64,000 bases of DNA from the NCBI RefSeq assembly GCF_022869805.1, contig NZ_CP094974.1, forward strand, positions 1,178,001-1,242,000. The letters run 5' to 3'. Source of the stretch: Halosolutus halophilus (GTDB lineage: Archaea > Halobacteriota > Halobacteria > Halobacteriales > Natrialbaceae). The notes below the pieces were generated by a model. That model saw only the letters and a list, made by a program, of their open reading frames with translations, was not told where the DNA came from and made no database searches. The translations under genes were made by a program, and so were the position numbers. Of this stretch, positions 1 through 64,000 are shown one piece after another; the first letter of the stretch is position 1, and each line of letters begins with the position of its first letter.

Positions 1-4
1 CCGA

Positions 5-288
5 CGTTCCGGTCGGGGGAATCCCGGTTGCCTTCTCCACCCCGCGACCCGTCGAGCGACAGGTGTCCGGCGGTCCACTGCTCGCTTCCGCGCCTGATGG
101 GCTGTCGCCGGTTAACCACGATGGGGCGTCCCTGCGGACGGCCACCGTGGACCGCTGTCCCCGACGGACGAGGCTTCCACGTTGGCTCCCGGGGCCCCGG
201 CCGGTCTGACCGGACGCCCGCGGTGTTCGGTCCCCGCTAAAGGCCATACTGCGGGTTACGAGCAGGGCCTAACTGCCCGACCTATCCA
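5..288 (-). ncRNA. ffs: archaeal signal recognition particle 7S RNA
   Basis: Read on the minus strand, this unit has the SRP helix 8 signature: a GGAAG apical loop closed by GCGC/GCGA pairs, followed by the asymmetric AGCAG loop (core GCGCGGAAGCGAGCAG, about positions 84-99). The ends can close helix 1: GGTCGGG near 276-282 pairs with CCCGACC near 11-17. The length (about 280-300 nt) fits haloarchaeal 7S RNA. The RNA scaffolds SRP19 and SRP54 for co-translational targeting of membrane proteins. A TATA-like element lies about 25 nt upstream. The exact ends are approximate (within about 10 nt), and no protein gene is supported in this stretch. Confidence 0.85.
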
Positions 289-302
289 GAAGTACATAGC
301 GG

Positions 303-316
303 GTTACTACTTAAGG
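303..316 (-). promoter_or_regulatory. promoter (TATA) of the SRP RNA gene
   Basis: On the minus strand the sequence CCTTAAGTAGTAA is centred about 25 nt upstream of the inferred 5' end of the 7S RNA, the normal spacing for an archaeal TATA box. It is AT-rich in an otherwise very GC-rich region. Confidence 0.5.
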
Positions 317-351
317 GCCTTTCGCCTCTCGATCGCCCGACTGCGCGGGCA

Positions 352-393
352 ATCGCGACTGCGGCCCGAGCGATCGCGACTGCGGCCCGATCG
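352..393. repeat. two 21-bp tandem units
   Basis: A 21-bp unit beginning ATCGCGACTGCGGCCCGA is repeated twice head to tail, differing at one position near the end of the unit. It lies between the end of the CDC48 gene and the SRP promoter. No function can be assigned. Confidence 0.6.
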
Positions 394-438
394 TAGGGTG
401 GAGTCGAGGCCGGACGCTACCGATCCGGCGGCGGATCG

Positions 439-2874
<2,436 letters not shown>

Positions 2875-3243
2875 TTAGCCCTCGACTGGGATCTCCTTGC
2901 CGCGGGTCGTCGCCCCCGCGATCGGCAGGGAGATCTCGAGGACGCCGTTGGTGTACGCCGCCGAGATCTCCTCGTCGACGATGTCCTTGGGGAACCGGAA
3001 CCGGCGGTGGTAGGTCTGCTTTCGGCCGCGCTCGTCGTCGACGTGTTCGGCGGCGACGTTCAGGACGCCCTCGTCCCACGTCACCTCGATCTCGTCGGTC
3101 TCGAAGCCCGGCATGTCGACCGTGAGGACGAATTCGTCGTCCTCCTCGTACAGTTCGTAGTCGTTGCTTCCCTGGTCACCGAACAGACGAGAGGGCATGT
3201 CGAGGCCCTGGGTCCAGGTGCTTGGTGTCGGTCGGAGCACCAT
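2875..3243 (-). CDS. Hsp20/alpha-crystallin small heat-shock protein
   Basis: A 122-residue ATP-independent holdase chaperone. The alpha-crystallin domain covers about residues 28-115: EEDDEFVLTVDMPGF is the typical opening strand, and the C-terminal TNGVLEISLP is the conserved A-x-x-x-n-G-v-L segment. The protein ends soon after, without a clear I-x-I tail (GKEIPVEG), so higher oligomer assembly may differ. An AT-rich promoter with a TATA-like TAATAAAT lies about 45 bp upstream (3286-3293), consistent with a heat-regulated haloarchaeal promoter. It lies near the Cdc48-like gene, which suits a shared protein-quality-control role. Confidence 0.9.
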   Translation of the reverse strand: MVLRPTPSTWTQGLDMPSRLFGDQGSNDYELYEEDDEFVLTVDMPGFETDEIEVTWDEGVLNVAAEHVDDERGRKQTYHRRFRFPKDIVDEEISAAYTNGVLEISLPIAGATTRGKEIPVEG

Positions 3244-3465
3244 CGCTGGTCACCTCGTTTCCATTTGGCGATTGTATGCGGTTCGTAATAAATCTAACGA
3301 ATTATGACATATAGTAACAAACAACATCATCCGCGTGATGGCGTCCGATCGGGCCGACGATCGGATGTCGTGGCCGGGTCGCGACGGCGGCCGTTCCCTG
3401 ACGGTATCCTCGATCGGATCTGGCCGAGGAAAAGGCCCATTAGTCAGTCGATACATTTCTCGGGT

Positions 3466-3855
3466 ATGGGACTTGGCAGTACGGCAAAGAAGATTCAGGG
3501 CCTCTCGGAGCGCGCCGAGGCGATGTACAGACAGGTACAGGAACTCCAGCAGCGGATCACGAACCTGGAGGAAGAGGTCGACGACACCCACGACACGGTC
3601 TCCCGGATGGACCACCAGTTGACCGAACAGCGGGAACTCCTCCTCGCGATCGCCGACGAACACGGACTCGACGGCGAGGAGATCCTCGCCAGAGCGGCGA
3701 TCGACGAGGCCGACGAACTCGCGGACGAGGACGACGCTGGTGCCGAGGACGTCACTGACGGCGAGGACGATGCTGGTTCGGGGGACGCCACCGACACTGA
3801 GGACTCGACGGCAAACGGCGAGGCGGGAGAAGCGAGCGAAACCAGCGCCGAGTAG
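3466..3855 (+). CDS. DUF5798 family coiled-coil protein
   Basis: A 129-residue haloarchaeal protein. The opening MGLGSTAKKIQGLSERAEAM is characteristic of the DUF5798 family. Residues 10-65 form a long heptad-rich helix (QVQELQQRITNLEEEVDDTHDTVSRM), followed by an Asp/Glu/Ala-rich disordered tail with repeated EDDAG-type units. There is no catalytic motif and the function is unknown; a structural or adaptor role is possible. The start was placed at the family's conserved N-terminus rather than at the upstream in-frame ATG. The gene stands alone between Hsp20 and cysK. Confidence 0.85.
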   Translation: MGLGSTAKKIQGLSERAEAMYRQVQELQQRITNLEEEVDDTHDTVSRMDHQLTEQRELLLAIADEHGLDGEEILARAAIDEADELADEDDAGAEDVTDGEDDAGSGDATDTEDSTANGEAGEASETSAE

Positions 3856-3969
3856 ACCGAGAACGGCGACAGCGATCGTCGCCGGCCGAGTCCAGGCGGC
3901 GTCCGGTCGGGGTCCGGATTTCGAACGCATCAGTAACAGCTAACAACCGGGGCAACATTTGCCAGAACG

Positions 3970-4950
3970 ATGACTACCCACGAGCGACCGGTGGACTCGG
4001 TGCTGGAGACGATCGGTCGGACGCCGCTCGTTCGCCTCCACGACGCACCGGGCGACGTCAGGATCTACGCGAAACTCGAGTCGTTCAATCCGGGCGCGAG
4101 CGTCAAGGACCGCATCGGCCGGTACATGTTAGAGCGCATGCTAGAGCGGGGCGACGTCCCGGCCGGCGGGACGATCGTCGAGCCGACCGCCGGCAACACG
4201 GGGATCGGACTCGCGATCGCGGCCGAACAGCTCGGTCTCGACGCGATCTTCGTCGTTCCGGAGCGGTTCAGCGTCGAGAAACAGCAGTTGATGGGTGCCC
4301 TCGGTTCCGAGATCATCAACACCCCCACCGAGGACGGGATGGACGGCGCGATCGAGCGCGCCCACGATCTCGCGGCGGAACTCGACGACGCGGTCGTCCC
4401 ACAGCAGTTCTCGAACCCCCTGAACACCGAGGCACACTACGCGACGACCGGGCCCGAGATTTACGAGGCGCTCGACGGCGACGTCGGCGCGGTCGTCGCG
4501 GGCTGTGGGACGGCGGGAACGCTCATGGGAATCGCCCGCTACGCCCTCGAACGGGAGCCGGACACGTACGTCGCGGCGGTCGAACCCGAGGGGTCGCTCT
4601 ACGGCGAGTTCCTCGGCGAGGACCGCGAGGAAGGCGAGTACAAGATCGAGGGGATCGGGACGCACAACGTCGAAACGAACGAACTCTTCGAACCCGACCT
4701 CGTGGACGACGTCTACGCGATCCCCGATCGGGTCGCCCACGAGGAACTGAAACGGCTCGCACGCGAGGAGGGCCACCTCGTCGCCTCGAGTGCGAGCGCG
4801 GCGAGCGTCGCGGCGAAACGCGTCGCCCGGGCGATCGACGCGGGGACGATTGACGCCCCCTCCGACACCGTCGTGACGGTCTTCCCGGATTCGAGCGAAC
4901 GCTACCTGTCGAAGGGGATCTACCGCTCGTTCGAGGAGTGGTCGTCGTAG
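3970..4950 (+). CDS. cysK: cysteine synthase family PLP enzyme
   Basis: A 326-residue fold-type II PLP enzyme that makes L-cysteine from O-acetyl- or O-phosphoserine and sulfide. Visible motifs are NPGASVKDRIG (the Lys binds PLP), PTAGNTGIGLA (substrate-binding loop), the Gly-rich GCGTAGTLMG phosphate loop, and PDSSERYLSKG near the C-terminus. It lacks the C-terminal CBS pair of cystathionine beta-synthases. Specificity between O-acetylserine and other activated serines cannot be read from the sequence. It has its own short leader and is followed by a convergent small gene. Confidence 0.9.
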   Translation: MTTHERPVDSVLETIGRTPLVRLHDAPGDVRIYAKLESFNPGASVKDRIGRYMLERMLERGDVPAGGTIVEPTAGNTGIGLAIAAEQLGLDAIFVVPERFSVEKQQLMGALGSEIINTPTEDGMDGAIERAHDLAAELDDAVVPQQFSNPLNTEAHYATTGPEIYEALDGDVGAVVAGCGTAGTLMGIARYALEREPDTYVAAVEPEGSLYGEFLGEDREEGEYKIEGIGTHNVETNELFEPDLVDDVYAIPDRVAHEELKRLAREEGHLVASSASAASVAAKRVARAIDAGTIDAPSDTVVTVFPDSSERYLSKGIYRSFEEWSS

Positions 4951-4972
4951 TCAGGTGCCACCGGGGAGGGGC

Positions 4973-5314
4973 CTACGACGGCGTTTCCAGTCCGCCGATC
5001 GCAGAGAGCGTGGCTTCCAGTTCGGTGCCCCGTTCCGTCAACTCGACGTGGCCGCGCTCGTGATCGTAGTCGACGACGTTCGCGCCGTTCAGTTTCGGGA
5101 GGTGGACGTGGTACAGCAGGGTGTGGATTTCAGTGACGAGGTCGCCGGGGACATCCGTGATCGGAGCGTCGTGTTCCCGAACGGCGAGATCCGTCGCGAG
5201 ATCCTGCACCGTCACCCGCCGGTCACGGTCCGCGAGAAGGGTGAGAAGCGCCCTGCGACGATGGTTCTGGCAGAGATCGAACGCGGTATCGAGCGGTAGT
5301 GACTCCCGTCTCAT
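4973..5314 (-). CDS. DUF7344 winged-helix protein
   Basis: A 113-residue protein with the DUF7344 arrangement: the N-terminal LDTAFDLCQNHRRRALLTLLAD opens a winged helix, and LLYHVHLPKLNGANVVDYDHERGHVELTERG is the recognition helix plus wing typical of this haloarchaeal family. These are presumed DNA-binding or accessory regulators; no target is known. The start at MRRESLPL gives a compact domain; the longer upstream reading is Arg/Pro-rich and out of character. Convergent with cysK (22-bp gap). Confidence 0.85.
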   Translation of the reverse strand: MRRESLPLDTAFDLCQNHRRRALLTLLADRDRRVTVQDLATDLAVREHDAPITDVPGDLVTEIHTLLYHVHLPKLNGANVVDYDHERGHVELTERGTELEATLSAIGGLETPS

Positions 5315-5466
5315 AGGGTTCGTACGCCGGGGTGGTAGATGAGGAGATATACTGTTATCACAGTCCTTTTTATACAGGTGGGCCCCGACCGGGGTGACTG
5401 GGGAGCCATCCGGTGGACGGGACACGATCCCCGTTCGATCCGGGTGATCGGCGGCACCGCTCCCGG

Positions 5467-6138
5467 TCACCGCGTCTCCGTGCCCTCCTCGGCTGGCGGC
5501 GTGACGATCAGCGTCTCCCCGATCAGCGACTGGTAGCCCCGGTGGAGTCGCTGGGAGAGCGACTGCTGGCTGATGCCGAGTTCGGTCGCGACGTCGGTGA
5601 GCGAGACGTCCGAGGACGTGAAGTAGTCCAGTTCCCACGCGGTCACCAGGGCGTCGTGTTGTTTCGGCGTGAGTCCGTACCGTCTGCTCGTTCGCGGCTG
5701 TGTGAGTTCGTGAAGCCGGCTCAACCGGAACGGAATGGCGTTGTCGTTACAGTAGGTCTGGAACTGATCGAGTCGGTCGTGATCGTCGAACCGCATCTGC
5801 AACTCCCACCGGTCGCCCTCCCCGGTCGCCTCGAGGATCGTCGCGCCGACCTGCGTGTACGCGTAGACGATCGTCTCGACGTTTTCCGTCCAGTTCGCGC
5901 GATAGAGCGTGGCTCGATCGAACTCGTCGAGTCGGTGAAGATCCTCGATGGTCGGGTCCCCCTCGACGGCGGTCTCGAACCTCTCGAGTCCGCTGCCGGA
6001 CACCCAGAAGTACGGCGTCAGGACCTCGTCGGCTGCCACGACTCGCTCGATCTCGACGGTCGTCTCCGGGACTGCCTGTAACGTCCGGTAGAGCGCGAAG
6101 ACGTCCGACGGCACGTGAAATTCGGCGAAGAGACTCAT
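5467..6138 (-). CDS. HTH_10 (bacterio-opsin activator type) regulator
   Basis: A 223-residue regulator. Residues 1-150 form a variable sensor-like domain. The C-terminal HTH_10 domain (about 160-215) reads YGLTPKQHDALVTAWELDYF, then the helix-turn-helix with ISQQSLSQRLHRGYQSL. It lacks the PAS and GAF modules found in Bat itself, so it belongs to the short form common in haloarchaea. The start at MSLFAEFHVP is the conserved N-terminus. It is divergent from a second HTH_10 gene across a 227-bp region with two direct-repeat sites (6260-6309), so the pair may be co- or cross-regulated. Confidence 0.87.
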   Translation of the reverse strand: MSLFAEFHVPSDVFALYRTLQAVPETTVEIERVVAADEVLTPYFWVSGSGLERFETAVEGDPTIEDLHRLDEFDRATLYRANWTENVETIVYAYTQVGATILEATGEGDRWELQMRFDDHDRLDQFQTYCNDNAIPFRLSRLHELTQPRTSRRYGLTPKQHDALVTAWELDYFTSSDVSLTDVATELGISQQSLSQRLHRGYQSLIGETLIVTPPAEEGTETR

Positions 6139-6259
6139 GGGTTCTGCAGGCAGGCAGCGGTGATAAGGGGCCGGGATCTGGGCAGGGGATCCGACTGGCC
6201 GTCCCGGAGGGAGCCGATCCGGTCGACGCACGGAAATTCAGTCGTGATTCCAGGAGTCG

Positions 6260-6309
6260 GTCGTCCCACCGGGTTTCGATCGCAATTCCGGGATTCAGTC
6301 GTCCCACCG
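6260..6309. promoter_or_regulatory. paired direct repeats between two divergent HTH_10 regulators
   Basis: GTCGTCCCACCG occurs at 6260-6271 and again at 6298-6309, each followed four bases later by TCGATC. The 38-bp spacing places both on nearly the same helix face. They sit in the middle of the shared promoter region and are candidate operators for one or both flanking regulators. Confidence 0.45.
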
Positions 6310-6365
6310 AAGATCGATCCGCGAAGACCGACAACGGTAACTGCCGTCCCGTTGCGAGTGGGTCT

Positions 6366-7013
6366 ATGACCCTGATCGTCGAGTTCGTACTGGGGTCGCC
6401 GATCCTCCGGGAGGCATCGAAGGAGATCGAGCGGCGCACGATCGAAGATATCACCCAGCCGGCGACGGGACCGGCGAAGGTAATCTTCTGGGCGTACGGG
6501 GACGCGTTCGAGGCGTTCGAATCTGGACTCGACGCGGACGAAACCGTAGACGAGTACTCGTTGATCGATAAGACGGCCGATCGGCGACTGTACCGGGTGA
6601 CGCTGTCCGACCGGGGGATGGAGTGTCTGACCTATCCGCTCGCGGTGGAACACGATATCACGTTTCTCGACGTCACGGGCTTCGAAGAGACCGAGATTCG
6701 GGCCAGGGTCCCATCGAGGGAGGCGCTGGCCGCGTACCGCGACGGCTGCCGAGAGAAAGAGATCCCTTTCCGCCTCCAGCGAATTTACCAGGAAGAGCCC
6801 GTGGACAGCGATCGGTACGGACTCAGCGATCGGCAGCGAACGGCACTCCTCGCTGCGCTCGAGGCCGGGTACTTCGCCGTCCCCCGAGACACGACGCTCT
6901 CGGCGGTCGCCTCGAAACTCGACATCTCCGATCAGGCGCTGTCGGCCCGAATTCGGCGCGGCCAGGCCAATCTGCTCCGGAATACGATCGCGCTGGATCG
7001 CGACCCGACTTAA
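6366..7013 (+). CDS. HTH_10 (bacterio-opsin activator type) regulator
   Basis: A 215-residue protein. The N-terminal half begins MTLIVEFVLGSPILREASK, as in other short HTH_10 proteins. The HTH_10 domain covers about residues 150-210 (YGLSDRQRTALLAALEAGYF, then LDISDQALSARIRRGQANLL). Architecture and length match the divergent neighbour at 5467-6138, suggesting an old duplication. A HalOD1 protein follows 59 bp downstream on the same strand. Confidence 0.87.
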   Translation: MTLIVEFVLGSPILREASKEIERRTIEDITQPATGPAKVIFWAYGDAFEAFESGLDADETVDEYSLIDKTADRRLYRVTLSDRGMECLTYPLAVEHDITFLDVTGFEETEIRARVPSREALAAYRDGCREKEIPFRLQRIYQEEPVDSDRYGLSDRQRTALLAALEAGYFAVPRDTTLSAVASKLDISDQALSARIRRGQANLLRNTIALDRDPT

Positions 7014-7072
7014 AGAGTTTACCACTCAACCCCGTTCGTTTCCCGGGAGGCACCGGTAGAAGTGGTACTGGA

Positions 7073-7357
7073 ATGTCCACCTCTGACTCACAACCGATTA
7101 GCGAATCGTCCGATGCGGCCCCGGAACGACCGCCCAGCGAGGCAGTGATCGACGCCGTCGCGACGGCATCGGGGATCGACGCGATCGAACTCGCGGGGGA
7201 GTTCGGGCCGCTCTACGACGCGATCGATCCGACTGCACTCGACGCGCTGTTCGATCGAGAGGACGCGATCGGCTCTGTCAGGTTTCACTACGCCGGCTAT
7301 CAGGTTGCAGTCGACCACGAAGGCCGGATCGAACTCACTGGCGCCCCAGATACGTAA
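7073..7357 (+). CDS. HalOD1 output-domain protein
   Basis: A 94-residue protein consisting almost entirely of a HalOD1 domain (PSEAVIDAVATASGIDAIEL, then FHYAGYQVAVDHEGRIEL at the end). HalOD1 is an output module of haloarchaeal signalling systems that also occurs alone; its partner is unknown. It lies 59 bp downstream of an HTH_10 regulator on the same strand and is likely cotranscribed with it. The start is the ATG directly before the low-complexity Ser/Asp segment. Confidence 0.88.
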   Translation: MSTSDSQPISESSDAAPERPPSEAVIDAVATASGIDAIELAGEFGPLYDAIDPTALDALFDREDAIGSVRFHYAGYQVAVDHEGRIELTGAPDT

Positions 7358-7458
7358 GCCCCACATCGTCGCTCTCTGCCCGCCCCGTTCGCGCTCACGT
7401 CGTCACCCTTCCCCCGCCGTGCTCGAATCCACGCAGTCACCTCTACTCGTGTCGCCTC

Positions 7459-7986
7459 TTACTCGTGTGGAACGGTTCGATCGGCAAATCGCGCCGGGAC
7501 AGCACCGACGATGGTGGCGAGGACGGCCCCGACGATCGTGCCGTAGACGAGGTGACCGACGGCGAAGGTAGCCGCACCGACGAGTTCCGCGGCCGGTCCC
7601 GGCAACGGGAGGTACGGGAGCGGGAGAACCGCCACGCCGGCCTGACTGACCGCGACGGGAAGGATCAGGCCACCCGCGAGGATCCCGAGCACCGCGCCGA
7701 AGGCGATCCCGGCTCCGACGTAACTCTCGAACGTCCCGACGAACTCCGCGACCGCGGGGCGCGAGACGATCGTCGCGAACGCGATCCCGAACAGGATGCT
7801 CAGCGCGAGGTGGACGAGCCACCCGGCGACGATCGTCGACGAACCGATGAGCGCACCCAGGATCTCGAAGACGTTCGGTCCGAGCTGGAGGACCAGTCCC
7901 ATCCCGATGCCACCGGCGAGGCCTGCCGTGAGACCGCCGGTCAGGACCTCGACCCCTTCGAGATCATGGTTGTTATTCACACCCAT
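7459..7986 (-). CDS. small multi-spanning membrane protein, DUF6789-like
   Basis: A 175-residue protein with about five hydrophobic segments (residues about 12-35, 42-70, 78-112, 118-135, 145-170). It contains a Gly-rich first helix (GGLTAGLAGGIGMGLVLQL) and a VGHLVYGTIVGAVLA motif near the C-terminus, the pattern of haloarchaeal DUF6789-type proteins, which are often misannotated as histidine kinases. There is no kinase motif. The start at MGVNNNHDLEG was preferred; the upstream in-frame extension is basic and unlike a haloarchaeal protein. Its role is unknown. Confidence 0.7.
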   Translation of the reverse strand: MGVNNNHDLEGVEVLTGGLTAGLAGGIGMGLVLQLGPNVFEILGALIGSSTIVAGWLVHLALSILFGIAFATIVSRPAVAEFVGTFESYVGAGIAFGAVLGILAGGLILPVAVSQAGVAVLPLPYLPLPGPAAELVGAATFAVGHLVYGTIVGAVLATIVGAVPARFADRTVPHE

Positions 7987-8254
7987 GGCTGTTGGTACCC
8001 ACTCGAGACGAATAATGCTAATTCCGAGAAAGCGAACGGTTAACTGACACCGATTGCGGCGGGGCCGGCCAGGGATCGATCGCCGCGAAACGTCACCGAG
8101 AGGCACAGAGAGAGGGAGCCGAAAGAAACACGACCGCGAGGCGGAGGGGGGGAGCCGAAAGGATGGGGGACGATCGATCGATTCGCCGCCGGGATTTAAC
8201 TGTCCGAACCGATCCGTCTGAAGCCTTACCGACGAGTCGGTCGAAGGCGACCGT

Positions 8255-9367
8255 ATGCAGATCACCGACGTCACCCAGCATCACCTGCAGCACTCGATGG
8301 AGGGGTCGTTCGAGCCGACGTGGATCCCCGGCTATCCGCAGGGGAGCCACGAGGTCGAGTTGTTCGAGGTTGAGACCGACGCGGGAATCACGGGCCTGGC
8401 CGCGAGCCCGAGTTTCGCAGGTGGGCTCGACTACGCCGACGCGCTCTCGGTCTTTCTGGTCGGGGAGGATCCACACGACGTTCGGGGGATTCGGCGCAAA
8501 CTCGACAGCGTCAACCTCGTCGGACCGCGGCCCTGGCACCTCGAAATCGCGCTGTGGGACGTCATCGGGAAAGACGCCGGCAAGCCAGTGTACGAACTGC
8601 TCGGCGGGACCGGCGACCCGATTCCGGTCTACGCGAGCACCGGCGAGGTCCAGCCCCCCGAGGATCGTATCGACTACGTCCGCCGGCGCGTCGAGGAGGG
8701 GTTCGACGCGGTCAAACTCCGGGTGACGAGCGTCGACGACGTCGCGATCGTCCGCGAGGTCAGGGAGGCGTTCCCCGACCTGACGCTCATGGTCGACGCC
8801 AACAAGGGCTGGTCGGTACGCGTGATGGAGCACGAGGAGCACTGGAGCTATCGGGACGCCCTCACGGTCGCCCGCGAACTCGAAGCGATCGGCGGAGTCG
8901 CCTGGCTCGAAGAACCGCTCCCACGCCACGATTACGACGGCTACGCCCGTCTCCGGGATGCGACTGACGTCCCGATCGCGGGCGGCGAGTTCAACGACGG
9001 GATCTTCCAGTTCCGGGAGTTCGCCGAGCGGGACGCGCTCGATATCTATCAGCCCGACGCGGCGCTCGCGACGGGCGTCCTCGGCGCCACCGAAGTCGCC
9101 AGCACGGCCCGGGAGACGGGTGCGCAGTTCGTTCCGCACACGTGGACCAACGGAATCGGCTTCGTCGCGAACCTCCACGTGATCGCGGCGGTCGACGCGC
9201 CGTGGTGCGAGTACCCGCTGGAACCGCCGTGGACCCCCGCAGTCCGGGATTTCATGCTTGCCGAACCGATCGAACAGGCGGACGGAACGATCGCGCCGCC
9301 GTCGGGGCCGGGACTCGGCGTCGAACTCGATCGCGGCGTCCTCGCCGAAGCGGAGGCGGAGGAGTGA
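8255..9367 (+). CDS. enolase-superfamily (mandelate racemase/muconate-lactonizing) dehydratase
   Basis: A 370-residue enzyme with an N-terminal capping domain (1-120) and a TIM barrel. Metal ligands are visible at D181 (MVDANKGW), E220 (WLEEPL) and E245 (IAGGEF); H295 in VPHTWTNG is the likely general base. The usual K-x-K acid/base motif reads K154-L-R156, as in some sugar-acid dehydratases. The likely reaction is dehydration of an acid sugar, but the substrate is not predictable. Directly downstream lie C-terminal remnants of an aldehyde dehydrogenase and another dehydrogenase, suggesting the gene is the survivor of a catabolic cluster. Confidence 0.85.
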   Translation: MQITDVTQHHLQHSMEGSFEPTWIPGYPQGSHEVELFEVETDAGITGLAASPSFAGGLDYADALSVFLVGEDPHDVRGIRRKLDSVNLVGPRPWHLEIALWDVIGKDAGKPVYELLGGTGDPIPVYASTGEVQPPEDRIDYVRRRVEEGFDAVKLRVTSVDDVAIVREVREAFPDLTLMVDANKGWSVRVMEHEEHWSYRDALTVARELEAIGGVAWLEEPLPRHDYDGYARLRDATDVPIAGGEFNDGIFQFREFAERDALDIYQPDAALATGVLGATEVASTARETGAQFVPHTWTNGIGFVANLHVIAAVDAPWCEYPLEPPWTPAVRDFMLAEPIEQADGTIAPPSGPGLGVELDRGVLAEAEAEE

Positions 9368-9397
9368 CCGATCAGGTGGAATTCTACGATCGCGATC

Positions 9398-9667
9398 GGT
9401 TCGACGTCGTTCGGCGAACCGACGACACTCTCCGGCCTCGCCGCCGGCGTCTGGACCGACGACCTCGAGACGGCTCACGAGATGGCCGCCGACCTCGGGG
9501 CCGGGACCGTCTGGATGACCACGTACAACGACCTGCTCGATTCCGCACCGCACGGCGGTTACGAAGGGAACGGGATGGGGTGCGAACTCGGCGACGAGGC
9601 CATCGCAGACTACTCGGAGGTCAAGACGGTCAAGACGAACCTCGGCGACGTCCCGAACGTCGGCTGA
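9398..9667 (+). pseudogene. aldehyde dehydrogenase C-terminal remnant
   Basis: One frame encodes LSGLAAGVWTDDLETAHEMA followed by ADLGAGTVWM, a degraded GG-x-x-G-N-G-M-G-C-ELG segment and DYSEVKTVKTNL. This is unmistakably the last ~80 residues of an NAD(P)-dependent aldehyde dehydrogenase. Everything upstream, including the catalytic Cys and the cofactor domain, is missing, and the sequence abuts the end of the dehydratase gene. Some substitutions within the normally conserved PFGGYKQSG-like motif (here APHGGYEGNG) also indicate decay. Confidence 0.75.
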
Positions 9668-9780
9668 TCGATCCCGGCCGGATCGTCGGCGAGACCTGTT
9701 CGCTCGGCGACGTTCCCGACGTGATCGAGCGCCTCGGCGAGTACGACACGATGGGGATCCCGGTCTGCGACGAGTTCTGA
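9663..9780 (+). pseudogene. C-terminal tail of a second dehydrogenase (probably zinc alcohol dehydrogenase)
   Basis: In a different frame from the ALDH remnant, about 38 codons read LIDPGRIVGE, SLGDVPDVIERLGEYDTMG and IPVCDEF before a stop. This resembles the C-terminus of a medium-chain zinc alcohol dehydrogenase, where the last helix and strand follow a DPGRIV-type segment. No upstream part survives. The family call rests on a short stretch and is tentative; fusion to the ALDH tail implies a deletion joining two genes. Confidence 0.45.
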
Positions 9781-9854
9781 CCGTCGGCGGTTCACTTAAA
9801 GATCCACTTCCATTCGGGAGAAGGGGTAACGGAGTTTCAGTCGACTCAGTTCGT

Positions 9855-10286
9855 ATGGCAATCGCACTCCCGAGCGAGGCGGACGAGTGGATCGACGCGT
9901 GGCAGACGACCCTCAACGAGTCCGACGAGTACGGCGACGTCGGCGAGGGATGGGGCGTCGGGTTCAACGGGGACTTTCTCTTCGAGATCCTCCCCGACAA
10001 GACCTACGACGGCGACACGCTCTCCCTCTTCGTCGGACTCGAGGACGGCGAGTGTACCGAGGCCTACCGGACCGACGATCCCGAGGGCGAAGACTGGGGC
10101 TTCGCGTTCCGCGGCAACTACACCGACTGGAAGGCGCTCGTCCGCGGGGACGTCGACGCCGTCGAGGGTATGATGAACGGCCAGTTCGACCTCGACGGCG
10201 ACATGCAGAAAGTGCTGCAGTACAGCGACGCCGCGGTCGTCATGACCGCGAACGCGGGCGAGATCGACACCCGATTCGAGTACTGA
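9855..10286 (+). CDS. SCP2 sterol-carrier-like domain protein
   Basis: A 143-residue single-domain protein of the SCP2 fold. The hydrophobic-ligand pocket strands are visible (GWGVGFNGDFLFEIL, then DWGFAFRGNYTDWKALVRGD), and the C-terminal helix ends LQYSDAAVVMTANAGEI. Archaeal SCP2-like proteins are thought to bind lipids or acyl-CoA-like ligands in the cytosol; the partner is unknown. It is monocistronic, with the start at MAIALPSEADEW. Confidence 0.82.
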   Translation: MAIALPSEADEWIDAWQTTLNESDEYGDVGEGWGVGFNGDFLFEILPDKTYDGDTLSLFVGLEDGECTEAYRTDDPEGEDWGFAFRGNYTDWKALVRGDVDAVEGMMNGQFDLDGDMQKVLQYSDAAVVMTANAGEIDTRFEY

Positions 10287-10446
10287 ATCGTCGGTTCGGT
10301 CCTGAACCGTGGGTGCGGTTCTGGAGGGACGGTCCTGGAGACACGAACTGCACGGTGGCGGGCACACACCGCAGTCGAGCCCCCGATCGACCGGTCCCCG
10401 GTGGGCGACGGTAGGCTTATTAGACGTGTCACTGAATGGCAACAAA

Positions 10447-11103
10447 ATGAAGACGGTGCGACTCCGCCTCCGGCCGCCCGAGGGATCGTTCCCGGGGGTC
10501 GACGCCGTGTTCGCGACGACCGAGGGAGTCGACCGCGAGGCACTCGTGCACTTCGAGTGGCTCGGTGATGGGACGTACTCGATGCTGTACCGACTCGCCG
10601 TCGAACCGGGCACCGAACTCGACGACGTGCTGGCGTCTCACGAGGAGGTCATCGACTACGATTTCGTCGCGTCGGGCGATCGCGAGCGGTACTGCTACGT
10701 CCACGTCGAGGAACGCGAACTGCTGTCGGAACTGCTCGCGATCGCGGACGCACACGCACTCGTACTCGAACGGCCGATCCGGTTCGTCGACGGCGACGCG
10801 GTCCTGACGGTCGTCGGCGACGCGAGCGCGATTCGGGACGCCTACCACGACGCGACCGGGACGATCGACGTCAGCATCGAGTGGTCCGGCGGCTACGAGC
10901 CCGGGAAATCCGACGCGCTCGGACGGCTCACCTCTCGCCAGCGCGAGGCCGTCCGGACGGCCTACGACCTCGGTTTCTACGAGACGCCCCGTCGGACCAG
11001 CTACGAGGAGATCGGCGACGAACTCGACTGCGCCCCGAGTACGGCCAACGAACTCCTGCGCCGGGCCGAAGCCACGATCGTTGCGGCGACGCTCGACGGC
11101 TAA
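10447..11103 (+). CDS. HTH_10 (bacterio-opsin activator type) regulator
   Basis: A 218-residue protein with a sensor-like N-terminal domain (MKTVRLRLRPPEGSFPGVDA onward). The C-terminal HTH_10 domain (about 155-215) contains LTSRQREAVRTAYDLGFYE and LDCAPSTANELLRRAEATI. The start was set at MKTVRLRL, preceded by an AT-rich CAACAAA stretch, instead of the upstream ATG in Arg/Gly-rich sequence. It overlaps the convergent CoA-binding gene by 4 bp at its 3' end. Confidence 0.87.
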   Translation: MKTVRLRLRPPEGSFPGVDAVFATTEGVDREALVHFEWLGDGTYSMLYRLAVEPGTELDDVLASHEEVIDYDFVASGDRERYCYVHVEERELLSELLAIADAHALVLERPIRFVDGDAVLTVVGDASAIRDAYHDATGTIDVSIEWSGGYEPGKSDALGRLTSRQREAVRTAYDLGFYETPRRTSYEEIGDELDCAPSTANELLRRAEATIVAATLDG

Positions 11104-11555
11104 GCACGCGGAACCGCTTCGGCGAACCGGACTCGGACTCCGGCCGCCAGGTGCCGGTGCTCGACCTTCACACAGCGGTCCTGCACGACGTCCCGCCCGG
11201 CCCGTTCTGCACGGGCGGCCGCCTCGTCGTCGCGGATCCGCCGCTGCGTCCAGATCTCGTCAACGTCGTCGCGCACGATCGCCTCGTCGACGATCCCGCT
11301 CACGTCCTCGCTGGGGCGAAAGATACAGACGAGATCGATCTCGTCGTCTACGTCAGCCAGTGAGTCGGACGCTTCGCGGCCGAAAATCTCGTCTGCGTGC
11401 GGGTTGACCGGGAGCACGTCGTAGCCGTGCTCGAGCAGGTACTTCGGGACGTCGTGGGCCGCTTTCCCCGGCGTACTCGAACAGCCGACGACGGTAACCG
11501 TCTCCGTTCGCGATTCGAGGATCTCTCGAACGGCTGCGTCGGTATCGACTGGCAT
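11100..11555 (-). CDS. CoA-binding (Rossmann) domain protein
   Basis: A 151-residue CoA_binding_2 protein: TVTVVGCSSTPGKAAHDVPK is the nucleotide-binding loop, VLPVNPHADEIFG the second strand-turn, and DLVCIFRPSEDVSGIVDEAI and DEIWTQ complete the Rossmann fold. Family members resemble the N-terminal domain of succinyl-CoA synthetase alpha. Most have no established reaction; binding of CoA or a related nucleotide is the only safe inference. Convergent with the HTH_10 gene, ending in a 4-bp overlap. Confidence 0.88.
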   Translation of the reverse strand: MPVDTDAAVREILESRTETVTVVGCSSTPGKAAHDVPKYLLEHGYDVLPVNPHADEIFGREASDSLADVDDEIDLVCIFRPSEDVSGIVDEAIVRDDVDEIWTQRRIRDDEAAARAERAGRDVVQDRCVKVEHRHLAAGVRVRFAEAVPRA

Positions 11556-11656
11556 ATCCCACTTTCGGACTCGATCGGGAAACGTTCGCGAGACGAACTC
11601 GTCGATCGATCGTCGGTCAGGTTACCAGGAACGCGGGCAGGGTGAGAGCGCAGCGG

Positions 11657-12292
11657 TCAGGTGGGGAGGCCGACAGTCCGGATCTCGGGTTCGGACTCGT
11701 CTTCGTCCTCGCTCTCTTCGACCTCGATGACCGCGTCGAACAGCTGTTTGAGCGTGTTCATCATCTGGTCGTCGTGTGCCGACGAGTCGATGACGTAGAC
11801 GCCGAAGGCGTCCGCACTCTGGATGCGGCCCGTGAAGACGTGGAGGAACCGGAAGACCGTCTGGAGGTTCGAGTACATCAGTAGGGTCGAGATCGAGTGC
11901 AGCAGCACCCGATTCTCGGTTAGCCCCCGTGCGTCGTGGAACTCCTGGAGGAACTCCGAGAGCTTGATCCCGATGCCGGTCATGTCGACGGGGGAGGAGG
12001 CGTACTTGATCCGTGGGTCGTCGACGACCGTGCCGATGCCCCGCTGTTTCGTGACGCAGTCGACGACGCCGACGTCGAAGTCCTCGGCCGCGACGTGTCC
12101 GGTGACCTCCTCGAGTACGTCGCCGCCGCTATCTTTCGTCGTTACGACGATCGACCCGTCGCCACGGTCGGCGCCGCTTGCGAGGACGTCGAGCGCGATT
12201 CGACGTTTACCCGTCAGTGGAGGACCCGCGATAAGTACGTTCGTCCCGGGATCGAGTTCGGCGTCCGGAAGGACGTCTGCGAGATCATACAT
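11657..12292 (-). CDS. RecA/KaiC-like ATPase-fold protein with atypical Walker A
   Basis: A 211-residue RecA-superfamily domain. The P-loop reads GPPLTGKRR: the residue after the invariant Lys is Arg instead of Thr/Ser, a variation seen in the haloarchaeal RecA-like family related to DUF7504. The Walker B-like strand is RVLLHSISTLLMYS. The tail is acidic and Glu-rich. Such proteins are thought to act in signalling or regulation rather than in recombination; whether this one hydrolyses ATP is doubtful from the P-loop. Confidence 0.75.
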   Translation of the reverse strand: MYDLADVLPDAELDPGTNVLIAGPPLTGKRRIALDVLASGADRGDGSIVVTTKDSGGDVLEEVTGHVAAEDFDVGVVDCVTKQRGIGTVVDDPRIKYASSPVDMTGIGIKLSEFLQEFHDARGLTENRVLLHSISTLLMYSNLQTVFRFLHVFTGRIQSADAFGVYVIDSSAHDDQMMNTLKQLFDAVIEVEESEDEDESEPEIRTVGLPT

Positions 12293-12475
12293 ACCGAATA
12301 CTCACATCCATCTACAGCGTTGCGTCCACCGTCAGCGGAACCGCTGTCCGCACCGTCGTGTGGTACGAAGATGCAGCATCCAGCTTATAATACTTTTCAT
12401 TAGCTATCCTATGGCAACTGACATTTCTTCCGGACCCTTTCCCGTTGGGGGTCGAGCGATCCGGTCGAAGGTATC

Positions 12476-13330
12476 TCAGCCGATCGTCGGGGCCGCAAGC
12501 GCCGCCCGTCCGACGATAAACGCGAGCGCCGCGAAGAACATCCCGTACTTGAGGTGTGACTGGCCCGCAGTCGGATTCTCGAAGCTCTCGTAGGCCGCGT
12601 ACAGCATGATCGCGTCGGCAGGCACCACGACCAGCAGGTAGGCGAGGCCGAAGTACCTGAGCGCGTACGGGATCGGGCTGGCGAGGACTGCGAGGACGAG
12701 CAACGCCGTCGCGACGACGAGCGCACGCCGCTCGCCGATCGCGATCGGAAGCGTATTCAATCCCTCCTCGCGATCGCCCTCGAGGTCCTCCACGTCCTTG
12801 ATGATCTCCCGCGTCAGCGTGGCCACCGCGGCCAGCAGAAAGAGCACGATCGCACTGGCGACGTTGCCGACCGCCGCCGCGCCGAACAGGAACGTACTGC
12901 CGACGAGGTACGCCACGAGCGCGTTGCCGACCCCGGGAAGTCCCTTGAACACCTCCGTGTAGGCCACCAGCGCGACGAGGTTGATCGCCGCGATCGCGAT
13001 CGCCAGCGCCGGAAGGGTAAGCGCGAGCGCAACCGCACCCAGGAAGAGGACGATACTGAACGCGAGTGCCCCCCGCGGGCTGACGGCTCCTCGCGGAATC
13101 GCCCGATCGGGCTGGTTGATCCGATCGATATCCCGATCGAAGTAGTCGTTGATGGCGTTCCCGGCACCGACCGCCAGCCCCGTCGCACCCACCGCCGCCG
13201 CGACGGCGAGCGACTCGGCGGTCACGCCGCCGGCGACGAACGCCCCGATGAACGTCAGCGCGCTCGCCGCGATCACGTTCACCGGCCGCGTCAACTCGAG
13301 CAACCCGCGGCTCGTCTCCCCCGCTGTCAT
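12476..13330 (-). CDS. ubiA: digeranylgeranylglyceryl phosphate synthase (UbiA prenyltransferase)
   Basis: A 284-residue membrane enzyme with eight to nine hydrophobic segments and both Asp-rich motifs: NAINDYFDRDIDRINQPDR (about residues 58-76) and DVEDLEGDREEG (about 180-191). In archaea this branch adds the second geranylgeranyl group to geranylgeranylglyceryl phosphate, making the core diether membrane lipid. The start MTAGETSRGLLELTRPVN matches the family's N-terminus. Its upstream side faces a small DUF7511 gene. Confidence 0.88.
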   Translation of the reverse strand: MTAGETSRGLLELTRPVNVIAASALTFIGAFVAGGVTAESLAVAAAVGATGLAVGAGNAINDYFDRDIDRINQPDRAIPRGAVSPRGALAFSIVLFLGAVALALTLPALAIAIAAINLVALVAYTEVFKGLPGVGNALVAYLVGSTFLFGAAAVGNVASAIVLFLLAAVATLTREIIKDVEDLEGDREEGLNTLPIAIGERRALVVATALLVLAVLASPIPYALRYFGLAYLLVVVPADAIMLYAAYESFENPTAGQSHLKYGMFFAALAFIVGRAALAAPTIG

Positions 13331-13439
13331 ACCCGTGGGTGCTCAGTCGTCGTGGTTAAACGGTACGATCTGCCGGCGCACGCGTCTCCAGATCACAGCA
13401 ACGCAGGATCACAGCATAGTTCGATCGGGCGTGTGGGAC

Positions 13440-13625
13440 CTACCGCCACTCCTCCAGATCACAGAGGCCGTCCGTCTCGATGGAGAGCCACTTCGTCACC
13501 CGTTCGTCGCCGCTCGCGTCGACGGGAACGGCCGTCCAGACCGTCTCGTCGCCGTCGGAAAGCAACTCGAGCGGTGCCGTTCTACGCTGACCGTCCTCGG
13601 GTATCGGGGCCTCGTTCACCGTCAT
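13440..13625 (-). CDS. DUF7511 small protein
   Basis: A 61-residue protein, MTVNEAPIPEDGQRRTAPLE and onward, with the DUF7511 pattern: a short beta-rich core (LELLSDGDETVWTAVP) and a C-terminal TKWLSIETDGLCDLEEWR, in which W-x-S-x-x-x-G and the terminal L-x-E-x-R are conserved in haloarchaea. The function is unknown; it may be a small regulatory or accessory protein. It lies just upstream of the tRNA-Arg gene, on the opposite strand, at the edge of the accessory region. Confidence 0.72.
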   Translation of the reverse strand: MTVNEAPIPEDGQRRTAPLELLSDGDETVWTAVPVDASGDERVTKWLSIETDGLCDLEEWR

Positions 13626-13743
13626 GGCACGACTGTCTCTCGTCTCGCCAGCACAAAGACCCCCGAAGGCGGTTTTCACTGTGTGAGAAGTAACTGGGAT
13701 CGATCGGTGTGTCGGTGGCTGACGAAACCGATGCGAATCGTGT

Positions 13744-13752
13744 GACTTATAC
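13744..13752 (+). promoter_or_regulatory. promoter (TATA) of tRNA-Arg
   Basis: GACTTATAC lies about 27 bp upstream of the mature 5' end of the tRNA, the usual spacing for an archaeal TATA box. Confidence 0.45.
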
Positions 13753-13777
13753 GGAGTCGGCAGGAAAATACGGGTGC

Positions 13778-13852
13778 GGGCGCTTAGCTCAGCCTGGACA
13801 GAGTACTTGGCTTCGGACCAAGCTGCCGCGGGTTCAAATCCTGCAGCGCCCA
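13778..13852 (+). tRNA. tRNA-Arg (anticodon TCG)
   Basis: A full cloverleaf: acceptor stem GGGCGCT/AGCGCCC, D-arm GCTC...GAGT, anticodon stem CTTGG/CCAAG around loop CTTCGGA (anticodon TCG, reading CGA), and T-arm GCGGG-TTCAAAT-CCTGC (one G-U pair), with discriminator A. CCA is not encoded, as usual in haloarchaea. The last 13 bases plus a T outside the gene (CCTGCAGCGCCCAT) are the core of a repeat found again at 16.7 and 24.2 kb, and in diverged form at 27.35 kb, so the gene is an integration target. Confidence 0.95.
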
Positions 13853-14025
13853 TACATTTGAGGCGGGATAATCGCCATACAGCATGGCGATCATCGGGCG
13901 AATGGGTCTGAGTTTGCTTTCGTTCGATGGTCGAACGACGGGTGGTTTCCACCGGAGTTCGTGTACAGCCAATCTGGCCGCATTCGAGAAAATCAATCTC
14001 CGATTGCAGTGAGAACAACCTCTCA
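13840..14025. repeat. tRNA-Arg attachment repeat, copy 1 (R1)
   Basis: This copy starts with core CCTGCAGCGCCCAT inside the tRNA 3' end and continues about 180 bp. Shared landmarks are a GGGATAATCGCC-like stretch, a CTTTCGTTCGATGG palindrome region (TTCGATGGTCGAA at 13923-13935, 83 bp from the core), ACAGCCAATCTGG, and GAGAAAATCAAT 146 bp from the core. The same landmarks occur in copies R2 and R3 at nearly the same spacing. It is the tRNA-proximal junction of the accessory region. No protein gene is supported here. Confidence 0.8.
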
Positions 14026-14105
14026 CGAGTCGACTGGGTCCAGAATCACATTTGGCGGACGCGCTCGGTTGAGTACAGATTTCCCCGAAGCAGTAGGCAC
14101 TCTCG

Positions 14106-15488
14106 TCAATCTGTTTCAGACCAGACGTGTCTGAACTTTCCGCTACCGGAGTCGCGCTGTGGTGTCTCTAACGCTTTCTCGATGCTAATCTCGGTGATAC
14201 CGCGTTGGTCCAGAAACGTCTCAACGTCCTGCTCTACGTGGCCCCAGACGGTCCGTTCGTCGGAATCCTCGGTTACGTCGAGTTGTATGGTGAGCGTCTG
14301 CGGAGCTGTCTGAATTATCTGGGCCCGATGGACGCCCGGTACCTCCTCAACGACGCTCGAAATAGCCAGCGGGAACACGGGAACGCGCTCTCCCTCCTCC
14401 GTCTCGAAATGGAGCACATCTCCTTGTCGCCCCTCGATTTCTATGACCGGGAAGGGGCTTCCGCACGGGCACGGCTCCTCGTACATCGTGATGCTGTCAC
14501 CGAGATCGTACCGAACGAGCGGTTGGATGCGATTTCCGAGGTTCGTGATCAGCACTGTCTCCGACGGCTCGCCGGGTTCGACCGGTCGATACTCCGAATC
14601 GACCGGTTCGAGGACGACCCAGTCCGTGTTTGCGTGCAGATTCCCGCGCTCACACTCGACCGCAATCGGAAAGAACTCCGTGGCCCCGTAGATCTCGCGT
14701 ACCTCGCACTCGAAGCTCTCCCGTAGTTTGCGCTTCTCCGCGTCCGAAATCGGTTCTGCCGTCGGCGCGACGAAGGCGGGACTGATGTCGAGTCTCCCCT
14801 CCTGCTGCGCCCGCGCCAGTTCGACGAGGACGGTCGAGTATCCGACGAGGAACGCGGGTTGATAGCCGTTCAGGTCTGCAACGAGTTCGGCGAGAGGTCG
14901 AGTCGGGGAGAACAACCGAATTCGGTGCTGGAGGAATTTCGACTCGCGCTGTAACATTGCGATTCCGGAGGCACCGGCGAAGTGACCGCCGGTGACGGCT
15001 ATCTCTGCGCCTTTGAAACGGTTCTTTCCGAGTTTCAGTATGGACGTCGTATCGAGTAACGCAGGTAGCGTCCATCGGTCGGGAAGCACGTTGATCAGCG
15101 TCAGCGCTGTCTCGTCCTGAACGAAGAAGCCCGGTTCGCCGGTCGTTCCCGAGGTCAACCAGACCGGATAGCGGTCGAGAAAGCGCTGGCCGATGGTCGA
15201 TTCGTCGGCGACGAACGCGTCGATCTCGGCTTTCGTGAGCGCTGTGTCAGTGACCACGTCGTCGAAGTTCTCCATCAGCATCGGCTTGGTCACCGGCGGG
15301 AACTGTTCGAGGTCGGTACTGCCCTCGGGAACGTCTGCGTAGTGTCGCTTATAGAATCGAGACTGCCGCCTGACGAACGCCAGCAGGTCAGCCAGCCGTC
15401 CTCGTTGGCGGGCTTCGATATCCGAGCGGGTCCCCCGGTTGGCACGCCACACGTCGAGAGTGATCTTCCCTTTTGTAATTGGATTCAT
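14106..15488 (-). CDS. PaaK-like adenylate-forming acid-CoA ligase
   Basis: A 460-residue member of the phenylacetate-CoA ligase/CapK branch of the ANL superfamily. The P-loop is LTSGTTGEPGFF, the adenylate-binding motif is IYGATEFFP, and the hinge region has LVRYDLGD. A CPCGSPFP cysteine pair precedes IEIEGRQGD, as in PaaK zinc-containing members. It should activate a carboxylic acid as its adenylate and probably transfer it to CoA or another thiol; the substrate is unknown. The ATG at MNPITKGKI was chosen; a GTG 20 codons upstream is possible. It is followed upstream by an MBL hydrolase gene on the same strand, inside the tRNA-linked accessory region. Confidence 0.85.
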   Translation of the reverse strand: MNPITKGKITLDVWRANRGTRSDIEARQRGRLADLLAFVRRQSRFYKRHYADVPEGSTDLEQFPPVTKPMLMENFDDVVTDTALTKAEIDAFVADESTIGQRFLDRYPVWLTSGTTGEPGFFVQDETALTLINVLPDRWTLPALLDTTSILKLGKNRFKGAEIAVTGGHFAGASGIAMLQRESKFLQHRIRLFSPTRPLAELVADLNGYQPAFLVGYSTVLVELARAQQEGRLDISPAFVAPTAEPISDAEKRKLRESFECEVREIYGATEFFPIAVECERGNLHANTDWVVLEPVDSEYRPVEPGEPSETVLITNLGNRIQPLVRYDLGDSITMYEEPCPCGSPFPVIEIEGRQGDVLHFETEEGERVPVFPLAISSVVEEVPGVHRAQIIQTAPQTLTIQLDVTEDSDERTVWGHVEQDVETFLDQRGITEISIEKALETPQRDSGSGKFRHVWSETD

Positions 15489-15589
15489 CGTGCTGGCTCC
15501 GAGAAGCGGGGTGGCTTCCACAGGCCGCGTCTCGTGTTCGGTTCCCACTTCGTTCTGAGCGGACTTTGTTCTTGACCTGGCTCTAGACG

Positions 15590-16312
15590 TCAGACGATGT
15601 CGCTAACGTCGCCTCTCCACGGTTCACCGTGCCCAGACAGCAGCACCACTTCGCCACAGGAGTCTAGTTTCCGTATCGACGAGCGCGCCTTCTCCGCGTC
15701 GTAGTGTATCGGCGGCAGCACCGTCGGCTCGGTGTGGCGGCCGGTTCGAACGTTATAGGTCATCAGGGCGTCGCCACAGAAGAGCACGTCTCTGTCGGAG
15801 AGGTAGAACGCGGACGAACCGGCCGTGTGGCCCGGGAGGTGGATGACCGTCGGATGTCCGGGAACGTCGAGGTCGTCGCCGTCTTCGAAGATCTCGAACG
15901 CCGTGAGTTGTGGCACCGACCCGACCCCGGAGCGAACGACCTCGACGAAGTACGCGAACGCCGAGGGCCTCCAGAGCTCCTTCAGGAAGCCGATAGGGGG
16001 GAGCGACCGTGAGACCGTGTTCGCGCGCTGGACGTCGGCCGGATGAATCCACACCGGAGCATCGGCGGCCTGTCGCAACCACTCGGCGAACCCGACGTGG
16101 TCCAAATCGCCGTGGGTGATGAGGATGGCCGCGACATCTCCCAACGTGTATCCAAGCCGTTCGATCCCCTCGACGAGTAGTTGCCAATGTCCGGGGAGTC
16201 CGGCATCGACGACGGTGAGCGCGTCTCCCTCCTCGACGACGTACCAGTTGATCCGACTCGTGCCGAACCGATACACCCCCTCGGCAACTTCTCGACCACA
16301 AATCAGATCCAT
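15590..16312 (-). CDS. MBL-fold metallo-hydrolase
   Basis: A 240-residue metallo-beta-lactamase-fold protein. The metal motif is ITHGDLDHVGFA, so the second His of the classical H-x-H-x-D-H is Asp (H-x-D-x-D-H), a variant known in some MBL subfamilies. The other ligands are in HLPGHTAGS, FCGDAL and LLSGHGEP. Likely substrates are thioesters, lactones or phosphoesters. It is transcribed ahead of the PaaK-like ligase with a 101-bp gap, so a thioesterase or lactonase role beside a CoA ligase is plausible but inferred. Confidence 0.85.
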   Translation of the reverse strand: MDLICGREVAEGVYRFGTSRINWYVVEEGDALTVVDAGLPGHWQLLVEGIERLGYTLGDVAAILITHGDLDHVGFAEWLRQAADAPVWIHPADVQRANTVSRSLPPIGFLKELWRPSAFAYFVEVVRSGVGSVPQLTAFEIFEDGDDLDVPGHPTVIHLPGHTAGSSAFYLSDRDVLFCGDALMTYNVRTGRHTEPTVLPPIHYDAEKARSSIRKLDSCGEVVLLSGHGEPWRGDVSDIV

Positions 16313-16430
16313 ACTGACTCAACGTATTGGGCAGCCATAAGCACGGGCGACGCGACGCCTGTCCCGTCCCGATGACAAACGTTGAGTCGTCTCGAACCGT
16401 ACGGTCACATTACGAAAACTGGCAGATTCA

Positions 16431-16607
16431 CTACGACAGCACGATCGGAGGCTCGTTCAGGTTCTGGATTCCTTCCTCGTTGCACCATCGGATGAAGTGG
16501 CCCAATCCTGAACGATGTGAATAGATCGTCGCTTGGGTTACACTGTTTTCACGGTCGGATAAGTACAGTTCGAGTGCGTGGTCGGGGTCGATTGATTCGG
16601 GACTCAT
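16431..16607 (-). pseudogene. truncated tyrosine recombinase (integrase) N-terminus
   Basis: A 58-codon frame starting MSPESIDPDHALELYLSDRE and continuing through ATIYSHRSGLGHFIRWCNEE has the SAM-like core-binding N-terminal domain of haloarchaeal phage integrases (the four-helix domain preceding the catalytic domain). It then runs into NEPPIVLS and stops. No catalytic R-H-R-Y part is found downstream. Its start codon is about 100 bp from attachment core R2, the position expected for an integrase gene at an element's end. Confidence 0.7.
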
Positions 16608-16659
16608 TGATCGTCTCCACGCGGACCCCCGTTAGAAACTCCGTTTTGAAACGGCCGAT

Positions 16660-16885
16660 ATCGGCCGCCTCACGCCTGAAAGGACGATTCGTTCGACAGT
16701 CGAACTCAAGCCTGCAGCGCCCATCTGTTCAGGGGGTGTAATCGCCCGACAGCAGCGGGTTGATCCCTACTACGAACGCAGCGCCGTTGCTTTCGTTCGA
16801 TGATCGAATGGACGAGTGGCTGCCACCGGGATTCGCGTACAGCCAAACTGGTCGGGACCGAGAAAATCAATCGCCGATCGATACA
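16660..16885. repeat. tRNA-Arg attachment repeat, copy 2 (R2)
   Basis: The core CCTGCAGCGCCCAT is at 16711-16724, identical to the tRNA 3' end. Left of it, TTCGACAGTCGAA lies 19 bp upstream of the core; right of it, TTCGATGATCGAA lies 85 bp downstream, and GAGAAAATCAAT 149 bp downstream. The left flank (CACGCCTGAAAGGACGATTC) is shared with the R4 copy, and partly with R3, but not with the tRNA itself, so it represents element-derived (attP-side) sequence. No gene is supported between 16608 and 16989. Confidence 0.8.
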
Positions 16886-16989
16886 CCGCCCTCTAAATAG
16901 GTTGTAAAGAGTATGGGTTTGACAACCTCAGCGATCGGTACGACTGCGAACTGACCGCTGAGACACCTACCAGTTCCAGACGATCGCCG

Positions 16990-17394
16990 TTATTTCGCCT
17001 CTTCGTCGAGTCGGAACGTCGCACGGACTGATTCTGGGAGGGGCGGTCGTGGGGACGTTTCGCGCCGCTCGATCTTTTCGGGCTTTCGCGCTTTCTGGTG
17101 AACGGTTCGCGCCATTGGGACGCCCTTGAGGTGGTTGAAGTCCCCGAGGATATCGGCACCACACTCGGTAAAGCCGTAGAATTTCCACGGCAAGCCGCGC
17201 TTTTCCTTGTTTGGGGGATACTCGTAGATCGCAAGGATGTCCGCTTCAACGAGCACGTCCAGTTGCTCTTCCACGGTCTTTTTCGATTTACTCGGGACGA
17301 AATGGTTGATTTCAGCCGCCGACGCGATGATTTTCGGGTGCCCCGCGAGTGCCTGAATGATGCTGTGTCGAGTTTCCTGTGACAGCAGCTCCAT
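16990..17394 (-). CDS. winged-helix transcriptional regulator
   Basis: A 134-residue protein. Residues 1-85 form a winged helix: MELLSQETRHSIIQALAGHP opens it, followed by TVEEQLDVLVEADILAIYEY and a YGFTECGADIL end. The C-terminal tail is basic and Pro/Arg-rich (PRPPLPESVRATFRL). Regulators of this form are common on haloarchaeal plasmids and genomic islands. Its target is unknown; its position next to attachment repeat R2 suggests it arrived with an integrated element. Confidence 0.78.
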   Translation of the reverse strand: MELLSQETRHSIIQALAGHPKIIASAAEINHFVPSKSKKTVEEQLDVLVEADILAIYEYPPNKEKRGLPWKFYGFTECGADILGDFNHLKGVPMARTVHQKARKPEKIERRETSPRPPLPESVRATFRLDEEAK

Positions 17395-17559
17395 CCGCTC
17401 ACGCTGCCGCTCTAAGGGTTTTCCTCGTTGTCGGCCTTAGAATGCGCGGCGATGTCGGCCATTGGTAACTGAACGTGCGATTGCGTGTCAAAAAACACAA
17501 GGGATCGATCTCCCTAAGTTAGACCAGTACGGTGATTCGAATGAGCCGGGAGCGAACGA

Positions 17560-18393
17560 TCAGCTGAGCGCCTGCCGTTCCATGGCCTGCTGGAATCCGT
17601 TGTGCGTAACCTCCTCCAGCACAACGGCTTCGGAATCGTACACCTCGTAGACGGTCTCGGCCCACTCACGCACCGCCGGCGAGTCGGTATCAGCAAACAC
17701 GCTGAGTTGCCTGGTGTCCGGCTCGCTGACTCCAATACCGACCCGATCGTCGAAAATAGCGAGTCCGAACGGGAGTTCGTCGTGTAGCTGGACCGTCAGA
17801 TAGCCGCTCGCACATGCCTCTATGCATTTCTCCGGATAGCCGTCAATAGTGTCCTTGGCTACCTCGGGAAGGGCGATCGTCTCTGTCTCCATCCCCTCGA
17901 CGATTTCTCGCTGGATTTCGTCCAAGTAGACTGGAGCGATAACATCGATATCGAACCCTCGGAGCGACTCGGTTTCTCGAACGAGCGCGACAAACCTCAC
18001 CACCGGGCTGTAGGGATCACCGCGTACGGCGCTCGTCACCCTCGCTCCGGCAAACGCGTGGATGTCGATATCTATCGGCGCATCCCCAATAGCCTCCAGT
18101 ACCGGGGCGAGCTGGAGCGCCGAGCTTACCTCCCGCTTGAAGCTGACGACCGCTTCGGCGAGCAGTAAACCTGACGGCGTAAGCCTGAATTCTCCGTTCA
18201 CCTTCTCGATCACGCCCAACTCCTCGAGCAGTCTCGTGTGTCGGTGGATGGTCGCCCGCGATACGTCCAGCCGGTCCTGTAACTCCCGTCGATCGAACCC
18301 GTCTCCCTGGAGTTCCTCTAAGAGTGGCGACCGCCGGAGCAAGTCGATCAGGACGTCGAGATGCTCGCCTCGTGGTGTGGTAGCCATACGCAT
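17560..18393 (-). CDS. FilR1-type helix-turn-helix regulator
   Basis: A 277-residue protein. The N-terminal winged helix (about residues 15-80) has FDRRELQDRLDVSRATIHRH and LEELGVIEKVNGEFRLTPSG. The rest is the FilR1 middle domain, ending DELPFGLAIFDDRVGIGVSE and VFADTDSPAVREWAETVYEVY, which is near-superimposable on two other regulators in this window (23172-23996 and 34714-35658). It is divergent from the SnoaL-FAD oxidase fusion; an inverted repeat lies between them at 18419-18437. ATG codons at 18393 and 18387 are both possible starts. Confidence 0.85.
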   Translation of the reverse strand: MRMATTPRGEHLDVLIDLLRRSPLLEELQGDGFDRRELQDRLDVSRATIHRHTRLLEELGVIEKVNGEFRLTPSGLLLAEAVVSFKREVSSALQLAPVLEAIGDAPIDIDIHAFAGARVTSAVRGDPYSPVVRFVALVRETESLRGFDIDVIAPVYLDEIQREIVEGMETETIALPEVAKDTIDGYPEKCIEACASGYLTVQLHDELPFGLAIFDDRVGIGVSEPDTRQLSVFADTDSPAVREWAETVYEVYDSEAVVLEEVTHNGFQQAMERQALS

Positions 18394-18418
18394 GATTCGC
18401 GCCTGTTGCTAATAGATC

Positions 18419-18437
18419 TGTCTCAGGGGGTGAGACA
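18419..18437. promoter_or_regulatory. inverted repeat operator candidate
   Basis: TGTCTCA and TGAGACA form perfect 7-bp arms around GGGGG, 26 bp upstream of the regulator's start codon and within the divergent promoter region shared with the FAD oxidase fusion. It is a plausible autoregulatory site. Confidence 0.45.
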
Positions 18438-18578
18438 CCTCGTAGGGGCTCTCATCACCCGCGAGAATCTCACTAGTTAATTACAATTATTCGCCCACCG
18501 TCGTGGACGTATGCCCCGTTCGGGCAGTCTCGACCCGGCAGTCGGGAACGAGAAACCAATCAATCGAGTGAGCGACCG

Positions 18579-20384
18579 ATGGCAACTGAATCCCCATCTC
18601 CGACCGACCACGAAACGCTCGGCCGTACGTTCGTTGACGCGGCCTGGAACGACGGCGATCTCGACCGGGTCGAGGGCCTGTGTACCAACGATGTCGTCGT
18701 CCACGATCCCGCGAATCCGACCGCTGAAATCGGGCCCACAGGGTACCAACGGTACGTCTCGCGGATCACGGACGAAGCCGCTGACCTAGAACTGACGATC
18801 GAGGACGTCACTGTCGCCGATGGAACGGTGGCCGTCCGGACGGTCGGTCGTGCCAGCTCGGAGAACCTTGACGGCGAGGACGACGAACCGACGCTCTCGG
18901 GCTTCGAGGTCATCCACGTTGAGGAGGACTCGATCGTGGAGTGGTCCGGGACGCTGCTCGCCGACGCTGACCTAGAAGCGTTCGTCGAGAGCTTCGCCGG
19001 CGAGGTGGTTCGTCCCGGCGATGCCGGCTACGACGATGCGCGCGCGGTCTGGAACGGACTGATCGACAAATACCCGGCACTCGTCGCCACGTGTACCGGC
19101 GTCGCCGACGTCATCGAAGCCGTGAACTTCGCCCGCGAGCACGATCTCCTGGTGGCAGTCCGCGGTGGCGGTCACAACGTCGCTGGATCCGGCGTCTGTG
19201 ACGGCGGGATCGTCATCGATCTCTCGGCGATGACCGGCGTTCACGTGGATCTCGATGCATCAGTCGTTCGGGCTGAAGGAGGTGCGACGTGGGGTGATCT
19301 CGACCGAGAGACGCAGGTCTTTGGGCTGGCGACGCCCGGTGGCGTGGTCTCGACGACGGGTATCGCAGGGCTGACCCTCGGTGGCGGGATGGGCTGGCTC
19401 CGCCGGAAGTACGCCCTGACCATCGACAACCTCGTCTCTGTCGACCTCGTCACCGCCGACGGCGAGTTCCGTACCGCCAGTGACCGCGAGAATCCGGACC
19501 TGTTCTGGGGACTCAGGGGAGGTGGTGGCAACTTCGGTGTCGTCACCAGCTTCGAGTACCGACTCCATCCGGTGGGCCCGGAGGTCATGTTCGCCGCGCC
19601 GATGTACCCGCTCGAGACGGCGCGCGACGTCCTCCCCGACTGGCGCGAGTTCGTCGCGGACGCTCCGGAGGAAGTGTCTGCGGAGGCGGTCTTCTGGTCG
19701 GTTCCCGAACTCCCCGATTTCCCCGAGGAAACACGTGGCAAGTCCGTCGTTGTACTTCCCGCCATGCACTGCGGCTCGGTCGAGGAGGGCCGTCGGGTTC
19801 TCCAGCCGCTGCGCGAACTCGCCGAGCCACTCATCGATCTGAGCGGGCCGGCCCCGTACACGCAGGTCCAGCAGATGTTCGACCCGTTCTTGCCCGAGGG
19901 AGAGCTACGGTACTACTGGAAGTCGATCAATCTGGACCGCCTCGACGACGAAGTCATCGAGGCGATCGTCTCGATCGCTGAGGATCGCCCCGACGACAGA
20001 GTTCTCATCCCGATCTGGCATCACGGCGGTGCAATGAACCGCGTGGATCCTCCCGAAACGGCCTACGGTGGCCGGAGTACGGACTTCATGCTGAGCTTCG
20101 ATTCGACCTGGGAGGATCCAGCCAAAAGCGAAGAAATGGTCGACTGGACACGCGAGGCGTGGGCGGACATGCATAGATTCTCCGACGGTAGCCTCTACCT
20201 GAACTTCCCGGGCTTCAGCGAAGAGGGCGAAGAGTTAGTGCGTGCGGCGCACGGTCGAGAGATCCACGAGCGGTTGGTCGCGCTGAAAGATGAGTACGAC
20301 CCCGAGAACCTGTTCCGGCTGAACCAGAACGTCACGCCGTCCGGAAGCACTCGGACCGACGGTGGGCGACGGGGCGATAACTGA
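18579..20384 (+). CDS. SnoaL-like domain fused to a berberine-bridge-type FAD oxidase
   Basis: A 601-residue two-domain protein. Residues about 10-135 are an NTF2/SnoaL-like polyketide-cyclase fold (FVDAAWNDGDLDRVEGLCTN, GPTGYQRYVSRI, then a GFEVIHVEEDSIVEWSG end). Residues about 140-590 are a complete FAD-linked oxidase: RGGGHNVAG at about 195 (the His is the expected covalent FAD link), LGGGMGWLRRKYAL, WGLRGGGGNFG, and the C-terminal BBE segment YDPENLFRLNQNV. The Cys used for a second FAD bond in plant BBE appears absent. The oxidase half is homologous to the stand-alone 465-residue protein at 33167-34564, so the SnoaL part is an addition. Substrate unknown; oxidation of a cyclised or hydroxylated small molecule is inferred. 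Confidence 0.85.
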   Translation: MATESPSPTDHETLGRTFVDAAWNDGDLDRVEGLCTNDVVVHDPANPTAEIGPTGYQRYVSRITDEAADLELTIEDVTVADGTVAVRTVGRASSENLDGEDDEPTLSGFEVIHVEEDSIVEWSGTLLADADLEAFVESFAGEVVRPGDAGYDDARAVWNGLIDKYPALVATCTGVADVIEAVNFAREHDLLVAVRGGGHNVAGSGVCDGGIVIDLSAMTGVHVDLDASVVRAEGGATWGDLDRETQVFGLATPGGVVSTTGIAGLTLGGGMGWLRRKYALTIDNLVSVDLVTADGEFRTASDRENPDLFWGLRGGGGNFGVVTSFEYRLHPVGPEVMFAAPMYPLETARDVLPDWREFVADAPEEVSAEAVFWSVPELPDFPEETRGKSVVVLPAMHCGSVEEGRRVLQPLRELAEPLIDLSGPAPYTQVQQMFDPFLPEGELRYYWKSINLDRLDDEVIEAIVSIAEDRPDDRVLIPIWHHGGAMNRVDPPETAYGGRSTDFMLSFDSTWEDPAKSEEMVDWTREAWADMHRFSDGSLYLNFPGFSEEGEELVRAAHGREIHERLVALKDEYDPENLFRLNQNVTPSGSTRTDGGRRGDN

Positions 20385-20606
20385 TTCCGAAACCGATTCG
20401 GCGGCAGTTCTTTGATGAATACACGCCTTGTGCTCGGTAGAGTCTGAACGAGCTACCGAGATACCGTCAAGATCTACGTGCTGGGTACAGAGGCAGTCTC
20501 TCATTTGGGTGCTGAGCTCACCGCGATCGGTAGTCGAGGACGTTACTGGACAGTCTGTATCGCGTCCGTCATCGTATTGTAAAGAGGTGGGTCGGTAGCG
20601 GACGAC

Positions 20607-21227
20607 TTACTCACGACGGAGCCGATACCAGCGCTCGTTTGGATTCATCAGCAGTTCGACTGGCTTGGGGGCCTCGAAGTGCGTGGGTCCGACGTCGGTT
20701 ACGTCCCAATCAGGGAAGGCCGTCTCGATCTCGCCGTAGCTTACGCCACGTGGCAAGGGTCCTCTGCGTTGGGGCGTCCACGCGAGCAGTAGCACGGTAG
20801 CATCGTCAGCGGCGACCGCGCTGATCTCCCGACCCATCGCGTGCCGTTGAGCGCTGTCGAGGCCATGGAAGGTGCCGGTATCCAGTACCAGCCGGAAGCC
20901 GGGCTCGACACCGACTGCGTGTAGTTCCGCCACGTCACCGTGGACGAGACGGACGTCGACACCGGCAGTTTGTACCCGGTCACGGGCCCGTCGGAGGGCC
21001 CCATCGACGATGTCGATACCGGTGACTTGCCAGCCCCGTTTCGCCAGTTCAACCGCCCAGATTCCACTGCCGGTACCGACGTCGAGCGCCCGTCCATATG
21101 GCGGCTCGCGGCCGTTTTCCTCGTGATCCAACAGCTCCGCGATTTTCTCGACGAACGGGGGATGTCCTGCGGCGTCCTCCCAGGGGTGGAAGTCGAGACG
21201 GTACGCGATCCGATAGAACGTACTCAT
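20607..21227 (-). CDS. class I SAM-dependent methyltransferase
   Basis: A 206-residue methyltransferase: motif I is ALDVGTGSGIWAVEL, the acidic strand-2 end is VTGIDIVDGALRRA, and FRLVLDTGTFHGLD follows as motif IV. The start MSTFYRIAYRLDFHPW overlaps the stop of the upstream hydrolase by ATGA, implying coupled translation; the longer reading begins in Arg-rich sequence. The substrate is unknown. It is the last gene of the operon regulator - methyltransferase - hydrolase-like - methyltransferase. Confidence 0.85.
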   Translation of the reverse strand: MSTFYRIAYRLDFHPWEDAAGHPPFVEKIAELLDHEENGREPPYGRALDVGTGSGIWAVELAKRGWQVTGIDIVDGALRRARDRVQTAGVDVRLVHGDVAELHAVGVEPGFRLVLDTGTFHGLDSAQRHAMGREISAVAADDATVLLLAWTPQRRGPLPRGVSYGEIETAFPDWDVTDVGPTHFEAPKPVELLMNPNERWYRLRRE

Positions 21228-22126
21228 GACGTCAACGATCTCCTCCTGGAGTTTGGATCGCCGTCGATCGCCCCATGAAGCGCCTCCAAGAACGCCTTGG
21301 GCTGTTCGAGTTTGGGATCGTCGCCGGCGTCGTCGATCACGCGCAGTGGCCATCCGTATCGTGCGCTCGCGTCTTCGGCTATCTCCAGCCGGATGGCGCG
21401 GTCGTCCCGTCCCCAGATCAGAGTCGTCGGAACCGTGATCCGGTCCAAGCGTTCTGACGAGATCGGAGACACCCCGACCTCCTTTATGAGGGTCCGCATG
21501 GCGGCCTTCACGCTTGGCGTGCGTGAGCGATCGAGGTTGTACGCTAGGAAGGGCTCCCAGTCATCACCCATTCCCTCGATCAGGCCGTCCCGATCGAGCA
21601 TACACTGATCGAGGAACCTGTGGTATGCCCGTTCCGTCGGTCGCACGAGGAAACGGATCAAACCGAACGCGAACCTCGCAGACGGCCGGAACCAGCCCAG
21701 GCCCAACGAATCTACGAGCACCAGCCGTTGGAGTCGGTCACTCTCGTCGCTTGCGAAGCGGGCCGCGATCGCGCCGCCGAGCAGGTGTCCGACCAGCGTC
21801 GGCGGCGTCGGGCAGGTTTGCTCGATCAGTTCGCCGAGCCACGCGACCACCGAGTCGGGGTCCAGCGCGCCGTCCGGTACCTCGGAGGCGCCGTGACCGG
21901 GCAGGTCGGGGACGATCACGCGGTGGGTCCTCACCAGATCCGGAATGACCCGCATCCACCAGAACGCGGATTCGCCGGGGCCGTGCAGCAGGACGATCGG
22001 CGGGCCAGCACCGCCCTCCAGCACGGCGGTCGAAACGCCAGCCAGCTGCAGCCGTCGTTCCGTGACGGGGAGTTCGACGAGCAGCCGCTCCCGAGCGTCC
22101 TCCGTTTGTTGTTCCTGTCTGGTCAT
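21224..22126 (-). CDS. alpha/beta hydrolase-fold protein lacking catalytic Ser and His
   Basis: A 300-residue alpha/beta hydrolase. The oxyanion region (VLLHGPGESAFWW) and the acid position (WGRDDRAI) are normal. However, the nucleophile elbow reads GHLLGG (Leu115, codon 21782-21784, where G-x-S-x-G is expected), and the histidine loop reads DDAGDDPKLEQP (Asp269, codon 21320-21322, where His is expected). Both changes occur in otherwise well-conserved motifs, and the reading frame is intact over full length. It may be a pseudoenzyme (binding, scaffold or non-hydrolytic lyase role) or a recently inactivated gene. It is coupled by ATGA to the following methyltransferase and starts 22 bp after the preceding one. 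Confidence 0.82.
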   Translation of the reverse strand: MTRQEQQTEDARERLLVELPVTERRLQLAGVSTAVLEGGAGPPIVLLHGPGESAFWWMRVIPDLVRTHRVIVPDLPGHGASEVPDGALDPDSVVAWLGELIEQTCPTPPTLVGHLLGGAIAARFASDESDRLQRLVLVDSLGLGWFRPSARFAFGLIRFLVRPTERAYHRFLDQCMLDRDGLIEGMGDDWEPFLAYNLDRSRTPSVKAAMRTLIKEVGVSPISSERLDRITVPTTLIWGRDDRAIRLEIAEDASARYGWPLRVIDDAGDDPKLEQPKAFLEALHGAIDGDPNSRRRSLTS

Positions 22127-22148
22127 CGTTTTCGTCGGGTGCACTGGC

Positions 22149-22973
22149 TCACTTCGTCCCGATCCCGATGTTAACCGCGTTGTTCAACACGGCGAGGCCG
22201 CTTCCTCCGGACCGCTCGCTCAGCTTCTCATCCAGCGCCTGCTGGGCCGCGGCTGTCTGCTCCGCCGTCAGATCGGCGACCATCTCCGCCCCGATCGGGT
22301 TGCTGGCGGTCACCCAGTCCCACATCTGCGTGCCGGAGCGGAACTCCAACCGATGGTTCGCTGTCTCCACGCGGATATCCGTCAGTCCGCCGTCGGCCAG
22401 TTTCTCGCGCAGTTTCTCGGGATCCGCTACCTGGAAGGGTAACGGCGGGGGGTCCATCGGGAGGCCCGTGAAGTCGGGGACGACAGCTGTTACTGCGTCG
22501 AGGAAGACTCCGAGGAACTCGACGTCCGAGAGCGGGCCCATCGTGACCAGCAGCACGCGACCACCCGGCTTGGTGACGCGCGCCATCTCGGCGAGACCGC
22601 GCAGCAGATCCGGAAAGAGCATGACGCCGAACTGTGAGCCGGCGATGTCGAACGCGTCGTCCTCAAGTGCGAGAGTGTGACCGTCCATGACGCGGGCTTC
22701 CAGGTTGAAGAGTCCTTCCTCACGCGCCCGTGCTTCGAGTCGCTCGACCATGGCGGGCGAGATGTCCGTCGCCAGCACCTGTGCGCCAGCGCGAGCCGCG
22801 GGAACGCTCAACGCACCACTGCCGGCCGCGATGTCCAACACTTCCATTCCTGGGCGGAGCCCAGCCCGCTGGAGGGCCTCCTCCGCTATGGCTATGTTCG
22901 ATGGAGTAACGTGCTCGTCATACCTCGGTGCGATTTCGGTCCATGCGTCCTGTATCTCTGCTTGATCGGCCAT
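22149..22973 (-). CDS. class I SAM-dependent methyltransferase (UbiE/COQ5-like)
   Basis: A 274-residue methyltransferase: motif I is VLDIAAGSGALSVPAARAG, then VLATDISPAMVERLEARA, a DDAFDIAGSQFGVMLFPD motif, and VTKPGGRVLLVTMG (motif VI). The start MADQAEIQDAWTEIAPRYDE is typical of small-molecule C- or O-methyltransferases. It heads an operon with the catalytically altered hydrolase and a second methyltransferase. A perfect 14-bp palindrome lies about 47 bp upstream of the start. Confidence 0.87.
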   Translation of the reverse strand: MADQAEIQDAWTEIAPRYDEHVTPSNIAIAEEALQRAGLRPGMEVLDIAAGSGALSVPAARAGAQVLATDISPAMVERLEARAREEGLFNLEARVMDGHTLALEDDAFDIAGSQFGVMLFPDLLRGLAEMARVTKPGGRVLLVTMGPLSDVEFLGVFLDAVTAVVPDFTGLPMDPPPLPFQVADPEKLREKLADGGLTDIRVETANHRLEFRSGTQMWDWVTASNPIGAEMVADLTAEQTAAAQQALDEKLSERSGGSGLAVLNNAVNIGIGTK

Positions 22974-23019
22974 GATGCCTCGATTCCCAATAGGCTCGCC
23001 GCAGACATGTATATTCCTT

Positions 23020-23033
23020 GTGAAATATTTCAC
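23020..23033. promoter_or_regulatory. palindromic operator candidate
   Basis: GTGAAATATTTCAC is a perfect 14-bp palindrome next to a TATA-like TATATT (about 23010-23015) in the promoter of the methyltransferase operon. The FilR1-type regulator encoded immediately upstream on the same strand is the obvious candidate binder. Confidence 0.5.
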
Positions 23034-23171
23034 CCTGTGAAGAAAGCGTCGGATTTCCGACGGAAAGGAAACACGATCTGGTACGGTTGATTGCCACACG
23101 TATTAGATTCGATTCATAATAGCTGGGCGTATCGCGAAGCGCCGAAACTACGTCCGCCACCCGCAGGCGTC

Positions 23172-23996
23172 CTACGAGTGAAGATCCGATGAGACGAGCG
23201 TCTCGAACGCCTGGGGCTCGACTAGCCTCGCCTCCTTGCGGACGCGCTCGAAGGTGGAGATGGCCCACTCTCGGGCCGCCGGAGCGTCCGTATCGATCAC
23301 GGCTGTCAGTGCCCCAGTCTCGGTGTCGTGACAGCAGATGCCAGCGCGGTCGTCCACGATACCGAGGCCACACCGGGACCTGTCGGGGAGGTCATCGTGG
23401 ACGAAAACGGTGCAGTGGTCGCACGAGGCGACCTCCGTGACGCGTTCCGGGTTCCAGGCGAACGTCTTCTCAAGCGCTGTCGGCGAGTACACGTACTCTA
23501 ACTCCATGCCGTCGAGGACAGCCTGGCAGACCGTCTCGTTGTTGATCGACTTGAACACGATACTGTCGAACCCTCGCAGTCGAGTGGTCCCCTCGATGAG
23601 GTGGGTCAGACGCTCGACGGGCTCGTACGGGTAGCCCGGTCCGGGATAGGAGACCACCGCATCGGTGAAGAGGTCGACGGAGAACCCATCCATTTCCCGC
23701 GGCAGCCACTGCCAAACGTCGCGTAACTTGCGTTCGATCTCCATCGCTTCTCGGAGCTCAAGGAATCGTTCGGCGACGAACTCGCCGAGCGGGGTCAGTT
23801 CGTAGGTCGGGCCCTCCCGGACGATCCATCGACGATCTTCAAAGTCAGCGAGAATCCGGCTCATGGTCGGTGAGGAGGCGCCCGTCGCGGCGCGAAGCTC
23901 CCCTCGTTCACAAGAGCCATCGATCAGTCCCTCCATCACACCGACTCGGTGGCTCGATCGGGCGAGAAATTCGATTTCTTCGGTGGCGACATCCAT
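23172..23996 (-). CDS. FilR1-type helix-turn-helix regulator
   Basis: A 274-residue paralogue of the regulator at 17560-18393. The N-terminal HTH contains CERGELRAATGASSPTMSRI and WIVREGPTYELTPLGEF. The FilR1 domain follows, ending DLPDRSRCGLGIVDDRAGIC and VIDTDAPAAREWAISTFERV. It has extra cysteines (EVASCDHCTVFVH), possibly redox- or metal-sensitive. It lies upstream of and on the same strand as the methyltransferase operon. The start at MDVATEEIEFL was preferred to an upstream ATG. Confidence 0.84.
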   Translation of the reverse strand: MDVATEEIEFLARSSHRVGVMEGLIDGSCERGELRAATGASSPTMSRILADFEDRRWIVREGPTYELTPLGEFVAERFLELREAMEIERKLRDVWQWLPREMDGFSVDLFTDAVVSYPGPGYPYEPVERLTHLIEGTTRLRGFDSIVFKSINNETVCQAVLDGMELEYVYSPTALEKTFAWNPERVTEVASCDHCTVFVHDDLPDRSRCGLGIVDDRAGICCHDTETGALTAVIDTDAPAAREWAISTFERVRKEARLVEPQAFETLVSSDLHS

Positions 23997-24118
23997 GATG
24001 TGTGTATGCGTACCACAGTATAATGTATATCGCTGCTCGTGACCAACTCGACGAGGAATACGCACGCGATATCTTGCACTGGGAGCACTGACTCATAGAG
24101 TGCCCTGTTTTTAGCTCC

Positions 24119-24345
24119 ACGAATTCGGCCGTCCCGCGCCTCAGAGGCCGATTCGTTCGACAGTCGAACCGGAGCCTGCAGCGCTCGTATCTGACTGCGG
24201 GATAATCACCGGATAGCGGCGGGTCTGTATCTCGATCGGTCGTTGTTTCGCTTTCGCTCGGTGGTCACACGAGGGAGTGATCTGCTCCGGGATTCGCGTG
24301 CATCCAAACTGGTGGCAATCGAGAAAATCACCCGGCAATTGAAGA
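24119..24345. repeat. tRNA-Arg attachment repeat, copy 3 (R3)
   Basis: The core CCTGCAGCGCTCG starts at 24175 (11 of 13 bases identical to the tRNA). TTCGACAGTCGAA again lies exactly 19 bp upstream of the core (24156-24168). A degenerate right palindrome (CTCGGTGGTCACA) is 82 bp downstream, and GAGAAAATCA is 146 bp downstream. The interval from 24092 to 24466 holds no supported gene apart from these repeat landmarks. Confidence 0.75.
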
Positions 24346-24466
24346 GAACTCACACGGTCGTTCACCAGGTAGGTACATACGAATTCTGCGGCAAGGTAAC
24401 TACAACCATCCTGTTGATTTCGATCGGGTCACCGACTTCGATTGCTCGAAGTTGATGCATTACTTC

Positions 24467-24486
24467 GGACTTGGCAGTATAACTAC
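24467..24486 (+). promoter_or_regulatory. promoter/operator of the merB-like gene
   Basis: GGACTTGGCAGTATAA (24467-24482) matches 15 of 16 bases of GGACTTGACAGTATAA at 25950-25965 in front of the CC-motif gene. The TATAA part lies about 30 bp upstream of the ATG at 24510, suggesting a leaderless transcript and common control of the two units. Confidence 0.6.
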
Positions 24487-24509
24487 TTCGAGAATAGATG
24501 TATAGGTGC

Positions 24510-25169
24510 ATGTCGGATCAAGGCTGCAACTGCGCCGATCTAACGGTGGATCAGGCAACCGAACGCGCTGCGAGTGCGGATAGGTGGATCGAGGAGCGAC
24601 CGGTGAAGACCGCGCAACTCCCGGTGGGTGTGGCGGAGAACATGAGTCAGTTCTTCGGCGAGTCGATCGAAGCGTTCGACGACGTGATATCGGCAGTCCG
24701 GGACGTGGTCGAGGGGGACGGGATCGCCATCGACGAACTCTGCCACGTCGAGGGGAAAACTCCCCACTACGCGACGACGGACGACGAGACCTACTACTTC
24801 CGGTGTTTCTACGACGGGATAGCACTCGCACATCTCGTAGGTGAACAGGTCGAGATTCGAACGGAGACCCCCACGAAGGAATCCATCGAGATACAGGTAT
24901 CACCTGAGAGCGATATCGACGTCGCTCCGCCGGATGCGGTCATGTCCTTCGGCGTAGCCACTGATCGAGACGGCCCCGCTGGCGATGGCCCTACCGCTCA
25001 GGACGTCTATGGGTCCGTCTGCCCGTACGTAAAGGCATTCCACACCCGTGAGGACTACGAACGCTGGGCAGAGGATGTGGCTGCGACCACGGTTGGAATT
25101 CCGCTGGAATCCGGGGTGCCTATCGCCGCTGCCCTGACGGCGACGGCCCCGCCGGAGGTTGCAGAATGA
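24510..25169 (+). CDS. merB: organomercurial (alkylmercury) lyase, MerB-like
   Basis: A 219-residue protein with the MerB catalytic arrangement: C99 and D102 in FRCFYDG (matching the C-x-x-D pair C96/D99 of the plasmid enzyme) and C171 in YGSVCPYVKAF (matching C159). The family-typical ESIEIQVSPE strand and ERWAEDVAATTVG follow. MerB protonolyses the carbon-mercury bond. The N-terminus (MSDQGCNCADLTVDQATERA) contains two extra cysteines. No MerA mercuric reductase is in this window. The start at 24510 fits the TATA spacing better than the ATG at 24498. It overlaps the DoxX-like pseudogene by ATGA. Confidence 0.8.
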   Translation: MSDQGCNCADLTVDQATERAASADRWIEERPVKTAQLPVGVAENMSQFFGESIEAFDDVISAVRDVVEGDGIAIDELCHVEGKTPHYATTDDETYYFRCFYDGIALAHLVGEQVEIRTETPTKESIEIQVSPESDIDVAPPDAVMSFGVATDRDGPAGDGPTAQDVYGSVCPYVKAFHTREDYERWAEDVAATTVGIPLESGVPIAAALTATAPPEVAE

Positions 25170-25546
25170 ATCCTGGGAACGTTGCGATCGTCGCCTCTCG
25201 AGCACTACTCGGACGCGTCGGCTTGGGAGGCGGTGCAGTGAAAGATACCATCCGAGAAGATCAAACAGGAGAGTTCCAGCGGTACGGATAACCACACTGG
25301 TTCCGGGTTGGTACCGGAACCGTCGAGATCGGTGGCGGGATCGGACTGTTGTGGCGACCCGAAGGAGGGTGGGCAGGCGGCTTCCTCCCCGGTGGAGTCG
25401 TGGTTGGAGCGGTGTTGACCCACGTTCACATCGGTGTCCCGCCGTCGAAGACCGCCGTTCCTGCGGTCCTATTCGCCCTCACAGCAGGTCGGCTTACGAT
25501 CCGCTATTTCGTCCCGGTATGGACCCAGGAAACTATTCCTGACTGA
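25166..25546 (+). pseudogene. DoxX-like membrane protein gene interrupted by an in-frame TAA
   Basis: A single frame reads MNPGNVAIVASRALLGRVGL, GGGAVKDTIREDQTGEFQRYG, stop (TAA at 25289-25291), then continues in the same frame with PHWFRVGTGTVEIGGGIGLL and AVLTHVHIGVPPSKTAVPA to a normal stop at 25546. Both parts together form a DoxX-like four-helix protein; the family normally has an aromatic residue at the TAA position (TAC or TAT to TAA). It is translationally coupled (ATGA) to the MerB-like gene, which suggests the pair was an operon. The 3' end overlaps the convergent HxlR gene by 14 bp. Confidence 0.7.
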
Positions 25547-25916
25547 CCGTCGTATTCTCCACATCAGCTTCGTCTGCCCACTTGAGGAGGGGTTCCAGAT
25601 GTTGACCTAACTCTTCACCCGTTTCCGTGAGATCGTATTCGACCCGTGGTGGGATTTCCGCGTACTGTTCGCGGGTGAGAATCCCGGCCTCGACTAGCTC
25701 GTCGAATCTCGTCGAGAGCGTCGAACTACTCACCCCATCGAACGTCTCCTCGATGTCTCCGTACCTTGCTGGACCGATAGCGCCGACCACGCAAATGAGT
25801 TGCATCGCGTAGCGACGGCTAAGGAGATCCATCACTCCGCCCAGGGGACAAAGGCAGTCTAGGTCAGTATTTGAGGAGTCGAGCGTCTCAGTTGCCGAGT
25901 CAGGGGAGTCCGCCAT
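25533..25916 (-). CDS. HxlR-family winged-helix regulator
   Basis: A 127-residue HxlR-type regulator: CLCPLGGVMDLLSRRYAMQL opens the wHTH, VSSSTLSTRFDELVEAGILT is the recognition helix region, and VEYDLTETGEELGQHLEPLL is the wing and dimerisation helix. The C-x-C pair near the N-terminus could sense thiol-reactive compounds or metals. It is divergent from the CC-motif gene, with two TATA-like elements (TATACT and AGTATA) mirrored around a shared GGACTTGAC element also found before the MerB-like gene, so it probably regulates all three units. The start at MADSPDSATE was preferred. Confidence 0.85.
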   Translation of the reverse strand: MADSPDSATETLDSSNTDLDCLCPLGGVMDLLSRRYAMQLICVVGAIGPARYGDIEETFDGVSSSTLSTRFDELVEAGILTREQYAEIPPRVEYDLTETGEELGQHLEPLLKWADEADVENTTVSQE

Positions 25917-25941
25917 AGCTTTCATTTACCCCACTTGGTTC

Positions 25942-25965
25942 TATACTTTGGACTTGACAGTATAA
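25942..25965. promoter_or_regulatory. divergent promoter with shared mer-type element
   Basis: Mirror-image TATACT and AGTATA flank TTGGACTTGAC. The forward element GGACTTGACAGTATAA (25950-25965) is almost identical to the merB-like promoter element. The two TATA boxes would serve the HxlR gene (minus) and the CC-motif gene (plus), both nearly leaderless. Confidence 0.6.
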
Positions 25966-25995
25966 ATAGTTCGGCATTCAAAGTAATGCTGTATC

Positions 25996-26334
25996 ATGAG
26001 TCAAAATGACTCATCACGGGAGGTTGTGTGTACGCTGACTGAAGAACAGGAAACGGAACGATCAGCGGAAGTCCGATCACGTCTCATCTCGCACTACGTC
26101 GGGTACGAAGACTCCGAAGACGGGTTGGACATTCGGTTCGAAGGTACAAACGAGTCCCTTCAAGCAGTCGCTCGGTTCACGTCAGACGAATTGCGATGCT
26201 GTTCGTTCGCGGAATACCGGATTATCGTATCGCCCCCGTACGAAGAGACGGTTTTGACCGTCACTGGCCCTGCGGGAACGCGACAGATGTTCCGTGAGGG
26301 ATTAGTCGAACGACTAGAGACAGAATCGGCGTAG
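25996..26334 (+). CDS. small protein with conserved double-Cys motif, mercury-cluster associated
   Basis: A 112-residue protein. The core DGLDIRFEGTNESLQAVARF leads into TSDELRCCSFAEYRI and VLTVTGPAGTRQMF. Bacterial and archaeal relatives with an E-R-C-C-x-F motif occur near merR- or arsR-type regulators, but have no proven reaction. The vicinal cysteines suit binding of a soft metal such as Hg(II). It is divergent from an HxlR regulator and has the same promoter element as the MerB-like gene. No enzyme family is recognised. Confidence 0.75.
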   Translation: MSQNDSSREVVCTLTEEQETERSAEVRSRLISHYVGYEDSEDGLDIRFEGTNESLQAVARFTSDELRCCSFAEYRIIVSPPYEETVLTVTGPAGTRQMFREGLVERLETESA

Positions 26335-26432
26335 TTCAGTCCTCACGGACTTTCGCCGAGTAGCCACATCCTTCTGCCTGGTAGAGTTCTAACATGGGTT
26401 AGGTGACTCAAGGGCCGGGTGTTCAGTAGGAC

Positions 26433-26681
26433 TCAGGCGTGGGCGTGAGTGTGCTCGTAAACGGCCTCGGTGATCGCCGCAAGGTCGATTTCACCATCGT
26501 GTTCGTCTTTGTCCCAGACGAGTTCGTCGTCGGCGTGGACATTGAACACACCACCGTGTCCAGGTTGAAGCCGAACTCCTTCGAGGTCTTTCCCGAACTC
26601 TTCGAGCAACGTTTCCTGCGTCTCGACGGCGTGGTCGAGCAGGCCACACGGGACACAGTATTCGATGTTGACTTCCGTCAT
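26433..26681 (-). CDS. SelW/Rdx-family thioredoxin-like protein
   Basis: An 82-residue protein with the SelT/SelW/SelH (Rdx) fold: the N-terminal strand runs into VNIEYCVPCGLLDHAVE, the CxxC redox motif, then GVRLQPGHGGVFNVHADDEL and a C-terminal AAITEAVYEHTHAHA helix. Sulfur replaces selenium. The family has a redox role without a defined partner. It is divergent from the HxlR gene at 26824 across a region with two strong palindromes, so it is probably under that regulator's control. Confidence 0.85.
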   Translation of the reverse strand: MTEVNIEYCVPCGLLDHAVETQETLLEEFGKDLEGVRLQPGHGGVFNVHADDELVWDKDEHDGEIDLAAITEAVYEHTHAHA

Positions 26682-26730
26682 TGCAGTTCAGCCAAGGACC
26701 GCCTGCGGAATAAGTATCAGGTATGTGTTA

Positions 26731-26765
26731 CGAAACGGGGTTTCGTCCGCGAAACCGCGGTTTCG
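26731..26765. promoter_or_regulatory. two adjacent CGAAAC palindromes (operator)
   Basis: CGAAACGGGGTTTCG (26731-26745) is followed four bases later by CGAAACCGCGGTTTCG (26750-26765), a perfect 16-bp palindrome. Their centres are about 19-20 bp apart, two helical turns. They lie between the divergent SelW-like and HxlR genes, as expected for a cooperatively binding dimeric regulator. Confidence 0.65.
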
Positions 26766-26823
26766 TTTGTATACGACGTATCGAAGGCATACTACTTTCA
26801 GTTCAGGCATCCAAAGTCGATCT

Positions 26824-27213
26824 ATGAGCGACACGGCCGAGGTTCCAGAAGATGACTGCTTGGCGGTCTGGTGTGCGGGCGACGAGTGGTGCGCAGTCAC
26901 GTGTGCGATGGACGTCATCGGGAAAAAGTGGCACCCTGTGATCGTTCACCGACTCCTGCAACACGAGGCACTGCGATTCAACGAACTCGGCGAGGAGGTC
27001 GATGGCATCACGAACAAGATGCTGTCACAGAGCCTGGAAGATTTAGAAGAGAACGAACTCGTCGACCGGGAGATAGTGAACGAAAAGCCCGTCGCCGTCG
27101 AATACTCGCTTACCGAACGTGGGCAGTCACTGGAGCCGGTAATCGACTCACTCGAAGAATGGGGCAAAACGTATCTCCGTCCCCCCGAGAGCGAACAGGA
27201 ACCCGCCTGTTAG
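26824..27213 (+). CDS. HxlR-family winged-helix regulator
   Basis: A 129-residue protein. CLAVWCAGDEWCAVTCAMDV precedes the wHTH (IGKKWHPVIVHRLLQ, then ITNKMLSQSLEDLEENELVD) and the wing VEYSLTERGQSLEP. Four N-terminal cysteines (C-x5-C, C-x3-C) suggest redox or metal sensing; a further Cys is the final residue. The start MSDTAEVPEDD gives the standard length; the upstream in-frame reading crosses the palindromes. It likely binds the operator pair at 26731-26765 and controls itself and the SelW-like gene. Confidence 0.87.
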   Translation: MSDTAEVPEDDCLAVWCAGDEWCAVTCAMDVIGKKWHPVIVHRLLQHEALRFNELGEEVDGITNKMLSQSLEDLEENELVDREIVNEKPVAVEYSLTERGQSLEPVIDSLEEWGKTYLRPPESEQEPAC

Positions 27214-27295
27214 GCCAAAAAGCAGTGCCGAATTCGGTGACGAACGGGAGTACGAATTCTCTCAGAACCTGTTAGCGCTCCTGCTTTGAACCCCT

Positions 27296-27410
27296 CGAAA
27301 TCGGACGTCACACGCTTCAAAGGGCGATTCGCTCGACAGTCGAACCGGAGCCTGCAACTCCCCACTTCTCTTTGAGTCGGTGAGAATCCAACCGACAACG
27401 TAGCGGTAGT
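27296..27410. repeat. tRNA-Arg attachment repeat, diverged copy 4 (R4)
   Basis: The left arm CTCGACAGTCGAA lies exactly 19 bp before CCTGCAACTCCCCA (core start 27351), preceded by CACGCTTCAAAGGGCGATTC, as in R2. Right of the core the similarity to R1-R3 fades quickly. It marks the probable distal end of the tRNA-linked accessory region. Confidence 0.6.
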
Positions 27411-27757
27411 TAGAACTCATCTCGCCGGTTCGACCAGTGAGTTGAACGGGACACGCCTTCCGGAATGGCCTCGCCCGCCGAGTTGCAAGTGCCACCTCGA
27501 CAACGCGTAGTAACCCGGTCTCTTACGCACCGTTCGTTATCGATCGACTGGTGGTCAATCTGTGGGACAGCCGTTGCACCGCCACCGTTCGACGGACGTT
27601 CCGAGCGGCGAGCGAGACCGGTAGCGATCCACGCGAGAACCGGCACCGAGATGCCGACCCGGCCGACAGGGAAAACATCACTAGTATTGAAATTTCGTCG
27701 ACTATCGGTTTTCCGATCGATCAGCGTTCGAACGATGGCGGCACGTCGTGTATACCG
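27411..27757. other. intergenic stretch, no supported gene
   Basis: Between repeat R4 and the MFS gene no frame has haloarchaeal composition over a useful length. On the minus strand a hydrophobic fragment (VGISVPVLAWIATGLARR, about 27620-27670) could be the end of a lost membrane protein, but nothing else supports it. Confidence 0.5.
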
Positions 27758-29047
27758 TCAGTCGTCGGGTGTCGCTTGCGACCGTGCGTCTGGAGCCGGA
27801 GCCGGTGGTTCGTGGGTGCCGAAGTCGGGATGTGTCTCCTCCATCCACAGGTACACGATCGCGCCGGAGACGAACATCAGGAACGCGGTCACGTAGAAGG
27901 CGGCTTCGGCGCTCACGAACTGCATGGAGAGGCCGATCACGATCGCGCCGACGCCGTAGCCGGCGTCGCGCCACATCCGGTAGACGCCCATGCCGGCCGA
28001 TCGCCAGGTCGGGTGGGCGGCGTCGCCGGGAACGGTCATCAGGTTCGGGTAGAGCAGCGCCATCCCCAGGCCGGAGACGCCAGCCAGAACGGCCCACGGG
28101 AGGTAGTTCTCGACGAACACCATCCCGAGGACGCCGGCACCGGCGATAAACATTCCCACGACGACGGGGGGCCGGCGGCCGATCCGGTCGGCGAGGCCGC
28201 CGGTCCCGATCTGGAGGAAGTACATCGCGCTGTGAACGCCGACGACGACGCCGACGGCTTCGATCGCGAGGCCCTGACTCGTGAGATACAGCGGGACGGC
28301 GATCCAGAACAGCGTATCGACGAAGTTCTCGATGTGGCCGGCCTGGGCCGCCGCGAACAGCGTCTTGTCGCCGTAGGTCGCGCGCTTCAGGACGTCGTAG
28401 AACGGGAGGTTCGCATCGTGGTGGTCATCGTCGCCCTCGAGGTGTGCCAGCTGGACCGTCTCTTTGATGAGAAAGATCGAGATGAGGAACGCCAGCACCA
28501 CCACGGCGGCGAGGAAGTAGAACGGCTCCGGCCGGAGACTCGTCCGGCCGGCGATGACGCCGGTAATCCACGCCCCCGCTGCGACGCCGGTGTAGCCGAA
28601 GGCTTCGTCGATGCCGACGGCGAGTCCGCGCTGGTCGGGGCTCGCGAGGTCGATCTTGGCGTTGATCGCCATGCTCCAGGTCAGCGCCTGATTGATCCCC
28701 AGCAGAACGTTCCCGACGGTGATCCAGCTCCAGCTCGGCGCGTAGATGAGGATCACCGGGATCGGCAGCGCGGTGAGCCAGCCGAGCACGAGCACTGGCT
28801 TGCGGCCGTACTCCTCGCCCCACTTGCCGGCATAGAGGTTGAGCAGGGCCTTGACGAAGCCGAAAGAGACGACGAACGAGCCGATGACGAAGAACGACTC
28901 GACGCCCAGTACCTCCTCGCCGAGGACGGGGACGACGGTCCGCTCGGACCCGATCGTCAGCCCGGTCGCGAACACCAGCAGGACGTGCAGGGAGAACTGC
29001 CCGAGGTGTTCGCGAATGCCCTGTCTCAAGTTAGTTTGCCCGTTCAT
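27758..29047 (-). CDS. MFS transporter
   Basis: A 429-residue protein with 12 predicted membrane segments. The MFS loop 2-3 signature is present (GKWGEEYGRKPVLVLGWLTA), repeated in the second half as GGLADRIGRRPPVVVGM. A His/Asp-rich cytoplasmic loop (EGDDDHHDANLPFYD) lies in the centre. The ligand is unknown. It starts 3 bp after the stop of the rhodanese-MBL gene and is certainly cotranscribed, so export or uptake of a sulfur compound is a reasonable inference. Confidence 0.88.
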   Translation of the reverse strand: MNGQTNLRQGIREHLGQFSLHVLLVFATGLTIGSERTVVPVLGEEVLGVESFFVIGSFVVSFGFVKALLNLYAGKWGEEYGRKPVLVLGWLTALPIPVILIYAPSWSWITVGNVLLGINQALTWSMAINAKIDLASPDQRGLAVGIDEAFGYTGVAAGAWITGVIAGRTSLRPEPFYFLAAVVVLAFLISIFLIKETVQLAHLEGDDDHHDANLPFYDVLKRATYGDKTLFAAAQAGHIENFVDTLFWIAVPLYLTSQGLAIEAVGVVVGVHSAMYFLQIGTGGLADRIGRRPPVVVGMFIAGAGVLGMVFVENYLPWAVLAGVSGLGMALLYPNLMTVPGDAAHPTWRSAGMGVYRMWRDAGYGVGAIVIGLSMQFVSAEAAFYVTAFLMFVSGAIVYLWMEETHPDFGTHEPPAPAPDARSQATPDD

Positions 29048-29050
29048 AGA

Positions 29051-30163
29051 TTACTCGGCTGCACAGCGGTTGGGGCCCAGTTCGAGTTCGGACAGTTCTT
29101 CGTCGGGAACGTCCTCCTGCCCGACGTTCGTGCGCTTGACGCGCTCGAAGTTCGGCGGATGGTCCGGTACGTCCGAGGCGAGCGTCGCGACGAACTCCTC
29201 GCGGTCACGCCCGAGGTCCTCGTTTTGCTCTTTGAGTTCACCGAGTGTCGCAGTCACCGGTGGCTCGGGTGAGCCGGGGTCGTGTGCCGGGAGGACGACC
29301 GCGTCGTCTGGCCGGTCCAGCAAGCGCTGGAGGCTCTCGTAGAGCGTCGCCGCATTCCCTTCGATATCGGAATCTTCGATACCGGCTTCGACGCCGAGTT
29401 CGACGCGCCCGACGCTCTCGTGGAAGAGCGTATCGCCCGTGAGCAGGGCCTCGCCCTCGAGATCGAACGAGACGCTTCCCTCGCTGTGTCCCGGCGTGTG
29501 GATTACGTCGACGTCAACGGTCCCGACTTCGATCGTCGCTCCGTCTTCGACCGGGGTCGCGTCGATCGCGAGCGCGTCCTTCGGATGGAGGTAGTATGGA
29601 ACGTCGTGACGCTCGGCGAGTTCCGCACCGCCGGAGACGTGGTCGGCGTGCGCGTGCGTGTCGAAGACACCGACGAGGTCGGCGTCGTGCTCGTCGAGGA
29701 TTGCACCGTACTCGTCGAGGTAGTGGGAGGGATCGAACACGGCGGCCTCGCCGTCCGAAACCAGGACGTGCGAGAGACAGCCCTTCCCGGGACGGGCGAC
29801 CTGAACGAGCGTCCCGTCGAGGTCGGCCTGGACGGGAGCGTTTCGATGGACGCGGCTCCACCCGTTCATCCCGTCGATGAGCGTCGCGGCGTGGTAGCCC
29901 ATCTCTCGCAGGACGTCCGTTGCCGTCTGCGAGACGACCCCTGCGGCGCAGACGGTGACGATCTCGCGGTCGTCCGGAAGTTCGTTGAGGCGATCTTTCG
30001 CCGACTCCGGGTCGGCGGTCAGTTCGTCGTAGACGTCGACGTTGACGCTGTTCGGAATGTGCCAGTCGTCGTAGTCCTCCTGGTGACGAATGTCGAGGAC
30101 GAGAACGTCGTCCTCCACGGCTTGCAACTGATTCCCGAGTTCGTCCGGGCTCACTTCCGTCAT
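29051..30163 (-). CDS. rhodanese domain fused to persulfide-dioxygenase-like MBL domain
   Basis: A 370-residue fusion. Residues about 1-105 are a rhodanese domain (LVLDIRHQEDYDDWHIPNSV, with active-site Cys in VCAAGVVSQTAT). Residues about 115-370 are an MBL domain with the full FDTHAHADHVSGG metal motif, HTPGHSEGSV, TGDTLFHESVG and LPAHDPGS. This resembles ETHE1/BlhA-type persulfide dioxygenases fused to sulfurtransferases, which handle glutathione or low-molecular-thiol persulfides. It heads an operon with the MFS gene, divergent from an HTH_10 regulator across a palindrome. The start at MTEVSPDELGN is the conserved one. Confidence 0.88.
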   Translation of the reverse strand: MTEVSPDELGNQLQAVEDDVLVLDIRHQEDYDDWHIPNSVNVDVYDELTADPESAKDRLNELPDDREIVTVCAAGVVSQTATDVLREMGYHAATLIDGMNGWSRVHRNAPVQADLDGTLVQVARPGKGCLSHVLVSDGEAAVFDPSHYLDEYGAILDEHDADLVGVFDTHAHADHVSGGAELAERHDVPYYLHPKDALAIDATPVEDGATIEVGTVDVDVIHTPGHSEGSVSFDLEGEALLTGDTLFHESVGRVELGVEAGIEDSDIEGNAATLYESLQRLLDRPDDAVVLPAHDPGSPEPPVTATLGELKEQNEDLGRDREEFVATLASDVPDHPPNFERVKRTNVGQEDVPDEELSELELGPNRCAAE

Positions 30164-30200
30164 CGATGATCGCTCGTAAGAGAGCTGTTCCAATATAGGT

Positions 30201-30222
30201 GGTGCCGGTCATGACCGGTACC
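30201..30222. promoter_or_regulatory. 22-bp palindrome between rhodanese-MBL operon and its divergent regulator
   Basis: The arms GGTGCCGGTCA and TGACCGGTACC match at 10 of 11 positions, with a perfect inner CCGGTCATGACCGG. A TATA-like CAATATAGG (30191-30199) lies about 30 bp upstream of the rhodanese-MBL start. The site is an excellent operator candidate for the HTH_10 protein encoded next to it. Confidence 0.65.
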
Positions 30223-30251
30223 GTTACGTGTCCGGGAACCAAATAGCGCGT

Positions 30252-30986
30252 ATGAGCCTGTACGAGGCTTCGTTCCGGGTGAAACACGAGTGTCCCTATC
30301 GGGAGATTTCGGAGCGTTACCCGGACCTCACGATACGCGAGTGGTACGTGAGCGATTGCCAGGTACTCGAGATCACCTCCACGGGGACGCCGACGGACGA
30401 TCTGCTCGAAGAGATCGATAGTCTGGGAACGATCCTCCACCGATCGATCGACGACTCCGGGCTTCACGTCGTCACGCAGTCGTGTCTCTGTTCGCTCGAG
30501 GGGTCGATCATCGATCGATTCGAGGAGTACAATTGCCTGTATCAACCGCCGACGATCCACCGCCAGGGCTGGGAGCACTACACGGTGATCGCGTTCGACG
30601 AGGCCGACGTTCGGGCGCTGCTTCGGGACCTGGAGGCCGATCGGGACATCGACGTGCTCTCCAAGACTACCATCGCGGAACAGGCGATCCCGCACAGTAT
30701 GTTAGCCCCAGTCGATCAACTCTTCGAGGAGATCACCGAGCGACAGTTGGCGGCCCTGCGGTTGGCCCTCGAGAGCGGGTACTACGAGCAGCCCCGGAAG
30801 ACGTCGCTTCGCGAACTGGCCGATCGGACGTCAGTCGCCCGGTCGACGTACGAAGAGCACCTCCGGAAGGCGGAGAACAAGCTCCTCACGAACGCGGGCG
30901 AGTTCTTGCGGTTGGTGACCGCACCCTCCTCGGGAGATCCACTGCACGTAGATCAGTCGGAGCCGACCGAACAGCGTGCCGACTGA
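30252..30986 (+). CDS. HTH_10 (bacterio-opsin activator type) regulator, Cys-rich sensor
   Basis: A 244-residue HTH_10 protein. The sensor half carries several cysteines (VKHECPYREISERYPDL, VSDCQVLEI, TQSCLCSLEG, EEYNCLYQP). The C-terminal HTH_10 domain reads ITERQLAALRLALESGYYE and TSVARSTYEEHLRKAENKLL. Its pairing with a persulfide-dioxygenase/MFS operon suggests a thiol- or polysulfide-responsive regulator, by analogy with other haloarchaeal sulfur regulators of this fold. The start at MSLYEASFRV was preferred over an ATG 8 codons upstream. Confidence 0.87.
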   Translation: MSLYEASFRVKHECPYREISERYPDLTIREWYVSDCQVLEITSTGTPTDDLLEEIDSLGTILHRSIDDSGLHVVTQSCLCSLEGSIIDRFEEYNCLYQPPTIHRQGWEHYTVIAFDEADVRALLRDLEADRDIDVLSKTTIAEQAIPHSMLAPVDQLFEEITERQLAALRLALESGYYEQPRKTSLRELADRTSVARSTYEEHLRKAENKLLTNAGEFLRLVTAPSSGDPLHVDQSEPTEQRAD

Positions 30987-31139
30987 ACCCCCCGTGATCG
31001 GTCGTCTCGAGGTCGATTGTGATCGGTAATTCCACCCGACCGGTGAGTTTTTTTGATCGCCGTCGGTATACACCACGGAAATGGTACCTGGTGAGAGACG
31101 ACGCGACGACGTCCGTTCACCGACTCGAAGGATGAACGC

Positions 31140-31973
31140 ATGGTTTCAGTAGTCGAGTTGTTCGTTCGGGTCGCCGGCGAAGACCCGGTGATTCAGGGAC
31201 TCGTCGGCGGAATCGTCATCGCGGGGCTGAACCTGTTCGGCGCGTCGATAGTACTCGTCTGGCGGAATCCCTCGGAGCGTGCGCTCGACGGCGCGCTCGG
31301 ATTCGCGGCCGGTGTGATGCTCGCCGCAGCCTTCACGAGTCTCATCATCCCTGGGATCGAGCAGTACTCTGACGGAAACCCGATTCCCACGCTCGTGGGC
31401 GTGGTGCTCGGCGCGATCTTTCTCGATCGAGCCGACGGCCTCGTCCCGCACGCACACTACTTGTTGACCGGGCGGCGTCGACCGGACGAAGCCGATCCGA
31501 GCACGTCTCTCCCCGTCGACAGCGAGCGGCTGGTCCCCGTCGTGCTGTTCATCCTGGCCATCACGCTCCACAACATGCCGGAGGGACTGGCAGTGGGCGT
31601 CGGCTTCGGCTCCGGCGACGTCGAGAACGCGATCGCGCTCATGTTCGCGATCGGCATCCAGAACGTTCCCGAAGGGCTGGCCGTCTCCGTGGCCGCGATC
31701 AACGCCGGGCTGGATCGACGCTTCTACGCGGTCTTCGCCGGGTTGCGATCGGGCATCGTCGAGATCCCGCTCGCGGTGCTGGGTGCACTGGCAGTGAGCA
31801 TCGTCTCGCCGTTACTCCCGTACGCGATGGGCTTCGCGGCGGGAGCGATGCTCTTCGTTATCTCCGACGAGATCATCCCCGAAACCCACACCAGTGGGTA
31901 CGAGCGAATCGCCACCCTCGGCGTGATGGCCGGTGTCGTCGTGATGCTGTACCTCGACGTCAGTCTGGGCTAG
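31140..31973 (+). CDS. ZIP-family metal transporter
   Basis: A 277-residue membrane protein with about eight transmembrane segments. The two ZIP signatures are present: ITLHNMPEGLAVGVGFGSGD (TM4) and AIGIQNVPEGLAVSV (TM5), whose His/Asn/Glu residues form the binuclear metal site. It imports divalent cations, usually zinc. The loop between TM3 and TM4 is short (TGRRRPDEADPSTSLP). An AT-rich TTTTTTTGATC and GTATACA stretch lies upstream; the transcript seems monocistronic. Confidence 0.88.
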   Translation: MVSVVELFVRVAGEDPVIQGLVGGIVIAGLNLFGASIVLVWRNPSERALDGALGFAAGVMLAAAFTSLIIPGIEQYSDGNPIPTLVGVVLGAIFLDRADGLVPHAHYLLTGRRRPDEADPSTSLPVDSERLVPVVLFILAITLHNMPEGLAVGVGFGSGDVENAIALMFAIGIQNVPEGLAVSVAAINAGLDRRFYAVFAGLRSGIVEIPLAVLGALAVSIVSPLLPYAMGFAAGAMLFVISDEIIPETHTSGYERIATLGVMAGVVVMLYLDVSLG

Positions 31974-32150
31974 TCGCTGACTGGTTCGCCCGAGCGGATC
32001 CCGTCGAGAACGCGATGGCCGCGATCGGTTCAGCCGCTCTCTTCGGCGTGGACTCGTCGGCCTCTCCGGAAGGCGTCAAAAGAGAGGTGCCCGATAGCGA
32101 CCGCGTCTGCGCCGTCGATCGGCACTGGGCGCTTCCGTGCCCGGTGGGTC

Positions 32151-32903
32151 TCAGTGAACGGTCTCCTGTCCGCCGGCCCGTGGCTCCTCGGACACGATCC
32201 AGGCGTCGGCCTCGGATCGCGCCAGAACGACGCCGAACCAGGCGGTCCACAGACTCATCACGATCGTGGAACCGATCCAGACGGGGCCACCCGGAGCGAT
32301 CCCGAGTACGAACACGAGGACCATCCCTCCGAAGGCCGCGACTCCCGCGACGGCGCCGATCCACGACGCCCACGCGGGTGTCGTCTGGGGCGCGCTGCGG
32401 GCCTCGTTGCCGGCGATCACCGCGATCGCCAGGGCAAAGAAGAGGAACGCAGCGCTATGTACGTCGGCGAAGACCGACCACGCTTCGAACGTTGCCGTGT
32501 CCCCGCCGATGGCGGCCTCGGCGATCACGGTCGCCTCGACCACGGCGGCCGTCGTGACCAGGAGTGCGCTCACGATCAGCGCGGCCCACGCTGTCGTCGT
32601 CCACCAGGTCCGGGTGAGCCGCGAGTCGGCCGTCAGTACGATCAGCGCCGCGATCGCGACCACGGAGAGCCCGATCGCCGTTGTCACGTGTGCCGCCACC
32701 CATCGGGTCGGCGCGTCGGCGATGGTCGCCACGAACTCGGCCGGATCGGGGGACGGCAGCGGGTGGAGGACGAATCCACCCACGAGCAGCAGGGCCCCGA
32801 TCGCGAGCCAGACTCCTCCTGCCCGTATCCTGGCGTCCGTGTTCGACGTCAACCGGTTGTCTGTCGCTTCAGTTGTTGGCATAGTGTCCTCCGGCGCGCT
32901 CAT
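32151..32903 (-). CDS. membrane protein of unknown function
   Basis: A 250-residue protein with about seven hydrophobic segments (GGVWLAIGALLLVGGFVLHP; TTAIGLSVVAIAALIVL; WAALIVSALLVTTAAVVEAT; AAFLFFALAIAVIAG; SWIGAVAGVAAFGGMVLVFV; WIGSTIVMSLWTAWFG). A His/Pro pair lies after TM1. No transporter or enzyme signature is recognised. Two starts are possible (32903 or 32882). It lies between the ZIP gene (convergent) and the FAD oxidase. Confidence 0.75.
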   Translation of the reverse strand: MSAPEDTMPTTEATDNRLTSNTDARIRAGGVWLAIGALLLVGGFVLHPLPSPDPAEFVATIADAPTRWVAAHVTTAIGLSVVAIAALIVLTADSRLTRTWWTTTAWAALIVSALLVTTAAVVEATVIAEAAIGGDTATFEAWSVFADVHSAAFLFFALAIAVIAGNEARSAPQTTPAWASWIGAVAGVAAFGGMVLVFVLGIAPGGPVWIGSTIVMSLWTAWFGVVLARSEADAWIVSEEPRAGGQETVH

Positions 32904-33166
32904 CTCGACTCCCCCTCGTCGCCGCCGGTGTCTCGCAGAGAACGCCGAGTAGTACTTGGACACGAGCTGTGTTAATTGTTAACACGGATTGGCCGGAAAG
33001 GTCCAGTCACGTTGTCCCGCTGATTTTGCTCGAAAATCGCGGTAGAAACGCGTCGTCTACTGAACGCCCGACGATCGGGTCGGAACTAAAAGACCGCAAC
33101 TGACGTGATGGATAGGGGACGCGCCCTCGTCACGGCGGGCGGAAAACCGAGACAGTCCGACCGCCC

Positions 33167-34564
33167 TCACGTCGGCTTGATATTCTGGTTCAGACTGAAG
33201 CGGTTCGTCGGATCGTACTCGTCTTTCAACGCGACCAACCGCTCGTAGGCCGGCCCGAACGTGGTCTCCATCAGTTCGTCGTTGTCCTCCAGCATGCCCG
33301 GAAAGTTCAGGTAGACCGAACCGTCGGAGAACTGCTGCATGTCGGTCAGGCAATCGCGGACCCACTCCACGTTGGCGGCATCCGTCTCGGGGTCCTCCCA
33401 GTTCGCTTCGACGCCGAGGAGGAACGGTGCGTGCCGGCCGGCGAAGGAACTCTCTTCGACGCCGACGTCGGCGATCGCGCCGCCCAGTTGCCAGACGTCG
33501 ACGGTCGAGAGCGGTGACGGGGCCGTCTCGGCCCAGTAGGCGATCCGATCGATGGCTGACTCGGAGAGGCCGTCGAGATACAGCGATTTCCAGTAGTATC
33601 GCATCCCCTCCGGGTAGTCTTCGTCGAGAACCCGCTGGAAGTCGGTATACGGCATCGTCCCGCTGAAGTCGGCGATCGGATCGGCGAACTCCCGGAGCGG
33701 TGCGAGTACCCGCTCGCCTTCGGAGGCGGGGCCAGCGTAGCAGCCCATGATGGCGAACTTTCCCTCGTGGACCCGCTCTGCCGGGAACAACTCCTCGTCC
33801 GGGAGTTCGCCGGCGAAGACGAGCGTGCTAATCTCGTCGGGCGCTTCCAGGACGAACTCCCGGTAGGCTCGCAACACTTCGGCTAGCCGGTCACCGGAGT
33901 AGAAGACCAGACAGGTCGCAACGTCCGGCCCCACGGGATGCAGGTCGAACTCGAACCCGGTCACCACCCCGAAGTTGCCGCCGCCACCACGGAGCCCCCA
34001 GAAGAGGTCCGGGTTCTCGTCCTCGCTGGCGGTCAGGAACTCGCCGGTTGCCGTGACGAGTTCGACGGAAACGAGGTTGTCACAGGACAGGCCGTACCGA
34101 CACCGGAGGTGCCCGAGGCCGCCGCCGAGAGTGAGGCCCGCGACGCCCGTATCCGAGACGACGCCTCCAGGCGTCGCCAGGCCGAACGCCTGCGTTTCGT
34201 GGTCGACGTCGGCCCACGTGGCACCGCCCTGGACCCACGCCGTCCGCTCGTCAGGGTCGACCCGCACACCCGTCATCTCGGAAAGGTCGATGACGAGGCC
34301 ATCGTCACAGACGGCCGTTCCGGCGACGTTGTGACCGCCGCCCCGGACCGCCACGCGAAGGTCGTTCTGGCGGGCGAACTCCACCGCGCGGATAACGTCC
34401 GCCGCGCCTCGACACCGGACGATCAGCCCCGGATACTTGTCGATCATTCCGTTCCAGACGGCCCGGGCGTCGTCGTAAGCGGCGTCAACGGGCCGGATCA
34501 CGTCCCCGCGAACGCCGGCCCGAAACCGTTCGATCTGCTCGTCACCGATGGTCAGTCGTGCCAT
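33167..34564 (-). CDS. berberine-bridge-type FAD-linked oxidase
   Basis: A 465-residue FAD-binding oxidoreductase: RGGGHNVAG with H78 as the expected covalent FAD ligand, LGGGLGHLRCRYGL, WGLRGGGGNFGVVTGF, and a C-terminal BBE segment YDPTNRFSLNQNIKPT. It is homologous over its full length to the oxidase half of the fusion at 18579-20384, without the SnoaL domain. It oxidises an alcohol or an aromatic/alkaloid-like substrate in known relatives; the substrate here is unknown. It is divergent from a FilR1-type regulator, repeating the pairing seen at 17.5-20.4 kb. Confidence 0.88.
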   Translation of the reverse strand: MARLTIGDEQIERFRAGVRGDVIRPVDAAYDDARAVWNGMIDKYPGLIVRCRGAADVIRAVEFARQNDLRVAVRGGGHNVAGTAVCDDGLVIDLSEMTGVRVDPDERTAWVQGGATWADVDHETQAFGLATPGGVVSDTGVAGLTLGGGLGHLRCRYGLSCDNLVSVELVTATGEFLTASEDENPDLFWGLRGGGGNFGVVTGFEFDLHPVGPDVATCLVFYSGDRLAEVLRAYREFVLEAPDEISTLVFAGELPDEELFPAERVHEGKFAIMGCYAGPASEGERVLAPLREFADPIADFSGTMPYTDFQRVLDEDYPEGMRYYWKSLYLDGLSESAIDRIAYWAETAPSPLSTVDVWQLGGAIADVGVEESSFAGRHAPFLLGVEANWEDPETDAANVEWVRDCLTDMQQFSDGSVYLNFPGMLEDNDELMETTFGPAYERLVALKDEYDPTNRFSLNQNIKPT

Positions 34565-34713
34565 ATACGATCGGTCGGCTGCCAGGCTGTTAGCCTCATT
34601 TACGGAGACGCGTTCGACGGAAGACGCACCGTTTCAGGTCGTGAGATGAATTTCGCCTGACGTACAAAATAGAGTTACTACCTATGCCATCCTCTACCTA
34701 GTTAGATGATATC

Positions 34714-35658
34714 ATGGTATTCCAGGAAGACGACCGAACGGCTGCTGACGGACGCCAGGAAGACGATCGAGCGGCTGCTGACGGACGACCACCGCCTGGC
34801 TCGCCGGTCCTGGAGGCGATCCTGAAGAACGCTCGCGATCGGCAGCATCTCGGTCAGCGACTCGACGCGGCGGGCGATCGTGTCGACACGGATCTGCTCG
34901 GCGACATCGTGCGTCACGGACCGGTGCTCGAAGCGCTCCGCACGGAACCGCTCGATCGTCGGGAGATCGAAGCGCGCCTGAACGTCTCTCGGGCGACGAG
35001 CCACCGCTTCACCCAGTGGCTCGACGAGCAGGGGTTCGTCGAAAAGGTCGAGGGCCGGTTCCAGTTGACGGGGCGTGGTGAGGCCGTGGCCGACGAGATG
35101 CTCCGGTTCGAGGCGAACGTGCGTACCGTCCACCGGCTGGCACCGCTGCTGGACGTTATCTGTGAGGACCACCAGGAGTTCGTCATCGAACCGTTCGTGG
35201 ATGCGAGGGTAACCCTCGCCGAACCGGACGCCCCCTACCAGCCGGTCAGGCGGTTCGTCTCGTTGCTCCGCGAATCGGAGACCTTCCGCGGGTTCAACAC
35301 GACGCACATGGCACCGCTCGTCCTCGGCGAGTTTCACCACCAGATCTTCGAAGAGACCGACACCGAAATCGTCTACCTTCCCCGCATCGTCGAGACGCTC
35401 TTCGAGACGTACCCCGAACGCGCCCGGGAGGCGATCGATCGCGGGCACCTGGCCCTCCGGACGCGCGACGAGTTGCCGTACGGTCTCGCGATCTTCGACG
35501 AGCGCGTCGGGATCGGGGGCTACGACGAGACCACCGGACTCATGCAGGTGTTCGTCGATACGGATGCGCCGATCGCACGCGAGTGGGCCAGTCGGGTGTA
35601 CGATTCGATCAGATCGGATTCCAAACCCCTCGACGAGGGAGAGGATCTGACCCGATGA
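34714..35658 (+). CDS. FilR1-type helix-turn-helix regulator with duplicated N-terminal 11-mer
   Basis: A 314-residue regulator. The N-terminus carries a tandem 11-residue repeat (QEDDRTAADGR, QEDDRAAADGR). The HTH covers about residues 60-125 (LDRREIEARLNVSRATSHRF, WLDEQGFVEKVEGRFQLTGRG), and the FilR1 domain ends LPYGLAIFDERVGIGGYDE and VFVDTDAPIAREWASRVYDS. It is the third such regulator in the window. It is divergent from the FAD oxidase and overlaps the downstream flavin monooxygenase by ATGA, so it is cotranscribed with the latter. Confidence 0.87.
   Translation: MVFQEDDRTAADGRQEDDRAAADGRPPPGSPVLEAILKNARDRQHLGQRLDAAGDRVDTDLLGDIVRHGPVLEALRTEPLDRREIEARLNVSRATSHRFTQWLDEQGFVEKVEGRFQLTGRGEAVADEMLRFEANVRTVHRLAPLLDVICEDHQEFVIEPFVDARVTLAEPDAPYQPVRRFVSLLRESETFRGFNTTHMAPLVLGEFHHQIFEETDTEIVYLPRIVETLFETYPERAREAIDRGHLALRTRDELPYGLAIFDERVGIGGYDETTGLMQVFVDTDAPIAREWASRVYDSIRSDSKPLDEGEDLTR
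34723..34788 (+). repeat. 33-bp in-frame tandem duplication
   Basis: Two adjacent 33-bp units differ at three positions and encode the 11-residue repeat at the N-terminus of the FilR1-type regulator. The near identity suggests a recent slippage duplication. Confidence 0.85.
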
Positions 35659-37055
35659 CCCTGGCGACCGTTCCACGATACGACGGCGATCGGGTCTCCG
35701 GGGAGGGGAGGCGTGCAGTGGTAGTCGGAGCGAGCGTGGCCGGTCTCGTCGCGGCCCGCGTCCTGGCTGACGCGTTCGAGACCGTCACGATCGTCGAAAA
35801 AGACCGACTCCCCGACGAACCAGTCGCCCGTCGCGGGGTCCCCCAGGCCCGCCAGCCACATCTGCTGTGGGAAGCCGGACGGGCGACGCTGGACGACCTC
35901 TTCCCGGGCTACAGCGAGGAGTTGCTCGCAGCCGGCGGGGTATCGATCGACGGACGCCGGGACCTCCTCCAGTACAGCCAGGGGGACTACCTCGCCAGCG
36001 GGACGAAACAGTTCCGCCTTCACCTGGCGACACGACCGCTGTACGAGCAACTGGTCCGGCGGCGGGTCTCCGAACTCGACGGGGTTCACGTGCGGTCTCG
36101 CTGTCAATTTCTCGAGTACATCTCCGACGATGCGGCGACCGCTGTGCACGGCGTAACGATCCGGAATCGAGGTGGCGAGACAGAGGCCCTGTCCGCCGAA
36201 CTGGTCGTCGACGCCACCGGCCGGACGAGCCGGACGCCCGCCTGGCTCGAGAACCACGGCTACGCGTCGCCTCCTCGTGAGAAGGTGGGTATCGATCTGG
36301 GCTACAGCACCGCCGTTATCGACCGTCCTGCCGACGACCGCCGGACGGTTGGCGTGCTGGCCGAGGCACCTCGTACCCGCGGTGGCGCGGTGATGCCGAT
36401 CGAAGGCGATCGCTGGCTGGTGAACCTCCACGGCATGCACGGCGACCACCCCCCGGCGGATGCGGCGGGATTCACGACGTTCGCGGCGAGCCTTCCCACT
36501 CCCGAACTGAAGCACCTCCTCGACGAGTACCAGTGGAGGGCCGACGACATCGACCAGTATCCGTTTCCGGCCAACCGCCGGTACCGGTACGAGGAACTCG
36601 ATCGGGTCCCCGAGGGGTTGGTCGTCACTGGCGACGCGATCGCCAGCTACAACCCGATCTACGGCCAGGGGATGTCGGTCGCCGCACTCGAGGCCCTGGT
36701 GCTTCACCGCGCGCTCGCGGAGGGCGGCCGCGAGGATCTCGCGCGCCGCTTCTTCCACCGGGCCGCGGCAGTCGTCGACATCGCGTGGACGATGGCGGTC
36801 GGTGCCGACTTCGGATTTCCGGAAACGCGCGGCCGGAAGCCTCGCGGAACGGCCTTCTTCAACTGGTATCTGAAGCGACTGTTCAGGAGTGCTCATACCG
36901 ACGGTTCGCTGACCGACGCGTTCGTGCGCGTGCTCATGATGGAGCGGCCCCCCAGTTCACTGCTGCGTCCGGGCGTCGCGTGGCGCGTGCTCAGACCGTC
37001 TCGCAGAGTCGAACAGCCGTTGGGCGGGCGTGTCGCTGGTCGCGACGACGAGTAG
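35655..37055 (+). CDS. FAD-dependent monooxygenase-like oxidoreductase
   Basis: A 466-residue flavoprotein of the group A (PHBH-like/2-polyprenyl-phenol hydroxylase) type. The Rossmann ADP loop is AVVVGASVAGLVAARVLADA, followed by the TIVEKDRLPDE strand end. The FAD ribityl-binding GDAIASYNPIYGQGMSVAALEA is very clear. The R/Q-rich RRGVPQARQPHLLWEAGR segment is typical of geranylgeranyl-reductase or hydroxylase relatives found in actinobacterial clusters. The start overlaps the regulator stop by ATGA. The substrate is unknown; it is likely an aromatic or terpenoid compound. Confidence 0.86.
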   Translation: MTLATVPRYDGDRVSGEGRRAVVVGASVAGLVAARVLADAFETVTIVEKDRLPDEPVARRGVPQARQPHLLWEAGRATLDDLFPGYSEELLAAGGVSIDGRRDLLQYSQGDYLASGTKQFRLHLATRPLYEQLVRRRVSELDGVHVRSRCQFLEYISDDAATAVHGVTIRNRGGETEALSAELVVDATGRTSRTPAWLENHGYASPPREKVGIDLGYSTAVIDRPADDRRTVGVLAEAPRTRGGAVMPIEGDRWLVNLHGMHGDHPPADAAGFTTFAASLPTPELKHLLDEYQWRADDIDQYPFPANRRYRYEELDRVPEGLVVTGDAIASYNPIYGQGMSVAALEALVLHRALAEGGREDLARRFFHRAAAVVDIAWTMAVGADFGFPETRGRKPRGTAFFNWYLKRLFRSAHTDGSLTDAFVRVLMMERPPSSLLRPGVAWRVLRPSRRVEQPLGGRVAGRDDE

Positions 37056-37236
37056 GAGCCCGTCTCGCCAGTCGGACGCGGTTCGACCGGACGGGGAACG
37101 GGCGTGCGAAACCAGCACTCCGTCGGCAGCAGAGTCTCGGATCCCCCGTCGATGAAGACTCGACGGATCGATCGGTAGCAGCGAGCCGGTTCACTGCCGG
37201 ACGAACGTTTTTCCACGGCATCGTGGAGGTGAGAGT

Positions 37237-38556
37237 ATGCGCCTCGTGGAGATCCTGATCCCGAAACGAAAGCGCGAAGCCGTCGAGGAGGTGTTAGAGG
37301 GAGAGGATATCGACTACACCCTCATCGAAGAAGAGAGTCGCAGCGAGCCCTCGGTCGTCATCACGTTCCCGCTTCCGGCACCCGCGGTCGAATCCGTCCT
37401 CGACGACGTCCGAGAGACGGGGATCGACGAGGATTCCTACACCGTGATCGTCGAGGCGGAAACCGTCATCTCCGAACGGTTCGACGACCTCGAACAGCGA
37501 TACGCCCGGAACACCGCGCGCATCTCTCGCGAGGAGATGCAGGCGCAAGCGAAGGACCTCACCCCGCGATTCAGCACGTACATCGTCATGACGATCATGA
37601 GCGTGGTCGTCGCGACCGCCGGCCTGTTGCTCGATTCACCGGCGGTCGTCGTCGGGTCGATGGTGATCGCCCCGTTGATCGGACCCGCGCTCGGTGCGAG
37701 CGTCGGCACGGTCATCAACGATCGCGCGCTGTTTCGTCGGGGGATCAGGCTCCAGGCGATCGGGCTCGGCGTCGGCATCGTCACCGCCGCCGCCTTCGCG
37801 TTCGTCGTCCGGACAACCGGGCTCGTCTCACCGATGATCGACCTCTTCGAGATTTCGGAGATCCAGGGACGGTTACGTCCAGATTTGCTCTCGCTCGTCA
37901 TCGCGATCGGTGCCGGCGTGGCTGGTGCGTGGACGCTCACTGCAGGCACGTCGGCTGCCCTCGTCGGCGTCATGATCGCCGCGGCGCTCGTTCCGCCCCT
38001 CGGCGTCGTCGGCATCGGTCTCGCGTGGGGTCTCCCGAAGGTCGCTCTCGCCGCGGGCGTCCTCGTCCTCGTCAACATCCTCACGATCAACGTCACCAGC
38101 CTCGCCGTCCTCTGGTACAAGGGATATCGACCGGAGAACTGGTTCCAGCAGGACGACGCTCGCGTCGCCACGAAAAAACGCGCCGTCGTCCTGGCCGTCG
38201 CGATCGTCGCCCTCTCGGGGTTTCTCGGCGGCGTGACGTACGACACGTACCGGACCGGGGCCTACGAGGAGGACGTCAACGAAGACGTCGCCGCCGTCCT
38301 CGATTCGCCCGAGTACGCCGACCTGACACTCATCGACGTCAGAATCGAGTACACCGACCCGATTCCGTTCCGCCAGCCGGAACGGGTCGTCGTCACGGTC
38401 GGCCATCCGATCGGAACCGACCCGCCGCCGATCGGCGACGAGATCCAGTCCCGAGAGAGCGTCCACGCCGAATCGGCGATTCACCTGCCGACCGGGCCGG
38501 TCGTCGAGTCCAACCGTGCCGAGGTGGTGGTCCACTACACCGAGATAGAGCAGTGA
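37237..38556 (+). CDS. DUF389 / TIGR00341 family membrane protein
   Basis: A 439-residue protein. The N-terminal soluble alpha/beta domain covers about 1-95 (MRLVEILIPKRKREAVEEVL). The TIGR00341 membrane core contains LDSPAVVVGSMVIAPLIGPA, ALGASVGTVINDRALFRRG, TAGTSAALVGVMIAAALVPP and NILTINVTSLAVLWYKGYRP. A C-terminal extracytoplasmic domain of about 130 residues follows TM7. The family is widespread, of unknown function and often stress-linked. Monocistronic. Confidence 0.9.
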   Translation: MRLVEILIPKRKREAVEEVLEGEDIDYTLIEEESRSEPSVVITFPLPAPAVESVLDDVRETGIDEDSYTVIVEAETVISERFDDLEQRYARNTARISREEMQAQAKDLTPRFSTYIVMTIMSVVVATAGLLLDSPAVVVGSMVIAPLIGPALGASVGTVINDRALFRRGIRLQAIGLGVGIVTAAAFAFVVRTTGLVSPMIDLFEISEIQGRLRPDLLSLVIAIGAGVAGAWTLTAGTSAALVGVMIAAALVPPLGVVGIGLAWGLPKVALAAGVLVLVNILTINVTSLAVLWYKGYRPENWFQQDDARVATKKRAVVLAVAIVALSGFLGGVTYDTYRTGAYEEDVNEDVAAVLDSPEYADLTLIDVRIEYTDPIPFRQPERVVVTVGHPIGTDPPPIGDEIQSRESVHAESAIHLPTGPVVESNRAEVVVHYTEIEQ

Positions 38557-38720
38557 TCAGAGTAGCCGGTACCAGTAGTATAGGTGGCTCTGGACCCGCA
38601 TATCGGCGGTTGCTGGGTCGGCGTTTCTGAAACAGTTCCCGAGTCGGGAGGCGTTCAGCTAGACAGTGCCGGCGCCAACCTTAGATAGACCTGACCGTAC
38701 CAGGAGAGCGATTATAAATC

Positions 38721-38804
38721 ATGAGCAACGACGAGGGACGACGGCTGGTTTCTCGTACTATCGAGGGAGTGGAAACGCTGGTCAGCACCGAATCCGGCGC
38801 GTGA
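38721..38804 (+). CDS. possible 27-residue peptide
   Basis: ATG at 38721 opens MSNDEGRRLVSRTIEGVETL and ends after VSTESGA. The AT-rich GATTATAAATC directly precedes the start. The composition is haloarchaeal, but the length is too short to judge and the TATA is too close for a leaderless transcript. The rest of the 38557-38923 gap shows no gene. Confidence 0.2.
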   Translation: MSNDEGRRLVSRTIEGVETLVSTESGA

Positions 38805-38923
38805 GATTTCCGTCGATACTGCACACGCTGTCTGAACGTAGCGATCAGTTCAAATCGCGTGTGAAACGAGGGCGCCGACTGCTACGTACCGACGATAATC
38901 GAACACGGTCCTGCTGTTTGCGT

Positions 38924-41023
38924 TCATTCGGACCTGTCGACCCGATCCGATGACGTCGATCGACCGCCGATCGGGTTCGAAACCGAACTGGTCGCGTACT
39001 CGTGGCGCTTCCCCTCGAGTCGCATCGTCGTGAGCGCCTTGTGGGTCGCTGGCTCGGCGAACAGGGCCGTCTCGTCCCGATCGACCCGCTCCGTCGAAAC
39101 GACTCCCGACCCGCGGAGGTCCTCGAAGGTCGATCGACAGTGATCGCGAACGATCGCCCAGCACTCGCGGGCGTCGACTGGCGTGGACTCGACGAGCGCG
39201 ACGAACAGTTCGGTCAGGTGATTCTGGAACAGCGCGTAGAACAGCTTCCAGTGGAGGTCCCGCTCGTCGTCGGCTTCGATATCGGAGTCGGGATAGATCT
39301 CCATCGAGAGGCCCCGTTCTGCAAGTCGCTCTTCGTGGACGCGGATCCCGCCGAAGTCCCGGACGAGGGTCCCGGTCGGCCGACCGTCCTCGAAGACCAC
39401 GTAACTGTTCTGGAGGTGCGATTCGAGCGCAATCCCGTACGCGGAGAGCAGACGGAGCTGGTCGGTGACGACGGCCGAGACGTAGGCGTCGACGAAGGCC
39501 CGCGTTGCGTCCGCGAGATCGGTCGCGTCGATCGCGTCCGCGTACCGGTCGACGGCCTCGCGAACGAGCGGGTCCCCCGTCGCGGGCGAGTCGGCGACGA
39601 GCACAGCCGCTGGGACGACCCGCCCGTCGGTACCGACGAGTCGATGGGATCGGGGGTTCGATCGAACCAGTCCGGACAGGTGTCGCACGTCGTCGTACGA
39701 GTCGCCGTCGACGTGGGGACCGCCGGGCGGATAGTAACAGGTGGCGGCGGGTTCCGAGAGGAAGCCGAGTCCGGAGAACGCCGCCGAATCGGCGATTTCG
39801 CGGAGCAGGCGCGTCACCCGCGGGCCGTTGTGGACCGCCTGCGGGGAGACCGTCCGCTCGACGTTCGTCAACTGGACGCCGATCGCGAGTTTGCAGTGGA
39901 GCGGGGCGGTCGGGGCGCTGTCTTCGGCTGCCGCGTACGGAACGACCGTGCGGAGATTGAGCAGCGGCGTCGCCGACCGGACGAAATCCGGTATCGGGAC
40001 GACCGTCCCGTCCGCACGCTGGCTCTCGTACCGGTCGGGGAGCACGTGCTGGAACTGCCACGGGTGGACCGGGATTACCGCGTACTCGCCGGCGTCGGTC
40101 GGCACCGTTCGCGAAACCGCGTCGGCGAGCCCGTCGAACGCCGTATAGAGCCGATCGGTCAGCGATCGGTCGTCTATCGACGTCTCCCGCACCCGTTCGG
40201 TGTGGACGGCGACGAAGCGGACGTCGATCGAGCCGGTGAACTCGGGTGCGTACGCCAATCCTGCAGTCCCGGCCATCCCGCGGCGGATCTTCGCGCTCGG
40301 GTGAAGCGGGTGGCCGTCGGTGACGAGGCGTTCGAGTGCGGCGGGAGCGTCGGCGGCGCGGAGCCTCCGGGTTACGTCCTCGGGGTCGGAGCCTGGACCG
40401 AGAATAGTCCCGGCAGAGCCAAACGAACGTCGGTGATCGCATCGGGCCACCCGGGCCAGCGCGAGGTTCGCGGTGCTCTCGGCCAGTTCCCGCTCGATCC
40501 GAGCGGCCTGCTCGACGTCGCGAAACGCCTCCGATCGCCGCAGGAGCGCCGCGAGGTCGAGCGGGTGGTCGAGATCGACGATCCCGGCCACCGCAAGCCG
40601 ACGGATCGGCTCAGCGAGCCGCAGCCGACCGTAGCCGTACTCCCCCTCGATCGGGGCGCACACGACCGTGGCCGGTTCCGGAAAGGGCAACAGGGCGACC
40701 CGATCGCAGCCGTCGGGGACCTGGAGAGAGCCGTCAGTCCAGTTCGCGTCGTCGAGCGTCGGCACCATGCGCCGGGCGATCGTCGTGGCGGCGGTCGGCC
40801 GGCACGTTTCGGGGTCGGGAAGCGCGTCGGGAGAACCACGCACTAGCCCGCGGAGCAGCCGTCGAGTGGCGATCGATCGGGCTGTGGGGAGTACCGACAG
40901 GTACGCGGTTTCGGGCGGGTTCGCGAGGTCGTTCGCGTCGGCGTACCGCGTCGCAACGGCGAACGCGTCCCGTTCGGCGGCGGTTCGTAACTGCACGTCG
41001 ACCGGGCCTGTGACGTCCGTCAT
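38924..41023 (-). CDS. IucA/IucC-family NIS siderophore synthetase
   Basis: A 699-residue NRPS-independent siderophore synthetase. Motifs are DGHPLHPSAKIRRGM (the ATP-binding HP-x-HP-x-x-K-x-R-x-G signature), VIPVHPWQFQHV, LHCKLAIGVQLTNVERTVSP, ALESHLQNSYVV and LVRDFGG. In the penultimate motif Leu replaces the usual Gly (H-G-Q-N). Such enzymes adenylate citrate or a similar carboxylate and condense it with an amine or hydroxylamine. No other siderophore genes (decarboxylase, monooxygenase, acetyltransferase, second synthetase) are adjacent. The start at MTDVTGPVDVQ was chosen because the upstream reading is Arg-rich. Confidence 0.87.
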   Translation of the reverse strand: MTDVTGPVDVQLRTAAERDAFAVATRYADANDLANPPETAYLSVLPTARSIATRRLLRGLVRGSPDALPDPETCRPTAATTIARRMVPTLDDANWTDGSLQVPDGCDRVALLPFPEPATVVCAPIEGEYGYGRLRLAEPIRRLAVAGIVDLDHPLDLAALLRRSEAFRDVEQAARIERELAESTANLALARVARCDHRRSFGSAGTILGPGSDPEDVTRRLRAADAPAALERLVTDGHPLHPSAKIRRGMAGTAGLAYAPEFTGSIDVRFVAVHTERVRETSIDDRSLTDRLYTAFDGLADAVSRTVPTDAGEYAVIPVHPWQFQHVLPDRYESQRADGTVVPIPDFVRSATPLLNLRTVVPYAAAEDSAPTAPLHCKLAIGVQLTNVERTVSPQAVHNGPRVTRLLREIADSAAFSGLGFLSEPAATCYYPPGGPHVDGDSYDDVRHLSGLVRSNPRSHRLVGTDGRVVPAAVLVADSPATGDPLVREAVDRYADAIDATDLADATRAFVDAYVSAVVTDQLRLLSAYGIALESHLQNSYVVFEDGRPTGTLVRDFGGIRVHEERLAERGLSMEIYPDSDIEADDERDLHWKLFYALFQNHLTELFVALVESTPVDARECWAIVRDHCRSTFEDLRGSGVVSTERVDRDETALFAEPATHKALTTMRLEGKRHEYATSSVSNPIGGRSTSSDRVDRSE

Positions 41024-41108
41024 CCGTCGGTTCCTACGGTAGGCGGGGCCAAGAACCTCGGTGACGGGGGCTCGCGCCGAGGCCCTCCGGGCCGGCGATC
41101 GGTTCCGC

Positions 41109-41273
41109 TCAGGGATGCCACCGGAGCCCACTGTGCTCGACGGTGTATTCTCGATCGCCACACGACGGACACACCGTCCCGCCACGACCCTGATCGAACG
41201 TCCGGTCCGGAATTCGATGCTCGAACCCGCAGGTCGAACAGACGATCGTTACGGGCACGGGTGGTGGCTCCAC
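41109..41273 (-). CDS. small zinc-ribbon protein
   Basis: A 54-codon frame with a GTG start (VEPPPVPVTIVCSTCGFEHR) and two CxxC knuckles 20 residues apart: CSTC and CPSC in GGTVCPSCGDREY. It ends HSGLRWHP. Spacing and composition fit a haloarchaeal zinc ribbon; function unknown. Start uncertain (a second GTG lies 5 codons downstream). It fills most of the gap between the siderophore synthetase and the PhaJ-like gene. Confidence 0.65.
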   Translation of the reverse strand: MEPPPVPVTIVCSTCGFEHRIPDRTFDQGRGGTVCPSCGDREYTVEHSGLRWHP

Positions 41274-41357
41274 CGCGACAGTGTGTAAGTCTGGGGGCAG
41301 TGGGTACGTCTGGGAGCGGCAGGATACATCCCTCAGGTCACGTGATGCGCGTTCGCG

Positions 41358-42017
41358 TCACTCCGCGTCGGGCGAGGCCGTGATGATGACGACGGCTTCC
41401 CCGTCGATCACGGTCTCGCCCTCGTCGTTCGAGACGGTCGTCTGGAGGCGGTACTGGTCGTTGCCGAGGGCTTCCACGATCGTACAGTCGGCGGTGACGG
41501 TGTCGCCGACGTCGACCGGTGCGAGGAACTCGAGGTCCTGCGAGAGGTAGATCGTGGTCCCGGGGAATCGGGCCAGCGCGGCGCTGATCGTGCCGGCGAC
41601 GAGCGTGCCGTGGGCGATCCGATCCTGGAACCGGGTCGCTTCGGCGTAGTCGTCGTCCAGGTGTAACCGGTTCGTGTCGCCGCTCACCTGTGCGAACGCG
41701 GAGACGTCGGTCTCCGCGATCGGTTTGCTGAACTGGACGCCGTCACCGACCCCGAGGTCCGAAACCTCGGCGACCGATCGTTCCATCGTCCAGGTTTCGT
41801 CACTGCAGGCGACCGACGGGACCGATTCGGACTCCTCCGTCGCGGTCGCTTCCCCGTCGTCTCCACGCTTGGCTGACGATGGAGAGAGCCCCATCGCTGC
41901 CAGGAACGCGTTGTTGGCTTCGACGTAGCTGTTTACGACGTGCTGTGAGATGTTCGCCCAGTGCTCGTTGATCGCTGCCGAATCGACGTCGACGGATTGC
42001 GGTGATTGACTACTCAT
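41358..42017 (-). CDS. MaoC/PhaJ-like (R)-enoyl-CoA hydratase with phasin-like N-terminus
   Basis: A 219-residue protein. The C-terminal hotdog domain (about 90-215) has the hydratase-2 signature FAQVSGDTNRLHLDDDYAEA (catalytic Asp and His) and RFQDRIAHGTLVAGTISAAL. It converts (R)-3-hydroxyacyl-CoA and enoyl-CoA and, in haloarchaea, supplies PHA synthesis. Residues about 18-55 (INEHWANISQHVVNSYVEAN, NAFLAAMGLS) form an amphipathic helix like those of PhaM/phasin-type granule proteins, followed by an acidic linker. Two inverted repeats related to TCCAAA/TTTGGA lie upstream. The start at MSSQSPQS was preferred. Confidence 0.84.
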   Translation of the reverse strand: MSSQSPQSVDVDSAAINEHWANISQHVVNSYVEANNAFLAAMGLSPSSAKRGDDGEATATEESESVPSVACSDETWTMERSVAEVSDLGVGDGVQFSKPIAETDVSAFAQVSGDTNRLHLDDDYAEATRFQDRIAHGTLVAGTISAALARFPGTTIYLSQDLEFLAPVDVGDTVTADCTIVEALGNDQYRLQTTVSNDEGETVIDGEAVVIITASPDAE

Positions 42018-42092
42018 TGGTTTCGCCTGCTGTGGCGGATCGTTCGTCGAGAGATCGATCGCGCGGCGGCAACACCGACTCCGTGCGGTGCC

Positions 42093-42143
42093 GTCCAAAC
42101 GTTGGACGTCAGTCTTCTTTTACTCCGTTCCAAAGCACTTTGG
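42093..42143. promoter_or_regulatory. twin inverted repeats upstream of the PhaJ-like gene
   Basis: GTCCAAACGTTGGAC (42093-42107) and CCAAAGCACTTTGG (42130-42143; TCCAAAG-n2-CTTTGGA with flanks) share TCCAAA half-sites. Their centres are about 37 bp apart, and they lie 76-126 bp upstream of the PhaJ-like start, behind the convergent end of no other promoter. They are operator candidates. Confidence 0.45.
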
Positions 42144-42187
42144 ACGGTCCGTCGAACGACGGCGCGATTTCGGTTCCGACTCGATCG

Positions 42188-43015
42188 CTACGCCAGGGGC
42201 AGTCCTTCGAAGAACGTCGTACTCGCGTCGTTGAACGCCCGTGGCCGATCCTGATTGACGAGGTGGGCTGCCCGGTCGATCGTCAGCCAGGTGCCGTCGT
42301 CGATGGCCGTCGCGATCTCCTTTCCCTGCCGTTTCACGAGCGGAGCCTCGTGGGCCCCGTGGACGACGAGCGTCGGCGTGTCGACGTGCCCGAGTTCGGG
42401 CGGTTCGTACCGGTAGAGTGCTCCGAAGACCTTCCGGAACTCCAGTCGGGAGAAGTCGCCGACGGCGTCTATCGCTTCCGATCGGACCTCGGGGGAGAGT
42501 GCCAGCCACGGCGTCCCCGTCGTCGCTCGAATGGATCCCAGCATCGATCGGAAGGTCGTCTTCGGGCCGGTCATCGTCAGCGAACTCGACAGGGCAGGAA
42601 GTGGCGACAGCCACGGTTTGAGGTCCGTCGGCAGATCGACCGGCGGCATCGACTGCACCGCGCCACACATGATCGCGCCCGCCGCCCGATCGGGGTGTCG
42701 GTCCAGGTACTCCTGGACGACCATCGACCCCAGCGAGATCCCGCAGACGATCGGCTCGTCGATCCCGAGGTGGTCGAGCAGCGCCTCGAGGTCGTCCGTG
42801 AAGAGTTCGATGGAGTACCGATCCGGTTCGGTCGCGCCCGTCTTGCCGTGGCCGCGGACGTCGAGCGTGACGACCTGATAGTCGTCTTCGAAGTGACTGA
42901 CCTGGTTCGTCCACGCCTCGCCGTTCATCCAGCCGCCGTGGACGAACACGATCGGGTGGCCGTCACCTGCAGTCTCGTACCAGAGGGTGCCGTCGTCACG
43001 CGAGAGTTCTGTCAT
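42188..43015 (-). CDS. alpha/beta hydrolase
   Basis: A 275-residue hydrolase. The oxyanion loop is VFVHGGWMNGEAW, the nucleophile elbow VCGISLGSMVVQEYL (Ser intact) and the catalytic His is in DRAAHLVNQDRP. The acid position reads VHGAHEAPLV, with Glu a possible replacement for Asp. The opening MTELSRDDGTLWYETAGDGH is typical of small-ester and haloperoxidase-type members. Substrate unknown. It is transcribed toward the nucleobase permease, 170 bp from the PhaJ-like start, on the same strand. Confidence 0.85.
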   Translation of the reverse strand: MTELSRDDGTLWYETAGDGHPIVFVHGGWMNGEAWTNQVSHFEDDYQVVTLDVRGHGKTGATEPDRYSIELFTDDLEALLDHLGIDEPIVCGISLGSMVVQEYLDRHPDRAAGAIMCGAVQSMPPVDLPTDLKPWLSPLPALSSSLTMTGPKTTFRSMLGSIRATTGTPWLALSPEVRSEAIDAVGDFSRLEFRKVFGALYRYEPPELGHVDTPTLVVHGAHEAPLVKRQGKEIATAIDDGTWLTIDRAAHLVNQDRPRAFNDASTTFFEGLPLA

Positions 43016-43146
43016 CTCCCTGTTCTGGGGGCCGGACGCGTATAGTACGACGGGTTGCGTACGAAGCCGCTGAGAATCGGAGCGCGTCGGGATCGGAACG
43101 GGGTCGAACGGGAACCGTCCGCAACGGCGCAGTTCCGGCGTCGAGA

Positions 43147-44796
43147 TTAGCGATCGCGTGCAGCGTCGACCTCGGCGTCGGTGGCGCTCTCGGTGTCGAC
43201 GCCGATCCAGCGGTCCCAGAACGGTTCGAACTCGGCGTCGTCCTCGGTGATGCGGTCCCACTCCGCGAGGCCTCGCTCTTCGCGGGTGCCAGGGATCGTG
43301 TTGTCGAGCACGAGCGCCGCGAGGCCGCCGACGGCCATGCCGGTCGAACCGATGATGTAGACGGTGTCGACGACGGCCTGTGCGGCGGCTTCGATCCAGA
43401 TCGCAGCGGCCGTGTCCGCGACGGCGATCGCCCCGATCAGCGAGTCGATCGTCGCCTCGAGACCGACGGTCTCGCGGAACGCGAGCGTGCTCTGGAAGTT
43501 ACCCATGTACGCCGGGATCGCAAGCCCGACGAAGAGAGCAAAGCCGATGATGAAAGTATTCCGCGAGGAGTCGAGGTCGACGTGGCGCAGATTCGAGACG
43601 CCGACGGCGACGATCTGGCCGAACATGGCAATGAAGAGGCCGCCGACGATCGGGCCCGGGATCGTCGCGATCAACTGGCCGAAGTAGCCGACGAAGCCGA
43701 CGAACAGCATGATGACGGCTCCGATCTGGACGACGTATCGCGAGGCGACGCCGGTCAGGCCGATCGCGCCGATGTTCTCGGAGTAGGAGGTCGAACCGGC
43801 GGTCCCCATCACGCCGGAGAAGACGTTCATCAGCCCCTCCATCCCGATGCCGTGATTGATCCGTTTCTCGCTCGGGGCTCCCGACCCCGAGAGGTTCGCC
43901 ACCGCGTAGTAGTCGCCGATGCTCTCGACGATCGAGGCCAGCACGCCGGCGAACATCCCGACGACGAAGGCGGTCGTCACCTGGGGCATCCCCCACTGGA
44001 GCGGGTAGATTGGGAGCAGCAGCCGGCTGTCCCTGACCTGCTCGAGCGGGACGTAGCCCGGATGGTCGCTCTCGAGGACGGGATCGATAGATAGCGGGCC
44101 GACCGTCACGTCGAGCGAGAGGGCCGCGGCAACGATCCAGGCGATAACGAGCGCCAGAATGACCGGATAGAGACGGAACGCCCTGTGTTTGACGTCGAGG
44201 TACTGCGAGAAGAGGAGTATCAGGCCGAGCGTGAGGGCCAGCAGGGGCCAGCTCTGGTTCGGCGTCGTGATCTGCGGGGCGCTGAACAGCGAGAGGCCGA
44301 TCAGCGCGATCGTCGGCGCGATGACGACCGGCGAGAGGAACCGGCGGAGCTTCCCGACCAGTCCGAAGTACCCCATCGCGACCTCGACCGTCGCCGCGAC
44401 GATGATCGCACCCTGTAACTGCAACAGCGCGGCCTCCCAGCTCGGCTGTCCCGAGACGCCGCCGGCGGTCACGACGGCGACGATGGCCAGCGCCGGCGCG
44501 AGCATCGAGAACGGCGCGCCCTGCACGATCGGGTACCGGTTCCCGAACGTCGTCTGGGCGAGCGTCGCGATCCCGGAGACGACGAAGAACGTTCCGATGA
44601 ACCGCGCGGTCACGCCGGGATACTCCGTCATTCCCATCGCACTCGCCAGGATCAGCGGCACCGCGATGTTCGCGCCGACCATCGTCAGGTAGTGCTGGAC
44701 CCCGAGGACCATCGATTCCCCCACCGGTGGCCGATCGTCGATACCGTACTCGATGTCGTCACCGGCCGCGGTCGTGCCGGCTGCGTCGTCCGTCAT
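43147..44796 (-). CDS. NCS2-family uracil/xanthine permease
   Basis: A 549-residue membrane protein with 14 predicted segments. Family motifs are VLGVQHYLTMVGANIAVPLI, YPIVQGAPFSMLAPALAI, an SIGDYYAVANLSG segment, GMEGLMNVFSGVMGTAGSTS and YSENIGAIGLTGVASRYV (the NCS2 NxGxxxxT-like motif). Probable substrates are uracil or xanthine, imported with protons or sodium. It has a long soluble C-terminus (EFEPFWDRWIGVDTESATDA). Apparently monocistronic. Confidence 0.9.
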   Translation of the reverse strand: MTDDAAGTTAAGDDIEYGIDDRPPVGESMVLGVQHYLTMVGANIAVPLILASAMGMTEYPGVTARFIGTFFVVSGIATLAQTTFGNRYPIVQGAPFSMLAPALAIVAVVTAGGVSGQPSWEAALLQLQGAIIVAATVEVAMGYFGLVGKLRRFLSPVVIAPTIALIGLSLFSAPQITTPNQSWPLLALTLGLILLFSQYLDVKHRAFRLYPVILALVIAWIVAAALSLDVTVGPLSIDPVLESDHPGYVPLEQVRDSRLLLPIYPLQWGMPQVTTAFVVGMFAGVLASIVESIGDYYAVANLSGSGAPSEKRINHGIGMEGLMNVFSGVMGTAGSTSYSENIGAIGLTGVASRYVVQIGAVIMLFVGFVGYFGQLIATIPGPIVGGLFIAMFGQIVAVGVSNLRHVDLDSSRNTFIIGFALFVGLAIPAYMGNFQSTLAFRETVGLEATIDSLIGAIAVADTAAAIWIEAAAQAVVDTVYIIGSTGMAVGGLAALVLDNTIPGTREERGLAEWDRITEDDAEFEPFWDRWIGVDTESATDAEVDAARDR

Positions 44797-44944
44797 GCTC
44801 CGTCGTCGGATAACGGCCCAGCCCGCTCATAGGGGTGTTGATCCGCGGTCGCCCGTACTCTCGGCAGCGGGTACAGTAACTGGGCGCCGATCGCGGACGT
44901 AGCCGGTCCGCGATCGAGGGAGTGACGGGCTAAGAGACGGACGA

Positions 44945-45136
44945 TCAGAAAACGACGCTCCAGACGTGGCCGCAGTTGTCACACTCGAACGTCCGTTTCA
45001 GTCCACTTTCGAGCACCTGCCGCGCCGTTTCGACGCCAGTGCTGTGCAAACAGTCCGGACAATCAACATCTCCCACAGTACTGTGCACTGCGTACCGGGC
45101 CGTCGTAAACGATGCCCCCACACACTTTGGTAGCAC
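44945..45136 (-). CDS. small zinc-ribbon protein
   Basis: A frame of up to 63 codons with CPDC (VGDVDCPDCLHSTG) and CDNC (TFECDNCGHVWSVVF) knuckles, the spacing of a two-knuckle zinc ribbon. No ATG is available; GTG codons at 45136 and 45088 are possible starts, the second giving 47 residues. Function unknown; it lies between the permease and the cobalamin locus. Confidence 0.6.
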   Translation of the reverse strand: MLPKCVGASFTTARYAVHSTVGDVDCPDCLHSTGVETARQVLESGLKRTFECDNCGHVWSVVF

Positions 45137-45194
45137 GGACGCCGTCGAAACCGCAGCAGGTGAGTGGTGCCGGTTTCGTGTCGGTCAGTACCGA

Positions 45195-47438
45195 CTATCG
45201 CTCCGACGCCGCCCGCTCGGCCGCGGCACGAACCGTCTCCGTCGACAGCGACGACAGCGAGACGAGTTCCCCGTCGGTCTCGCCAGCGACGAGTTCGGAG
45301 AGGCCACCCCGCGAGTCGGTCCCCGCGTCCACGACGACGACGTGCGTGTCGTCCGTCGCGAGCGCACGGGCGGCCCGTCGAGTCGCCTCGGTCGGACTCC
45401 CCTCGGCTACGTTCGCCCGACCGTCGGTCACGACCACGACCACAGCGGCGTCGGTCCCGGCCCGATCGAGGACCCGCCGCGATGTCTCGAGGCCGGCGGG
45501 CAGCGGCGTCCGATCGCCGGAGGGGAGGTCCTTGAGGTGGCGCGCGGCGAGCGTGACGCTGTCGGTCGGCGGCACCAGGACGTCGGCGTCCTCGCCCGCG
45601 AAGGCGACGAACGCCACCCGGTCGCGCTGCTGGTAACTGTCCCGGAGCAGGTCGAGGACGACGCCCTTCGCGGTCCGCATCGCCGGCCGCATCGAGGCGC
45701 TCGCGTCGACGGCGAAGACGATCGTCACCGACGTCTCCCCGGCCCGGACCGACTGTCGGAGATCGCCGTTCTCGACCCGCGTCTCGCCCCGGGTCGCGGC
45801 CGATCGGACCGACGCGGCGGCGTCGATCGGGCCGTCCCCGGACGCGGGTTCCGTCCGGACCCGCGCACCGCGGTTGTCGACGCTCGGCGTCGTGGTCGCT
45901 CGCGATCCGGTCCCGCCGCCGGCCCCGTCGAGTCCCGGCGTCTCGAGGTCCGGCGCTCGCGCCTCGCCGATCTCGGCCCGCCGTTGACCCGGGACGATCG
46001 GGGTCGCTGTTTCGCCCTCGTCGTCACCGTCGCCGCTGTTGCCGTCACCGGTTCCGTCGTCGCCGTTCCCGTCGTCACGATCCGGTTCGCTCGACCCGTC
46101 GCCCTCGCTGTAGTTACCGTCACCGCCGAGTTCTGCAGGTGCTGGAGTCCCGGCAGCAGTGTCGTCGGTGTTTCGAGGATCTTCGGGAGGAGAACCGTCG
46201 GCTTCGTCGCTCCCACCAGCGGCCGCATCGCCCGATCGATCCCCGCCGTCCGATGTCGCCCGTTCTCCGTCGCTCGACTCGCCACCTCGAGTACCGTCCC
46301 CGGCCGCGTCGTCGCCCGTGTCGCCCTCGCTGCGACCGACGTCCGTCTCGTCGACATCCCTCTCGGCGTCGTCCCCGTCGGCCTCACGGTCCGGATCGCT
46401 CTCGTGGAAGTGCTCCTCGAGCAGGTCCGCTATGTCAGGCGTCTCCTCGAACGGCGTGCTCCGGAGGCGGTGGGGAAGCGTGTACGTCGCGGCCTCGCGG
46501 ACGTCGGACTCGATGACCGTCGTCCGGCCGTCGAGCGCGGCCAGCGTCAGGGCGGTGCGTGCCGTCGCGACGTCCCCCCGGTGGCCGTCGACGCCGGCCT
46601 CGAGACAGAGCCGGGCGATCTCCTCCGTGAAATCCGTCGGGAGGTCGACCCTCGGGAGCAGGTCGCGGGCGTCGGCCAGCTTCTCGCGGAGCCGATCGAC
46701 CTCGTCGGCCGTGGCCGGGTCGCGGTCGTCGCCGTCGCCCGTCTCGCCCCGCGCGAGCGCCCGATCGATGATCTCGACTCGATCGTCGATCTCGCGACAG
46801 CCCTCGACGCTGGCCTGCAGGGCGAACCGGTCCCGGAGCTGTGGTCGGAGGTCGCCCTCCTCGGGGTTCATCGTCCCGATCAGCGTGAACTCCGACGGGT
46901 GGACGACGCTGGTCCCGTCGCGTTCGACGGTATTGGCGCCGCTCGCGGCGGCGTCGAGGACGACGTCCACCAGGTGGTCGTCGAGCAGGTTGACCTCGTC
47001 GACGTACAGAATCCCGCGGTGGGCACGGGCGAGCAGGCCGGGATCGAACTCCGCCGACCCCGCGAGGGCGTCCTCGACCGAGAGCGTCCCGACGACCCGA
47101 TCGCGGGTCGCCCCCAGCGGGAGCGTGACGAGCGGAACGGGCCGCGTCTCGACGGGTAAATCGTCGGCGTCGCGCGCGTGGCAGTCGTCACACTGCAGGT
47201 CCGGATCGGTCGGCGAACAGCCGTACCGACAGTCCGCCACGACCCGCTGTTCGGGCAGGAGATCCACGAGCGCCCGCACGGCCGTCGACTTCGCGGTCCC
47301 CTTCTCGCCAGTGATCAGGGCTCCGTCGAGGTCGTCGTTGGCCGCAACGGCCAGCAACACCCGCTTCAGGTCGGCCTGTCCGACGATCGCCGGAAAGGGG
47401 AGTGACGATAGCTTTTTGCCCCCGGCGTTTGCAACCAT
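45195..47438 (-). CDS. cobaltochelatase ATPase/VWA subunit (ChlI-ChlD fusion)
   Basis: A 747-residue protein. The N-terminal AAA+ ChlI-type domain has Walker A TGEKGTAKST (about 44-53), Walker B GILYVDEVNLLDD and sensor IGTMNPEEGDLRPQL. Cys70, Cys74, Cys83 and Cys86 (ADCRYGCSPTDPDLQCDDC) form a likely metal site inserted before the second strand. A long Asp/Glu/Gly-rich linker (about 330-520) leads to a VWA domain with the MIDAS motif FAVDASASMRPAM. It should power cobalt insertion with CobN, combining the CobS and CobT roles in one chain. Divergent from cobN across 34 bp containing the shared motif. Confidence 0.88.
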   Translation of the reverse strand: MVANAGGKKLSSLPFPAIVGQADLKRVLLAVAANDDLDGALITGEKGTAKSTAVRALVDLLPEQRVVADCRYGCSPTDPDLQCDDCHARDADDLPVETRPVPLVTLPLGATRDRVVGTLSVEDALAGSAEFDPGLLARAHRGILYVDEVNLLDDHLVDVVLDAAASGANTVERDGTSVVHPSEFTLIGTMNPEEGDLRPQLRDRFALQASVEGCREIDDRVEIIDRALARGETGDGDDRDPATADEVDRLREKLADARDLLPRVDLPTDFTEEIARLCLEAGVDGHRGDVATARTALTLAALDGRTTVIESDVREAATYTLPHRLRSTPFEETPDIADLLEEHFHESDPDREADGDDAERDVDETDVGRSEGDTGDDAAGDGTRGGESSDGERATSDGGDRSGDAAAGGSDEADGSPPEDPRNTDDTAAGTPAPAELGGDGNYSEGDGSSEPDRDDGNGDDGTGDGNSGDGDDEGETATPIVPGQRRAEIGEARAPDLETPGLDGAGGGTGSRATTTPSVDNRGARVRTEPASGDGPIDAAASVRSAATRGETRVENGDLRQSVRAGETSVTIVFAVDASASMRPAMRTAKGVVLDLLRDSYQQRDRVAFVAFAGEDADVLVPPTDSVTLAARHLKDLPSGDRTPLPAGLETSRRVLDRAGTDAAVVVVVTDGRANVAEGSPTEATRRAARALATDDTHVVVVDAGTDSRGGLSELVAGETDGELVSLSSLSTETVRAAAERAASER

Positions 47439-47440
47439 AC

Positions 47441-47455
47441 TTGCGCTAATACAAT
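47441..47455 (+). promoter_or_regulatory. cobalamin-locus motif, chelatase/cobN promoter
   Basis: TTGCGCTAATACAAT lies in the 34-bp gap between the divergent chelatase-subunit and cobN starts. It matches the elements before cbiT (TTGTGCTATCCCAAT; TTGTGCTACTCCAAA) and, less closely, cbiA. An AT-rich TTTAAAAA box at 47461-47468 probably is the TATA of the minus-strand gene. Confidence 0.55.
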
Positions 47456-47472
47456 AGAGGTTTAAAAACTCG

Positions 47473-50400
47473 ATGGCACGGATCGGGATCTACACCGCGA
47501 CGGCGAACGAACTCGGCTCGATCGGCCGGGCGGCCGAGCGCCTCGAGGACGTCGAACTGGTCGTTCGATCGGAGAGCGATCTCGACGACGAGGCCGCGAT
47601 CGAGGAGTTCGTCGAGGAATTGACCGACGCCGCGGCCGCCATCTTCTGGCTGCACGGCGCCGAGGATAGCATGCCGGGGTACGACTACGCGACTGGCGCG
47701 CTCGCAGAAGCGGGCGTGCCGCTGATCGTCAAGTCGACCGGCGACGCCTTCGCCGTCGAGGATACGACGGTCTCCGCGGCCCACCGCGATCGGGTCTACG
47801 AGTACCTCGAGAGAGGCGGCACGATCAACGTCGAGAACTGCTGTCGGTTCCTCGCCGCCGAGTACGCGGGGCGGGACCTCGAGTACGACGACCCCACGGA
47901 ACTGCCGACGGAGGGGGTCTACCACCCCGATCATCCGGGGATCGAGTACGAGGAACTGCTCGCGACCCACGACCCCGAGAAGCCGACCGTGGCGATCTGG
48001 TTCTACGAGTCCCACTGGACACACGAGAACACCCGCTACGTCGACGCGCAGGTCTGGGCGCTGGAGGAACAGGGCGCGAACGCCCTGCCGATCTTCTGCA
48101 ATCCGGCGACGGATTCGGACGAGCAGGAAGACGCCGAGTGGGTGACTGATAGTTGGCTCATAGACGATGCGGGTCAGCCGATCGTCGACGCCGTCCTCTC
48201 CTCGTTCATGTTCTCGCTCTCGATGGACGAACGCGGCCGGAGCGCCAGCGACGAGGGCCAGAGCGCGGAAGACGTCTTCCTCGATCGACTCGGCGTCCCC
48301 GTCCTCCAGACGGTGACGACGATGCGATCGCGATCGCGCTACCAGTCCAGCGACACGGGCGTGATGGGATTCGAACTCGCCCTGTCCGTCGCCTTGCCGG
48401 AGTTCGACGGTAACGTGATCACCCACCCTATCTCGGGGAAAGAACGCACCGACGACGAGGCCGGGATCGGCAGCGCGCCGAAACACCACTTCCCGATCGA
48501 GGATCGGATCGACCACGCGACCCGTCTCGCGGTCAACTGGGCGAAACTCCGCCACACGCCCAACGAGGACAAGCGGGTCGCCGTCGTCCTGCACAACTAC
48601 CCGCCGAGCGACGACGGAATCGGGACGGCCTTCGGTCTCGATAGCCCCGAATCGACGGTGAATCTGCTCGAGGAACTCGAAGCCCGAAACTACGACCTCG
48701 GCGGTGAGATGCCGGACAGCGGCCAGTCCCTCGTCGAGACGCTCACCTCGCAACTGACCCTCGACGATCGCTGGATCGCACCCGAGGACGTCCGCGATCG
48801 CTCGATCGACGTCGTCTCACCCGACACCTACGCGGCGTGGTTCGCCGAGGCCGACGATCGGTTCCAGCGGAACGTTATCGAAGAGTGGGGTGCCCCACCG
48901 GACCGCCCGTTCGCGATTCCGGGCGTCGAGTTCGGCAACGTCCTCGTCACCGTCCAGCCCCCGCGCGGGTTCGGGCTGGATCCCTCGACGGTCTACCACG
49001 ATTCCGATCTCCAGCCGCCACACGACTACTACGCCTTCTACGGCTGGCTTCGGAATACCTTCGAGGCCGACGCCGTCGTCCACCTCGGGACCCACGGCAG
49101 CCTCGAGTGGCTCCCCGGCAAGACCGTCGGCCTCGACGGCGAGAGCGCGCCCGATCGACTGATCGACGACGTCCCGAACGTCTACCCCTACATCGTGAAC
49201 AACCCCGGCGAGGGGACCCAGGCCAAGCGCCGGTCGTACGCCGCGATCGTCGACTACCTCACGCCGGTCATGCGATCGGCGGGCACGTACGACGAACTCG
49301 CGGAACTCGAAGAACTGGCCAACCAGTACCGCGAGGCCGGGATGGAAGACGCCCGGAACGACGACGGTGAGCACCTCGAGACCCTCGTTCGTGAGACGGT
49401 CGACGAACTGGATCTCGCGGTCGAGTTGAGGATCGCGGGGACGGTCGACGAGCAGGCAACCGTCCGCGGCCCGGACGAGGCCGGTTCGACGCTCGCCGAG
49501 GGTGCGATCGAAGGCGACGAGGTCGATATCGACGAACTCGTCGAACGGGTCCACGAGTACCTCACGGACGTCAAGACGACTCAGATCCGGCTGGGACTGC
49601 ACACCATGTCCGAGCCGCCGCAGAGCGATCGGCTCGTGGAGTACCTCGTCGCCCTCACCCGACTCGAGAACCCCGGCGCGCCGAGCCTGCGCGAGAGCGT
49701 GGCCGGCGCGCTGGGCGTCGACTACGAGACGATGCTCGAGTCGCCCGGCGAGTACGACGCGACGCTCGGGCTGACCTACGCCGAGGCCGCCGACGTCGTC
49801 TACGAGACGAGCGTCGACCTGATCGAGACGCTCGCCGAACACGACTTCGACGTTCCCGAATCCGAGCGAGAAGCCGGTCCCGGGGACGAGGTGAACATGA
49901 ACCTCCTCGTCGTCGACCTCGAGACGATCGGCGATTCCCGGGCGAAATCGGGCGCTCACGACGACCTGCGGAAGGTGCTCGCGTACATCTGCGAGGAAGC
50001 CCAGCCTCGCGTCCAGGGTTCCGAGGACGAAATTCCGAGAACGGCGGACGCCCTCTCGGGGGAGTACGTCCCGCCCGGCGGATCGGGCGCGCCGACCCGC
50101 GGCGGCGTCGACCTGCTGCCGACCGCGCGGAACTTCTACACGCTCGACCCGCGCAAGGTGCCGGCGAAGGCCGCCTGGCAGGTCGGAAGCGAGGTCACGG
50201 AGGGGGTGCTCGATCGCCATCTCTCCGAGACCGACGAGTACCCCGAGGAGATCGGCGTCGTCGCGTGGGGAACCCCGACGGTCCGCACCCGCGGTGAGAC
50301 GATCGCACAGGTGCTCGCAATGATGGGCGTCGAACCGCGGTGGACCGACGCCGGCCGGATCGACGACGTGGAACCGATCCCGATCGAGGAACTCGGGCGG

Positions 50401-51363
50401 CCACGAATCGACGTGACGACGCGCGTCTCGGGTCTCTTTCGGGACGCGTTCCCGGCCGCGGCGGGCGTCATCCACGACGCCGTGGACGCGGTCGTCGACC
50501 TCGACGAACCGCCGGAGTTGAACTTCGTGAAGAAGCACGTCGAGGAAGAGGCCGAAGCGTTGCAGGACGCGGAGGGACTCGGCGAGTCAGAGGCCCGAAA
50601 AGCCGCGAAACACCGCGTCTTCACGACGAAACCCGGCGGCTACGGCGCCGGGACCAACAAGGCCGTCGACGAGGGCAACTGGGACGATCGCTCCGACCTC
50701 GCGTCGGTCTACGTCCAGTGGGGCGGCTACGCGATGGGTTCCAGGGGACGGGTCTCGGACGCTCACGACGCCTTCGAACGTCGCCTCTCGAGCGTCGACG
50801 CCACGGTCAAGATCGAGGACACGATGGAACAGGACGAGTTCGACTCCTCGGACTGGTACGCCTTCCACGGCGGGTTCATCTCCGCCGTCTCCGAAATCTC
50901 GGGCGAAGAACCGGCCTCCTACGTCGGCGACTCCTCGGACCCGGACAACGTGGACGTCTACACGAACGAGGAGAAGGTCCGCAAGGCGATGCGATCGCGC
51001 GTGCTCAATCCGGACTGGCTCGAGTCGATGGAAGAACACGGCTACAAGGGCGCCGGCGATCTCTCGACGACGGTCGACGTGACGCTGGGCTGGGACGCCA
51101 CCACCGGCCTCGTCTCCGATACGCTGTGGGAGGAGGTCGCGGAGAAATTCGCCTTCGACGACGATCGCCAGGAGTGGCTGCGCGACGTGAATCCGTGGGC
51201 GCTCGAGTCGATCACGGACACGCTGCTCGAGGCGATCGAGCGCGACCTCTGGGACGCCGACGACGAGACGATCGATCGTCTGCGCGACCTGAATCTCGAG
51301 ATCGAAGGCGATCTGGAGGCGCGGACGACCAACGACGCGATCGAGGTGACGACCGATGACTGA
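47473..51363 (+). CDS. cobN: cobaltochelatase large subunit CobN
   Basis: A 1296-residue CobN-type chelatase, the catalytic subunit inserting Co2+ into the corrin ring with ATP-driven help from the ChlI/ChlD-type protein encoded divergently. Family blocks are visible: VHLGTHGSLEWLPGKTVGLD, YIVNNPGEGTQAKRRSYAAI, FYTLDPRKVPAKAAWQVG, VVAWGTPTVRTRGETIAQVL and RVFTTKPGGYGAGTNKAVDE. The length is normal. It overlaps cbiC by 8 bp, starting the operon cobN-cbiC-cbiE. The use of CobN beside cbi-type (early cobalt insertion) genes is the mixed arrangement known from archaea. Confidence 0.95.
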   Translation: MARIGIYTATANELGSIGRAAERLEDVELVVRSESDLDDEAAIEEFVEELTDAAAAIFWLHGAEDSMPGYDYATGALAEAGVPLIVKSTGDAFAVEDTTVSAAHRDRVYEYLERGGTINVENCCRFLAAEYAGRDLEYDDPTELPTEGVYHPDHPGIEYEELLATHDPEKPTVAIWFYESHWTHENTRYVDAQVWALEEQGANALPIFCNPATDSDEQEDAEWVTDSWLIDDAGQPIVDAVLSSFMFSLSMDERGRSASDEGQSAEDVFLDRLGVPVLQTVTTMRSRSRYQSSDTGVMGFELALSVALPEFDGNVITHPISGKERTDDEAGIGSAPKHHFPIEDRIDHATRLAVNWAKLRHTPNEDKRVAVVLHNYPPSDDGIGTAFGLDSPESTVNLLEELEARNYDLGGEMPDSGQSLVETLTSQLTLDDRWIAPEDVRDRSIDVVSPDTYAAWFAEADDRFQRNVIEEWGAPPDRPFAIPGVEFGNVLVTVQPPRGFGLDPSTVYHDSDLQPPHDYYAFYGWLRNTFEADAVVHLGTHGSLEWLPGKTVGLDGESAPDRLIDDVPNVYPYIVNNPGEGTQAKRRSYAAIVDYLTPVMRSAGTYDELAELEELANQYREAGMEDARNDDGEHLETLVRETVDELDLAVELRIAGTVDEQATVRGPDEAGSTLAEGAIEGDEVDIDELVERVHEYLTDVKTTQIRLGLHTMSEPPQSDRLVEYLVALTRLENPGAPSLRESVAGALGVDYETMLESPGEYDATLGLTYAEAADVVYETSVDLIETLAEHDFDVPESEREAGPGDEVNMNLLVVDLETIGDSRAKSGAHDDLRKVLAYICEEAQPRVQGSEDEIPRTADALSGEYVPPGGSGAPTRGGVDLLPTARNFYTLDPRKVPAKAAWQVGSEVTEGVLDRHLSETDEYPEEIGVVAWGTPTVRTRGETIAQVLAMMGVEPRWTDAGRIDDVEPIPIEELGRPRIDVTTRVSGLFRDAFPAAAGVIHDAVDAVVDLDEPPELNFVKKHVEEEAEALQDAEGLGESEARKAAKHRVFTTKPGGYGAGTNKAVDEGNWDDRSDLASVYVQWGGYAMGSRGRVSDAHDAFERRLSSVDATVKIEDTMEQDEFDSSDWYAFHGGFISAVSEISGEEPASYVGDSSDPDNVDVYTNEEKVRKAMRSRVLNPDWLESMEEHGYKGAGDLSTTVDVTLGWDATTGLVSDTLWEEVAEKFAFDDDRQEWLRDVNPWALESITDTLLEAIERDLWDADDETIDRLRDLNLEIEGDLEARTTNDAIEVTTDD

Positions 51364-52099
51364 CAGCAATCAGGAGTTCGACAGAGAGTACGCCGACCTG
51401 GGAGCAACGACGCAGAACGCGATGGACATCGCCGAGACGAGCATGGACATCGTCAGGCAGTTCGTCCCCGACGAGACGCTCGCGGATCGGCTTCGCCAGA
51501 AGTCGGTCCACTCGATGGGCGACATCGAGTTCCAGCACCTGATCCGCTTTACGGGCGCGGACGACCTCGGCGACGACGAGGACGCTCCCGTCCGTGCCGG
51601 CGCGCGGGCCGTCCTCGACGAGGCGGCCGTCATCACGGACATCACGATGGTGAAAGCCGGCGTCACGGGCCGCGGCCACAACTGCGACGTGTCGAAGGCG
51701 ATCGGTCACGGGAAAGAACTCGCCGCGGAAACCGGGATGACCCGGACCGCGGCGGCGATGCTCGAACTCGACAGGGAGGACGCATTCGAGGGGGCGGTCG
51801 TCACGATCGGCAACGCGCCGACCGCGGCGTTCGCCCTCGCCGACTGTATCGAACAGGGCACGCGACCGGCGGTCGTGGTCGCGAACCCGGTCGGCTTCGT
51901 CAAGGCCGAGGAGAGCCGCGAGCGCATCCGCGAGGTCAGTGAGGCCTACGGCGTGCCGGCGATCACGCACGTCGGCCGCCGCGGCGGGAGCGGCCTCGCC
52001 GCCGCACTGACGAACGAACTGATCCACGTCGCGAAAGATCACCGTACCGGCGAACTCGAGGACGACCTCGCGTCCGATCGCGGTGGGACGGACGCATGA
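51356..52099 (+). CDS. cbiC: cobalt-precorrin-8 methylmutase
   Basis: A 247-residue CbiC/CobH protein that moves a methyl group from C11 to C12, giving cobyrinate. Characteristic segments are RLRQKSVHSMGDIEFQHLIR, ITDITMVKAGVTGRGHNCDV (the conserved H-x-C pocket), TIGNAPTAAFALADCIE and PAVVVANPVGFVKAEESRE. It begins 8 bp before the end of cobN and overlaps cbiE by ATGA. Confidence 0.92.
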   Translation: MTDSNQEFDREYADLGATTQNAMDIAETSMDIVRQFVPDETLADRLRQKSVHSMGDIEFQHLIRFTGADDLGDDEDAPVRAGARAVLDEAAVITDITMVKAGVTGRGHNCDVSKAIGHGKELAAETGMTRTAAAMLELDREDAFEGAVVTIGNAPTAAFALADCIEQGTRPAVVVANPVGFVKAEESRERIREVSEAYGVPAITHVGRRGGSGLAAALTNELIHVAKDHRTGELEDDLASDRGGTDA

Positions 52100-52890
52100 G
52101 CGACGACTACGATCTCGACAGCGGGCCGGATCCGGCGACGTTCGCGGCCGCCGACCCGGAACCCGACATCGACGCCGACGATCCGGTCTACGCCGTCGGC
52201 GTCGGACCCGGGAATCCCGAGTACCTCACGCCGCGCGGCGAGCGGGCGCTCCGCGAGGCGGACGTCGTCGTCGGCTTCACCACCGTCGTCGAGTTCGTCG
52301 AAGACGAGACGGACGCCGATCTGCTCACCTGCGGGTACAAAGACGAGGCCGACGCGCTCCGGGAGTTCGGCGACCGCGTGGCGGCCGGCGAGTCGGGGAC
52401 CGCCGTCGCGATGGGCGATCCCAACCACTCGGGCTACCAGTTCGTCGGAAAGGTTCAGGATGCCGTCGAGCGCGAGGCCGATCGTCGCTCCGTCGCTCCT
52501 CGGGCCGTCCGGGTGATCCCCGGCATCTCCTCGCTGCAGGTTGCGGCCAGTCGCGCCCGGACGCCGATGGAGGACACCGAGTTCATCACGCTTCACAAGA
52601 GCGGCGATCTGGAGGCCGACATGGATCGACTCGCCGAGGCGGTCGACGATCGCCACCTGCTCGTCCTCCCGCGGCCGTACGATCGGATGCCGGGCGACAT
52701 CGCCGAGTTCCTGCTCGCGGCGGGCGCTACACCCGATCTCGATGCGCTGGTTCTCGAGAAGCTGACTCACGACGACGAAGAGATCCACCGGTTCACGCTG
52801 GCCGAACTGGCCGAGCACGCCGGCGGAGACGGCCGGGAGGACACGCCGTTCTCCGATCTCGTCGTACTCGCCGTTCGACAGCCGAGATGA
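52096..52890 (+). CDS. cbiE: cobalt-precorrin-7 C5-methyltransferase
   Basis: A 264-residue SAM-dependent tetrapyrrole methylase: VYAVGVGPGNPEYLTPRGER is motif A, VAMGDPNHSGYQFVGKV matches the G-D-P loop and VIPGISSLQVAASRA the V-P-G-x-S motif. An acidic N-terminal extension of about 30 residues precedes the fold. CbiE without fused CbiT; cbiT is separate at 59.7 kb. Last gene of the cobN operon. Confidence 0.88.
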   Translation: MSDDYDLDSGPDPATFAAADPEPDIDADDPVYAVGVGPGNPEYLTPRGERALREADVVVGFTTVVEFVEDETDADLLTCGYKDEADALREFGDRVAAGESGTAVAMGDPNHSGYQFVGKVQDAVEREADRRSVAPRAVRVIPGISSLQVAASRARTPMEDTEFITLHKSGDLEADMDRLAEAVDDRHLLVLPRPYDRMPGDIAEFLLAAGATPDLDALVLEKLTHDDEEIHRFTLAELAEHAGGDGREDTPFSDLVVLAVRQPR

Positions 52891-52982
52891 CGTCGGTGCC
52901 CCTGCCGATTCGGTATGCCGACGCGTCTGGCGCCGTCGCTGGTTCGGAGCCGGCGTGAGACGGCGTTCCAAAAAACGGGACG

Positions 52983-53153
52983 TCACCGCTCGTCTCTCTT
53001 GTACTCGTTGAGAACCGTCGCGATCGTGTTCGACACCTCCTCGATCGCGGTGTCGTTTGTCTTCCGGAGATCGCCTTCGTCCCGCGCTTCGCCCAGATGA
53101 CGGAGCGCTTCCCGGAGGTGATACTCGGTTCCGTGGTGGTCGTCTCCGTTCAT
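52983..53153 (-). CDS. small helical hypothetical protein
   Basis: 56 residues starting MNGDDHHGTEYHLREALRHL; two amphipathic helices (TEYHLREALRHLGEARDEG; NDTAIEEVSNTIATVLNEYK). Acidic and charged, with no recognised family. The 53-codon upstream extension is Arg-rich and was excluded. Confidence 0.6.
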   Translation of the reverse strand: MNGDDHHGTEYHLREALRHLGEARDEGDLRKTNDTAIEEVSNTIATVLNEYKRDER

Positions 53154-53256
53154 GGGTGATCGGAGCGGCAGGTATGGGATTGAAACGGGTAAGCGCATTG
53201 GTGGTCGACCGGTCGATCGCGTCCGATCCCGGGTCGATCGTCGCCGCGGCGGTCCG

Positions 53257-54018
53257 TTACAGCAGGAGAACGAGCGCGATTCCGAGGCTCGCACTGCCGA
53301 GGAGTATCGCACCGATAGCCAGCGCTATCGTCCTCGCGCCGGCCGCCCTCGTCACGCCGACGTAGACGACCTGTTCGGCTATCGTCAGCAGTACGAGTCC
53401 GAGCCGGGTGACGTCGGACGGAATCGACGGCTGGACCGTCTCGATCACGAGCACGATACCGGCGACAACGGCGCCGATCGCGAACGCCGATCGAAGCCGG
53501 AACGGTGTCTCGAGTTCGCCCGCCGGCCGCTCGTGTCGTTCGATTCGGATCCACAGCAACCCGGTGACCGCACCCCCAACGCCGGCCATGGCGACGAACG
53601 GCAGTGCGACCGAGCGGGCGAGCGACGGGCTGACGATCCCGACGACGAGTAGATTCCGGGGAAACAGCATCGTCACCGCAATCGCGGCGGCGAACGCGTA
53701 GATTCGGGAGAACGCCGGATACCGCCGCACCTGCTCCGTGAGCGACGTGATCGTCAACCCCGGTGATACGCACCCGCCGACGGCCGCGGTGACCCCGATC
53801 GCGGTCGTCGGATCGACGACTCTCGAGAGGAGGTAGCCGAAAAAACTCAGGCCGGCGACGAACACGACGACCGACCAGACGCGCTGGGGGTTCACCCCGA
53901 ACAGCGCGTCGAGGTTCTCGTTCGGGAGTACCAGGAGGACGACGATGAGTGCGAGGAATGTAATCGCTGCGTCCAGATCGTCGCGGTCGATCCGTTCCGC
54001 CAACTCGTTACGCATCAT
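53257..54018 (-). CDS. DUF4010 (MgtC C-terminal-like) membrane protein
   Basis: A 253-residue protein with about seven hydrophobic segments. The opening DDLDAAITFLALIVVLLVLP and NPQRVWSVVVFVAGLSFFGY followed by AVGGCVSPGLTITSLTEQVR match the DUF4010 domain usually fused behind MgtC; the MgtC part is absent. Function unknown; an ion- or lipid-linked membrane role is possible. It overlaps the 3' end of the rifampicin-phosphotransferase-like gene and is cotranscribed with it. Starts at 54018 and 54015 are equivalent. Confidence 0.8.
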   Translation of the reverse strand: MMRNELAERIDRDDLDAAITFLALIVVLLVLPNENLDALFGVNPQRVWSVVVFVAGLSFFGYLLSRVVDPTTAIGVTAAVGGCVSPGLTITSLTEQVRRYPAFSRIYAFAAAIAVTMLFPRNLLVVGIVSPSLARSVALPFVAMAGVGGAVTGLLWIRIERHERPAGELETPFRLRSAFAIGAVVAGIVLVIETVQPSIPSDVTRLGLVLLTIAEQVVYVGVTRAAGARTIALAIGAILLGSASLGIALVLLL

Positions 54019-56782
54019 CGTCGGTATCGCGGGGAGGCCCCTCCGGATCGTCTTCGGCGGCCGATTCCGAGGATCGGTCGAGCCGTTCGACGGTGCCGCG
54101 ACTCCCGTCGATCCGGATCCGCTCCCCCGTTCGGATCTCCGACGTCGCGTCCGAGACCGAAACGACGGCCGGAATCCCGTACTCGCGCGCGACGAGCGCT
54201 CCGTGAGTCATTTGCCCGCCGACCTGCATCACGAGTCCGGCCGCGTTCAGAAAGAGCGGCGTCCACCCCGGATCCGTCGATGGCGCGACGAGGATCTCGC
54301 CTTTTTCGAGGGATTCCCCGGACGGGTCGCGAATTACGCGGGCGGGTCCTTCCACGACGCCTGACGAGACGGGCGTGCCGGTGAGCGTCCCGTCCGATCG
54401 ATCGCCGTCCTCGACCGCCGTCGGCGCTTCTCCCTCGCTGGTGAGCAGCGGCGGCGCGGTCATCGACGCGGCGCGATCGTGATGCCGCCGGCGAGCGTCG
54501 ACGTCCGCGTCGATCGGCGCGTCGGTTTCGAGCGCGGCGAGCAGTTCGTCCCTGCGGAGGTACCAGACATCGTCGGGACGATCGAGGCGGCCCTCGGCGG
54601 CGAGCGACTCCCCGGCGTCGGAGACTGCCTCGTGGACGGCCGCGAAGAAGTGTGCCACACCCTGCTTGGGGTACTCTCGAAGCTGGATTCCGCCCCGGTA
54701 CGCCCGAATCAGCCGTCGCACCACTGCCTTCCGTACCGGTCCGAGCGCGCCGCGATCGGCGCGCGCTTCGAGTCGGGCGGCCGCGTCCTCGGCGTCGCGT
54801 TCCAATCGACGGAGGTGTTCCCGATGCGCTCCGGGTTCGGTCCCCGCGAGATCGCTCCGGATCGTGCGTATCAGCGTCTCGGGATCGTCGGTCCAGCGCG
54901 ATCGACTGAGGTCGATCTCGCCGCTCGCCCGGTGGCCGAACTCCCCGAGGAAGTCGTTGAGTTCGGTGACGAAGACATCACCGCCCTCCGCGGCCCGGAT
55001 CTCCGCGAGCGACGCCTCTCGTTGGAGCGCAGCGCGGACCTCAGGGTGCTCGCGAGCGACGGCGGCGAGGTCCCCCAGTCGCTGGTTCATCCGCGTGACC
55101 AGTTCCATCTCGAGTCCCTTGCCGATCGCGTCGAGTTCCGCGTCGGCATCGGGAAACAGGCGTCCGAGCGCCTTCCGGGCGAGAACGCTCGCTACCAGGA
55201 GGGGACCGATGCGGGGCAACAGTCCGCCGAGAACCGCCGCGAGGTCGAATTCGTCGACGGCGACTCGGACGCGATCGGTGAGCGTCTCCGGTTCGCGAAC
55301 TCGGGAGGCGAGTTCCTCGCCCCAGGCCTCGATCTGGGCTTGCTCACGCTCGGGATCGGGCGAACCCGTGAGGAACGTCCGGAGGAATCGACCGATCGCT
55401 TTTGGGAGTACGGGAACGAGCTTCGGTGCCCTGCGGCGAACGATCCGGCCCACGGCACGGACGTCTGCGAACAGTCTGCGATCGGGGAACGCGTCGCGAC
55501 GCCGAACGAGCAACTCTTCGAGCGCGTCCGACGCCGGTTCGTTCGCCGCCGCGAGCACGGTCGGAATCAGCCGTCGGAGCGGCCCGATTCGGAGAAGCGG
55601 CGTCAGATCGACGTACACCCGGTGGCCGGCCTCGACCGCCCACGGCGCCCCGGCGTCCTGCGATCGGATTCGCGTCGCCGTCCGCTCGAGGAAACCTCGC
55701 CACCAGTCCACGACGAGCGGCGGCAGCGCCTCCGGCATCGCCTGCTGGTGTCCGAAACTGAAGTAGACGCGGAGACGATCGTCGCCGGGAGCGGGGGACG
55801 GCAGCGGGAACAACGACGTGATCGGCCGAGATTGGAGAACGATACAGTCACCGTCGACCAGCGCCCACTCGATATCCTGCGGGGTACCGAATAGCTCTTC
55901 GACGCGCTCGCCGAGTTCGACGAGTTCGCGCAGTTGTGCGTCCGATAGCACGCGCGATTCTCGTTGCGTCGACGCCACCGCCACTCGTTCCGGTCCGTTT
56001 TCGTCGGTCCTCGCACGAAGGGCGTGGCTCTTATCCCCGATTTCGTACTCGAGTATCTCTTCGGTCCGTCGATCGACGCGGGCGTTGTCGGGCGAAATCT
56101 CTCCTGCGACGACCGTATCACCGAGACCGTAGTTGGCGTCTACCGACGCGACGTAGCGGTTTCCCGTCACGGGATCGGCGGTGAAGAGGACGCCGGCCGC
56201 GTCCGGATCGACCATCGCCTGGACGACCACCGCCATCGCGACGTCTGCGTGCGAAACGTCGTTCCGCAACCGGTAGGAGACGGCTCGCTCCGTAAACAGG
56301 CTCGCCAGACAGTCACGGATCCGATCGAGAACGGCTTCTCGCCCGCTTATTCCGAGGAACGTCTCGTGTTGACCCGCGAACGAAGCCGTCGGCAAATCTT
56401 CGGCCGTCGCGCTCGATCGCACGGCCACGGCGTTCGCATCGAGCGCGTCCAGGCGCGCTTCGATCGCCCGCCGAATCGGATCGGGGACGTCTGCGTTCCG
56501 AATCCGCTCTCTGATCGCGGCGCTTCGCTCACCGATCCGATCGACGTCCGACGGATCGAGATGGTCTACTGATTCGATCGCCCGTCGCGTTTCGGCGTCG
56601 GCGAGGAGCGTCCGATAGGCGGCCGTCGTCACGCAGAACCCGGGCGGGACGGCGAAGTTCGCGTCGACGAGCCGCGCGAGAGTCGCCCCTTTCCCGCCGG
56701 TGACGGTGGCGTCCGTCGCCTCACCGTCCTCGAACGAGACGGCGTACGTCGCGCTCTCCGAACCGACCCGACTATCCCTCAT
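54008..56782 (-). CDS. PEP/pyruvate-binding and PEP-utilising phosphotransferase, rifampicin-phosphotransferase-like
   Basis: A 924-residue protein. The N-terminal PPDK/PEP-synthase ATP-binding domain (about 1-330) has VTGGKGATLARLVDANFAVP, AVAVRSSATAEDLPTASFAG, VVQAMVDPDAAGVLFTADPV and IEWALVDGDCIVLQSRPI. A long helical middle follows. The C-terminal swivelling domain contains GGQMTHGALVAREYGIPAVV with the catalytic His. This order (ATP-grasp, variable domain, His domain) is that of RPH and similar small-molecule phosphotransferases; there is no PEP-synthase TIM barrel. The phosphorylated substrate is unknown. Operon with the DUF4010 gene; divergent from an HTH_10 regulator. Confidence 0.87.
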   Translation of the reverse strand: MRDSRVGSESATYAVSFEDGEATDATVTGGKGATLARLVDANFAVPPGFCVTTAAYRTLLADAETRRAIESVDHLDPSDVDRIGERSAAIRERIRNADVPDPIRRAIEARLDALDANAVAVRSSATAEDLPTASFAGQHETFLGISGREAVLDRIRDCLASLFTERAVSYRLRNDVSHADVAMAVVVQAMVDPDAAGVLFTADPVTGNRYVASVDANYGLGDTVVAGEISPDNARVDRRTEEILEYEIGDKSHALRARTDENGPERVAVASTQRESRVLSDAQLRELVELGERVEELFGTPQDIEWALVDGDCIVLQSRPITSLFPLPSPAPGDDRLRVYFSFGHQQAMPEALPPLVVDWWRGFLERTATRIRSQDAGAPWAVEAGHRVYVDLTPLLRIGPLRRLIPTVLAAANEPASDALEELLVRRRDAFPDRRLFADVRAVGRIVRRRAPKLVPVLPKAIGRFLRTFLTGSPDPEREQAQIEAWGEELASRVREPETLTDRVRVAVDEFDLAAVLGGLLPRIGPLLVASVLARKALGRLFPDADAELDAIGKGLEMELVTRMNQRLGDLAAVAREHPEVRAALQREASLAEIRAAEGGDVFVTELNDFLGEFGHRASGEIDLSRSRWTDDPETLIRTIRSDLAGTEPGAHREHLRRLERDAEDAAARLEARADRGALGPVRKAVVRRLIRAYRGGIQLREYPKQGVAHFFAAVHEAVSDAGESLAAEGRLDRPDDVWYLRRDELLAALETDAPIDADVDARRRHHDRAASMTAPPLLTSEGEAPTAVEDGDRSDGTLTGTPVSSGVVEGPARVIRDPSGESLEKGEILVAPSTDPGWTPLFLNAAGLVMQVGGQMTHGALVAREYGIPAVVSVSDATSEIRTGERIRIDGSRGTVERLDRSSESAAEDDPEGPPRDTDDDA

Positions 56783-56913
56783 GGTCACCGTCCGTTCCGC
56801 GGTTTTTCTCACCGGCGGCACCCCTCGAGACCGCGGTAGCTGCCGATTCGCTGATGATCATGCGAGTATATAGGATGAGGACAAAATAAGATTCTCTGGC
56901 GACCATAGTCGCG

Positions 56914-56925
56914 ATATTTAAATAA
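56914..56925 (+). promoter_or_regulatory. promoter (TATA) of the HTH_10 gene
   Basis: ATATTTAAATAA is centred about 28 bp upstream of the ATG at 56947, a strong archaeal TATA box for a leaderless transcript. Confidence 0.6.
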
Positions 56926-56946
56926 GACCGCGGTATCGAGTGACGC

Positions 56947-57618
56947 ATGAAGTACGTACGAGTAACCGGAAAACCGGATCCGGAACGAGCGCCCGAGTTC
57001 TTCCGGGTGTTGGCGGGATCCTCGTACGTGACCGAAGCCCGACTGTTCGACCTGAACGTGTCGCCGGGCGGGAAGCCGACGGGCCTCTTCGAAGTGGACG
57101 GAGACGAAGATCGGGTCCGTACCGAACTGAACGGGTCGAACGGCGTCCGGTCGGTCGAGACGGCACCCGTGACGGACGGGACGTTCAATCTCCTCGTCAC
57201 GCTCGATCCGTCGACGGTGGCGCTGCTTCGGGACGCGTTCGGGGCGATCACGCAGGAGGGAATGGTCGTTGCGAAACCCGTCGTCTACCGCGACGAACGG
57301 GTTCACTCCCGTATCGTCGGCAGTTCGTCCGCCCTGCAGGCGGCGATCGGCAAGTTCCCGTCGGATATCGAACTGGAGATCGACACGATCGGCGAATTCG
57401 ATCGCCGTCGTGACTCGCCGCTCTCGATGCTGAGCGATCGCCAGCGGGAAGCGGTGGTCACGGCGTTCTCGCTCGGATACTACGACCATCCACGGGAGGC
57501 CACGCACGAGGACCTGGCCGATCGGATGGGGTGTGCGCCGAATACGGTATCGGATCACCTGCAGAAAGCCGAGAAGAAGATCGTTACCGCACTGCTCGAG
57601 TCGAGATCGGCGCGATAG
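56947..57618 (+). CDS. HTH_10 (bacterio-opsin activator type) regulator
   Basis: A 223-residue protein: MKYVRVTGKPDPERAPEFFR starts an ACT-like sensor half. The HTH_10 domain (about 158-218) reads LSDRQREAVVTAFSLGYYD and MGCAPNTVSDHLQKAEKKI. Divergent from the phosphotransferase/DUF4010 operon, which it probably controls. It separates that operon from cbiA. Confidence 0.88.
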   Translation: MKYVRVTGKPDPERAPEFFRVLAGSSYVTEARLFDLNVSPGGKPTGLFEVDGDEDRVRTELNGSNGVRSVETAPVTDGTFNLLVTLDPSTVALLRDAFGAITQEGMVVAKPVVYRDERVHSRIVGSSSALQAAIGKFPSDIELEIDTIGEFDRRRDSPLSMLSDRQREAVVTAFSLGYYDHPREATHEDLADRMGCAPNTVSDHLQKAEKKIVTALLESRSAR

Positions 57619-57929
57619 GGAGGCCGTGGCCCCGGTATCGAGTCCGCTGCCGCGGCTGCTCCGAGGGACGGGTTGTTGGCGTCGGCCACTCCGAGACGAT
57701 GGCCGATCAGGTAAGTCGTCGGAACGCGACCGCGATCGGGGGCGAGCGGGACGAACTGCACTACGGGTCGGTCGAGAGCCCGCCCGTCGCGGTCGTGAAC
57801 GTACGACGATCGAACCGGATCGAAGCGGATAGCGTTCTCGGGAGTACCCCGACTGCGGGCCCAGAAATCTTCGAATTCCCGTTTCCTTTCCGCCGGATCG
57901 ATCGCGGCCACCGACGGATTCAAGTTCAC
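57619..57929. other. intergenic stretch, no supported gene
   Basis: Open frames here are basic or Arg-rich and lack haloarchaeal composition. A plus-strand ATG near 57700 opens 79 codons (MADQVSRRNATAIGGERDEL), but nothing further supports it. The next features are the cobalamin motif and the small leader ORF before cbiA. Confidence 0.5.
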
Positions 57930-57944
57930 TTGTCGTAACTCAAA
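57930..57944 (+). promoter_or_regulatory. cobalamin-locus motif, cbiA promoter
   Basis: TTGTCGTAACTCAAA matches TTGTGCTACTCCAAA before cbiT at most positions (GC/CG swapped in the centre) and is followed by TACAAT, as in the cobN element. It lies just upstream of the small ORF that leads into cbiA. Confidence 0.4.
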
Positions 57945-57948
57945 TACA

Positions 57949-58026
57949 ATGATCGTGGATAGCACGGCCAACGCGTTCGAACGAATCACTGCGGGGGTCG
58001 ATCGGGTCCCGGAGCGAGACCGATGA
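57949..58026 (+). CDS. 25-residue leader ORF overlapping cbiA
   Basis: ATG at 57949 opens MIVDSTANAFERITAGVDRV and ends PERDR with TGA overlapping the cbiA ATG (ATGA). The composition is normal for the organism. It may be a coupling leader, a small protein or the stub of a lost gene; no family is recognised. Confidence 0.35.
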   Translation: MIVDSTANAFERITAGVDRVPERDR

Positions 58027-59330
58027 AGGGGTTCGTGCTCGGCGGCGTCAGCTCCGGCGTCGGCAAGACGGTCGCGACGCTGGCGATCGTCCGGACTCTC
58101 GCGGACGCCGGCTACGAGGTCCAGCCCGCGAAGGCGGGCCCGGACTTCATCGACCCGAGCCACCACGAGGAAATCGCGGGACGTCCCTCACGAACGCTCG
58201 ACCTGTGGCTCGAAGGCGAGGACGGCTTGCGGCGCAACTACGCCCGCGGCGAGGGTGATATCTGCGTCGTGGAGGGCGTGATGGGCCTGTACGACGGCGA
58301 CGGCTCGAGCACCGCGATGGTCGCTGAAGCCCTCGGGTTGCCGGTCGTCCTGGTCGTCGACGCCGAGGCGGGCATGGAGAGCGTCGCGGCGACCGCGCTC
58401 GGCTTCCGCGAGTACGCCGACGCGATCGGTCGCGATGTCGAGGTCGGGGGGATCGTCGCCCAGCGCGCCCACGGCGGCCGCCACGAACAGGGGATCCGCG
58501 ACGCCCTGCCCGAGGCCCTCGAGTACTTCGGCCGGATTCCGCCGTCTCCCGACCTCGAGATCCCCGATCGCCACCTCGGGCTGGAGATGGGCGAAGAGGC
58601 GGCGCTGCCGAGGGACGCGTTGCAGGACGCCGCGGAGACGATCGACGCGGAACGACTCGCAGCGGTCGCAACGGAACCGCCCCGGCCGGAAACGCCGGTC
58701 GAAGCCGCCGATGCCGTCGACGCCACTGTTGCCGTCGCCAGCGACGCGGCCTTCTGCTTTCGGTATCCGGCGACGATCGAGCGGTTCCGCGAGCGGGCCG
58801 AACTGGTCACGTTCTCGCCGATCGCGGGGGATCCGGTTCCCCACTGTGACGGCGTCTACCTCCCCGGCGGGTATCCCGAACTGAACGCCGAGGATCTCGA
58901 GTCTGCGGGGACGCTCTCGGAACTCGGCGATCGGGCGAGCGAGGGGCTCCCCGTCCTCGGCGAGTGCGGCGGTCTGATGGCCATGAGCCAGTCGCTGACG
59001 ACCGCAGAGGGTGATCGGAGCGAGATGGCCGGCATCCTGCCGGCCGACGTGACGATGCACGATCGCTACCGGGCGCTCGATCACGTCGAACTCGAGGCGA
59101 TCGAGGGAACGCTGACCGCTCGCGCCGGGGAATCGATCCGCGGCCACGAGTTCCACTACTCGAGTGCGAACGTGGGTCGCGACGCCCGGTTCGCGTTCGA
59201 GACGGTGCGCGGCGACGGCATCGACGGCGACCGCGACGGCCTGACCGAGTACGAGTCGCTCGGCACCTACGTGCACGTTCACGCGGAGAGCGGGGGGTTC
59301 GATCGATTCCTCGAGTCGATCGAACGCTGA
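58023..59330 (+). CDS. cbiA: cobyrinic acid a,c-diamide synthase
   Basis: A 435-residue enzyme. The N-terminal P-loop dethiobiotin-synthetase-like domain has LGGVSSGVGKTVATLAIVRT, AKAGPDFIDPSHH and VEGVMGLYDG. The C-terminal class I glutamine amidotransferase has YLPGGYPELNAEDL, the nucleophile Cys in VLGECGGLMAMSQ, and HEFHYSSA with the catalytic His. It amidates the a and c side chains of cobyrinate with glutamine and ATP. Preceded by a small ORF through an ATGA overlap. Confidence 0.94.
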   Translation: MKGFVLGGVSSGVGKTVATLAIVRTLADAGYEVQPAKAGPDFIDPSHHEEIAGRPSRTLDLWLEGEDGLRRNYARGEGDICVVEGVMGLYDGDGSSTAMVAEALGLPVVLVVDAEAGMESVAATALGFREYADAIGRDVEVGGIVAQRAHGGRHEQGIRDALPEALEYFGRIPPSPDLEIPDRHLGLEMGEEAALPRDALQDAAETIDAERLAAVATEPPRPETPVEAADAVDATVAVASDAAFCFRYPATIERFRERAELVTFSPIAGDPVPHCDGVYLPGGYPELNAEDLESAGTLSELGDRASEGLPVLGECGGLMAMSQSLTTAEGDRSEMAGILPADVTMHDRYRALDHVELEAIEGTLTARAGESIRGHEFHYSSANVGRDARFAFETVRGDGIDGDRDGLTEYESLGTYVHVHAESGGFDRFLESIER

Positions 59331-59537
59331 CCCCGTTTTCCACTGCCGTCACGCTCGAACCGTCACGACCGAATCCGCGTGACCGGTGGTAGCACGGGTT
59401 CGAGCCCGGTCTCGGCGCGCTGTTCTCTGCCTTCGGACCGTTCGTCGATCGTTGTCGAGCGACTCGTCGTCCGCGTCGCACAGGAGGTGCCCCTGCAGTC
59501 GATCGACCCGTGGATCGAGACGAGTCGTTCCGCAACG

Positions 59538-59583
59538 TGGACGTTCGATCGCCCCTGAACTGGACGTTCGATCGGCCCCGAAC
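59538..59583. repeat. two 23-bp tandem units upstream of cbiT
   Basis: Two adjacent 23-bp units (both containing TGGACGTTCGATCG and ending CCCYGAAC) differ at two positions. They lie just upstream of the two TTGTGCTA elements in the 348-bp gap between cbiA and cbiT; nothing else is supported in that gap. Confidence 0.6.
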
Positions 59584-59591
59584 AATACGAT

Positions 59592-59640
59592 TTGTGCTAT
59601 CCCAATTTGAGATGGGCAACTGGGATTGTGCTACTCCAAA
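59592..59640 (+). promoter_or_regulatory. double cobalamin-locus motif before the cbiT operon
   Basis: TTGTGCTATCCCAAT (59592-59606) and TTGTGCTACTCCAAA (59626-59640) are direct repeats 34 bp apart, 53-87 bp upstream of the cbiT start. ATCCCA and TGGGAT between them can also form a hairpin. Related sites occur before cobN/chelatase and cbiA. Confidence 0.6.
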
Positions 59641-59678
59641 CAAAATTGTTTTAGGCCCGGGCTCTGTTCCAACGAGTG

Positions 59679-60317
59679 ATGCCACCCATCGCGCTTCCAC
59701 ACGACGCGAAGGCCGGGCCGACCAAGCCGGAGGTCCGCGCCGTCGTCCAGTCGAAACTCGCTCTCGACTCGGACGATCACTTCGCGGAGGTCGGTTCCTG
59801 TACGGGGGCCGTCACGATCGAAGCCGCACGACGAGCGGAGCGGGTGACCGCTCTCGAACGAAAAGCCGAGCGCCTCGAGACGACCGAGCAGAACCTCGCG
59901 GCGAACGCGGAGTCGGTGCGGGCCGACGTCGAGTTTCGCAACGCGGAAGCGCCCGAGGGACTGCCCGACGACGCCGACGCGCTCTTTCTCGGCGGGAGCC
60001 GCAACTTCGAGGCCGTGCTCGACCACGCCGTCGAGACGGAAATCGATCGGGTAGTCATGAACGTCTCGCGTCTGGAAGTCGCTGGTAAGGCGACGGCGGC
60101 GTTTCGCGAGCGCGATCTGCTCGAGGAGGTCGTCCAGTTCCAGGTGAGCCACGGCTACGAACTCGCCGGGGCGACGAGTTTCGACGCGGACAACCCGGTC
60201 TACATGCTGATCGGGAGCGCGACGCCCAATGACGATGCTGCCGATGCGGACGACGACGACGAAAGAGTCGCCGTCGACGGAAGCGGCCGCTCGCAGACGG
60301 AGGGTCCCGATCGATGA
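59679..60317 (+). CDS. cbiT: cobalt-precorrin-6B C15-methyltransferase (decarboxylating)
   Basis: A 212-residue CbiT: opening LPHDAKAGPTKPEVRAVVQS (the P-T-K-x-E-V-R signature), then VGSCTGAVTIEAAR (motif I with Cys/Thr) and ALFLGGSRNF. It methylates C15 and removes the C12 acetate carboxyl. A GTG directly before the ATG is an alternative start. The acidic tail of about 30 residues is unusual but typical for halophiles. First gene of a tightly overlapping operon. Confidence 0.9.
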   Translation: MPPIALPHDAKAGPTKPEVRAVVQSKLALDSDDHFAEVGSCTGAVTIEAARRAERVTALERKAERLETTEQNLAANAESVRADVEFRNAEAPEGLPDDADALFLGGSRNFEAVLDHAVETEIDRVVMNVSRLEVAGKATAAFRERDLLEEVVQFQVSHGYELAGATSFDADNPVYMLIGSATPNDDAADADDDDERVAVDGSGRSQTEGPDR

Positions 60318-61066
60318 CGCTCTACGGCGTCGGACTCGGCCCTGGCGAGGCCGACCTCGTCACCGTCCGGGGGAAACGGATCCTCGAGGGCGCGGACGTG
60401 GTCTACTCGCCCGGTCGCCTCTCGCGGACCGTCGCGCTGAACCACGTCGACGAGTCGACGATCGGGGACCTGGACTTCCCGATGACGAACGACGAGGAGA
60501 CGTTGCGAACGGCGTGGAAGGAAGCCGCGGCGGAGATCGCTCCGAACGCACGCGACGGCGACGTCGCCTTCGTCACGCTCGGCGATCCGAACGTCTACTC
60601 GACCTTTGGACACCTGCGCCGGACGATCGACGCGTTCCACCCCGGCGTGGACCTCGAGACCGTTCCCGGCGTGAGCGCGGTGACGGCCTTCGCGACCGCG
60701 CTGGGCGTCGAGATCGAGGCCGGCGCGGGCCTCTCCCTGCGCGAGGCCGCGAGCGGAGCGAGTCCGACCGGTCCCGATCGGATGATCCTGTTCAAGGTCA
60801 CCGACGCGCCGGCGACCCACGAGGGCCTCGTCGAGGCCGGCTACGAGGTGACTTACGGCCGACGACTGTTCATGGAACAGGGCGAGACGATCGTCACGGA
60901 CGATCCGGAGACGATCGACGAACGGGACTACTACACGCTGGCCTACGCCGAGAAGGAGGCCCTCGAGGTCGAGCGGGCGACGGCTGCCTTCCGGACCGAC
61001 GACGAGAGTGGGTCGGAGGAGGCGACGACAGACGGTGAGCCCGTCACGGACGGAGGACGACGATGA
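60314..61066 (+). CDS. cbiL: cobalt-precorrin-2 C20-methyltransferase
   Basis: A 250-residue tetrapyrrole methylase: LYGVGLGPGEADLVTVRGKR, VAFVTLGDPNVYSTFGHLRR and ETVPGVSAVTAFATALGVE are the CbiL/CobI hallmarks. Overlaps cbiT and cbiF by ATGA at both ends. Confidence 0.92.
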   Translation: MTLYGVGLGPGEADLVTVRGKRILEGADVVYSPGRLSRTVALNHVDESTIGDLDFPMTNDEETLRTAWKEAAAEIAPNARDGDVAFVTLGDPNVYSTFGHLRRTIDAFHPGVDLETVPGVSAVTAFATALGVEIEAGAGLSLREAASGASPTGPDRMILFKVTDAPATHEGLVEAGYEVTYGRRLFMEQGETIVTDDPETIDERDYYTLAYAEKEALEVERATAAFRTDDESGSEEATTDGEPVTDGGRR

Positions 61067-61962
61067 CGGACGACGCGTCGTCGGACCCGCAGGACGCGAT
61101 CGACTCGCAGGGCGACCGCCGCCGCGAGCAACTGGACGATCGGATCTTCGAGCACAGCGCCGGCGACGAACGGGAGGGGATCCCCTTCGTCGGTGCCGGA
61201 CCCGGCAACCCGCGGTTGCTGACCGTCGCGGGCAAGGAACTGCTCGAGACGGCCGATCTGGTCGTCCACGCTGGATCGCTGGTCAACAGCGAACTCCTTG
61301 ACGAGTACTGTTCCCACGCCGAACCGGTGAACTCCGTGGGGAAGGACCTCGAGGAACTGATCCCGCTGATGCGGGACGCCTACGAGAACAGCCGGAACGT
61401 CGTCCGGCTACACAGCGGCGATCCCGCCATCTACGGAGCCGCGCTCGAGCAGATGGACGCGCTGGAACACGAGGGCGTGCCGACGTACTTCGTGCCGGGC
61501 GTCACGTCTGCGTTCGCGGCCAGCGCGACGCTTCGGACCCAGCTGACGCTCAACGAGGTTTCGAACCACGTCGCGTTCACCCGGCCGCAGGGCAAGACCC
61601 TGACCGAGGAGGAGGACCACATCTCCGACTTCGTCGAGATGGGCGACGTGACGACCTGCATCTACCTGGGGACCCACGCGGTTCGCGATACGATGGATCG
61701 GCTGCTCGCGGACGACCACGATCCCGAGACGCCGGTCGCGGTGATCTACCACGCCTCCTGGCCGGACGAGGACGTGATCGTCGGTTCGATCGGCGATATC
61801 GCGGACAGGGTAGAGGAAGCGGGCTACCGCGCCTCGGCGCTGGTCGTCATCGGCGACGCCGTGACCGGCGCGGGCTACGAGCGATCGTTCCTCTACGGCG
61901 ACTGGGCCAATCGCAGTCCGTCGTCGGAGAACACGAGCGAACCGGAGGCAGGTGATGACTGA
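61063..61962 (+). CDS. cbiF: cobalt-precorrin-4 C11-methyltransferase
   Basis: A 299-residue methylase: IPFVGAGPGNPRLLTVAGKE, LVVHAGSLVNSELLDEY, VVRLHSGDPAIYGAALEQMD and TYFVPGVTSAFAASATL are CbiF/CobM-specific. A 40-residue acidic N-terminal extension precedes the domain. Overlaps cbiL by ATGA and the small ORF by 8 bp. Confidence 0.93.
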   Translation: MTDDASSDPQDAIDSQGDRRREQLDDRIFEHSAGDEREGIPFVGAGPGNPRLLTVAGKELLETADLVVHAGSLVNSELLDEYCSHAEPVNSVGKDLEELIPLMRDAYENSRNVVRLHSGDPAIYGAALEQMDALEHEGVPTYFVPGVTSAFAASATLRTQLTLNEVSNHVAFTRPQGKTLTEEEDHISDFVEMGDVTTCIYLGTHAVRDTMDRLLADDHDPETPVAVIYHASWPDEDVIVGSIGDIADRVEEAGYRASALVVIGDAVTGAGYERSFLYGDWANRSPSSENTSEPEAGDD

Positions 61963-62080
61963 GATGCAACGGAGCTACCGCAAACACGCTGAAAGGAGCC
62001 AGTCCCACCCGGGCGGCGGACCGGACGGTGCTGTGGAACGCGGAGCGGACTCGTTCGATTCGATGGAGCTTACACGATGA
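61955..62080 (+). CDS. 41-residue ORF between cbiF and cbiG
   Basis: ATG at 61955 (overlapping the cbiF stop) opens MTEMQRSYRKHAERSQSHPG and ends SFDSMELTR with TGA overlapping the cbiG ATG. It fills the only gap in an otherwise fully overlapping operon and preserves translational coupling throughout. No family recognised; it could be a small protein or only a coupling spacer. Confidence 0.5.
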   Translation: MTEMQRSYRKHAERSQSHPGGGPDGAVERGADSFDSMELTR

Positions 62081-63075
62081 GTTCAGGAACCGAGAACGCG
62101 GATACGACGGACGATGCGGAATCGGACTCCGACGGTGGACACTGTTCCACGCCGGATTCGGACGGCGAAGTCGCCGAGGAGATCGCGATCGTCTCCTTCG
62201 GACGGAAGATGGAAACCGCCGAGGAGATCAGGGACGAGATCGGTGATCGCTACGAGGCGATCGAGATCCTCGAGTACCACGGCGACGTCTTCGAGGAGTA
62301 CTGGGGGAAGTACGACTGTTTCGTCGGCCTGATGGCCTCCGGGATCGCGATGCGAAAGACGGCCCACCTGCTCGAGGACAAGTGGGACGACCCCGCGATC
62401 TGCGTCGTCGACGAGGAACTGACGTGGGCCATCCCGATCACGGGCGGCCACCACGGTGCGAACCAGGTCGCACGGGACCTGGCGACGATGGGTGCCGTCC
62501 CGGCGATGACCACCGCCTCGGAGGCGGCGGGCAAGCAGGGCGTCGAGTCCCGCGCGAAGGCGATGGACGCCCACGTCGTCAACGGCGACTCGACGGTGAA
62601 GACGAACCTCGCCGTCCTCGACGAGAACCTCGGTCCTGTGGCCCGACTCGACGGGCCGAAGGCCGTCCTCGTCGGGGACGACGTGACCGTCCTCAAGCGC
62701 AACGAGGACGAGGGGTGCGTCCTCGGTACCGGCAGCGTCTCCGGCGCGAGCAAGGAGTCGTTCATCGCCGCGTGGGAGGATGCACTCGATCGGACCGACT
62801 ACGACTTCGAGGACGTGGAGTTCGTCGGAACTGCAACCCGGAAGGAAGACGAGGAGGGACTGTTCGAGGCGGCCCAGGAACTCGATCTCGGCGTGGTCGC
62901 GTTCGACAAGGAGACCCTGCTCGACCACGAGGGGCCGACGCCCTCCAAATCGAAGGAGTTGATCGGCTGGCCGGGCGTCTCCGAGGCCTCCGCTATCGCG
63001 GGCGGGGCCGAACAGGAACTCGTCCTCGAGAAGATCAGCTACGAGAACGAGGTCACGGTGGCGATCGGTCGATGA
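62077..63075 (+). CDS. cbiG: cobalt-precorrin-5A hydrolase
   Basis: A 332-residue CbiG. N-terminal domain: EIAIVSFGRKMETAEEIRDE, then FVGLMASGIAMRKTAHLLED (the conserved core G-x-M-A-x-G-I), ITGGHHGANQVARDLATMG. C-terminal CbiG_C: VLGTGSVSGASKESFIAAWE and YDFEDVEFVGTATRKEDEEG. It opens the ring delta-lactone and releases acetaldehyde. Overlaps cbiH by ATGA. Confidence 0.92.
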   Translation: MSSGTENADTTDDAESDSDGGHCSTPDSDGEVAEEIAIVSFGRKMETAEEIRDEIGDRYEAIEILEYHGDVFEEYWGKYDCFVGLMASGIAMRKTAHLLEDKWDDPAICVVDEELTWAIPITGGHHGANQVARDLATMGAVPAMTTASEAAGKQGVESRAKAMDAHVVNGDSTVKTNLAVLDENLGPVARLDGPKAVLVGDDVTVLKRNEDEGCVLGTGSVSGASKESFIAAWEDALDRTDYDFEDVEFVGTATRKEDEEGLFEAAQELDLGVVAFDKETLLDHEGPTPSKSKELIGWPGVSEASAIAGGAEQELVLEKISYENEVTVAIGR

Positions 63076-63953
63076 GCGGGAGTGAGAGCGAGTCGACGGG
63101 CCCGACGGCCGGCGGCACCCCCGACGACCACGGCACCCTCTACGTCGTCGGCATCGGACCCGGCCTGCCGGACCACATGACCGCGAAAGCAAAGCGGGTC
63201 ATCGAATCAGCGGACGTCGTTATCGCCTCGAGTCTCTACCAGGAGTTCCTGCGCGACGACGGGACCGTCCCGTCGGAGGAGGCGACCGACGAGGACGGCA
63301 TCGCGACCCGAGACGACGGCTTCGAACAGGAGATCGTCCGCTCGACGATGGGCCGACAGATCGAACTCGCCCGTGCGGCGTTCGACTACGTCCGCGAAGG
63401 GAAGGACGTCGCCCACGTCTCGGGTGGCGATCCCTCGGTCTACGGCAAGTCGGACCTGATCTTCAAGATGGCCGAGGAGGACGACGCGACGGACGTGCCG
63501 ATCGGGATCGTCCCCGGCCTCACCGCTGCGCTGGGCGGGGCGGCCAACGTCGGCGCGCCGCTGTGCAACGACTTCTGTACGGTCTCGCTGTCGGACAAGT
63601 GGCGCGGCTGGGACGAGATCGAGGAGAAACTGCGGGCGGCCGCAGTTTCGGACTTCGTGATCGTCCTCTACAACTGCTGGCGAAACTACGAGAAAGCGGT
63701 CGAGATCGTCCGCGAGGAGCGGACCGACGACGCCTACGTGGCCATCGTCAACGACGCCGGACGCGAAGACGCCGGCCGGAACGGCGAGAGCCAATTCGTC
63801 ACCACCCTCGGCGAGGCCGCCGACCACGACGACAGGGTGTCGGGGATGGGGACCTCGCTGATCATCGGCAACCACGAGACCGAAACCTGGCGCAACGACG
63901 ATCGAACGTACCTCGTCACCCCGCGCGGCGGGCGCGACGTCGACGATTTCTGA
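63072..63953 (+). CDS. cbiH: cobalt-factor III / precorrin-3B C17-methyltransferase
   Basis: A 293-residue methylase: LYVVGIGPGLPDHMTAKAKR, VAHVSGGDPSVYGKSDLIFK, IGIVPGLTAALGGAANVGAP and LCNDFCTVSLSDKW are typical of CbiH. It contracts the ring and methylates C17. The start at MSGSESESTG overlaps the cbiG stop (ATGA). Confidence 0.92.
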   Translation: MSGSESESTGPTAGGTPDDHGTLYVVGIGPGLPDHMTAKAKRVIESADVVIASSLYQEFLRDDGTVPSEEATDEDGIATRDDGFEQEIVRSTMGRQIELARAAFDYVREGKDVAHVSGGDPSVYGKSDLIFKMAEEDDATDVPIGIVPGLTAALGGAANVGAPLCNDFCTVSLSDKWRGWDEIEEKLRAAAVSDFVIVLYNCWRNYEKAVEIVREERTDDAYVAIVNDAGREDAGRNGESQFVTTLGEAADHDDRVSGMGTSLIIGNHETETWRNDDRTYLVTPRGGRDVDDF

Positions 63954-63967
63954 GAAACCAGACGATC

Positions 63968-64000
63968 ATGAGCACGGACACCAACGCGGACGCTGACGCC
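63968..64000 (+). CDS. start of the next operon gene (partial)
   Basis: ATG at 63968, 14 bp after cbiH, opens an acidic N-terminus MSTDTNADADA that runs off the window. Position suggests a further corrin gene such as a second cbiH paralogue, but only 11 codons are visible. Confidence 0.5.
   Translation, partial: MSTDTNADADA

Follow-up and report, generated by a model that had tools for sequence, protein, structure and literature searches.

EncM, the 'favorskiiase' of enterocin biosynthesis, is a flavin-N5-oxide oxygenase (PDB 3W8W, 4XLO) whose O2-pocket residues have been described, and its T139V variant gained oxidase activity (PMC7662398). Use of a flavin-N5-oxide had, according to a 2024 review, been demonstrated for no other member of the berberine-bridge-enzyme-like (BBE-like) subfamily to which EncM belongs (PMC11375781). 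Among the proteins of the SnoaL fold, SnoaL itself requires Asp121 and His107 (PMC6830212). In the two-component monooxygenase SnoaL2/SnoaW from the nogalamycin pathway, a SnoaL-fold protein completes an oxygenation begun by its redox partner (PMC12281474).

Analysis of 64,000 nucleotides of DNA from Halosolutus halophilus (the whole stretch, hereafter the window) revealed a gene that joins a SnoaL fold to an EncM-type oxidase. It occupies positions 18579-20384 of the plus strand as a single open reading frame of 601 codons, read through without interruption or frameshift, and encodes a protein of 601 aa. Pfam matches, all exceeding the curated cut-offs, were found at residues 16-122 (SnoaL_2/SnoaL, 5e-14 / 3e-12), 166-300 (FAD_binding_4, 5e-32) and 540-585 (BBE, 6e-8). 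The SnoaL/NTF2-fold domain comprises residues 11-128 (18609-18962, plus strand) and the oxidase half residues 129-589 (18963-20345, plus strand). The structure of the full-length protein and of its interface was predicted with AlphaFold2 from a 33-row alignment (pLDDT 84.7, pTM 0.87); in the model the final strand of the SnoaL domain (118-128) passes into the first helix of the oxidase (129-138) with no linker. The first-pass annotation had proposed this joining of two folds in one chain, with a frameshift at the junction as the possible artefact. The fusion is borne out, and a joining error is ruled out by the single reading frame, by the recurrence of the architecture at six loci and by an even GC3, which is 0.68-0.92 over codons 1-200 and shows no dip at the junction. 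In RefSeq, the fusion of Haloterrigena turkmenica is likewise annotated as one protein, WP_012945110.1. The window gene has no ATG between codons 90 and 165; GTG codons are present at 120 and 143, the GTG positions differ between loci, and nothing in the sequences seems to favour an internal restart that would split the two halves.

The best solved relative of the oxidase half, which has the VAO/PCMH fold, is EncM, with an E value of 4.8e-120 over residues 129-589. The Foldseek comparison likewise placed EncM ahead (44% identity, TM 0.95), followed by McrA and 6-hydroxy-D-nicotine oxidase (6-HDNO), both at 31%. A gapless alignment puts His199 (19173-19175, plus strand) at the position of EncM His78, the residue of the covalent FAD link; this histidine is conserved in 51 of 51 relatives, and the covalent bond at His199 is predicted from sequence. 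None of the 51 relatives has a cysteine at the positions of EncM 135 to 139, which we take to correspond to the second flavin-linking cysteine of the berberine-bridge enzymes. Judged by these residues, the oxidase half is a mono-covalent, EncM-type FAD oxidase and not a bicovalent berberine-bridge enzyme. The initial assignment to berberine-bridge-type covalent-flavin oxidases is thus right as to the covalent-flavin class and wrong as to the type, the predicted link being a single histidyl one.

The O2-pocket residues of EncM are retained. Val135, Val136, Thr139 and Leu144 are kept as V256, V257, T260 and L265, while Leu116, Leu117 and His138, which adjoin the pocket, are replaced by T237, W238 and T259; the latter positions were not treated as family-defining, since nearly the whole family differs from EncM there, and the H138T variant of EncM has already been crystallised. 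Thr260 (19356-19358, plus strand), the equivalent of Thr139, is invariant in all 51 relatives and so cannot tell which members oxygenate. An Arthrobacter 6-HDNO whose sequence is effectively that of PDB 2BVF carries Val at this position, and on this residue the oxidase half is placed with EncM, apart from the 6-HDNO oxidases.

The alpha+beta barrel of the SnoaL/NTF2-like fold was confirmed for the N-terminal domain by Pfam, AlphaFold2 and Foldseek. The domain modelled alone had a pLDDT of 86.9, and its best structural matches were AclR, SnoaL-like cyclases, limonene epoxide hydrolase, ketosteroid isomerase (KSI) and IdmH. In the fusions the position of SnoaL Asp121 is occupied by Ser123/Ala or Gly124, and that of His107 by Glu110 in five of six and by Val in one. 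Because both catalytic equivalents are missing, the identity of a SnoaL-type aldol cyclase is ruled out for this half, as far as residues can tell. Unfused haloarchaeal 'ester cyclases' have a GTH-G motif and a C-terminal helix, both missing from the fusions as well.

The catalytic set of KSI consists of the 'EDP' aspartate together with Tyr16 and Asp103 of the oxyanion hole. The aspartate aligns with Asp43 (18705-18707, plus strand), which, like Glu121 and Trp122, is invariant across the six fusions. The position of Tyr16 is Phe/Leu at residue 18, and that of Asp103 corresponds to residue 110, Glu or, once, Val. A KSI-like acid-base role is therefore possible, and catalysis by this half remains putative, given that Asp43 is frequent in unfused SnoaL proteins too, that Glu110 is once Val, and that Phe/Leu takes the place of Tyr16.

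A search for the same domain order in other genomes found the full-length architecture at five further loci, so that six are known from at least three families. Besides the window they comprise plasmid pHTUR01 of H. turkmenica (L054), Halomicroarcula rubra (L055), genome G315 (L056), and two metagenome-assembled genomes, of Natronomonas (L040) and of a member of Haloarculaceae (L041). The fusion is rare and far from ubiquitous, occurring in four of the 391 haloarchaeal genomes sampled. EncM-type oxidases in general are present in 92 of 125 genomes of the family. The wide spread of stand-alone oxidases and the rarity of fusions support the earlier suggestion that the fusion is derived. No relative was found on viral contigs, and no published description of a SnoaL-EncM fusion was found in the open-licence literature. 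Bacterial genomes were covered by one peptide-pattern scan and a plasmid tblastn, a coverage with which a bacterial fusion could still exist.

Several remnants and additional copies were observed. Contig 9 of genome G113 carries a decayed fusion (L094, 6926-7400), in which the SnoaL half is interrupted by a TGA, has suffered a deletion and is attached to a fragment of a type II oxidase (see below); a 120-aa N-terminal extension of the G113 homologue L093 proved not to be SnoaL. On pHTUR01, a 'hypothetical' frame of 340 aa lies next to the fusion (L054, 6035-7057, minus strand). One part of it is an oxidase fragment with 38% identity to the fusion; another shares 70% identity with the regulator encoded at 23172-24065 of the window, and the frame is probably what is left of a further oxidase-regulator unit. 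Halomicroarcula rubra has, besides the fusion, a stand-alone EncM-type gene (L055, 11479-12894, minus strand), which lies on the other flank of the regulator described below.

The window also contains the stand-alone homologue that the first-pass annotation had pointed out, at 33167-34564 of the minus strand; its EncM-type product of 465 aa is 54.5% identical to the oxidase of the fusion. A paralogous HVO_A0261-type regulator gene (34714-35658, plus strand) is divergent from it, a pairing conserved in about 20 haloarchaeal loci, and between the two lies a variant operator-like site, GTTTCAGGTCGTGAGAT (34631-34647), with the related GTTTCA-N5-TGAGAC in L020, L022 and L038. This stand-alone gene was rejected as the parent of the window fusion's oxidase half, from which it differs in clade and to which it is 55% identical.

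Phylogenetic analysis revealed different histories for the two halves. The SnoaL halves form one clade (100/100), while the oxidase halves fall into two, type I (window, L054, L055 and L040) and type II (L041 and L056). Type II nests inside the clade of the 33167-34564 stand-alone gene, which thus supplied its oxidase half, and a single clade of all fusion oxidase halves was rejected (AU p=6e-5). L040 groups with L041 and L056 in the regulator tree (100/100) and, more weakly, in the SnoaL tree (87/93); the oxidase tree instead puts it with the window. One SnoaL clade and one regulator clade combined with two oxidase clades indicate that one oxidase was replaced by another while the SnoaL domain in front of it stayed the same. 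On these trees, different EncM subfamilies can supply the oxidase half of a unit in which the SnoaL domain, the regulator and the putative operator remain constant. The simplest history would be a single fusion event, after which the ancestor of L041 and L056 acquired a new oxidase half; a second independent capture is the alternative. Residue 478 is acidic (mostly Asp) in most relatives, Asp in the type II fusions and Pro in all those of type I, so that the two types may differ in active-site chemistry.

Divergent from the window fusion is a gene (17560-18393, minus strand) for a transcriptional regulator with HVO_A0261_N (2e-20) and FilR1_middle (2e-23) domains. Its orthologue was found at all six fusion loci, with 57-82% mutual identity and in a single clade (100/99), and is the only shared neighbour found across them; three of the loci have it upstream of the fusion and divergent from it, the other three downstream and convergent. 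The palindrome GTCTCA-N5-TGAGAC precedes the fusion gene at all six loci, with one mismatch in L055, and keeps that place wherever the regulator lies, upstream or downstream. In the window it lies at 18420-18436, where the candidate target sequence of the regulator reads GTCTCAGGGGGTGAGAC. This is the only match within one mismatch in the 64 kb (0.17 expected); the palindrome occurs once in the 5.06-Mb genome, and the relaxed pattern GTYTCA-N5-TGARAC gave no second exact match there. An extra TCTC(A) half-site (18450-18454, plus strand), its TCTC invariant in the six upstream regions, is followed by a promoter-like element, TCACTAGTTAATTACAATTATTC (18470-18492, plus strand), in which TCACT and TTA.A are invariant. 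The consensus of this element across the six loci is TCACTAGTTGATTACATT, and the order of palindrome, half-site and element is shared. As the sequences stand, regulator, putative operator and fusion are a conserved, self-contained unit. We infer that the regulator binds the palindrome and, from the linkage and the palindrome together, that the fusion gene is inducible.

Separate SnoaL genes adjoining EncM-type genes were also found. In the genome of the window, another EncM-type gene ends in TGATG, the ATG of which opens a complete SnoaL gene (G000:C1:3895128-3895592, minus strand); the overlapping pair spans 4129-5975 of L100, that is, G000:C1:3895128 to about 3897.0 kb on the minus strand. 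The gene order, oxidase then SnoaL, is the reverse of that in the fusion. The same adjacency was seen in G054, G055, G066, G071 and, in another family, G225. Within the sample of 391 genomes, every SnoaL protein at least 64% identical to that of the TGATG pair adjoins an EncM-type gene, and none of those 34-42% identical relatives whose loci were retrieved adjoins a full-strength EncM-type gene. Near a third EncM-type gene of the window genome (L007), a SnoaL_2 protein of 111 aa is encoded convergently (2919-3254, minus strand). The unfused SnoaL genes that overlap EncM-type genes retain the GTH and W..D motifs. This recurrent adjacency suggests that the two folds are probably functional partners, and it would be natural for such partners to act on a shared substrate. 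Another EncM-type gene is divergent from the TGATG pair; a divergent EncM pair was present in 16 fetched loci, of which five have the SnoaL gene.

The best reading of the locus, to which we assign a probability of about 0.55, is a locally regulated, inducible two-module oxidase/oxygenase that acts on an enolisable small molecule. Such a molecule, whether a catabolic substrate, a xenobiotic or a natural product, would alter the binding of the regulator at GTCTCA-N5-TGAGAC, and the altered binding would turn the fusion gene on. The His199-linked flavin in its EncM-like O2 pocket would oxidise, and possibly oxygenate, the inducing molecule. The SnoaL-fold module would hold the same substrate or an unstable product and perform or assist an acid-base step (enolisation, isomerisation or dehydration), with Asp43 as the likeliest base; it would not act as a SnoaL-type aldol cyclase. 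A proposal drawn by analogy with SnoaL2/SnoaW, that this is an archaeal single-chain two-component oxygenase in which a flavin-N5-oxide in the EncM-type half oxygenates the enolisable substrate and the SnoaL half resolves the intermediate by acid-base chemistry, with a dedicated substrate-sensing regulator, seems distinctly unlikely.

A serious minority possibility is that the EncM-type half does all the chemistry and the SnoaL half is a non-catalytic accessory, serving in dimerisation, ligand binding or protection of an intermediate. The loss of the SnoaL catalytic set, the GTH-G motif and the C-terminal helix from the fusions would agree with this, and there are precedents: ActVI-ORFA is an NTF2-like protein that directs flux but is no cyclase (PMC11315284), and SnoaL_2 domains are regulatory extensions on ECF sigma factors (PMC7730460). 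However, the invariance of Asp43, Glu121 and Trp122 is what would be expected of a pocket in use, and that the unfused proteins keep the GTH and W..D motifs suggests that, where the two are separate, the SnoaL partner is active. It is also conceivable, although unlikely, that the enzyme detoxifies, the flavin re-oxidising or otherwise inactivating a toxic quinone-like compound that the SnoaL half binds; this differs from the preferred two-module reading in role, not in anatomy. In structural comparison only EncM comes closer than the mitomycin radical oxidase McrA (PDB 9R43; 31% identity, TM 0.92), which has no SnoaL domain, and the sporadic spread, the plasmid copy in H. turkmenica, the private regulator and the swapping of oxidases all resemble the behaviour of resistance genes. 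Nevertheless, the oxidase half is nearer to EncM (44%) than to McrA, and no efflux gene is conserved with the fusion.

The original proposal was a SnoaL-type polyketide cyclase that passes a cyclised intermediate on for oxidation, in a local cluster for small-molecule tailoring, and it now appears highly improbable. The two folds do share one chain, and genes for an adenylating ligase, an MBL protein, a hydrolase and methyltransferases are close by. However, the minus strand, opposite the fusion, carries the genes for the ligase, the MBL protein and the methyltransferases, and none of these has a counterpart at the five remaining fusion loci, so that the tailoring pathway is not supported; the palindrome belongs to the promoter of the fusion alone. 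No PKS or ACP was detected by Pfam among ten neighbouring genes, which bears on the pathway and not on membership of the EncM family. Channelling of a cyclised intermediate is weakened by the lack of the Asp121 and His107 equivalents; a partnership on a shared substrate is nevertheless plausible, and the separate SnoaL-EncM neighbours support it. Two methyltransferase genes, an alpha/beta hydrolase gene and an HVO_A0261-type regulator gene make up a separate minus-strand block (20607-24065), which shows no conserved link to the fusion.

The private regulator and putative operator of the preferred two-module enzyme offer a direct route to its substrate, via the inducer of the gene, and the exchange of oxidases behind a fixed SnoaL domain, regulator and putative operator is an instance of modular evolution in a two-domain enzyme. 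Whether relatives of EncM share its N5-oxide chemistry could be asked in a controllable archaeal setting with the fusion, which also indicates a natural partner domain; were the two-component-oxygenase proposal true, it would be an archaeal flavin-N5-oxide enzyme, the second known in its flavoprotein subfamily. Compared with known systems, the fusion resembles EncM in the covalent-link histidine and the O2 pocket, but has an additional N-terminal SnoaL domain, its own regulator, replacements of Leu116, Leu117 and His138, and no PKS/ACP among the scanned neighbours. With 6-HDNO it shares the subfamily fold and the FAD-linking histidine, at 31-33% identity, but not the O2-pocket Val. It has the alpha+beta barrel of the SnoaL and AknH polyketide cyclases without their catalytic Asp121 and His107. 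With KSI, at 12-15% identity, it has in common the fold, the 'EDP' aspartate and, in five of six fusions, a glutamate near the second acid, but Phe/Leu instead of Tyr16. The closest working analogy is SnoaL2/SnoaW, although there the two components are separate proteins and SnoaW, the redox partner, is a reductase of the SDR type instead of a flavin oxidase.
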